DNA of 27,609 nucleotides, taken from positions 1-27,609 of the IMG/VR virus record IMGVR_UViG_3300021475_000048; one strand, given 5' to 3'. Below are positions 1 through 27,609 of the stretch, in pieces (the stretch's first letter is position 1; every line of letters begins with the position of its first letter). The notes under the pieces were generated by a model. It saw only the letters and a program-made list of their open reading frames with translations. It did no database searches and had not been told where the DNA came from. The position numbers were made by a program, and so were the translations under genes. The stretch comes from a virus.

Positions 1-801
1 AGCAATGACCTGATCCGCCGCTCGCCGATCGGCGTCGAGGAGATCGTGCGCGACGATCTCGTGCAGACGATCGCGCGGCGCGAGGACTTGGCATTCCTAC
101 GCGGCGACGGCACCGACAAGGGGCCGATCGGAATGCGCCATCTCGTGTTGCCGGCGAACCTGATAACGGTCGCCGCCATGCCGGCGACGCCGGCAGCGGG
201 CGATCAGTTGACCGCGATCCTCGCCGCGTCGTCGGCGGCGATCCTCGCCTTGCAAAACGGTATGTCCCGCATGATCCGACCGACGTGGATCATGTCGCCG
301 ACGCTCGTGCGCTTTATCGCGCTCGCTCGCGATCAGGTCGGCGGTTTCTACTTCAAGGATGAGATCGAGCGCGGCATGTGGGAAGGCTACCCGGTCCGCA
401 CGACGCAGCAGATACCGACCAACCTCGTGATGACGACATTCACCAAGGCGTCGGAGATTTACTTTGTCGATATGGCCGACTTCGTCATCGCGGACACGTA
501 CAATGTCGTCGTCGATGCGTCCGACGTCGCAGCCTACAATGACGGCACGTCAATGGTCTCATCGTTCCAGCGCGATCAATCGCTGTTCCGTGTGATCGCC
601 GAGCACGATTGCAACATGCGACACCTTCAATCGCTTGTCGTGTTGCTCACGCAGGATTGGGGCTTCTCCGGTGTTCCCGGCGCGCCTGGGGCGCCTTACT
701 CGACGCAACCGCTCAACCCAACGTGGTCGCAGGCAACCGCGATCCGGCCAGCCGTCGCGACCGGCGCGAACCCGCCGCCGACGCTGACCGATCCTCCGTA
801 A
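1..801 (+). CDS. Major capsid protein, HK97 fold (C-terminal part)
   Basis: The reading frame is open from the first base, so the 5' end lies outside the window; about 266 residues are visible. The opening residues SNDLIRRSPIG, then VRDDL, REDLAFLRGDG and KGPIGMRH, are typical of the middle of HK97-family phage major capsid proteins, where the sub-unit forms the icosahedral shell. The segment around FKDEIERGMWEGYPVRTTQQIPTN is the usual capsid P-domain region followed by a beta strand. The last 45 residues are Pro/Ala/Gly rich and look like a flexible tail. It is the first gene of the structural operon seen here, followed after 25 bases by small head genes. The capsid family call is firm; any N-terminal scaffold or protease region cannot be judged. 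Confidence 0.9.
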   Translation, partial: SNDLIRRSPIGVEEIVRDDLVQTIARREDLAFLRGDGTDKGPIGMRHLVLPANLITVAAMPATPAAGDQLTAILAASSAAILALQNGMSRMIRPTWIMSPTLVRFIALARDQVGGFYFKDEIERGMWEGYPVRTTQQIPTNLVMTTFTKASEIYFVDMADFVIADTYNVVVDASDVAAYNDGTSMVSSFQRDQSLFRVIAEHDCNMRHLQSLVVLLTQDWGFSGVPGAPGAPYSTQPLNPTWSQATAIRPAVATGANPPPTLTDPP

Positions 802-826
802 TTCTAACAAACCTGGGAGACGCATA

Positions 827-1237
827 ATGTCGGTGGAGGGAATTCCGCAACGCGATGTGGTGGTCACGTTTTCCAAGCACTTCGCGAGCTACAATGCCGG
901 CGAGTCCGCCGCCTTCACAGCGGACGAAGCGGCGCGGCTCGCCGAGCAAGGCGTGACCGGCGAAGCCCCTCCACCGACCGCGCCGCCTGCGGTTGTCGCC
1001 GTGCCTTATGTCGAGCAGGTGGGCGCAACGCTCACTTGCACGATGGGGGAGTGGAGCGGCGAGCCGACCGCTTACGCCTATCAGTGGCAGCTTGACGGCG
1101 CGAACGTCGGCGCCGATTCCGCGACCGTTGACGTAACCCCCGCCGCCGTCGGGCTTACCGCGACCTGCGTCGTAACGGCGACGAACGCGAACGGCTCGAC
1201 CACAGCGCCACCGTCGAATGGCGTTGTCGTAACATAG
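827..1237 (+). CDS. Small head-region protein with Ig-like domain
   Basis: 136 residues. Residues about 8-40 (FSKHFASYNAGE, then an Ala-rich segment) resemble the short protein encoded immediately downstream. Residues about 60-136 look like a bacterial or phage Ig-like domain: a Cys at the strand B position (LTCTMGEW), then YQWQLDG, then TCVVTATNANGS, the pattern of Ig domains on phage surface proteins. A GGGAG ribosome-binding site precedes the ATG. Sitting directly after the capsid gene, it is probably a head decoration or head-completion protein exposed on the virion. The Ig-like call comes from motif pattern only. No signal peptide or membrane segment is visible. Confidence 0.75.
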   Translation: MSVEGIPQRDVVVTFSKHFASYNAGESAAFTADEAARLAEQGVTGEAPPPTAPPAVVAVPYVEQVGATLTCTMGEWSGEPTAYAYQWQLDGANVGADSATVDVTPAAVGLTATCVVTATNANGSTTAPPSNGVVVT

Positions 1238-1250
1238 GAGGACCGACCAA

Positions 1251-1463
1251 ATGAGCGGCGAAGTCGCCGGCACGCTGGTTCAGATGCGGACCATGCGACG
1301 CTTTTCGCACTACACGGCGGGCGAGCTGATCGCCGTGCCAATGGCGGCGGCGCAGGAGCTTGCCGCGAAGCGGCTCGCGCAGCCGTTGCATATCATGGTC
1401 CCGAAGCTCGCCGGGACCGAGGATCCGGCGCCGCGGCAACCGAGCGGCGTCGTCAGGAAGTAA
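1251..1463 (+). CDS. Small conserved head-region protein
   Basis: 70 residues, starting at an ATG preceded by AGGAGG. The N-terminal half carries FSHYTAGE followed by an Ala/Leu helix and matches the N-terminal module of the upstream Ig-like protein (F-x-x-Y-x-AGE, then A-x-x-LA). The two genes may therefore be an ancient tandem duplication. Small proteins with this module are common between capsid and connector genes of tailed phages; their exact role is not established. The tail is Pro/Arg rich. It lies 13 bases after the previous gene and 6 bases before the connector gene. Confidence 0.7.
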   Translation: MSGEVAGTLVQMRTMRRFSHYTAGELIAVPMAAAQELAAKRLAQPLHIMVPKLAGTEDPAPRQPSGVVRK

Positions 1464-1469
1464 CCCGCC

Positions 1470-2102
1470 GTGTATGGCGGCTTGCACGTCCTCGAAGCGC
1501 CCGCGACCGAGCCGGTGCCGGTCGATCTCGCGCGCCGGCACTGCCGGATCGACTCCGACTATGACGACGATCTGGTGGAGATGTATATACAGAACGCGCG
1601 GCTTGAGGCCGAAGCCTATCTAAACCGCGCGCTGTTCACCCAAAAGCTGCAATTCGCCATCACCTGGGCGCCGCCGCCGACCGCGACGCCGCTCGTGCCG
1701 CAGAGCTTGATCGTGTTTCCCTTGAACTGGCCGCCCTTGGCAAAGCGACCGATCGAGCTACCGCGCGCGCCGTGCCAGTCGGTCGAGCAGATCACCTGGG
1801 GGCCGCTCGGCGATATGCAGCTAGCCGATCCCGAGGATTACGACCTGAACCTTGCGGTCGATCCGGGCTATGTCGCGGTCAAGCCGCAACTGCTGCCGCG
1901 CATACCGCAACAGTCGATGCTGATCGACTACACCGCCGGCTATGACGACGCGGACCCGTCCGCGGTCCCCATGCCGATCCGGACGGCGATCCTGATCGGC
2001 ACGGCGCACTACTATGAGAACCGCGGCGACGTTCCGGCAGAGATGCCGGCGGCTTTCTATCGGCTTCTCGACCCGTATCGTCTCTGGACCTTCGCGGGAT
2101 GA
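1470..2102 (+). CDS. Head-tail connector (gp6-like)
   Basis: 210 residues from a GTG start six bases after the previous stop. The pattern of an N-terminal EAPATEPVPVDLARRHCRID, then DDDLVEMYIQNARLEAEAYLNRAL, and near the end YTAGYDDA with PIRTAILIGTAHYYENRGD, is that of the phage gp6-like/DUF3168-neighbour connector family. These proteins form a ring under the portal, linking the filled head to the neck. The mid-section (TWGPLGDM, DYDLNL) is the usual beta-rich insertion. Position between capsid and head-closure genes supports the call. The GTG is chosen because no in-frame ATG precedes the conserved N-terminus. Confidence 0.8.
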   Translation: MYGGLHVLEAPATEPVPVDLARRHCRIDSDYDDDLVEMYIQNARLEAEAYLNRALFTQKLQFAITWAPPPTATPLVPQSLIVFPLNWPPLAKRPIELPRAPCQSVEQITWGPLGDMQLADPEDYDLNLAVDPGYVAVKPQLLPRIPQQSMLIDYTAGYDDADPSAVPMPIRTAILIGTAHYYENRGDVPAEMPAAFYRLLDPYRLWTFAG

Positions 2103-2170
2103 GCCGAACACCGTCCGCGCCGGCCTTGCGGCAGGGGCTACGCGGCGCCGGAGCTTCGGGCGGATGAACC

Positions 2171-2647
2171 ATGCCGGATAATCCGTCAGGCGCTCTAGCG
2201 GCGTCGATCGGCGCGCTCCGCTGGCTGGTGACGCTCTATCGCCGCGACCAAGTGCCCGCCGACGACTTGGCGCTATCCGAGACCTTGGTCCCGATCGCGA
2301 CCGTCCACGCCGACGTCCAGCCGAGCCGGCCCTCGACGCTCTACCAGAGCACGCAGATCGACGGCCCGGTGACGCATTTCATCTACATCCGCTGGCAGGA
2401 CTATCCGGGAACGATCGACGTCGTGATCCGCTCGACCTACCGACCCAATACCGGCGACTGGCGCACCGAGCTATTCCGCGTCCGCCGCTCGACCGAGATC
2501 GCCGGTCGGAAGCGGTTCATCCAGATGGAATGCGAGCTAGAGCATAGCCGCACGACGCCCGACGACGGCGACGGCACGCGCAACGCGCTGCTAACCGAAC
2601 CATACGACGGCGCGGCTGCGGCGCCGCCTGGAGTGAACCCGCTATGA
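2171..2647 (+). CDS. Head-tail joining / head closure protein
   Basis: 158 residues. The first half, with LVTLYRRDQ, VPIATVHADVQPSRPSTLYQSTQ and THFIYIRW, followed by FRVRRSTEIAGRKRFIQMECELE, fits the small beta-barrel head-tail joining family (SPP1 gp16 / HK97 gp8 type), in which a ring closes the connector after packaging. The last 30 residues are low-complexity Gly/Pro/Asp. The stop overlaps the next start as ATGA. The 68 bases before it hold no gene I can support. Family assignment is by pattern and synteny; this family is short and divergent. Confidence 0.65.
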   Translation: MPDNPSGALAASIGALRWLVTLYRRDQVPADDLALSETLVPIATVHADVQPSRPSTLYQSTQIDGPVTHFIYIRWQDYPGTIDVVIRSTYRPNTGDWRTELFRVRRSTEIAGRKRFIQMECELEHSRTTPDDGDGTRNALLTEPYDGAAAAPPGVNPL

Positions 2648-2811
2648 ACCTAGTGCTGCTCATTATCGTCCTGCTCGTACTGTTCGGCGGCTTCGGCGGT
2701 TATTACGGCTACCGTGGCGGCTACTACGGCCCGCAGGGCTTCGGCGGCATCGGCTTGGTCCTGTTGATAATCGTCCTCTTGCTGCTGTTCGGCGGGGGCC
2801 GCTTCTGGTGA
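2644..2811 (+). CDS. Tiny DUF3309-like membrane protein with internal repeat
   Basis: 55 residues. It overlaps the upstream stop (ATGA) and the downstream GTG start (GTGA), so it is embedded in the operon. Two hydrophobic segments (about residues 3-16 and 37-51) share an almost identical core, LVLLIIVLL-x-LFGG, and flank a Gly/Tyr-rich linker (GGYYGYRGGYYGPQG). The second half resembles the short DUF3309 membrane proteins common in alphaproteobacterial chromosomes. Its role in a head-tail operon is unknown; it might insert in the host membrane or be a captured host gene. Exact double overlap supports real translation. Confidence 0.65.
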   Translation: MNLVLLIIVLLVLFGGFGGYYGYRGGYYGPQGFGGIGLVLLIIVLLLLFGGGRFW

Positions 2812-3332
2812 GCGATCTCAAGTTGACCGTCACGCACTGGGGCACGGTCGCGCTCGACAAGCGCGAGTTGACCAAGCTGATGCGCGCCGCGGGCAATGAC
2901 GTGAAAAACAAGGCCGGACGGCTTATCAATCAGAGCCAGGGCAGCGGGCGCTTGTATTCCGGACCCGCAGGCCGCTATCGCGCGTCGGCGCCAGGATCGC
3001 CGCCCGTCCGCGTCTCGGGCGATCTCCGCGCCTCGCTTAAGACCTTCGTGTTCAAGTCGGGCGAGGGCTTCGCCGTCCGCGCGCGGCAGTTCTATGCGCT
3101 GTTCCTCGAGGCCGGCGCCAAGGGCGGCGGCAACCCCGGAGCGCGCGCCGTGAAGCCGGTCAACCGCCGCACCGGTCGGCACATGCGGGCGAAGGGCGTT
3201 TATACCAAGCGCGTGCTGGAGCCGCGTCCGTTCCTCGATCGCGTCATGGCGCAGGAAGCCGGCGAGCTTGATCGCCGCGTGCGCAAGGCGCTGGAAAATG
3301 CGTTGACCTGGAAGGAAACCAAGGCGCCGTGA
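2808..3332 (+). CDS. Neck protein, HK97 gp10-like
   Basis: 174 residues from a GTG that overlaps the previous stop. A basic N-terminal helix region (RAAGNDVKNKAGRLIN) is followed by SGRLYSGPAGRYRASAPGSPP, a strand region with YALFLEAGAKGG, and the near-C-terminal VLEPRPFLDRV. These are hallmarks of the HK97 gp10 / Mu gpG-like neck or tail-completion family, which connects the tail tube to the head completion ring. Conserved phrases such as GRYRASAPGSPP and LEPRPF make the family call good. Its order, after head closure and before the tail terminator, is standard. Confidence 0.82.
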   Translation: MSDLKLTVTHWGTVALDKRELTKLMRAAGNDVKNKAGRLINQSQGSGRLYSGPAGRYRASAPGSPPVRVSGDLRASLKTFVFKSGEGFAVRARQFYALFLEAGAKGGGNPGARAVKPVNRRTGRHMRAKGVYTKRVLEPRPFLDRVMAQEAGELDRRVRKALENALTWKETKAP

Positions 3333-3922
3333 TTATGGCGGCATTCATTACCCAACTGCGGGCGAATGCTCCGATCTTTGGCGGTCGCGTTGCCGGCGCG
3401 GCGGAATTCTATGCAGGGCTGCGCAATTACAACACGTCGATGGTATTGCCCGCCGCCTATGTCCTACCGCTCGGCCAGGAAGCCGAGCCGAACCAAGTCT
3501 GGAACGGGCTAATCCAGATCATCCACAAGAGCGTCGGCGTCGCGGTCGAGCTTGACGCGCAACGCGACCGGCGCGGCCAGGACCCGTCGATGGGCTTCGA
3601 AGATATCGAAGCGCAGATATTCGCCTCGGTGCTCAATCTGGAGGTCGGCAATTGCCGCATGGTTCGCGGCGCGTCGTTCTCCGGCGCGCGGTATCTCGAT
3701 CTCGATCGCGCGCGGCTCTGGTATCAGTGGGAATTCAACATCGATTGGCAGATCACCGACGCGGACGGCGTCCAGCCGCCGTCGATACCGCTCGAAACGA
3801 TCGAGGTTGATATCTTTAAGGCGCCGGTCACGGCGGGCGATATGCCCGCCGCCGTCGTGCAAATTCCGACCGGCGACGCGCCGATCCCGCCGACCAATGG
3901 TCCCTGGCCGGATGAGCCGTAA
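3329..3922 (+). CDS. Probable tail terminator protein
   Basis: 197 residues from the GTG overlapping the previous stop; an ATG two codons later (3335) is an equally possible start. Visible features are FITQLRANAPIFGGRVAGAAEF near the start and alternating strands, ending in a Pro-rich tail (PIPPTNGPWP). Placed between the gp10-like neck gene and DUF2635/sheath, it sits exactly where Mu-type phages encode the tail terminator (Mu gp37 type), the ring that stops tube growth and binds the neck. The N-terminal pattern fits terminators, but the sequence is divergent, so synteny carries much of the weight. Confidence 0.6.
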   Translation: MIMAAFITQLRANAPIFGGRVAGAAEFYAGLRNYNTSMVLPAAYVLPLGQEAEPNQVWNGLIQIIHKSVGVAVELDAQRDRRGQDPSMGFEDIEAQIFASVLNLEVGNCRMVRGASFSGARYLDLDRARLWYQWEFNIDWQITDADGVQPPSIPLETIEVDIFKAPVTAGDMPAAVVQIPTGDAPIPPTNGPWPDEP

Positions 3923-3946
3923 CTGCACTGCATGAGGAGCGCATCG

Positions 3947-4129
3947 ATGATGATCTATCCCGTTCCGGGCCGCACCGTGCGCGATCCGGTTAGCTTTCAG
4001 GTGTTACCCGATAAGGGGCGCGAAGTTCCGGACAGTGACATGTTCTGGACGCGCCGCCTGCGCGACGGCGACGTGACCACTGATCCGCCCGTCGTCGATC
4101 CGCCAGCAGTACGCCAGGAGAGGGACTGA
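3947..4129 (+). CDS. DUF2635 protein (Mu gp38-like)
   Basis: 60 residues. The core MMIYPVPGRTVRDPVSFQVL, then GREVPDSDMFWTRRLRDGDV, is the DUF2635 signature, a small protein almost always encoded just before the Mu-type tail sheath. Its function is unknown. The frame also has an ATG at 3932, but GAGGAG at 3935-3940 is well placed for the ATG at 3947, and the family normally begins with this short Met-hydrophobic-Pro sequence, so 3947 is preferred. The C-terminus is Asp/Pro rich. It ends three bases before the sheath gene start. Confidence 0.82.
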   Translation: MMIYPVPGRTVRDPVSFQVLPDKGREVPDSDMFWTRRLRDGDVTTDPPVVDPPAVRQERD

Positions 4130-4132
4130 CCG

Positions 4133-5605
4133 ATGGGCATTAACTTTACCTACTATCCGACCAGCAACCGGGTTCCCGGCGTCTTTGTCGAGATGGACCC
4201 GAGCCAAGCGAACACGTCGCAGGTGCTACAAAAGACGCTCTTGATCGGCCAGATCACCAGCGCCGGTCAGGCGGTTGTCGATAATCCCATCTTGGTCGAG
4301 AGCCTCGCGCAAGTGCTGACGCTTTGCGGCGCCGGCTCGATCCTCGCCCAGATGGCGCAGCGTTACCTGCAGCGCGATAGCTTCGGCGCGGTCTATATGC
4401 TGCCGCTCGCCGACAATGCGGCGAGCGCCGCGGCGACCGGGACGATCACGCTGACCGGCACCGCGACCGCTTCGGGGACGCTGAATGTCTACATCGGCGG
4501 CATCCGCATTCAGTCCGTCGTCAACAGCGGCGATACCGCGACCGCTGCCGCGGCGAACCTTGAAGCGGCGATCACCGCCAACACGAATCTCGCCGTGACC
4601 GCGGTCGCAGCCGCCGACGTCCTGACGCTGACCGCAAAGAACAAGGGCGAAGCGGGCAACGATATCGTGCTGCTCCAAAACTACCTGGGCGCGGCAGGCG
4701 GCGAATATCCGGTCCCTGGGATCACCGTCGCGTTCGCGGCGATGGCGGGCGGCACCGCGAACCCGATCCTGACGAACGGCTTGGCGAACCTGTCATCGCA
4801 GCCGTATGACTTTATCTGCCTGCCCTACAATGACACCGCGTCGCTCGACGCGATGAAGTCATTCCTGGCCGACGATGTCGGTCGCTGGTCGTGGCAGGAG
4901 ATGGTCTATGGCGGATGCTTTTCCGCCTATCGCGGGACGCTCGGCGAATGCACGACGTTCGGCATGGCGCGCAATGACCAGCACATGTCTATTACGGCGT
5001 TTAACGGCTCGCCCGATCCGATCTGGATTTGGGCCGCCGAGATCACCGCGGCGAGCGCGGCGAGCTTGCGCGTCGATCCCGGCCTGCCGTTGCAATATAT
5101 CAACACGACCTTGCAGGCGCCGCCGATCGCCGATCGCTGGATTCTCGGCGAGCGCAACACGCTGCTGTATGACGGAATGAGCACGACGCGCGTCGGTGAC
5201 GATGACACGGTCATCATCGAGCGCATGGCGACAACCTACCAAAAGAATGCGGCGGGTGCGAACGATGACAGCTACCTCGACGTCGAGACGATGTATGGAT
5301 TGATGTTCGTGTCGCGCGACCTGTCCAACTATCTGCTGACCCGCTACGCGCGCAAGAAGCTGGTGAGCGATACGACGATCATTCTCGCCGGATCAAACTG
5401 CGTCAACGCGCCGATGATCCGCGCGTCGGTGATCTCCGAATATCGCGCGCTGGAGGCGGCGGGCTATGTGCAGAACAGCAGGACGTTCGCGCAGAACATC
5501 GTCGTCGAGAATGCCGGCAATGGGCTGGTGAAGATCCTCGCGCCGGTTGATTTGGTCAATCAGCTTCGGCAGATCGCGATCCTGCTCCAGTTCCGCAAGT
5601 CGTAA
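4133..5605 (+). CDS. Contractile tail sheath protein (Mu gpL family)
   Basis: 490 residues, the usual size for Mu gpL. The N-terminus has RVPGVFVEMDPSQANTSQ and TLLIGQ, typical of GpL sheaths. The middle holds the variable, protruding domain (about residues 95-210; many Ala/Thr repeats such as TGTITLTGTATASGTLNVYIGG). The C-terminal part, with YDFICLPYND, then MYGLMFVSRDLSNYLLTRYARKKL and LVKILAPVDLVNQLRQIAILLQF, makes the conserved sheath core that surrounds the tube and contracts on infection. A purine-rich ribosome-binding site (AGGAGAGGGA) precedes the ATG. It is directly followed by the tube gene, as in Mu. Confidence 0.93.
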   Translation: MGINFTYYPTSNRVPGVFVEMDPSQANTSQVLQKTLLIGQITSAGQAVVDNPILVESLAQVLTLCGAGSILAQMAQRYLQRDSFGAVYMLPLADNAASAAATGTITLTGTATASGTLNVYIGGIRIQSVVNSGDTATAAAANLEAAITANTNLAVTAVAAADVLTLTAKNKGEAGNDIVLLQNYLGAAGGEYPVPGITVAFAAMAGGTANPILTNGLANLSSQPYDFICLPYNDTASLDAMKSFLADDVGRWSWQEMVYGGCFSAYRGTLGECTTFGMARNDQHMSITAFNGSPDPIWIWAAEITAASAASLRVDPGLPLQYINTTLQAPPIADRWILGERNTLLYDGMSTTRVGDDDTVIIERMATTYQKNAAGANDDSYLDVETMYGLMFVSRDLSNYLLTRYARKKLVSDTTIILAGSNCVNAPMIRASVISEYRALEAAGYVQNSRTFAQNIVVENAGNGLVKILAPVDLVNQLRQIAILLQFRKS

Positions 5606-5612
5606 GGGGGAT

Positions 5613-5981
5613 ATGATGGCTGCATGTGAACGGCTTGCCGGTATTACCGGCGTCACCATCGATGGCAATGCATACATGGTGGTAAGCGATGTCACTTGGT
5701 CGCCGGCCAAGTGGAAGCGCGAGACGCTTGTCGGTCTCGATAGCGTCCACGGCTTTAGCGAGGTTCCGCTCCAGGGCTTCATTGAAGCCACCCTGCGCGA
5801 TAGCGGCGACATCACCGTGGGCGACTTCAACGATATGCGCTGCGTCGAGGTATTGGTCTCGCTCGCCAATGGCAAGGTGGTGGGCGGATCGAACATGTGG
5901 AACACCAGCGCGCTCGAAGTGCGCGCCGCCGAGGGCACCTTTCAGGTGCGCTTTGACGGTATCGACGTATCGGAGTCATAG
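5613..5981 (+). CDS. Tail tube protein (Mu gpM family)
   Basis: 122 residues. The pattern LAGITGVTIDGNAYMV, then KRETLVGLDSVHGFSEVPLQGFIEATLRDSGD, then LANGKVVGG, and AAEGTFQVRFDG is that of the phage tail tube family of Mu gpM: a beta-sandwich that stacks as hexamers into the rigid inner tube. The start is set by AAGGGGG a few bases upstream of ATGATG at 5613. The frame is open further upstream inside the sheath gene, but that part is not homologous. Gene order sheath then tube is as in Mu. Confidence 0.88.
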   Translation: MMAACERLAGITGVTIDGNAYMVVSDVTWSPAKWKRETLVGLDSVHGFSEVPLQGFIEATLRDSGDITVGDFNDMRCVEVLVSLANGKVVGGSNMWNTSALEVRAAEGTFQVRFDGIDVSES

Positions 5982-5984
5982 GCG

Positions 5985-6392
5985 ATGGACGCGCTCACCG
6001 ATCTCGATCTCGGTCTCGATCAGTCGCTTCCGCCGCCGCGCGAGATGGACCTCGATATCGATCCGCCGATCGAATACCTCAAGAAACACTTCACAACCTT
6101 GCATCTGGTGGAGCCGACCGCGCTGCAAGTGCAGCGCGCGGAATTCGAGATCGCCGCCGGGTCGAACATGTTCACGCTCCGGCGCTACCAGATCAAGCTG
6201 ATCGCCGAAGTCGCCGCCGTTCCGCGCGAAGTGGTCGAGAAAATGCGGATCAGTCAGATGGAGGAGGCGTGGCGTTTTTTGGAACCCTATACGCCGCTTT
6301 TCCGTCTAACTGGAAACACCTTGTCGCCGATCTTACCCGCTTCTACGGGTGGGGACCAAAAGACGCCTGGGGACTTACCGGATCAGAGTTGA
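5985..6392 (+). CDS. Tail assembly chaperone (Mu gp41-like), zero-frame product
   Basis: 135 residues in the zero frame. DLDIDPPIEYLKKHFTTLHLVEPTALQVQRAEFEI and then LRRYQIKLIAEVAAVPREVVEKM resemble the Mu-type tail assembly chaperone family that coats the tape measure protein before tube polymerisation. After the slippery site at 6275-6281 the zero-frame tail (residues about 100-135: Pro/Thr/Gly rich) is low in conserved features and probably disordered. It lies three bases after the tube gene and immediately before the tape measure, the universal place of this gene pair. It is translated with a longer frameshifted form. Confidence 0.8.
   Translation: MDALTDLDLGLDQSLPPPREMDLDIDPPIEYLKKHFTTLHLVEPTALQVQRAEFEIAAGSNMFTLRRYQIKLIAEVAAVPREVVEKMRISQMEEAWRFLEPYTPLFRLTGNTLSPILPASTGGDQKTPGDLPDQS
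6275..6281 (+). other. Programmed -1 ribosomal frameshift site
   Basis: The heptamer T TTT TTG is split in zero-frame codons as ..T TTT TTG, matching the X XXY YYZ rule for -1 slippage. The same heptamer type is used in P2-like gpE/E+E' tail chaperone genes. The -1 frame then stays open to 6460, and a zero-frame stop occurs at 6390-6392. The predicted fusion has about 158 residues (99 from the first frame, 59 from the second). A weak stem (6299-6303 with 6312-6316) lies downstream; no strong pseudoknot was found by eye. Confidence 0.8.
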
Positions 6393-6460
6393 TCTGGTGG
6401 GCCGAGCAGTCGCAGCGCATCGCTGAACGCGAGCGCGAGCTAGCCGAGCAGCGGCAATAA
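6281..6460 (+). CDS. Frameshifted C-terminal domain of the tail assembly chaperone (P2 gpE-like)
   Basis: This -1 frame segment adds about 59 residues to the chaperone. LVADLTRFYGWGPKDAWGLTGS and ELIWWAEQSQRIAER look like the GpE family (a Trp-containing helix, a short turn, then a WW-containing helix), which in P2-like and lambda-like phages is the second half of the shifted chaperone and recruits tube protein. A GTG at 6269 could in principle start it alone, but that codon has no good ribosome-binding site and would overlap the slippery site. Its stop overlaps the tape measure start (TAATG). Confidence 0.75.
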   Translation, partial: GTLYAAFPSNWKHLVADLTRFYGWGPKDAWGLTGSELIWWAEQSQRIAERERELAEQRQ

Positions 6461-8505
6461 TGGCCGGTTATTCCGTCACCTATACCGTCGTCGATAACGC
6501 GACCAAGCAGATCGACGCGATCAACCGGCGCATGACGCAGATGCGCGCGCCGCTCGATCGCCTATCGCGGCAGGTATCGAAGTTCGTTGACGTGTCCGGT
6601 CTGCGCAAGGTTGCGACCGGCTTCGACTGGATCGCCAAGGCGGCGGGCAGCGTGCTCCGGACGTTGACCGCGATCGTGCCGGTCATGGGCGCCATAACCG
6701 GCGCCGCGTCGATCGCCGGCATGGTCAAGCTGGTATCGCAATACGCCGCGTGGTCGCACACGCTCGTGCAAAACGCCGACAACATCGGCATGACGACGCA
6801 GCAGCTCCAGCAGTTCGAGGACGCGACGCGGCTCGCGGGCGGCAGCACAGAGGATATGACCGAGGGCCTAAAGGGGCTGCACAACACCCTTGGCAATATC
6901 AACGTCGGCAGCGGCAACGCGGCGGCGGCGCTCCAGTGGTTCAACAAGCTCGGCATCAACGCGCGCGACGCGACCGGCCACATACGCGCGACCGCCGATG
7001 TCATGCCGGAGCTGATCCAGAAAATCGCCGCGATGCCGGACCCGCTCGACCGCGCGCGCGCCGCTAACGAATTGCTCGGCGCCTCGGGCGATAAGCTGGT
7101 CGAGACGTTCCGCCAGAGCAGCCAGAGCTTCGGGCAATGGTTCAGCGACGTCAGCCGATACAAGAACCTCACCGACGAACAGAAGCAAAGCCTGCAACGG
7201 TTCACCGAGGCACAAGGTCGGCTCGCCGTTGCGTTCGATCGGCTCGGCCAGCAGATATCCGTCGTGGTCGCGCGCGACTTCGGCCCGCTGCTCCAGCACT
7301 TCGCCGACTTCGTGGAAAAGCATACGCCTGAGATCGTCGCCGCCGTCGATCGCATCTCGCAGAAATTCGCCGCGTGGCTGGAAGGCGTTGACTGGTCGAA
7401 GGTCGAGCAGGGCATCGGCAAGCTACTCGATAGCCTGCAATGGGTATTGAACCACCTCGACACGATCAAGGATGTCACCGAGGACATCGCCCTGGCGTTC
7501 GCCGTCAAGTGGGCGGTCGGGATCGTCGCCAATATCGGGACCGTCGTCGCCGCGCTTGGTCCGCTGGCCGCGGCGCTTCTCCCGATCACCGCCGCGCTCG
7601 CCATTATCACCACCTATGAACGCAACAAGGCGGGACAGAAGGAGATCGAGGACCAAGCGAAGGGCATGGGCTACGAACAGCAGTCGGGCGGCGCGTTCGG
7701 GATGCCGACCTTCCGCAATCCGACTACCGGCGAGACGCTCACATACGACCAGATGTTGGAAAAGCAGGGCCGTCCGCATGGCGGCGGCGGCTGGATCGAG
7801 AAGGGGCTGGAGCGGCTATGGAAAGGCCCCGAGGCGATCCAGCAGCAGGCAGCGCCAGGACCCATGAACCTACCGCAAGCCAAGGTGGAGCGGGGCGCAG
7901 CCATCCGCGACAAGCTCGCCGCCGATCTGAACCTGACGCCGGATCAGGCATCCGGCTTGGTCGGCAACCTACAAGCGGAGTCTGGTCTGCAAGCCGTCCA
8001 GGAGAAGGCACCAATCGGCGGCGGGCGCGGCGGCTTCGGCTGGGCGCAGTGGACCGGACCACGGCGCGATGCATTCGAGGCATACGCCAAGCAGAACAAC
8101 CTGGACCCCAAGAGCGACGAGGCGAATTACGGCTTTCTGCGCCAGGAGCTTCGGTCGCCACAGTATGCCGGCATGATGGCGGCACTGCGCACCACCAAGT
8201 CATCAGGTCAGGCAGCCGCCCTGGTCGAGCGTGAGTATGAACGCCCAGCCGTCAGCAATGCCGGCGTCCGTATCGACTACGCGCAGCAGGTCGCCAGCGC
8301 CAAGGCTCCCCCTGTTGCAGCCGCACCACCTGTTGCCACCGCGCCGCCTGTCCAGGTCGGGCAGGCTGCGCCGGTCAACGGCGCGGTCGATGTCTCGATC
8401 ACGCACAAGAACCCGCCGCCGAATAGCGCGGTCACCGCGACCGGATCGGGATCGGTCAACGTCGCGCCCGTCCGCGTCGAGCATCAGGACATGGCGAGCA
8501 TATGA
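6460..8505 (+). CDS. Tail tape measure protein with embedded tail lysozyme domain
   Basis: 681 residues. The N-terminal ~60 residues (VTYTVVDNATKQIDAINRRM) are the usual tape measure opening. Hydrophobic stretches at about residues 65-92 and 343-386 would cross the host membrane after ejection. Residues about 480-600 form a phage tail lysozyme-type domain: SGLVGNLQAESGLQ, then GFGWAQWTGPRR, then NYGFLRQEL; the Glu at 507 (QAESG) is the likely catalytic acid. The C-terminus is a Pro/Ala linker and a short tail. Tape measures usually set tail length at about 0.15 nm per residue, so at most around 100 nm here. The domain would cut peptidoglycan during DNA delivery. Confidence 0.92.
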   Translation: MAGYSVTYTVVDNATKQIDAINRRMTQMRAPLDRLSRQVSKFVDVSGLRKVATGFDWIAKAAGSVLRTLTAIVPVMGAITGAASIAGMVKLVSQYAAWSHTLVQNADNIGMTTQQLQQFEDATRLAGGSTEDMTEGLKGLHNTLGNINVGSGNAAAALQWFNKLGINARDATGHIRATADVMPELIQKIAAMPDPLDRARAANELLGASGDKLVETFRQSSQSFGQWFSDVSRYKNLTDEQKQSLQRFTEAQGRLAVAFDRLGQQISVVVARDFGPLLQHFADFVEKHTPEIVAAVDRISQKFAAWLEGVDWSKVEQGIGKLLDSLQWVLNHLDTIKDVTEDIALAFAVKWAVGIVANIGTVVAALGPLAAALLPITAALAIITTYERNKAGQKEIEDQAKGMGYEQQSGGAFGMPTFRNPTTGETLTYDQMLEKQGRPHGGGGWIEKGLERLWKGPEAIQQQAAPGPMNLPQAKVERGAAIRDKLAADLNLTPDQASGLVGNLQAESGLQAVQEKAPIGGGRGGFGWAQWTGPRRDAFEAYAKQNNLDPKSDEANYGFLRQELRSPQYAGMMAALRTTKSSGQAAALVEREYERPAVSNAGVRIDYAQQVASAKAPPVAAAPPVATAPPVQVGQAAPVNGAVDVSITHKNPPPNSAVTATGSGSVNVAPVRVEHQDMASI

Positions 8506-9383
8506 GCGGCTTCCTCGGGCCGATCAGCGGCGCGATCTCCGGCGTCAACCGGCTCGTGCAGACCACCGGCAGCGTCGTGAGCGACGTCGCGCGGATCGGC
8601 CAGAGCTTCGGCGGATCGCAGATACCGGATAGCTCGGGCGCGTCCTGGGCGGACGGCGCGTGGTTCCAGCAGCTTCAACCCGGGTCGTGGCGCGGCGTCG
8701 GCTTCGTGCTCGATGCCGGCATGACCGCCGCAGGCCGGCGCGTCGCCATCCACGAATACCCCTATCGAGACGACGCCTGGGCCGAGGACTTGGGCAAGCT
8801 GCCGAGACGGTTCTCGATCCAGGCGTTTCTTGTCGGCGATGACGTCTATCAGCAGCGCGACGCCATGCTTCGGGCCTGCGAGCAATCCGGCGCCGGCACG
8901 CTCGTGCATCCGACGCTCGGGAGCATTCAATGCGTGCTGCTGGAGTTCCAGTGCGCCGACCGGCGCGAGCGCGGTCGCGTCGTCGAGCTTCAGTTCTCTT
9001 TTATCGTCGCCGGGGACGTCAAATATCCGGCGACCACGACCGCGACCGCGCAGACCGTCGTCGCCGCCGCCGCTCAACTCAACATCGCGTCGGCCTCCGA
9101 CCTAGGGTCCGCCCTGGCGAGCGTCGCCAGCGTCGCGCACGCGGCGACCGCTTCGGTCGGTCAGTTCACCGGGATCGCGATGAGCGCGGTCAATGACGCC
9201 AGCCGGATATTCAACAGCGTCCGCGGTCTCGCCGGCTTCTATGGCAGGTATGGGACCGGAAGCCGGTCGACCCTCCAGCCGGTGACCGCGACCGTCCAGG
9301 GCGCGCTCGCCGCGGCGACGACGGCGCGGACCTTGGTCAACTCGACCGCCAATCTCGTGAACACCGCCGCGAGCTTCCTATGA
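8502..9383 (+). CDS. gpN-like protein, DNA circularization N-terminal domain
   Basis: 293 residues, overlapping the tape measure stop (ATGA). Residues about 48-170 carry the gpN N-terminal domain: SWRGVGFVLDAG, RRVAIHEYPYRDD, WAEDLGKLPRRFSIQAFLVGDD, RDAMLRACEQSGAGTLVHPTLG. In Mu, gpN is a baseplate/tail protein; the family name 'DNA circularization' is historical. The rest, about 120 residues, is Ala/Ser/Val rich. In Mu-like phages the C-terminal domain follows in the same polypeptide; here it is a separate overlapping gene. Confidence 0.88.
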   Translation: MSGFLGPISGAISGVNRLVQTTGSVVSDVARIGQSFGGSQIPDSSGASWADGAWFQQLQPGSWRGVGFVLDAGMTAAGRRVAIHEYPYRDDAWAEDLGKLPRRFSIQAFLVGDDVYQQRDAMLRACEQSGAGTLVHPTLGSIQCVLLEFQCADRRERGRVVELQFSFIVAGDVKYPATTTATAQTVVAAAAQLNIASASDLGSALASVASVAHAATASVGQFTGIAMSAVNDASRIFNSVRGLAGFYGRYGTGSRSTLQPVTATVQGALAAATTARTLVNSTANLVNTAASFL

Positions 9384-9946
9384 GCGCGCAATCCGACGCC
9401 TTCGCCGCTGCCGGGGTCGATCTCGCGAACGCCCTCGCCGCGTCCGCCAATGATCCCGCCGACGCGATCCGGCTCCTCCTGCCGCTCGCCGGCTGGATGC
9501 CGCCGCCGATCGCCGGGGCCGGTCCCTTGTCCGCCGAAGCGCGCGCCGCGCAGGACGCTTTGGCGTCCACCCTCCGATGTGCCTGTTGCGCGGCTCTAGC
9601 GCAGGCTACGCAGGCTTACCTGCCGAACTCCTACCAAGACGCCGTAGCCGTCCGGATCGCCGTATGCGGCGCGCTAGACGCCGAAGCGACGCGGGCCGGC
9701 GACGCCGGCAAGGATGCGACCTATCAGGCGTTGCGGACGCTTCGCGCCGCCGTCGCGCTCGATCTCGCGGTGCGCGGCGCCAATCTCGCATGGCTGGTCG
9801 AGATCGACACCCGCGCGCCCATGCCATCGCTCGCCGAAGCCTGGACGCTCTATCAGGACACGCCGCGCGAGCCGGGGCTTGTCGCGTCCGCCGATCCGCC
9901 GCATCCGCTGTTCCTGCCGACCGCCTTCCCGGCGTTGAACCAATGA
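9380..9946 (+). CDS. gpN-like C-terminal domain as a separate protein
   Basis: 188 residues, overlapping the previous stop (ATGA). The part from about residue 55 to the end, with LRCACCAALAQATQAYLPNSYQDAVAVR, YQALRTLRAAVALDLAVRGANL, and LAEAWTLYQDTPREPGLV, matches the alpha-helical C-terminal half of Mu gpN-type proteins (helices with SYQDA, ARG and LYQD motifs, ending in PLFLP). The summed length of this gene and its neighbour (481) is about that of undivided gpN proteins. It is likely a baseplate component. Whether it is a natural split or an assembly frameshift is discussed in the findings. Confidence 0.7.
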   Translation: MSAQSDAFAAAGVDLANALAASANDPADAIRLLLPLAGWMPPPIAGAGPLSAEARAAQDALASTLRCACCAALAQATQAYLPNSYQDAVAVRIAVCGALDAEATRAGDAGKDATYQALRTLRAAVALDLAVRGANLAWLVEIDTRAPMPSLAEAWTLYQDTPREPGLVASADPPHPLFLPTAFPALNQ

Positions 9947-11142
9947 GCGACGCGCACGGCGTCGTCACGCATGGTCCGCCGCCAGGATCGAGCGACGTCC
10001 TGACGCTGATCGTCGGTCTCCAGGCGGTTACTGGCTGGCAGCGGGTATCCGTCACGCGACCCCTTGCGGCGATTCCGGCGAGCTTCTCGATCGAGGCGAC
10101 CGAGAAGTATCCCAATGCCGCCGACATCGACCTAAAGCCGGGGCAGCCTTGCACCGTCCAAATCGGCGCCGATCTCGTGCTGACCGGCTATGTCGACCGC
10201 TACACCTCCGAGATCAGCGGCGAGCAGCACACGATCCGGATCATCGGGCGCAGCAAGAGCGAGGACCTCGTTGACTGCTCGGCGATCGTTGAGAACACCA
10301 GCGCCGGAAGCGAAAGCAAAGAGGGGATGCAAATCCGCAACGGCTCGACGCTCGACATCGTTCGCAAGCTCGCCGCGCCGTACGGCGTCCAAGTCCAGAG
10401 CACGGCGGGCGATGGCATTCAGGTGCCGCAGTTCAACATCAATCTCGGCGAGACCGTCTGGGAGATCATCGACCGGATCACCCGCTATTCCGAGATGATC
10501 CCGTACGACCTGCCGGATGGCTCGGTCATGCTCGCCAAGGTCGGCACCGAGTCGATGGCGTCGGGCTTTACGGTCGGCGAGAACGTCGAGACCGCTGGTG
10601 TCAGCTTCTCGATGGATCAACGCTATCAGGAATACGAAGGCCATCTAATCTCGATGATGGCGCTCGGCACCGACGCCGGAATCAACTCGCCGACCGTCGG
10701 CCAGATCGTCCGCGACGACGAAGTGCCGCGCTTCCGCAAGCTCTATGTCATCAGCGAGCAATTCGTTATGGGCCAGCCGCTCGCCGGTAAGCGCGCGCTC
10801 TGGGAAAAGAACCGCCGATGGGGGCAGAGCTTCGCTTTTACCGTCAAGTGCGACGCATGGCGCGACGCTGCCGGCAAGCTCTGGGAGCCGAACAAGCTCG
10901 CGCCGATCACCGCGCCACAGTTGAAGCTCGCCAACAAAAGCTGGCTGATCGGCACCGTCACCTATGTCCGCGACGAAGCCGGCCAGCACGCGCAACTAGG
11001 ACTATGGCCGCCCGAGGCGTTCACCGTTGAGCCGACATCGCCGAACATGCTGGTCACGCAGGACGACGTAAACAACGCCAATCCGACCAAGCCGAACGCC
11101 GACAACAGCTTTAATCCGAAGGGCGGGACCGTCAGCACATGA
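9943..11142 (+). CDS. Baseplate hub protein (Mu gpP / gp44 family)
   Basis: 399 residues, starting at the ATG that overlaps the previous stop (ATGA). Features: [22 protein letters not shown] near the N-terminus, [38 protein letters not shown], and [16 protein letters not shown], all typical of the Mu gp44/P2 gpD-like hub. The hub is a trimeric tube-like collar that links tail tube and central spike. The frame is open 366 bases further upstream, inside the previous gene, but the translation there is Arg-rich shadow. The C-terminal 30 residues are Asn/Pro rich. Confidence 0.92.
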
Positions 11143-12344
11143 GCGTGACGGATCGGCTCTATCGCCGCGCCCAGATGACGATCGCGCCGGTCAAGATTAC
11201 CGCGACCGACGACACCGGCCCCATCCATCGTGCACAGGTGCGCGGCTTTCCGCCCGAGACGATCGACGCGCTGCCGGTGTTGCAGATTTACGGTCTCGCG
11301 TCGCACGCAATGCCGGGGTCGGACGCGATGGCGATCTTCGGGTCGGGCGACCGATCAAACGGCGTCATCGTCGCAACCGGCAATCAGAAGTATCGGCTAC
11401 GCAATCTCCTGCTCGGCGAGGTCGCGCTCTATGACAGCCACAGCAGCGTCATAAAGCTCGCCAATGGCGGCAACATCGAAGTCGCCGCGACCGGCAAGCA
11501 CACGACCACGGTTCCGACCGTCGAGGTCAACGCCTCCGACGGTGTGACCGTGACGACGCCTCTCGTGCACGTCGAGGGCCGGCAGACCATGGCGTATGAG
11601 CCTGCGGACCCGAACGAAGTCGTCACCAAGCATTACTGCGACGCGAACCGGGGCGGCGGCTCGGCGGGACCGCCTGGGCCTGCTGGACCTGCTGGGCCGA
11701 CCGGACCCGCTGGGCCGACCGGAGCGACCGGACCCGCTGGGCCCACCGGACCACAGGGGCCGAAGGGCGATACCGGCGCGACCGGCTCGACCGGCGCCCA
11801 AGGCCCGCCAGGAGCAGCTTCGACGGTTCCCGGTCCTGCGGGTCCGACCGGAGCAACCGGGCCGCAAGGTCCGATCGGCTTGACTGGCGCAACCGGCGCG
11901 ACCGGAGCAACGGGGCCGCAAGGTCCGATCGGCCTGACCGGCGCGACCGGCGCGCAAGGTCCGCAAGGGGTCGCCGGCACACCCGGCGCCACAGGGCCGC
12001 AAGGCCCCGCCGGCGCTGATTCGACGGTTCCCGGTCCGGTAGGGCCGACCGGCGCGACGGGGCCGCAAGGCCCTGCCGGAGCGACCGGAGCGACCGGGCC
12101 GCAGGGTCCGGCTGGCGCGACCGGAGCGACCGGGCCGGCAGGGCCGGCGCGCGTCAGCGCCGACGCGAACAATTCCGCGCGGCTCGGCAGCGACGGTTTC
12201 GTATGGGTGCCGCCGATCGGCGCGTCGCAATGGGACGGTCACGCGCTCGAATTCGACGCGGCGGCGGTCAGCGCGCTCGATCAGCTTTCCGCCGTCGTCG
12301 CCGAGCTTACCGCGCGGATCGCTGCGCTCGAGGCGCGCCCATGA
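11139..12344 (+). CDS. Central spike gp45-like protein fused to collagen-like repeats
   Basis: 401 residues, overlapping the hub stop (ATGA). Residues 1 to about 150 match the Mu gp45 baseplate spike: an OB-fold N-terminus ([22 protein letters not shown]), [24 protein letters not shown], then a beta-helix-like region with [12 protein letters not shown] fibre-type module follows ([17 protein letters not shown], similar to the ATKQYVDA motif of tail fibres). Residues 177-337 are Gly-X-Y triplets ([12 protein letters not shown]), broken twice by an STVPG insert. The end has [10 protein letters not shown] and a short coiled-coil ([12 protein letters not shown]). In Mu the spike ends in a metal-binding tip; here the tip is replaced or extended by a rod. 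Confidence 0.85.
11667..12149 (+). repeat. Collagen-like Gly-X-Y coding repeat
   Basis: About 53 Gly-X-Y triplets inside the spike gene. A unit reading [17 protein letters not shown] occurs twice, starting at 11850 and 11904 (period 54 bases, 18 residues). Another unit, STVPGP[12 protein letters not shown], also occurs twice. The DNA is repetitive and GC rich, so repeat number probably varies by slippage or recombination. The opposite strand is also open here for about 540 bases, but that follows from codon composition. Confidence 0.85.
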
Positions 12345-12934
12345 CCGGCTGGATCGAGGAAGCCGGCTTGCCAGTTCCTTCTGCCGATGGCGTGTTGCAG
12401 CCGGCGAATTGCGCGGGCGACGTTTACATCCTGTGGGATAACGTCAACGCGCAAGGCGACTGGACCCTGGCGGTCGGCGATCTCCAGACCGGGCAAGACT
12501 TGGAGACTGCGTGCCTGGTGTCGCTGTTCTCCGACAAGCTCGCGACGCCCGACTTCGTTCCGACCGATGGCACGAGCGACCGGCGCGGCTGGTGGGCCGA
12601 TCCTTACAACGATCAGCCGCTAGGCTCGAACCTCTGGCAGCTAGAGCGCGCCAAGAAAACCCGCGACACGCTCGGTCTCGCGCGCCGCTATGCCGAAGAG
12701 GCGTTGCAATGGCTGGTCGATGACGGGGTGGCGAAGCAGATCGCCGTCAATACGTCCTGGCTCGGCGCCGCGGTCGGCTCGACCTTGCTCGGGATCGGGA
12801 TCGCGATCCTAAAGCCGGATGGAACCGTGACCCGCTTTACGTTCGGCTGGGCGTGGCAAGGCCTCGCCGTCCTGCCGTCGCCAGTTCGCGTTCCGCCGCC
12901 GCCTATGCAACGCCAGCGCGCGATGGTGAGGTAA
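12341..12934 (+). CDS. Baseplate wedge protein (Mu gp46 family)
   Basis: 197 residues from an ATG that overlaps the spike stop (ATGA). [59 protein letters not shown] and [18 protein letters not shown] are the hallmark blocks of the phage GP46 family, related to gp25-like wedge proteins that nucleate sheath assembly at the baseplate. The C-terminal 15 residues are Pro/Arg rich. The frame is open for 138 bases upstream within the spike gene, but this is shadow. The order 45-46-47-48 is conserved with Mu. Confidence 0.9.
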
Positions 12935-12936
12935 AT

Positions 12937-14040
12937 ATGCCCTTCGCTAGACCGACTTTGACCGCGCTGCGCAATCAAGCAATCCAAGACGTCACGACAA
13001 GCGGGGTGCCGGGTCTCGACGGCTTGCTCCGCAACGCGGTGCTGCGCGCCCTCGCGTGGTGCATGTCCGGTCTCGCGTATTCGGTTTACGGCTATGTTGA
13101 CTGGATCAGCCGCCAGTCGGTTCCGTTTACCGCGACCGACGAATATCTATACGCCTGGGCGGCGATGATCGGCGTCTATCAAAAGGACAGCACGCCCGCG
13201 ACCGGCAGCGCGCAATTTACCGGCACCGCCGATCTCGTGCTGCCTTCCGGAGCGTCGCTAACCCGCCAGGACGGCACTCCCTATACGACGACTGCCGATG
13301 GCACCGTTGATGCGACCGGCGCGCTGGTCGTGCCGATCGTCGCCGCCGTCAATGGCGCCGCGACGAACGCCGATACCGGCGTTGCGATCTCGATCGACAA
13401 TCCGGTGCCGGGGATCAACTCAGGCGGCGTGACCGTCTCGCCGTTGACCGGAGGCAGCGACCAGGAGAAGCAAGACGAACTGCGGACGCGAATGCTGTTC
13501 AAGTATGCTCAACCGCCGCAGGGCGGCGCCGCGTCCGATTACATCGAGTGGGCGATGGAGGTGCCCGGCTGCACGCGCGCCTGGATACAATCGAGCGCCG
13601 GTCAGGTTCAGGTCTATCCGATGTTCGACGTTGCCAATGCTGCCGATGGCGGCTTTCCGCAAGGCACCGACGGTTGCGCGAGCGAGGAGATTCGAGGACC
13701 GACCGCGAGCGGCGATCAACTCGCCGTCGCCGAACATATCTGGCCGGTGCAGCCGGTCACCGCGCTTGTGTTCGTCGCCGCGCCAGTGCCGTCACCGATC
13801 GATGTGACGCTCGCCAATCTCGATCCCTCGACGGTCGCGATGGAAGCCGACATCCTCGCATCGCTACAAGACGCCTTCCTGGCGATCGGCGAGATCGCGG
13901 GAACCGTCTATCCGTCGCAGCTTTACGCCGCGATCAGCGCGACACCGGGCGTCAACCGCTTCGACATGACGATCCCCGCGACGCCGGTCACTGCGCCAGC
14001 CGGAGCGTTGCCGGTCATGGGCAACCTGACGATTATCTAA
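12937..14040 (+). CDS. Baseplate J-like protein (Mu gp47 family)
   Basis: 367 residues. The N-terminus has FARPTLTALRNQAIQDV, then YVDWISRQSVPFTATDEYLYAWAAMIGV. A central domain includes ATGSAQFTG, LPSGASLTRQDGTPY and NADTGVAISIDNPVPGINS, then GGSDQEKQDELRTRML. All are typical of Mu gp47 and P2 gpJ proteins, which form the baseplate wedge and control the switch to contraction. The C-terminal part (VAMEADILASLQDAFLAIGEIAGTVYPSQLYAAI) is also conserved. It starts three bases after gp46; the stop overlaps the gp48 start (TAATG). Confidence 0.93.
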   Translation: MPFARPTLTALRNQAIQDVTTSGVPGLDGLLRNAVLRALAWCMSGLAYSVYGYVDWISRQSVPFTATDEYLYAWAAMIGVYQKDSTPATGSAQFTGTADLVLPSGASLTRQDGTPYTTTADGTVDATGALVVPIVAAVNGAATNADTGVAISIDNPVPGINSGGVTVSPLTGGSDQEKQDELRTRMLFKYAQPPQGGAASDYIEWAMEVPGCTRAWIQSSAGQVQVYPMFDVANAADGGFPQGTDGCASEEIRGPTASGDQLAVAEHIWPVQPVTALVFVAAPVPSPIDVTLANLDPSTVAMEADILASLQDAFLAIGEIAGTVYPSQLYAAISATPGVNRFDMTIPATPVTAPAGALPVMGNLTII

Positions 14041-14708
14041 TGCCGCTCCCCGTCGCGTCCGCGACCGACTACCTTTGGCAGTTTCAGCGTCTCCTACCAC
14101 GCGGTCGCGTCTGGCAGCGCGGCTGGGGCACGCTGCAAGCCGCGCATCTGCTCACCCTTATGCCGACCTGGGCGCGGTTGCATACGCGAGCCGGCGAAGT
14201 CATCGCCGAGACGTTCCCTTGCACCGTCGCCGCCGAAATGCTGCCGGAGTGGGAAGCGACGCTTGGCCTGCCCGACTGCGAAGCCCTCGATACCGTCCAG
14301 CAGCGGCAGGCAGCAGTGTGCGCCAAGTTCTCGATGCGCGGGGGGCAGTCGATTGACTACTTTATCGAGCTTGCAGCCGCGCATGGTTACACGATCAAGG
14401 TCGAGACCTTTTCCGCGTTCCGCGTTGACATCAACCGCGCCGAGCAGCCGCTCTATGACAGCGCGTGGGACTACGCCTGGACGGTCTACTCGACGACGGA
14501 GAACTACACCTATTTCCGCGCTGATCTCTCGCACGCGGATGAGCCGCTCGCCGCCTGGGGCAACGCTCAACTCGAATGCCTGATCCGCATGTATGCGCCA
14601 GCGCACACCGTCCCGATGTTCCAATACACCACGCCGGTCGCCGTATGGGACCGCGGCGGTTCGCTCTGGGACAATGACGCTTCGGTGTGGGACGGCCTAG
14701 GAAGCTAA
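14040..14708 (+). CDS. Baseplate/tail protein, YmfQ/DUF2313 (Mu gp48 family)
   Basis: 222 residues, overlapping the gp47 stop (TAATG). Features: YLWQFQRLLPRGRVWQRGWGT, MPTWARLHTRAGEVIAETFPCTVAAEMLPEWEATLGLPD, then VQQRQAAVCAKFSMRGGQS and DYFIELAAAHGYTIKVE. This is the YmfQ/Mu gp48 family, which links the wedges to fibres. The C-terminus is unusual: a short Trp-Asp repeat (WDRGGSL-WDNDASV-WD, period seven) that may bind a fibre. The next gene, after 14 bases, is the fibre. Confidence 0.9.
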   Translation: MPLPVASATDYLWQFQRLLPRGRVWQRGWGTLQAAHLLTLMPTWARLHTRAGEVIAETFPCTVAAEMLPEWEATLGLPDCEALDTVQQRQAAVCAKFSMRGGQSIDYFIELAAAHGYTIKVETFSAFRVDINRAEQPLYDSAWDYAWTVYSTTENYTYFRADLSHADEPLAAWGNAQLECLIRMYAPAHTVPMFQYTTPVAVWDRGGSLWDNDASVWDGLGS

Positions 14709-14722
14709 CGGAGTGAACGCAA

Positions 14723-15775
14723 ATGCACCGCATTGATGATCCGTCCGCCGCTCCAACGCTCCCCGCGCCGCGCGCGCAAGGGACGCCGGGATTCTTTACC
14801 GGAGGCTCGCCAGGATCGAGCGGCTTCGGCGCGACCGTGGTCCGTTATGAGTTCATGAACGCGCTGCAAGAGGAATTGTCGCACGTCATCGAGTCGTCGG
14901 GGCTGACGCTCAACAAGACCGACAATACGCAACTCTTGCAGGCGCTTCAGAAGCTGTTCATCTACCGGACGCGGATCACCAAGAATACGACGATCTATGT
15001 CAACCCGGCGACCGGCAGCGATAGCAATGACGGACTGACTGCCGGGACCGCGTTCAAGACTCTGCAAGCCGCGATCTATGCGGTCTATGGCCGGTTCGAC
15101 TGGAACAACTATAACGGCACGATCCAGCTTGCAGACGGAACCTACAATGCCAACACCGTTGCCGGATATTTCGAGGGCGTGCTTTACGGCCCTCCATTCG
15201 GGATGCCGCAAGGTGGCCTCTCCATCCTCGGCAACCCGAACCAACCGGGCAACGTCATCATCAGCGCGACCACCGCGAATTGTCTCCCCATTTGGCGCTG
15301 TCAGGTTGCCCTTAATGGCATCAGCTTCACCGCGACCGGCAACGTCAATACGATATACCAGAACCAAGGTCACGGCGTTGCGCTTAACAGCGCCGCGTGG
15401 GTCGATGTGCAGAATTGCCGCTTTCTCTCGTGCGCTTATCAAGTCACAGTCTCCAATGGCTCGGTGGTAACGCTGCAAGGGTCTGGCAACAGCCTCACCG
15501 GAGCAACAGTCGCCCCATTCGCAGTCGGCCCCGGCGGTCTGATCTGGTTCCCCGGCGCGACGTTGAACGTCACCGGACTGTCTTTTAGTCAAGGCTTTGT
15601 GGTGGCAAGCGGGGCAGGCGTGATCGATGCTCCCTCCGCGAGCTTTATCGGATCGGCGACCGGCCCGCGCTTCGACGTCGAGTCGAACGGAATTATCCTC
15701 ACCAATGGCGGCGGGGCGAACTACTTCCCCGGAAGCACCGTCGGCGTGCAGGCTTCTGGCGGTCAATATCTCTAA
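14723..15775 (+). CDS. Tail fibre with beta-helix domain
   Basis: 350 residues. The N-terminal 75 residues (MHRIDDPSAAPTLPAPRAQG, GTPGFFTGGSPG, then FMNALQEELSHVIESSGLTL, NTQLLQALQKL) are a recognised baseplate-attachment module of phage fibres. From about residue 90 a right-handed beta-helix (pectin lyase-like) is expected: TIYVNPATGSDSNDGLTAGTAFKTLQAAI is the usual opening, then short repeating strands rich in Asn and Gly. No catalytic pair is evident, so I call it a receptor-binding fibre, not a proven depolymerase. It ends in QASGGQYL. Confidence 0.85.
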   Translation: MHRIDDPSAAPTLPAPRAQGTPGFFTGGSPGSSGFGATVVRYEFMNALQEELSHVIESSGLTLNKTDNTQLLQALQKLFIYRTRITKNTTIYVNPATGSDSNDGLTAGTAFKTLQAAIYAVYGRFDWNNYNGTIQLADGTYNANTVAGYFEGVLYGPPFGMPQGGLSILGNPNQPGNVIISATTANCLPIWRCQVALNGISFTATGNVNTIYQNQGHGVALNSAAWVDVQNCRFLSCAYQVTVSNGSVVTLQGSGNSLTGATVAPFAVGPGGLIWFPGATLNVTGLSFSQGFVVASGAGVIDAPSASFIGSATGPRFDVESNGIILTNGGGANYFPGSTVGVQASGGQYL

Positions 15776-15794
15776 GCAGCAATGAGGTGCGGAC

Positions 15795-16067
15795 ATGAGG
15801 CGATTCAACGCGCGTGATTGGTATTGGATTGTCGGCGGGACGGGACCGCATATCGCCGCACCTGACGCTGACTTTACCGGCGACGCGAGTCGCGTGTTCG
15901 CGTCCGCTCGCAATCAGTATGTGCCATCGACCGACGCCGACTATCTCGCGTGGAAGGATGCACAGATGAGCGCAAACGGCGGCATTGATCCGACGACGCG
16001 GATCGACACGGAAACCAACCTTGCGGCTTTGCTCACGTCCTATGGCGTGACCGCGAAGTTCGCCTAA
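15795..16067 (+). CDS. Small fibre-associated protein
   Basis: 90 residues. The pattern DWYWIVGG near the start, followed by VFASARNQYVPSTDADYLAWK and an ending rich in Ile and Asp, is that of small proteins commonly encoded beside phage tail fibres. They are probably fibre chaperones or tip adaptors, but the role is not proven. The gene sits between the two fibre genes with an ATG 19 bases after the first fibre's stop. No membrane segment or signal peptide is visible. Confidence 0.65.
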   Translation: MRRFNARDWYWIVGGTGPHIAAPDADFTGDASRVFASARNQYVPSTDADYLAWKDAQMSANGGIDPTTRIDTETNLAALLTSYGVTAKFA

Positions 16068-16080
16068 AGGAAGCGCGCCG

Positions 16081-17769
16081 ATGTCCAATATCGACCCCTC
16101 AAAGCCGGTTTATGGCAACCCCACGACGCAAAGCGTCCGCGATAATTTCCAAGCCGCGCATGATGAGATCACCGCGCTGCAAGCCGCTTCAGGAACCTAC
16201 CTGCCCTTAGCTGGCGGTATCATGACCGGAGCGATCACGTCAGTCTCGGGCGATACCATCAATGGCGCGCAGGGCACGCCGCGCAGCTTGTATGGCGCTA
16301 CCGCCGGGACGCGCCGATGGGAAATGCGCTTGGGCAATGCCACAGCGGAATCAGGCAGCAATGCCGGATCGAGCTTTGACCTCGTGGCGTATAACGATTC
16401 AGGCGTGGCCAATTCGTCGCCGACGTTCACAGTGATACGCGGGGCTGGCTTCGCTTACTTGAACGGCACCGGAGCAACGCCATACGTCGAGACGCCAACG
16501 GGGCAAAGCGTCGCGTGGCGGCTGAATAAGGCTGCTTCAGGGGCAGGCAATATCTTCGCCGGCCATACCAACGGCTCGCCGCGCTGGGTCATGCAGATGG
16601 GCGATCCCACGCCGGAAAGCGGCAGCAACGCCGGATCGGATTGGACGCTACAGGCTTTTGCAGACAATGGGACCACAATCGGGCCGCCGACGCTTACCGT
16701 CACGCGCGCCGGAGGATACGCTTACCTCAACGGCAAAGGCGCAGCGCCGGTCAGCGATGCCTTGGCTAACATCGCTGCTGGCAATTCCATGTTGCGGCTT
16801 AATCATCTCGGCGGCAGCAATAATATATCGGGGGTGGCTGGCCACAGCAGCGGTGGGGCGCGCTGGGTTATGCTGCTGGGCGACGGCGCAGCGGAAAGCG
16901 GCTCCAGCGCCGGATCGAATTTTACGCTGCAATGCTTTACCGATGCCGGCAGCTATCTCTGGTCGCCAATCTACATAAACCGAGGCAATGGCAGCATAGT
17001 TCTCTCGCCCATTGTGTCGCTAAACGGCGTCACAGGAGGCCAGACCAATTCTGCGCTGTCCTTGAACAAGACGGCGTCGGGGTCCTCGAATGCGCTCATT
17101 GGAGCAACCAACGCCGTCCAACGCTGGACCATGTATTTGGGCGACAGCGCGCCGGAAAGCGGTGCCAACGCCGGCTCGAATTTTATCCTCTATCCGATGA
17201 GTGATACCGGGGGGACATTGCCGCAAGCTCTCTCGGTTTCCCGCTCCACCGGCATCGTCGCGGTGCAGACCAGCCTCACGCTCAACTGGAATAGCGCCAG
17301 CGGGGCGATCATCGCCAATACAGCCGCTCCCGGCGTTCCTTACATCACGATTAGCAATGCCGGGGCCTTCACCTTTAGCGGTGCGAATGCATACAAGAAC
17401 GGCGGCGGACCATGGCTCGATGCGTCCGATGCAAGGATTAAGAACGTCGAGGGAGACTATCTGCCGGGGCTGGAGCAAGTGTGCGGGCTTCGTCCGGTGG
17501 TCTATTCCTACAAAGGCAATGACGCGCACGCGGAAGGCGAACCATCGCCGCACGCCACGGTGGCGTCGGAAGGGCGCATATTCGTCGGACTGATCGCGCA
17601 GGAAGCCGAAACCGTCATGCCCGAGATGGTGGGGCAGGTGCCGGGGTTCATTGACGGCCAGCCGGTGGACGATCTCCGCACGCTCGACAGCGGGCCGCTC
17701 TTGTTTGCATTGGTCAACGCGATTAAGGCAATCGCCGGTCGGCTCGACGCGCTCGAAGCTCGCGCATGA
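16081..17769 (+). CDS. Tail fibre with C-terminal S74 intramolecular chaperone
   Basis: 562 residues. The N-terminus has MSNIDPSKPVYGNPTTQSVR and DNFQAAHDEITALQA, a common fibre attachment module, then a YLPLAGGIMTG tail-repeat phrase. The middle holds four copies of a ~90-residue unit with the core RW-x-M-x-LGD, ESG-x-NAGS-x-F (Trp at residues 80, 169, 262 and 349). The C-terminal ~115 residues form the peptidase S74 chaperone: SDARIK gives the catalytic Ser at 449 and Lys at 454 (i and i+5, as in the K1F endosialidase). The domain trimerises the shaft and then cuts itself off. The end has a coiled-coil (AGRLDALEARA). Confidence 0.9.
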   Translation: MSNIDPSKPVYGNPTTQSVRDNFQAAHDEITALQAASGTYLPLAGGIMTGAITSVSGDTINGAQGTPRSLYGATAGTRRWEMRLGNATAESGSNAGSSFDLVAYNDSGVANSSPTFTVIRGAGFAYLNGTGATPYVETPTGQSVAWRLNKAASGAGNIFAGHTNGSPRWVMQMGDPTPESGSNAGSDWTLQAFADNGTTIGPPTLTVTRAGGYAYLNGKGAAPVSDALANIAAGNSMLRLNHLGGSNNISGVAGHSSGGARWVMLLGDGAAESGSSAGSNFTLQCFTDAGSYLWSPIYINRGNGSIVLSPIVSLNGVTGGQTNSALSLNKTASGSSNALIGATNAVQRWTMYLGDSAPESGANAGSNFILYPMSDTGGTLPQALSVSRSTGIVAVQTSLTLNWNSASGAIIANTAAPGVPYITISNAGAFTFSGANAYKNGGGPWLDASDARIKNVEGDYLPGLEQVCGLRPVVYSYKGNDAHAEGEPSPHATVASEGRIFVGLIAQEAETVMPEMVGQVPGFIDGQPVDDLRTLDSGPLLFALVNAIKAIAGRLDALEARA

Positions 17770-17954
17770 GCGATCAGCCGCCGCCCAACTTGCGCGGCGT
17801 CTTGCTCGCGGCGATCACGCGGCTTCCGGCTCAATTCCTGATCCTGGTTATCCTGCTCGCCGGTCTCGGCTGGTTCGTGCACAGTGAGAACCGCCACCGC
17901 GAGCAGGTCTATGCTCCGCTGCTCGCCGCCTGCCTCGACATGATGCGGCGATAA
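17766..17954 (+). CDS. Small single-span membrane protein, candidate holin
   Basis: 62 residues, overlapping the fibre stop (ATGA). One hydrophobic segment at about residues 20-38 (FLILVILLAGLGWFV), an N-terminal Pro-rich head and a C-terminal basic tail (RHREQVYAPLL..MMRR). Size, one membrane span and position beside a putative virion glycosidase suit a holin, antiholin or spanin-like lysis protein, but no family motif is visible. Treat as a small membrane protein of the lysis/adsorption segment. Confidence 0.6.
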   Translation: MSDQPPPNLRGVLLAAITRLPAQFLILVILLAGLGWFVHSENRHREQVYAPLLAACLDMMRR

Positions 17955-17973
17955 CCCCGAAGGATATATTCAC

Positions 17974-19326
17974 ATGCCGGTAACAGTTCCGACTGAGCAG
18001 GATTGGTCTGCCGTGGTGGACGACGTCGCGGACCTGACGGCGCGCGTCGCCGCGCTCGAATCGGGGGGGTCGGCGCCGATCCCGCCGAAGCCGGAGCAAC
18101 CGCCAAGCGGCGAAGGCCAGCAAGCGCGGCGCGCCGTCGAGCTTGTCGAGACGTTCGGCGTCAACACTTTTAGCAGCCTCGATGAGCACAATAGTTGGGG
18201 TAGCTGGCCGGCGGACTATCGGCCCGAGGAAGTCATTGCCGCGCTGCGGTTCCTGACCGCCGGCACCGGCTATGCGTTGCCGATCCGTGAGTATCATTAC
18301 AACGGAAAAGACGCGCACCAGCGCCCTTGGTTCCAACAAGTTGTCGGCGCCTTACCGGGAACGCGCGTCGCGATCTGCCCCGGCGCCGACGCCACGACCA
18401 ATGACGTGCCCTCGATGATTTCTCTCGCAAGCGATCCGTCGTGTGGTATTTGCTGGACGGAAGGTCTTAACGAACCCAATACGGATTTTGGGCAAGGCAT
18501 GGTGCCGGTCGAGCAAACAAAGGCGATCCAAGATGCCGTCTGGGGGAGTCGAGTTGATAGCGCGGCGGTACTTGGCCCAAGCGTTGTCGCGGGGACACCT
18601 CATCCGGAGGGCTGGATCACCGGCTATTGCGGTGCGGATATGGGCGCGATCAATGCCGCCATGCATCGCGGAAACGGTCACTACTATCCGCCTGCCTCCC
18701 CCGACGTCCCCGGCACCGGCTATTCCGTTACCGAGTATCTCGACGGTCTCTCCATCGCCTATCAGCGCGACAGTGACCTGACCGAGTTCCATCCGACCTT
18801 GTACAACTCGCGCGGACACAAGCCCGACGAAGCCGGCTGGGACGGTAAGCGCGACGCGTACTATACGCTGCTCACCCTGTTCCGCTGCGCCAAGCTCGGC
18901 AGGCTGTTGTTCTGGTATGCGCTGTTTGACTATGGCTCGACCTACTTGTGCGGCTTGTTTCCGCAGAAAGCCGAAAATCCGCGCCCATCCGCGCTGGCGA
19001 TCCAGACGCTATGCCGGCTCTGCGCCGATCCTGGCGGACGGCCCGACTTCGCGCCGGGGCGGCTCGATATGACGATCAGCGGACTACCGGCAGACGCCGA
19101 CTATGACCTGTTCCAGACTTCGGATGGGACGTTCCTGATCCCGCTGTGGCGGTCGGCGGAGGAGCTCGGCGGCGCGGCCAGTCCGGTGCACATCACCTTG
19201 GCCCATGCGGCGGATATCTCCGAGTGGGACATTGTCGCCGACCGCGAAATCCAGGCGCCGCGCCGCGAGACCCGCCTTGTGTCGCAACTCGACGCAAGCG
19301 CGCGGCTCGTGATCGTCCGACCTTGA
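17974..19326 (+). CDS. TIM-barrel glycoside hydrolase with N-terminal coiled-coil
   Basis: 450 residues. Residues about 12-30 form a short coiled-coil (DVADLTARVAALESG) and 33-46 a Pro-rich linker. Residues about 55-360 look like a (beta/alpha)8 barrel: GVNTFSSLDEHNSWG at the first strands, GLNEPNTDFG with Asn-Glu-Pro at 166-168, and TEFHP with Glu at 271. An Asn-Glu acid/base on strand 4 and a Glu nucleophile about 104 residues later on strand 7 are the clan GH-A arrangement. The C-terminus (about 365-450) may be a small beta domain. I cannot tell the substrate; it may cut host capsule or exopolysaccharide, or act as endolysin. It follows the fibre genes. Confidence 0.7.
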   Translation: MPVTVPTEQDWSAVVDDVADLTARVAALESGGSAPIPPKPEQPPSGEGQQARRAVELVETFGVNTFSSLDEHNSWGSWPADYRPEEVIAALRFLTAGTGYALPIREYHYNGKDAHQRPWFQQVVGALPGTRVAICPGADATTNDVPSMISLASDPSCGICWTEGLNEPNTDFGQGMVPVEQTKAIQDAVWGSRVDSAAVLGPSVVAGTPHPEGWITGYCGADMGAINAAMHRGNGHYYPPASPDVPGTGYSVTEYLDGLSIAYQRDSDLTEFHPTLYNSRGHKPDEAGWDGKRDAYYTLLTLFRCAKLGRLLFWYALFDYGSTYLCGLFPQKAENPRPSALAIQTLCRLCADPGGRPDFAPGRLDMTISGLPADADYDLFQTSDGTFLIPLWRSAEELGGAASPVHITLAHAADISEWDIVADREIQAPRRETRLVSQLDASARLVIVRP

Positions 19327-19517
19327 CGGCGATCGAATGGCTGGTATTCGGCGATACCCTGCTGTTCCTGGGAGGCGCGGCAATCGCGGTTGACGCATGG
19401 CGCAAGGCGGCGCGCGCGGAGATCGTCGCTCGGCAGGCGCTCACCTATGCGAAAATCGACAAGCGCGATCCGCTGATCGTCGAGCCGGAGCGGCGACCGG
19501 CCCCGCCGTCAGGCTAG
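19323..19517 (+). CDS. Tiny membrane protein, last gene of the late operon
   Basis: 64 residues from a TTG start overlapping the upstream stop (TTGA). One hydrophobic stretch at about residues 6-23 (WLVFGDTLLFLGGAAIAV), followed by a basic amphipathic segment (DAWRKAARAEIVARQAL) and a Pro-rich tail (ERRPAPPSG). No family recognised. Membrane topology and position next to the glycosidase are compatible with a lysis role. There is no in-frame ATG near the start, so the TTG is inferred from the overlap. Confidence 0.5.
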   Translation: MTAIEWLVFGDTLLFLGGAAIAVDAWRKAARAEIVARQALTYAKIDKRDPLIVEPERRPAPPSG

Positions 19518-19543
19518 AACAGGGGCTAGGCGCTGGCCGGCGA

Positions 19544-19571
19544 CCGGGGCGCTAGGACTATGGCGCCCCGG
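19544..19571. terminator. GC hairpin between convergent operons
   Basis: A perfect 9 bp stem, CCGGGGCGC (19544-19552) with GCGCCCCGG (19563-19571), and a 10-base loop, in the 68 bases between the last plus-strand gene and the end of the minus-strand gene. No T-run follows on either strand, so it may act as a bidirectional barrier or need Rho. Confidence 0.5.
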
Positions 19572-19585
19572 ATCGCCGCCGCCGC

Positions 19586-20569
19586 CTAGACCATGACGGA
19601 GCGGCGTTGCCGCTCGATAGGCCGACCGACGTCGGCGCCCCTGGCATGGGGCGACCACCAATAGACCCCGCTCGCCCGTATCTTGAAGTGGCCGCGCACG
19701 AGATGGAGCCGCGACGGATGCCGCGCGTCCGCCGCCATGCCGGCGCGCTCGCCGAGCGCCCGCGAGAGCTTGATCGAGATATGCGTATAGTCGAGCAGCG
19801 GCGGCTTGCTATTCCGCGTCCGCGCCTTGTTGAGCTTCGGCGAGATCGGTCGCGGTTGATACTCGGCGAGATTGCGCGAGTTCAGCAGCATGATCGCCGC
19901 GCGCAACAGCGGCGCCTCGCCCTCGATATCCTTCACCGCCGCATTCATTATCGCCTTGTAAGCCGAGACATGCATCGCCCGCTCGGTGAACGCTAGCATC
20001 GCCGGATTGATGACAATCCCGAAGCGCATATTGTCGGCGACGACATCCGCCCGCGCGCTATTGCGGACACGCGGAAATTGCGCGGCAAGCTCGCGCCACT
20101 TCTCCTCGGTCGCGATGCTATGCCACCTCGCTATGTTGGCGATATCGTCGAGCGGCTCCGGCTCGGGACGCCAGTCGAAGGTAATCCCGAGCGGACAGAT
20201 ATTGACGCCCATACTCGGATGCATCCACGCATAGGCGATCGAGCCGCGTTGCAGGCTTTCGTCGGTATCGACCAGCGCGCCCATCCGCTTCGGTACTGGC
20301 GCCGTGCAATCCGTCCGCTCCGAAGCAATGCCGGCGAAGCCTCCCGGCCACTCCAGCCACGTCGAGCGGAACGGAAGCCGGCAGAGCGACAAGGCGCGAA
20401 GCTGCGCGCCGATCGGCGATTGCACGACCGTAAACGCCGAGCGCATGACATCCGGCGAGAGATCGAACCGCTGCGCGCCGCGAAGCCGTCGTGCCAAGTC
20501 GGCGAACGCGCCGCAATAAAGCGCGTCCTCCGGCGAGCCGACATTAGCGATGACATCGTCGGCGAGCAT
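19586..20569 (-). CDS. Conserved phage protein, function unknown
   Basis: 327 residues, start ATG at 20569, one base after the upstream gene's stop. Mixed alpha/beta composition; the C-terminal phrase HLVRGHFKIRASGVYWWSPHARG, rich in His, Trp and Arg, resembles a conserved ending I associate with hypothetical phage proteins of proteobacteria. Other features are PIGAQLRALSLCRLPFRSTWLEWPGG near the N-terminus and RWHSIATEEKWREL in the middle. No catalytic motif, membrane segment or signal peptide is visible. It is the last gene of the leftward operon. Confidence 0.7.
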   Translation of the reverse strand: MLADDVIANVGSPEDALYCGAFADLARRLRGAQRFDLSPDVMRSAFTVVQSPIGAQLRALSLCRLPFRSTWLEWPGGFAGIASERTDCTAPVPKRMGALVDTDESLQRGSIAYAWMHPSMGVNICPLGITFDWRPEPEPLDDIANIARWHSIATEEKWRELAAQFPRVRNSARADVVADNMRFGIVINPAMLAFTERAMHVSAYKAIMNAAVKDIEGEAPLLRAAIMLLNSRNLAEYQPRPISPKLNKARTRNSKPPLLDYTHISIKLSRALGERAGMAADARHPSRLHLVRGHFKIRASGVYWWSPHARGADVGRPIERQRRSVMV

Positions 20570-20836
20570 TTACCGGCCCTCCGTCGAAGCGAAGGTCACA
20601 AGCCGCACGTTGACCACCGGATGCGCGGTGTCGAGCGTTGCGCGTTGCGCTTCGCGCGCGAACCGCTCCAATGACTCGGCGGTTTCCAAGCGAGAGCTTA
20701 CCAGCGGCGTCTGGCCGATCCCCGGCAGGATCGAGCCGATCATCCCCTCTGAGCCATCGCGATAGGTAGCGATCCAGCAATGCAGGTTGGTTATCCGCTG
20801 TCCTGGCGTCGGTTCGGACGACACAAGCGTTGTCAT
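20570..20836 (-). CDS. Small conserved phage protein
   Basis: 88 residues; start ATG overlaps the upstream stop (ATGA). NLHCWIATYRDGSEGMIG, then GQTPLVSSRLETAESLERFAREAQRA, and a strand VVNVRLVTF look like a small conserved alpha/beta phage protein. Function unknown. No DNA-binding motif is evident. It sits between the zinc-ribbon gene and the 327-residue gene with which it is coupled. Confidence 0.68.
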   Translation of the reverse strand: MTTLVSSEPTPGQRITNLHCWIATYRDGSEGMIGSILPGIGQTPLVSSRLETAESLERFAREAQRATLDTAHPVVNVRLVTFASTEGR

Positions 20837-21054
20837 AGTTCGGACTCCGGTAAGGGTTCATAGGCATCCGGCAGGATCGCAAACGGCGGCAGGCCGAGCG
20901 TCGCGCGCTTCTCGTTGATCGCGTCCACGCAGACGCGGCACAACGGCTCGCGCTCGCCGGTAAGCGCGGTCGTGGACGGCACGGCGTTCGGATTGAAAGA
21001 GAAAAGGCGCCCGCACGTAATGCAGGCGCCCATGGCGAACACATAGCCGCTCAT
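20833..21054 (-). CDS. Mini zinc-ribbon protein
   Basis: 73 residues; start ATG at 21054 overlaps the integrase stop (ATGA), which fixes the start even though the frame is open further upstream. Cys pairs CITC (11-14) and CRVC (39-42) suit one zinc site, with GRLFSFNPNAVPS between them. The ending, LPDAYEPLPE, is conserved in phage proteins of this type. Probably a small nucleic acid- or protein-binding accessory protein; role unknown. Confidence 0.75.
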   Translation of the reverse strand: MSGYVFAMGACITCGRLFSFNPNAVPSTTALTGEREPLCRVCVDAINEKRATLGLPPFAILPDAYEPLPESEL

Positions 21055-22415
21055 GCGGCCTCCCTCAGTTGCACGACGTTGCTCGGCTCGACCATGCCGA
21101 CAAGCGCGAAGGCGGACGGCGCGCCGAGCAGCAGCATGTCGGCCCATACGCAAGCGAGCCGACGCCGAACGGGAAGCAACACCGCATGGTCGTAATGCTT
21201 CTGCGCGCGCGAGACACCGATCGGCTTATGCGCGAGCATCGCGTCGATCGCGCGTTCGTCGCGAAAGTCGCGCTCGATTAGCAGCGTCGTCATCGTCGAG
21301 CGCCAGCCGTGGATGGTATGGCGACCGGCAAGGCCGACGCGCGCGATCGTCCGCTGCACGACCTTGTTGAGACCGTTGCGCGCGAGACCACCGCTACGGC
21401 TATGGCCGGGAAATACCGCGCCGCTCTTGATCCCCAACGCCGCCGCGAGCGCGCGCGCCGCGAGCAAGACTTCGACCGCTTGCGGCGAGAGCGGCACGAT
21501 ATGCGACCGCTTTTTGTTTTTCCGGCCTTTCATGCGAACCGCCGGAATCGTCCACGTCCAGCCGTCCTCGCCTTCCGAGACCTCCCACCATTCTGCGCCG
21601 ATCGCTTCCATCTTGCGAACAGCGGTTAGCGCGATAAGCCGATGCAGGAGCTTCTCGAAAACCGGCGCGCGCGCCGTCTCGACCGCGCGCAGGACCGTCC
21701 GCGCTTCCTCGATCGTCGCGACGAACGCGCGGCATTGTTCCTCGCTATCCTCGCCGCCAATCGTTCGATGCGGCAAATCTTCGGCAATGATGCGGACGGG
21801 ATTTTCCGCGACCAGCTTCCGTCGCAACGCATAGTCGAATAGCTTTTGCAGGTTCAGGCGGACGTGAACCGCCTGGGCGCGTAGGTATAGCCCTTTCGCG
21901 TTGACGACGCCGCCCACGATCGCCTCGACGTCATGCGAGCCGATCCGACCGATCGCGCGGTCGCCGATCGCCGGATAGACATACGCCGCCATGCGGCCCT
22001 TGACGGCGCGCGCATAGGGTTCCGACCACGGCACCTTGCTCGCAGTCTTGCTCGCGGTCGCGATCCAGGCGTCACCGACCTTCCGCACCGTCGCCGCGTC
22101 GGCCTCGATCCGCGCCGCGCGCTTCTCTTGACGCTCTTTGGTCGGATCGCCGCCATCGTGCACCGTTTGCGCGATATCGGCGCGCTTCGCCTTCGCGTCC
22201 TCGACCGAGACGCGCGGCCAGCGACCGACGATCGTAGCTTGCGCCTTGCCGGCGACGTAGTAGCGGACCTGCCACGACTTCGTGCCATTGGCGGACACCA
22301 GCAGGTAGAGGCCATTGCCGAAACGGAGCTTGCTCCCCGGCTTCGCCGTCTTGATCTCGGTTCCCTTGGCGAGCTTGGTAGCTTGCGTCGGGATCATTGC
22401 AGTGCTAGCAGTCAT
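21051..22415 (-). CDS. int: Tyrosine-family integrase with DUF4102-type N-terminus
   Basis: 454 residues. The N-terminal ~90 residues (LRFGNGLYLLVSANGTKSWQVRYYVAG, then VEDAKAKRADI) are the arm-binding DUF4102-like domain of P4-type integrases. A SAM-like core-binding region follows. Catalytic residues: Arg in LTAVRKME, a basic beta-turn lysine in MKGRKNKKRSH, His/Arg in HTIHGWRSTM, His in MLAHKP, and the nucleophile Tyr in QKHYDHA. All five are present, so it should be active in site-specific integration and excision. It lies on the minus strand with phage genes both sides; the partner attP site is not visible with certainty. Confidence 0.93.
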   Translation of the reverse strand: MTASTAMIPTQATKLAKGTEIKTAKPGSKLRFGNGLYLLVSANGTKSWQVRYYVAGKAQATIVGRWPRVSVEDAKAKRADIAQTVHDGGDPTKERQEKRAARIEADAATVRKVGDAWIATASKTASKVPWSEPYARAVKGRMAAYVYPAIGDRAIGRIGSHDVEAIVGGVVNAKGLYLRAQAVHVRLNLQKLFDYALRRKLVAENPVRIIAEDLPHRTIGGEDSEEQCRAFVATIEEARTVLRAVETARAPVFEKLLHRLIALTAVRKMEAIGAEWWEVSEGEDGWTWTIPAVRMKGRKNKKRSHIVPLSPQAVEVLLAARALAAALGIKSGAVFPGHSRSGGLARNGLNKVVQRTIARVGLAGRHTIHGWRSTMTTLLIERDFRDERAIDAMLAHKPIGVSRAQKHYDHAVLLPVRRRLACVWADMLLLGAPSAFALVGMVEPSNVVQLREAA

Positions 22416-22431
22416 TGTCGAAGTTTCCTTT
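22413..22431 (-). promoter_or_regulatory. Integrase leader and ribosome-binding site
   Basis: On the minus strand the leader reads AAAGGAAACTTCGACAATG. It matches the leader of the upstream small gene (22650-22668) at 16 of 19 positions. AAAGGAAA is the likely ribosome-binding site and sets the ATG at 22415. Confidence 0.55.
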
Positions 22432-22440
22432 GTGTTGAGA

Positions 22441-22468
22441 AGCGGCGCCCCCTGCCAGGGGCGCCGCT
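22441..22468. terminator. Strong hairpin ahead of the integrase gene
   Basis: A perfect 11 bp stem, AGCGGCGCCCC (22441-22451) with GGGGCGCCGCT (22458-22468), and a 6-base loop. It lies between the stop of the 59-residue gene (22476) and the integrase ATG (22415), so on the minus strand it would follow that small gene. No T-run follows, so it may be an attenuator that lowers integrase expression rather than a full terminator. Confidence 0.5.
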
Positions 22469-22475
22469 CGCCGTT

Positions 22476-22652
22476 TCAGCCGTTGTCGCGATTGAACGCC
22501 GCCAAGGCGTTCCAGGCGGTCACGAGCCGAAGCTCGGCAGCCGGATCAAGGCCGCGCTCGGTCTCGATCCGCGCTCGCTCGATTGCGCTCCAGAGCCGTT
22601 CGCGCTTTGCTTCCGTCTCGCAATCCGGCTTGCAGTTGGTAGTCTTGGTCAT
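22476..22652 (-). CDS. Small helical protein upstream of integrase
   Basis: 58 residues from the ATG at 22652, preceded by AAAGGGAA. MTKTTNCKPDCETEAKRER, then WSAIERARIETERGLD and LRLVTAWNALAAFNRDNG predict two or three helices. The frame is open farther upstream, but the leader match to the integrase gene favours this start. Function unknown; position suggests an integrase-linked accessory or regulator. I cannot assign it to a known excisionase family. Confidence 0.55.
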   Translation of the reverse strand: MTKTTNCKPDCETEAKRERLWSAIERARIETERGLDPAAELRLVTAWNALAAFNRDNG

Positions 22653-22688
22653 GGTCGAGGTTCCCTTTCGTACGGAATTCATACGCAC

Positions 22689-22705
22689 CAGGAGGACATC
22701 TCCTG
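22689..22705. promoter_or_regulatory. Palindrome, candidate operator
   Basis: CAGGAGGACATCTCCTG: 6 bp perfect arms around a 5-base centre. It lies 37 bases upstream of the small minus-strand gene. Its size suits a dimeric helix-turn-helix repressor. It touches the first copy of the 18-base repeat. Confidence 0.45.
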
Positions 22706-22802
22706 ACATGACATTGCATTCCGCGCAAGCGTCATACGAGCTAAACGCCCGGAACGACAAGGGTTTCGCCGGGAAATGTCACCGCCTGACATGGCATGGC
22801 AT
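22702..22802 (+). repeat. Pair of 18-base near-identical direct repeats
   Basis: CCTGACATGACATTGCAT at 22702-22719 and CCTGACATGGCATGGCAT at 22785-22802 match at 16 of 18 positions, 83 bases apart. The second copy overlaps the promoter -35 box. They may be binding sites for a repressor or integrase arm sites. Confidence 0.55.
22776..22792. promoter_or_regulatory. Palindrome over the -35 box, candidate operator
   Basis: ATGTCA, a 5-base spacer, then TGACAT: a 6 bp perfect inverted repeat that covers the -35 element of the plus-strand promoter. A protein bound here would block RNA polymerase. Confidence 0.45.
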
Positions 22803-22815
22803 GAAAGGCTATAAT
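22786..22815 (+). promoter_or_regulatory. Sigma70-type promoter
   Basis: CTGACA (22786-22791; 5 of 6 to consensus), an 18-base spacer, and a perfect TATAAT (22810-22815). Transcription would start near 22822 on the plus strand, away from the integrase and toward the antisense of the early genes. In this GC-rich DNA a perfect -10 box is notable. Confidence 0.65.
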
Positions 22816-22836
22816 GTGGTCAACAATGTCGATCCT

Positions 22837-22869
22837 GGCTAATCACCGCGCAATTTCAGCGGGTTAGCC
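22837..22869 (+). other. Hairpin close to the predicted transcript start
   Basis: Outer stem GGCTAA (22837-22842) with TTAGCC (22864-22869), inner stem CCGC (22846-22849) with GCGG (22859-22862), and a 9-base loop. It begins about 15 bases after the predicted start. It could be an attenuator, a 5' stabiliser or the body of a short RNA. No T-run follows. Confidence 0.4.
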
Positions 22870-22899
22870 GAGCGCCGCGAAAAACCTTCCGCAATTTCA
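22849..22899 (+). repeat. 10-base direct repeat
   Basis: CGCAATTTCA occurs at 22849-22858 (in the hairpin loop) and at 22890-22899, 41 bases apart (about four helical turns). Possible protein-binding sites; might be chance. Confidence 0.35.
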
Positions 22900-22964
22900 T
22901 ACATACGCGCGCGGCTGGCCCGCGTTGCTTGCATGGATTGCAAAGCGCCGCGAAGCTCCGGCCT

Positions 22965-23048
22965 ATGATCGAGGACGTTGACCTATGGCGCGCGGCGTTC
23001 TGGCTCGCCGTCCTAATCGGCCTGCTGCTGTTCGTCCGCTCGCGCTGA
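22965..23048 (+). CDS. Possible 27-residue membrane peptide
   Basis: An ATG ORF of 27 codons downstream of the plus-strand promoter: an acidic start (MIEDVDLWR) then a hydrophobic segment (FWLAVLIGLLLFV) and RSR end. The composition is that of a single-span micropeptide, but the ribosome-binding site is weak and length gives little statistical support. Confidence 0.3.
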   Translation: MIEDVDLWRAAFWLAVLIGLLLFVRSR

Positions 23049-23057
23049 TCGTCGGCC

Positions 23058-23122
23058 CCGGAGCTTTCATCCGGTCCAGCATGGCTCTTGCGCTACCGCA
23101 CCCTTGCGGGCCGCCTACGCGG
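23058..23122. other. Cluster of short inverted repeats
   Basis: Three short hairpins in a row: CCGGA/TCCGG (23058-23074), CCGCA/TGCGG with a 4-base loop (23096-23109), and CCGC/GCGG with a 4-base loop (23111-23122). They lie after the end of a minus-strand operon (23175) and may slow or end transcription. GC-rich DNA gives such stems easily. Confidence 0.3.
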
Positions 23123-23174
23123 GCGCTTAACGCTGACGTCGCCAACTCTCGGTGCGGGGCGACCGCGTTCCATC

Positions 23175-23426
23175 TCATCGCCGCCGCAACCGGCGAACCG
23201 CTTCGGCGAGCGCGCCGGGAGCCGGTCGCGCCGTCCGCGTCTCGGCTTCGGTAACGCAACGCTGGCAAATGATCTCGACCGCCTTCGCGCGCGCGATGAT
23301 CGCCATACCTGACGGATAGATTCCGACCGCTTCGCCGCACCGCGTGCATTGGTGCGTCGTGTCCATATCGGGATGCGTCAACCACATGTCGGCGAGCCGC
23401 ATGACGCACAGCGCGACTTTGCTCAT
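23175..23426 (-). CDS. Mini zinc-finger protein
   Basis: 83 residues; start ATG overlaps the upstream stop (ATGA). LCVMRLADMWLTHPDMDTTH is followed by CTRC (27-30) and, after GEAVGIYPSGM, by CQRC (54-57), giving one four-Cys zinc site. The C-terminal tail is Arg/Ala rich. It resembles small phage zinc-ribbon proteins of unknown role. It is the last gene of the sub-operon that starts farther right. Confidence 0.72.
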   Translation of the reverse strand: MSKVALCVMRLADMWLTHPDMDTTHQCTRCGEAVGIYPSGMAIIARAKAVEIICQRCVTEAETRTARPAPGALAEAVRRLRRR

Positions 23427-23683
23427 AGCGGGTCGATCCCGTTGCGCTCCGCGACGTCCAGCCAGCGGCTAATGTCATGCCGTGTGGTCAGGCTGCCGAC
23501 CGTAGCGCGCAGTTGGTCGATGTCGGTCCCCTGCCACACGGGATGATCGATCCACTGGCGCAGATAGGCGCGCATTAGCGCCATCTCCTCGGGCGCCAAT
23601 TCCGCGCCCTCCAGATAGGCCAGGATCACCGGGCGCAGCAGGCCCGACTGTTCGTGCATCCAGTAACCGGGTATCGCGCTCAT
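23423..23683 (-). CDS. Small conserved phage protein
   Basis: 86 residues; start chosen at the ATG at 23683, which overlaps the upstream stop (ATGA). GYWMHEQSGLLRPVILAYLEG, then MALMRAYLRQWIDHPVW and LRATVGSLTTRHDISRWLDVA predict an all-helical protein. I recognise this pattern from phage genomes but not a function. It is coupled to the zinc-finger gene. Confidence 0.68.
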   Translation of the reverse strand: MSAIPGYWMHEQSGLLRPVILAYLEGAELAPEEMALMRAYLRQWIDHPVWQGTDIDQLRATVGSLTTRHDISRWLDVAERNGIDPL

Positions 23684-23868
23684 GGTCTCCCCTTGCGCTC
23701 GCGCACTTCCGGCGTCGGCGCCATGCGCGCGACTTCCTCGATCGATAGCGGCTTGCGCCATTGCCGCGTTACCCGCGCACCTTCGTCTGGACCGCTTTCG
23801 TATAGCGGCTCATTGGTTCCGCATCGGCTGAATATCCGATCGCGATACGCTTCGACCTTGCGATGCAT
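23680..23868 (-). CDS. Small hypothetical protein
   Basis: 62 residues from the ATG at 23868, with GGTGGAG eight bases upstream. MHRKVEAYRDRIFSRC, then GARVTRQWRKPLSIEEVARM: basic and probably helical. The same frame extends to a TTG at 23937 (85 residues), but that start has no ribosome-binding site visible. Its stop overlaps the next start (ATGA). Bases 23869-23961 hold no supported gene. Confidence 0.5.
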   Translation of the reverse strand: MHRKVEAYRDRIFSRCGTNEPLYESGPDEGARVTRQWRKPLSIEEVARMAPTPEVRERKGRP

Positions 23869-23961
23869 TGTCAGGCTCCACCGGAGCACTTCGACCGGCC
23901 TGCCGTGCCGCTGATGGCAGAGCGAGAGTTGCCACAACGGACGTCCGCCAGCATAGCGCGC

Positions 23962-24096
23962 TCATTCCAAGCCGATGTTGACCGTCAGACACGCGCTGAT
24001 GCTGGTCTCACCGACCCAAAAGTAATGCCCCTGCACGATCTGGCGTTCCGGATCGAATACCGGACGCGACAAAGCGAATTCGATATGCTGCCTCAT
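23962..24096 (-). CDS. Small hypothetical protein
   Basis: 44 residues from the ATG at 24096, 10 bases after the previous stop, with GAGGAA eight bases before the ATG. MRQHIEFALSRPVFDPERQ, then QGHYFWVGETSISACLTVN. No known domain. The good ribosome-binding site and operon spacing support translation. Confidence 0.5.
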   Translation of the reverse strand: MRQHIEFALSRPVFDPERQIVQGHYFWVGETSISACLTVNIGLE

Positions 24097-24106
24097 GGCG
24101 ACTTCC

Positions 24107-24754
24107 TCAAAGCAAACCTTGCTCGCGCGCATAGGCAAGCGCCGCGCTACGTGTGATTCCCGCAGTTGCCCTCGATCCACGATCGAGAAAACCAAGCGAC
24201 CGCAAAAATGCTATTGCCGCAGACACTTTAGCGCGACTGCGAAGGGCATATTGGCGAACTAACTCTGGATGATCTAGTTGCCAGCGTTCGACCGCTTCCA
24301 GGTGCCGCTCTCGATTGGCCTCTCTCCACGTTCTCGCGTAAGCGATCTTTCGATCCCGATGCTTTGCATAGTTACGTCGGTGCCTTGCCTTGTCCTTCTC
24401 TTGGTTACGAGGCACTTGCTTTGCACGGGCGGCGAGCTTGGCGCGAAAGATGGGATCGTTGTGATACCGCTCGCGCCACGCCTTTGCGGTCTCCGCTTTG
24501 TTTCGGTGATACCATGCCAGACTGCTGTCCCGTCGGCGCTTCTGACGTTCTTCCGCCGTCAGTTTTACGCGCCATTGTTTCTCGGGATGTGCCTTGTGCC
24601 ACGAACGGCGCTGTATTTTGTTGAACGCCTCCGGGTTCGCTTTGCGCCAAGCCTCCCCTAGCTGCCGGTGCCGTTCTTTATTGGCAAGATACCACCGACG
24701 CGAACGAATACGCTGCGCCTCGCGGCGCTTTGCTTGCCGCTCCTCCTCGGTCAC
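24107..24754 (-). CDS. Highly basic Trp-rich repeat protein
   Basis: 215 residues from a GTG that overlaps the upstream stop (GTGA). About five imperfect units of R-x-W-(Y)-x-x-N-(K/R/P)-E/A-x-x-R run through residues 10-150 (RRWYLANKERHR, EAWRKANPEA, RSWHKAHPEK, LAWYHRNKAE, RTWREANRER). Such repeats are seen in phage proteins next to HNH nuclease domains, but no HNH His-Asn-His pattern is visible here. The C-terminal 55 residues (RSRAKVSAAIAFLRSLGFLDRG, then ITRSAALAYAREQGLL) look like a small separate domain. A strong positive charge suggests nucleic acid binding. Confidence 0.7.
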   Translation of the reverse strand: MTEEERQAKRREAQRIRSRRWYLANKERHRQLGEAWRKANPEAFNKIQRRSWHKAHPEKQWRVKLTAEERQKRRRDSSLAWYHRNKAETAKAWRERYHNDPIFRAKLAARAKQVPRNQEKDKARHRRNYAKHRDRKIAYARTWREANRERHLEAVERWQLDHPELVRQYALRSRAKVSAAIAFLRSLGFLDRGSRATAGITRSAALAYAREQGLL

Positions 24755-25314
24755 GGCACGATCAGCTTGTGATGACGCGCGAGGGCCTGCAACTCCAACT
24801 CGGTGTAGTGATTGCGCACCTTGGCGCGCGCCGGAATATTGTCTGAGATGACATGCAAGAACACGCCACAGCGTTCCGACAGGTTGCGGCAGTCCGCACC
24901 GGTCAGATCGCCCAGTCGGCGACCGTCGATTATCTCCCATTCAAGCAACCGGCGGGTTACGATTTCGTCGATGCGCTTCTTATCGCGTGCCGCGATCTCG
25001 GCGACCAATGCCGTCTTTTCTGCCGCCCGTTCTGCGCGCGTCTTCTGCGGCTTCTGCGACTTCGGCTGCGGGGGGTCGATAATATTAGCGCCGACCCATT
25101 CAAGGGCCGGAGTGACTAACAGTGCCGCGACCGCATCCGGATCATCGACGCCAGCAATCAATGGTCGGATGTGGTCGTAATAGAGTCGGACTAGCGCGTT
25201 CCGATCCGCTTCCGGGTTCTCAGTCCGCAGCGACTTCAATAACTCGCGCGCTTCGTCACGCGGCTGGCGCCGCCGGCCCGAAGTGCGTGACGTCGTCTCG
25301 GTATGTTCACTCAT
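24751..25314 (-). CDS. Hypothetical phage protein
   Basis: 187 residues, ATG with AGGAG eight bases upstream; start overlaps the upstream stop (ATGA). A Ser/Arg/Thr-rich N-terminus (TSRTSGRRRQPRDEARELL), then a helical part (NALVRLYYDHIRPLIAG), a charged linker (QKPQKTRAERAAEKTALV) and a domain with IIDGRRLGDLTGADCRNLSERCGVFLHVIS. I do not recognise a family. It could be a replication or nucleic acid-binding accessory protein given the RecT-containing operon, but that is a guess from context. Confidence 0.62.
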   Translation of the reverse strand: MSEHTETTSRTSGRRRQPRDEARELLKSLRTENPEADRNALVRLYYDHIRPLIAGVDDPDAVAALLVTPALEWVGANIIDPPQPKSQKPQKTRAERAAEKTALVAEIAARDKKRIDEIVTRRLLEWEIIDGRRLGDLTGADCRNLSERCGVFLHVISDNIPARAKVRNHYTELELQALARHHKLIVP

Positions 25315-25559
25315 GAGGAGACTCCTTTTCTCTTGCCTGTTACGACGGTTTTCCGGGCGCTACGCGGCGCCGAGCACGCCGCCGCTATGGTTGGGCCTGC
25401 CGGCGCGCCGAGCCAGCCGAGCGCCTTCGCGCACCGCGCGCACCATGCTCCGGCGCGCTGGCCGCGATCGGCCAGGAACCCGCCTGGGGCGACGGTAGGG
25501 GCACGTCCTGGCGCGAACGCAATCGCCTTGCGACCGCAGCGGCAACGCGGCAGCGTCAT
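25311..25559 (-). CDS. Mini zinc-ribbon protein
   Basis: 82 residues; start ATG overlaps the upstream stop (ATGA). A CRC motif (6-8) and CARC (40-43) followed by AKALGWLGAP form the only conserved blocks, suggesting a zinc ribbon with one CxC and one CxxC half-site. The C-terminal 30 residues are Ala/Arg/Lys rich. Function unknown. Confidence 0.62.
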   Translation of the reverse strand: MTLPRCRCGRKAIAFAPGRAPTVAPGGFLADRGQRAGAWCARCAKALGWLGAPAGPTIAAACSAPRSARKTVVTGKRKGVSS

Positions 25560-25930
25560 GGCGGCGGCATTAGACGGGAGAGGATCGATAGCACGATGTC
25601 GAGCTTCGCCTCGATAAGCGCGAGCCGGTGCGAGACCGTGAGCGACGCGAACACCGGCAACCGAGGCTGCGGCGGCGGCGGTCCTTCGTCTCGCAGGTAG
25701 AGGCCATGCTCGGCGAGCTTGGCCCGCACATGTTCTAGGCTAACCCTGCCGAAGTTCGGCTCGCGCATGAGTTCGCCAGCGCTCTTGCTGACCAGTTGGC
25801 GAACCGTCATATCGCGGCGCGTGAATTGGCCATTGGTGTAGTCATAGGACAGGGCGTTGTTCGCCCGCGCCGGCAAGCCAAGCTCGGCGATCGACTGGTC
25901 GAGTATGTCGGGCGCTTCGGTGTCGTTCAT
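25556..25930 (-). CDS. Stand-alone RNA polymerase alpha C-terminal-domain-like protein
   Basis: 124 residues from the ATG at 25930. Residues about 10-80 align by eye with the bacterial alpha-CTD: LDQSIAELGLPARANNAL (E. coli DDLELTVRSANCLK), DMTVRQLVSKSAGELM (GDLVQRTEVELL), then PNFGRVSLEHVRAKLAEHGL (PNLGKKSLTEIKEVLASRGL). Equivalents of the E. coli DNA-contact residues Arg265 (R22), Asn268 (N25), Gly296 (G61) and Ser299 (S64) are kept; Lys298 is Val. A 9-10 residue insertion follows helix 1. Residues 84-124 form a Pro linker and an amphipathic helix. There is no alpha N-terminal domain, so it is not a polymerase subunit by itself. It may bind DNA, sigma or host activators. The frame runs farther upstream (to 26170), but that part is shadow of the next gene. 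Confidence 0.72.
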   Translation of the reverse strand: MNDTEAPDILDQSIAELGLPARANNALSYDYTNGQFTRRDMTVRQLVSKSAGELMREPNFGRVSLEHVRAKLAEHGLYLRDEGPPPPQPRLPVFASLTVSHRLALIEAKLDIVLSILSRLMPPP

Positions 25931-25941
25931 CGGCTCAACCG

Positions 25942-26241
25942 TCAGTGGAGCGTCGGAATCGGCGCGAGCGATAAGGCGTGAAGCATCGCCTTGCCGAGAC
26001 CTTGGAAAACACTTTGCATATGCCCGAGCGGCGCCGAGTGGTGGAGCAGTTGGTCGGCCAGCCATTGCGTCTCCCGGACCGACAGCGCGACCTTGGTGTT
26101 GTCGATCGTAAACAGAAAGAAAAGCCGGTCCCGCTTGCGGTCGCGCGCAAGCTCGATGTCCAGTTCGCATTCTGTGCCGGGTTGCGAGACGAAGGTGTGG
26201 AGCAGCGCGAGCATTCCGGACGCGCCGTGTTCAATCTTCAT
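25942..26241 (-). CDS. Hypothetical phage protein
   Basis: 99 residues, ATG at 26241 with GGGAGGGA eight bases upstream; the 5' end overlaps the end of the preceding gene by 11 bases. Strand-rich N-terminal half (CELDIELARDRKRDRLFFLFTID) then helices (SVRETQWLADQLLHH, GKAMLHALS). No family recognised; possibly a small alpha/beta regulator. Confidence 0.62.
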   Translation of the reverse strand: MKIEHGASGMLALLHTFVSQPGTECELDIELARDRKRDRLFFLFTIDNTKVALSVRETQWLADQLLHHSAPLGHMQSVFQGLGKAMLHALSLAPIPTLH

Positions 26242-26440
26242 TGCGTATTCCCTCCCTTGCGGCTTTGGCCTGCTCCAAATGGACAAGCACCGCATCCATG
26301 ACGTCGATCTGCCGATCGGCCTTGCGGCGGTTCATCCGTCCGTCGTGGACCGCGCGCCCATAGACTTCGCGCCGCTTGCGACACTCGCGAGAGACTTCGG
26401 CGATCATGTCGTCAATCGTCACCGGCAGGAGATCGGGCAT
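26231..26440 (-). CDS. Small conserved phage protein
   Basis: 69 residues from the ATG at 26440, which overlaps the upstream stop (TAATG). VTIDDMIAEVSRECRKRREVYGRAV, then GRMNRRKADRQIDVMDAVLVHLEQ: an all-helical, basic protein of a type common in phage early regions (pattern of E-x-x-x-R-R-x-x-Y followed by M-x-A-V). Function unknown. Confidence 0.7.
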   Translation of the reverse strand: MPDLLPVTIDDMIAEVSRECRKRREVYGRAVHDGRMNRRKADRQIDVMDAVLVHLEQAKAAREGIRNED

Positions 26441-26682
26441 TACCGCCTCCGCTTCGCTTGCTTGTTGCGTCGCTCCTCGACCCATGCCGCGTACTGGCTG
26501 GCGCTCCATCGCCGGCTATGACCGATCAATATCCCCTCGGGGAATTCGCCTTCGTGCACGAGCCGATAGAAGTGCCGGAGCGAGACCCGCATAAGCTCGG
26601 CGAGTTGATCGGCGTCGATCAGTACCGGCACGGCGACCGTTCCGCCGGCCTCGAGGTCGATCTCGGCCAGCGTCGATTTCAT
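26440..26682 (-). CDS. AlpA/excisionase-like winged-helix regulator
   Basis: 80 residues; start overlaps the upstream stop (ATGA). VLIDADQLAELMRVSLRHFYRLVHEGEFP, then ILIGHSRRWSASQYAAWVEERR is the AlpA/Xis (MerR-like) pattern: helix-turn-helix at about residues 26-45, a wing with the conserved S-RRW and a last helix. These proteins bind DNA as excision directionality factors or regulators. It lies 4 kb from the integrase but in the same leftward strand, so it is a candidate excisionase. Confidence 0.75.
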   Translation of the reverse strand: MKSTLAEIDLEAGGTVAVPVLIDADQLAELMRVSLRHFYRLVHEGEFPEGILIGHSRRWSASQYAAWVEERRNKQAKRRR

Positions 26683-26903
26683 GCCGCCGCACCTTTTAAC
26701 GGCGGCATCTGCGGGACGTCATCGAACATGCCGGGGGCCTCGCCCTCTTCGATGCCGCCGCCGACCGCCGCGATAACCGGAATCGCCTCGATGCGCGCGG
26801 TCACATACGCCATGACGCGATGCCGCGCGCCGGGATGGAGCGACGCGAGATCATGGATGATCCGGCGCATTACGGTAATTTCGTTATCGGCAGGGACGCT
26901 CAT
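26679..26903 (-). CDS. Small hypothetical phage protein
   Basis: 74 residues from the ATG at 26903, which overlaps the upstream gene's stop (ATGA). VMRRIIHDLASLHPGARHRVMAYVTARIEA is an amphipathic helical segment of a type I see in phage early proteins; the rest is acidic and Gly/Pro rich. The frame extends upstream to 27008 without support. Function unknown. Confidence 0.62.
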   Translation of the reverse strand: MSVPADNEITVMRRIIHDLASLHPGARHRVMAYVTARIEAIPVIAAVGGGIEEGEAPGMFDDVPQMPPLKGAAA

Positions 26904-27609
26904 GGTTGGACTCTCCTCGCGGTTGCCAGCGCCGCCTTGCGTCGCTCGATCGCGTCCTGCAACCGATCTTCGTCGGGCGGAATCAAGTTTCTGGTTTTGG
27001 CGCGCCACGCCGCGCTGACCGCCAATGTCGCGATTTGGTCGGCGTTCATCGTCTCGATCTCGCCGACAAGCTCGGCGACCGGATCATCCGGCCACTCGCG
27101 GTCGCGGTCGGGCGTCTCGACGGCTTGCGCCAGCCGCTGGTGGGCGTCGCGTAGCGCATCGTTGATCTGGCCGCGGATGAGCGTCGGCGACTTCTCCAGC
27201 GCCTCCACCACGCGCTTGTTGCTGGCGATCTCGACAAGCTCGGTCTCGGTCGCCGCGTCCGCGAGAAGCTCCGAGAGGTTCCGGAGCCACAGGGTCGGGT
27301 TCGGCTCTTCCAGCGCCAGGAGACCGCCTCTAGCAGCACCAGGTGTCGTCCCGTAGGCTGTGGACGCCTGCCGGTCGCGCGCGGTCAGGCCGGCGTCGCC
27401 GTGGTCTATCTTGCCCTCGATCGTCACCCCGCCGCTTTCGGTCTGCTGGTCCTCCATCTCCTCGGCGGCATAGCCGAGACCTTCCTCGGGAAACGCGCTC
27501 CGGAGCACCGCCGCCTTGCAGCACTTGTGGATCATTTGCCGGGGCGCCTTCGCCCACCGTTCGTTCGGCACTTCGCTCCGGAAGCCCGAGAAGCCGTAGG
27601 ACTCTTCCC
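26900..27609 (-). CDS. RecT/Bet-type single-strand annealing protein (C-terminal part)
   Basis: The frame is open to the window edge, so the 5' end is missing; about 235 residues are visible. The first ~60 residues contain WAKAPRQMIHKCCKAAVLRSAFPEE and YAAEEMED, matching the C-terminal part of RecT/Bet phage annealing domains (W-x-x-x-P-x-x-M-(I/L)-x-K, then LR-x-AFP). These proteins coat and anneal single-stranded DNA during phage recombination and replication. About 175 residues follow as a tail (acidic linker, then two helical blocks that resemble each other). A partner exonuclease would be expected outside the window. It is the first visible gene of the leftward operon. Confidence 0.82.
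   Translation of the reverse strand, partial: EESYGFSGFRSEVPNERWAKAPRQMIHKCCKAAVLRSAFPEEGLGYAAEEMEDQQTESGGVTIEGKIDHGDAGLTARDRQASTAYGTTPGAARGGLLALEEPNPTLWLRNLSELLADAATETELVEIASNKRVVEALEKSPTLIRGQINDALRDAHQRLAQAVETPDRDREWPDDPVAELVGEIETMNADQIATLAVSAAWRAKTRNLIPPDEDRLQDAIERRKAALATARRVQP

Follow-up and report, generated by a model that had tools for sequence, protein, structure and literature searches.

The cluster of repeats, palindromes and promoter-like elements lying upstream of the integrase gene in this virus record very probably combines the attachment site (attP) of a temperate tailed phage with the integrase-operon promoter. AttP is a known kind of site, and the relatives of this one keep the spacing of the binding sites while swapping their letters. 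Computed support for the assignment comes from conservation of the island, the four-site geometry of its relatives, anchors in the phages phiKM1 and phiAP1, and arm words that covary with the integrase's arm-binding domain; the protein-DNA contacts, the activity of the promoter and the roles of the repeat arrays and palindromes we infer. With this assignment, an odd repeat cluster of an uncultured phage becomes a defined attachment site.

The window, which is the whole 27.6-kb virus record that was analyzed, represents a phage fragment, since it starts inside a capsid gene (1-801) and ends inside a RecT-like gene (26900-27607). Its plus strand carries capsid, connector and head-completion genes, then tail sheath, Mu-like baseplate and J-like genes; these structural genes are followed on the minus strand by the tyrosine integrase, a 58-aa open reading frame (ORF), the island, and early genes including those for an AlpA-like protein and the RecT fragment. 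The structural gene at 11139-12344 encodes a Mu Gp45-type spike protein with collagen repeats, and the early protein at 25556-26170 matches the RNA polymerase alpha C-terminal domain (PF03118, E 1.4e-9). No tRNA was found in the window, and an Rfam search gave no match. The features discussed below are:

21051-22415, minus strand: tyrosine integrase with Arm-DNA-bind_3, Phage_int_M and Phage_integrase domains; ORF intact and full length
22441-22468, minus strand: terminator-like hairpin directly upstream of int, equalled by at most 2 of 200 shuffles
22476-22652, minus strand: 58-aa ORF in the attP-int interval, in the slot of variable small genes in relatives; no family
22666-22684, minus strand: P'-arm arm-type pair, GTATGAAT at 22677-22684 (+144) and GTACGAAA at 22666-22673 (+155), 11 bp apart
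22693-22719, minus strand: array B2, one 18-mer (22702-22719) and the 17-nt palindrome, with 10-bp-spaced CATGTC/GATGTC units
22714-22728, minus strand: palindromic site TTGCGCGGAATGCAA at the predicted transcription start, consensus TTGCA-N5-TGCAA
22731-22760, minus strand: predicted promoter of the int operon, TTGTCG-18-TATGAC (8/12), directed at the small ORF and int
22777-22802, minus strand: array B1, the other 18-mer (22785-22802) and the palindrome covering the -35 box, with 10-bp-spaced CATGCC/CATGTC/GTGACA units
22786-22815, plus strand: CTGACA-18-TATAAT promoter of the original prediction (11/12); the core overlaps its TATAAT
22812-22828, minus strand: attP core CATTG-TTGACCA-CATTA, between two pairs of arm-type direct repeats
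22854-22866, minus strand: IHF-like site TAACCCGCTGAAA in the interval between P arm and core, read by eye, with two mismatches to the consensus
22895-22902, minus strand: P-arm arm-type site GTATGAAA at -74, assigned by eye; relatives have CGCATGA at -76/-64
22929-22943, minus strand: second palindrome copy TTGCAATCCATGCAA at -115
26440-26682, minus strand: AlpA/excisionase-like HTH_17 protein (domain match), candidate recombination directionality factor (RDF)

The conserved unit covers about 22650-22945 (minus strand, ~300 nt) and is wider than the 127 bases singled out by the original prediction, which fall inside it. Related integrase genes keep this block on their upstream side even though different genes intervene before int. 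The integrase alone as query gave no relatives in viral contigs or genome contigs; an alignment with phage integrases as query returned relatives at 57, 54, 51 and 53% identity, and one more (L110, 58%) was reached through another gene. A similar block of 291-296 nt was present upstream of int in L018, L019 and L020, past different small genes; its distance to int was 331-630 nt there and 237 nt in the window. A profile built from the window and these three islands matched L112, L114/L115, L118 and L119 (E 1e-48 to 7e-36), L122 (4e-5) and phiKM1 (4e-6), and a nine-island profile, again with the window in its training set, additionally matched L105/L106, L100 and L022 as well as the later loci L249, L253, L255, L263, L265 and L269. 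Pairwise identity of the window island to the other eight of the nine-island set was 44-61%. The loci L110/L113/L248, L021/L259 and L260, on contigs that stop short of the block, were left out of the island set; L264 and L266 are near-duplicates of each other, and L258 is the same locus as L020. At the DNA level, positions 22400-23000 gave short weak matches only among phages and plasmids, and none of the 12 plasmid integrase matches listed was closer than 32%. Genome-contig scans with the integrase alone or with the group alignment gave no relative, and no attB, attL or attR of this integrase group was obtained from them.

In the relatives, two pairs of direct repeats flank the core at about -77 and +130, with 11-12 bp within each pair and pair starts 207-209 nt apart, once 219. 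For 17 of 20 islands an arrangement as good was reached in only 0-2 of 300 shuffles, the exceptions being the window, L254 and L263, the last with a mis-set core; this error also entered the core, plus-strand promoter and array comparisons, L263 was omitted from the int-promoter scan, and its arm quadruple was found in a later test of 27 regions. A motif-free scan scored at least 26/28 in 19 of 28 upstream regions of related integrases versus none of 76 control segments, and the pair-to-pair distance was 207-209 in 18 of these hits and 219 in one. The nine regions below threshold were those of the window, L254, L261, L267 (with 617 nt upstream only), L269, L270, L271, L275 (which scored 25/28) and L276. 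Both the 27 regions of the quadruple test and the 28 of the motif-free scan were chosen from integrase relatives. Among nine loci with less than 34% integrase identity (L278, L280, L287, L289, L291, L296, L300, L303 and L305), the quadruple was detected in L305 only, at a distance of 219. It is suggested that attP can be found by this geometry of four equal sites in the sequence itself, without a lysogen. Titles and abstracts on attP architecture and int regulation held no description of a fixed two-pair geometry, which does not exclude that one has been published.

Two Acetobacter/Komagataeibacter phages, phiAP1 and phiKM1, anchor the assignment; their integrases are of the same kind as that of the window, at 29-33% identity. 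Integration of phiAP1 into tRNA-Ser has been demonstrated with an attP-int vector (PMC8566455). In phiKM1, the 15-bp sequence CATCCCCTCCGCCAA stands at both prophage ends, at the 3' end of tRNA-Ser, and the island profile match starts right beside it; the position of the core relative to the arm pairs in our islands is that of this duplicated phiKM1 core. Like the relatives, both phages carry two arm pairs around the core, with 11-12 bp within and 210-211 nt between them (for phiAP1, ~210 is the raw value of 229 less a 19-nt duplication from joined record ends, corrected by hand), and both reached a four-site score of 28/28, where the best of 200 shuffles scored 24. Unlike the window group, their cores are tRNA-Ser 3' ends and their arm words are GTGGGTA (phiAP1) and GGGGTAT (phiKM1). 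As in the window, 10-bp-spaced TGACA repeats were seen by eye in the same place in phiKM1, whose arm word differs.

Arm words vary by clade and include CGCATGA, CGCATAC, GGTTACC, GGCGACC, CCTTATA, CCGGGTAT, CGGTTTCC and GTGGTGA. For 23 loci with words assigned by eye (including L254, L261 and L269, and omitting the window), arm-word similarity followed the identity of the arm-binding domain (Spearman 0.66) more closely than that of the catalytic domain (0.49), over 253 non-independent pairs. The window's own arm-site set is degenerate, with three of four sites recognizable by eye: the partner of the P-arm site, near -63, could not be recognized, and the P'-arm pair occupies the place of the relatives' CGCATGA pair after an 11-bp insertion common to L258. 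These arm sites were equalled by 104 of 300 shuffles and gave no four-site match in the motif-free scan. Because this set is degenerate and escapes the scans, it is by homology to the other islands, not by its arm sites, that attP is identified in the window. Judged against the IHF consensus, the site in L254 (TAACCCGTTGATA) fits fully and that in the window has two mismatches.

The crossover overlap is predicted to be the 7-bp TTGACCA at 22817-22823, which would hold the bases exchanged. Inverted half-sites surround this ~7-bp overlap, perfectly in L261 (CATTG-TTGACCA-CAATG) and imperfectly in the window, where the right half reads CATTA instead of CAATG, and an integrase with arm-binding and catalytic domains is encoded ~0.4 kb from the core. 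The core was recognizable in 17 of 20 islands, the exceptions being L258, where its position was set by hand, L269, and L263 with its mis-set core. In the window group it takes the form CRTTG-TTSANSA-CAAYG or similar. This pattern occurs in at least 120 stretches of the viral contigs, about the chance number by a rough, uncomputed estimate, and one of these stretches is a known island (L132, on the same contig as L122). In L262 (5760-6000), L268 (5200-5450) and L277 (5620-5870), TCCCGCA cores replace TTSANSA within the same four-site frame, suggesting another host target. Read on the plus strand, the cores give R-[IV]-[VL]-V-N-N-A-G, presumably resembling the NNAG motif of short-chain dehydrogenases. 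A coding-frame test of the cores gave no significant result, with 126 of 500 column shuffles doing equally well, and location of attB inside a coding sequence therefore stays a guess.

Two 18-base units had drawn attention to the region, CCTGACATGACATTGCAT (22702-22719) and CCTGACATGGCATGGCAT (22785-22802), and both are indeed present and 16/18 identical. They extend to 23 nt (22697-22719 and 22780-22802, 83% identical), and the repeat is beyond chance, since none of 200 dinucleotide shuffles of 22660-22960 reached 16/18 within 130 bases. The palindromes described along with them, one of 17 bases at 22689-22705 (6/8 positions paired) and one over the -35 box (TGTCACCGCCTGACA, 22777-22791; 5/7 paired), exist but do not rise above chance: an equal 17-mer was held by 162 of 200 shuffles, and the best 15-mer palindrome of the region pairs 6/7, as do those of 82 of 200 shuffles. 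The promoter with a perfect TATAAT is likewise real as a sequence, none of 500 shuffles having reached its score of 11/12 on one strand, but is not conserved: it was found in none of 19 relatives (a comparison that took in L263 with its mis-set core), where the best score at the homologous place was 9/12 and the others 5-8. No plus-strand gene was identified downstream, and this promoter is probably fortuitous. The conserved promoter position is instead predicted between the 18-mers, on the minus strand and directed towards int. Its best match lies near +57/+86 in most islands and at +68/+98 in the window after the 11-bp insertion; the summed score over 19 islands is 140, where shuffles average 128 and reach 138 at most, and the consensus is weak.

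In the window, the two arrays together were not equalled by any of 200 shuffles. Arrays with 10-bp spacing were found at no more than 9 of 200 shuffles in nine of 20 islands, six of them TGACA-like, and the array pair was missing altogether in four of 20; the TGACA type is confined to the P' side. Absence of the repeats from relatives had been named as a possible refutation, and in this respect the outcome is mixed, as 10-bp-spaced repeats occur in some relatives and are missing in others while the whole site is conserved. The 18-mers are probably a second repeat class and not integrase arm sites: in the relatives, the arm sites consist of another repeat, which is specific to the clade and flanks the core on either side. 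Twelve loci in other viruses contain the 18-mer; none showed integrase similarity of at least 40% or, among the matches listed, matched an island with an E value of 1 or lower. For the arrays, the best reading is that a separate regulator or RDF would bind there; the AlpA-like protein, correctly noted earlier and carrying an HTH_17 domain, is most plausibly the first candidate. The TTGCA-N5-TGCAA palindromes, with 0-2 mismatches, recur in eight of the first nine islands both at the start side (not in L122) and at -115 to -117 (not in L118).

The original prediction had offered a genetic switch or an integrase arm-site array, and the second option was right in kind, the island being an attachment site, though probably not in taking the 18-mers for arm sites. 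For the first, the region would be a lysis-lysogeny operator with divergent promoters and a repressor on the 18-mers and palindromes, and the close company of repeats and a near-consensus plus-strand promoter, as well as TTGCA-N5-TGCAA palindromes on both sides, would suit it; some repressor may well bind, given these flanking palindromes. We nevertheless regard a switch as very improbable. As had been stated from the outset, no adjacent CI/Cro-type repressor is seen: the neighbouring products that were tested, encoded on the minus strand, showed no such domain, leaving no adjacent divergent repressor genes among them. The plus-strand promoter, unconserved in the 19 relatives, leads to no identified plus-strand gene, and a switch leaves no role for the conserved core and four-site geometry, which coincide with the real att cores of phiKM1 and phiAP1. 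With a conserved four-site island, an unconserved plus-strand promoter and palindromes at chance level, the data thus argue against a CI/Cro switch and for attP overlapping the int-operon promoter.

Other assignments within an attP were also weighed. The TGACA arrays could themselves be the integrase arm-type sites, with the CGCATGA-type repeats serving an excisionase; arm sites in lambda are spaced by 10 bp, as the arrays are, and in the window the arrays are significant while the CGCATGA-type sites are weak. This is rather unlikely, as the arrays stand on the P' side only, are missing from several relatives and turn up again in phiKM1 next to another both-arm word, and it is the both-arm words that track the integrase N-terminal domain. 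Slightly less unlikely, yet still improbable, is a decayed attP from which part of the P arm is gone, with the phage integrating inefficiently or using a different route. The unrecognizable partner near -63 and the CATTA right half would fit such decay, whereas the intact, full-length integrase ORF and the conservation in place of the other elements, including the 11-bp insertion common to L258, speak against it.

For an attP joined to the int promoter, we propose that the integrase contacts the core through its catalytic part and, through its N-terminal domain, the repeat pairs (11-12-bp spacing) of the two arms. A bend of the IHF type, placed between core and P arm, would let the ~300 bp fold up as an intasome able to recombine with attB of the host. 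Transcription of the small ORF and int would start from a promoter in the P' arm, between the 18-mers and with a TTGCA-N5-TGCAA palindrome at the start. A regulator or RDF on the arrays, for which the AlpA-like protein is the most plausible candidate, would repress int and promote excision. A hairpin upstream of int, at no more than 2 of 200 shuffles, was found in 13 of 27 loci including the window; at 22441-22468, in the stretch from the attP-side promoter to int, it may act as an attenuator.

In lambda attP, the core is flanked by P and P' arms with arm-type and bending sites. The window shares this plan in its predicted sites and differs in the spacing and number of arm sites, the relatives here having equal pairs at about -77 and +130. 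In KplE1, attL overlaps the int promoter, and negative control by IntS and TorI, the integrase and RDF, has been measured (PMC2951348). The KplE1 attL/intS region resembles the window in that an int promoter overlaps an att arm carrying integrase and RDF sites, predicted here; it differs in that control was measured there and is a prediction here, and in that the window has a small ORF and a hairpin separating promoter and int. Negative control of int in the window is proposed by analogy with this repression of an attL-overlapping int promoter by integrase and RDF.

More tentatively, and with somewhat less than even confidence, we suggest a widespread attP chassis in which three layers could be exchanged independently on a rigid frame: arm words, along with the arm-binding domain; cores (TTSANSA-type, TCCCGCA-type, tRNA-Ser), along with the host target; and a control layer of 10-bp repeats and palindromes around the int promoter. 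The pair-to-pair distance of this frame would be fixed at 207-211 bp, or at 219, one helical turn more. If this holds, and with more genomes, arm words would become readable from sequence and a recognition code for Arm-DNA-bind_3 could be derived; the natural set of arm words and integrases is raw material for such a code, and likewise for building integration vectors for laboratory strains.

The interval between attP and int resembles a cargo slot, as its small genes vary by relative and the core-to-int distance ranges from 284 to 1831 nt; the window's 58-aa ORF gave no tblastn match beyond the window's own DNA among the loci then compared. One 83-kb contig (L249 and L253) carries two related integrases ~41 kb apart, each with an intact island.
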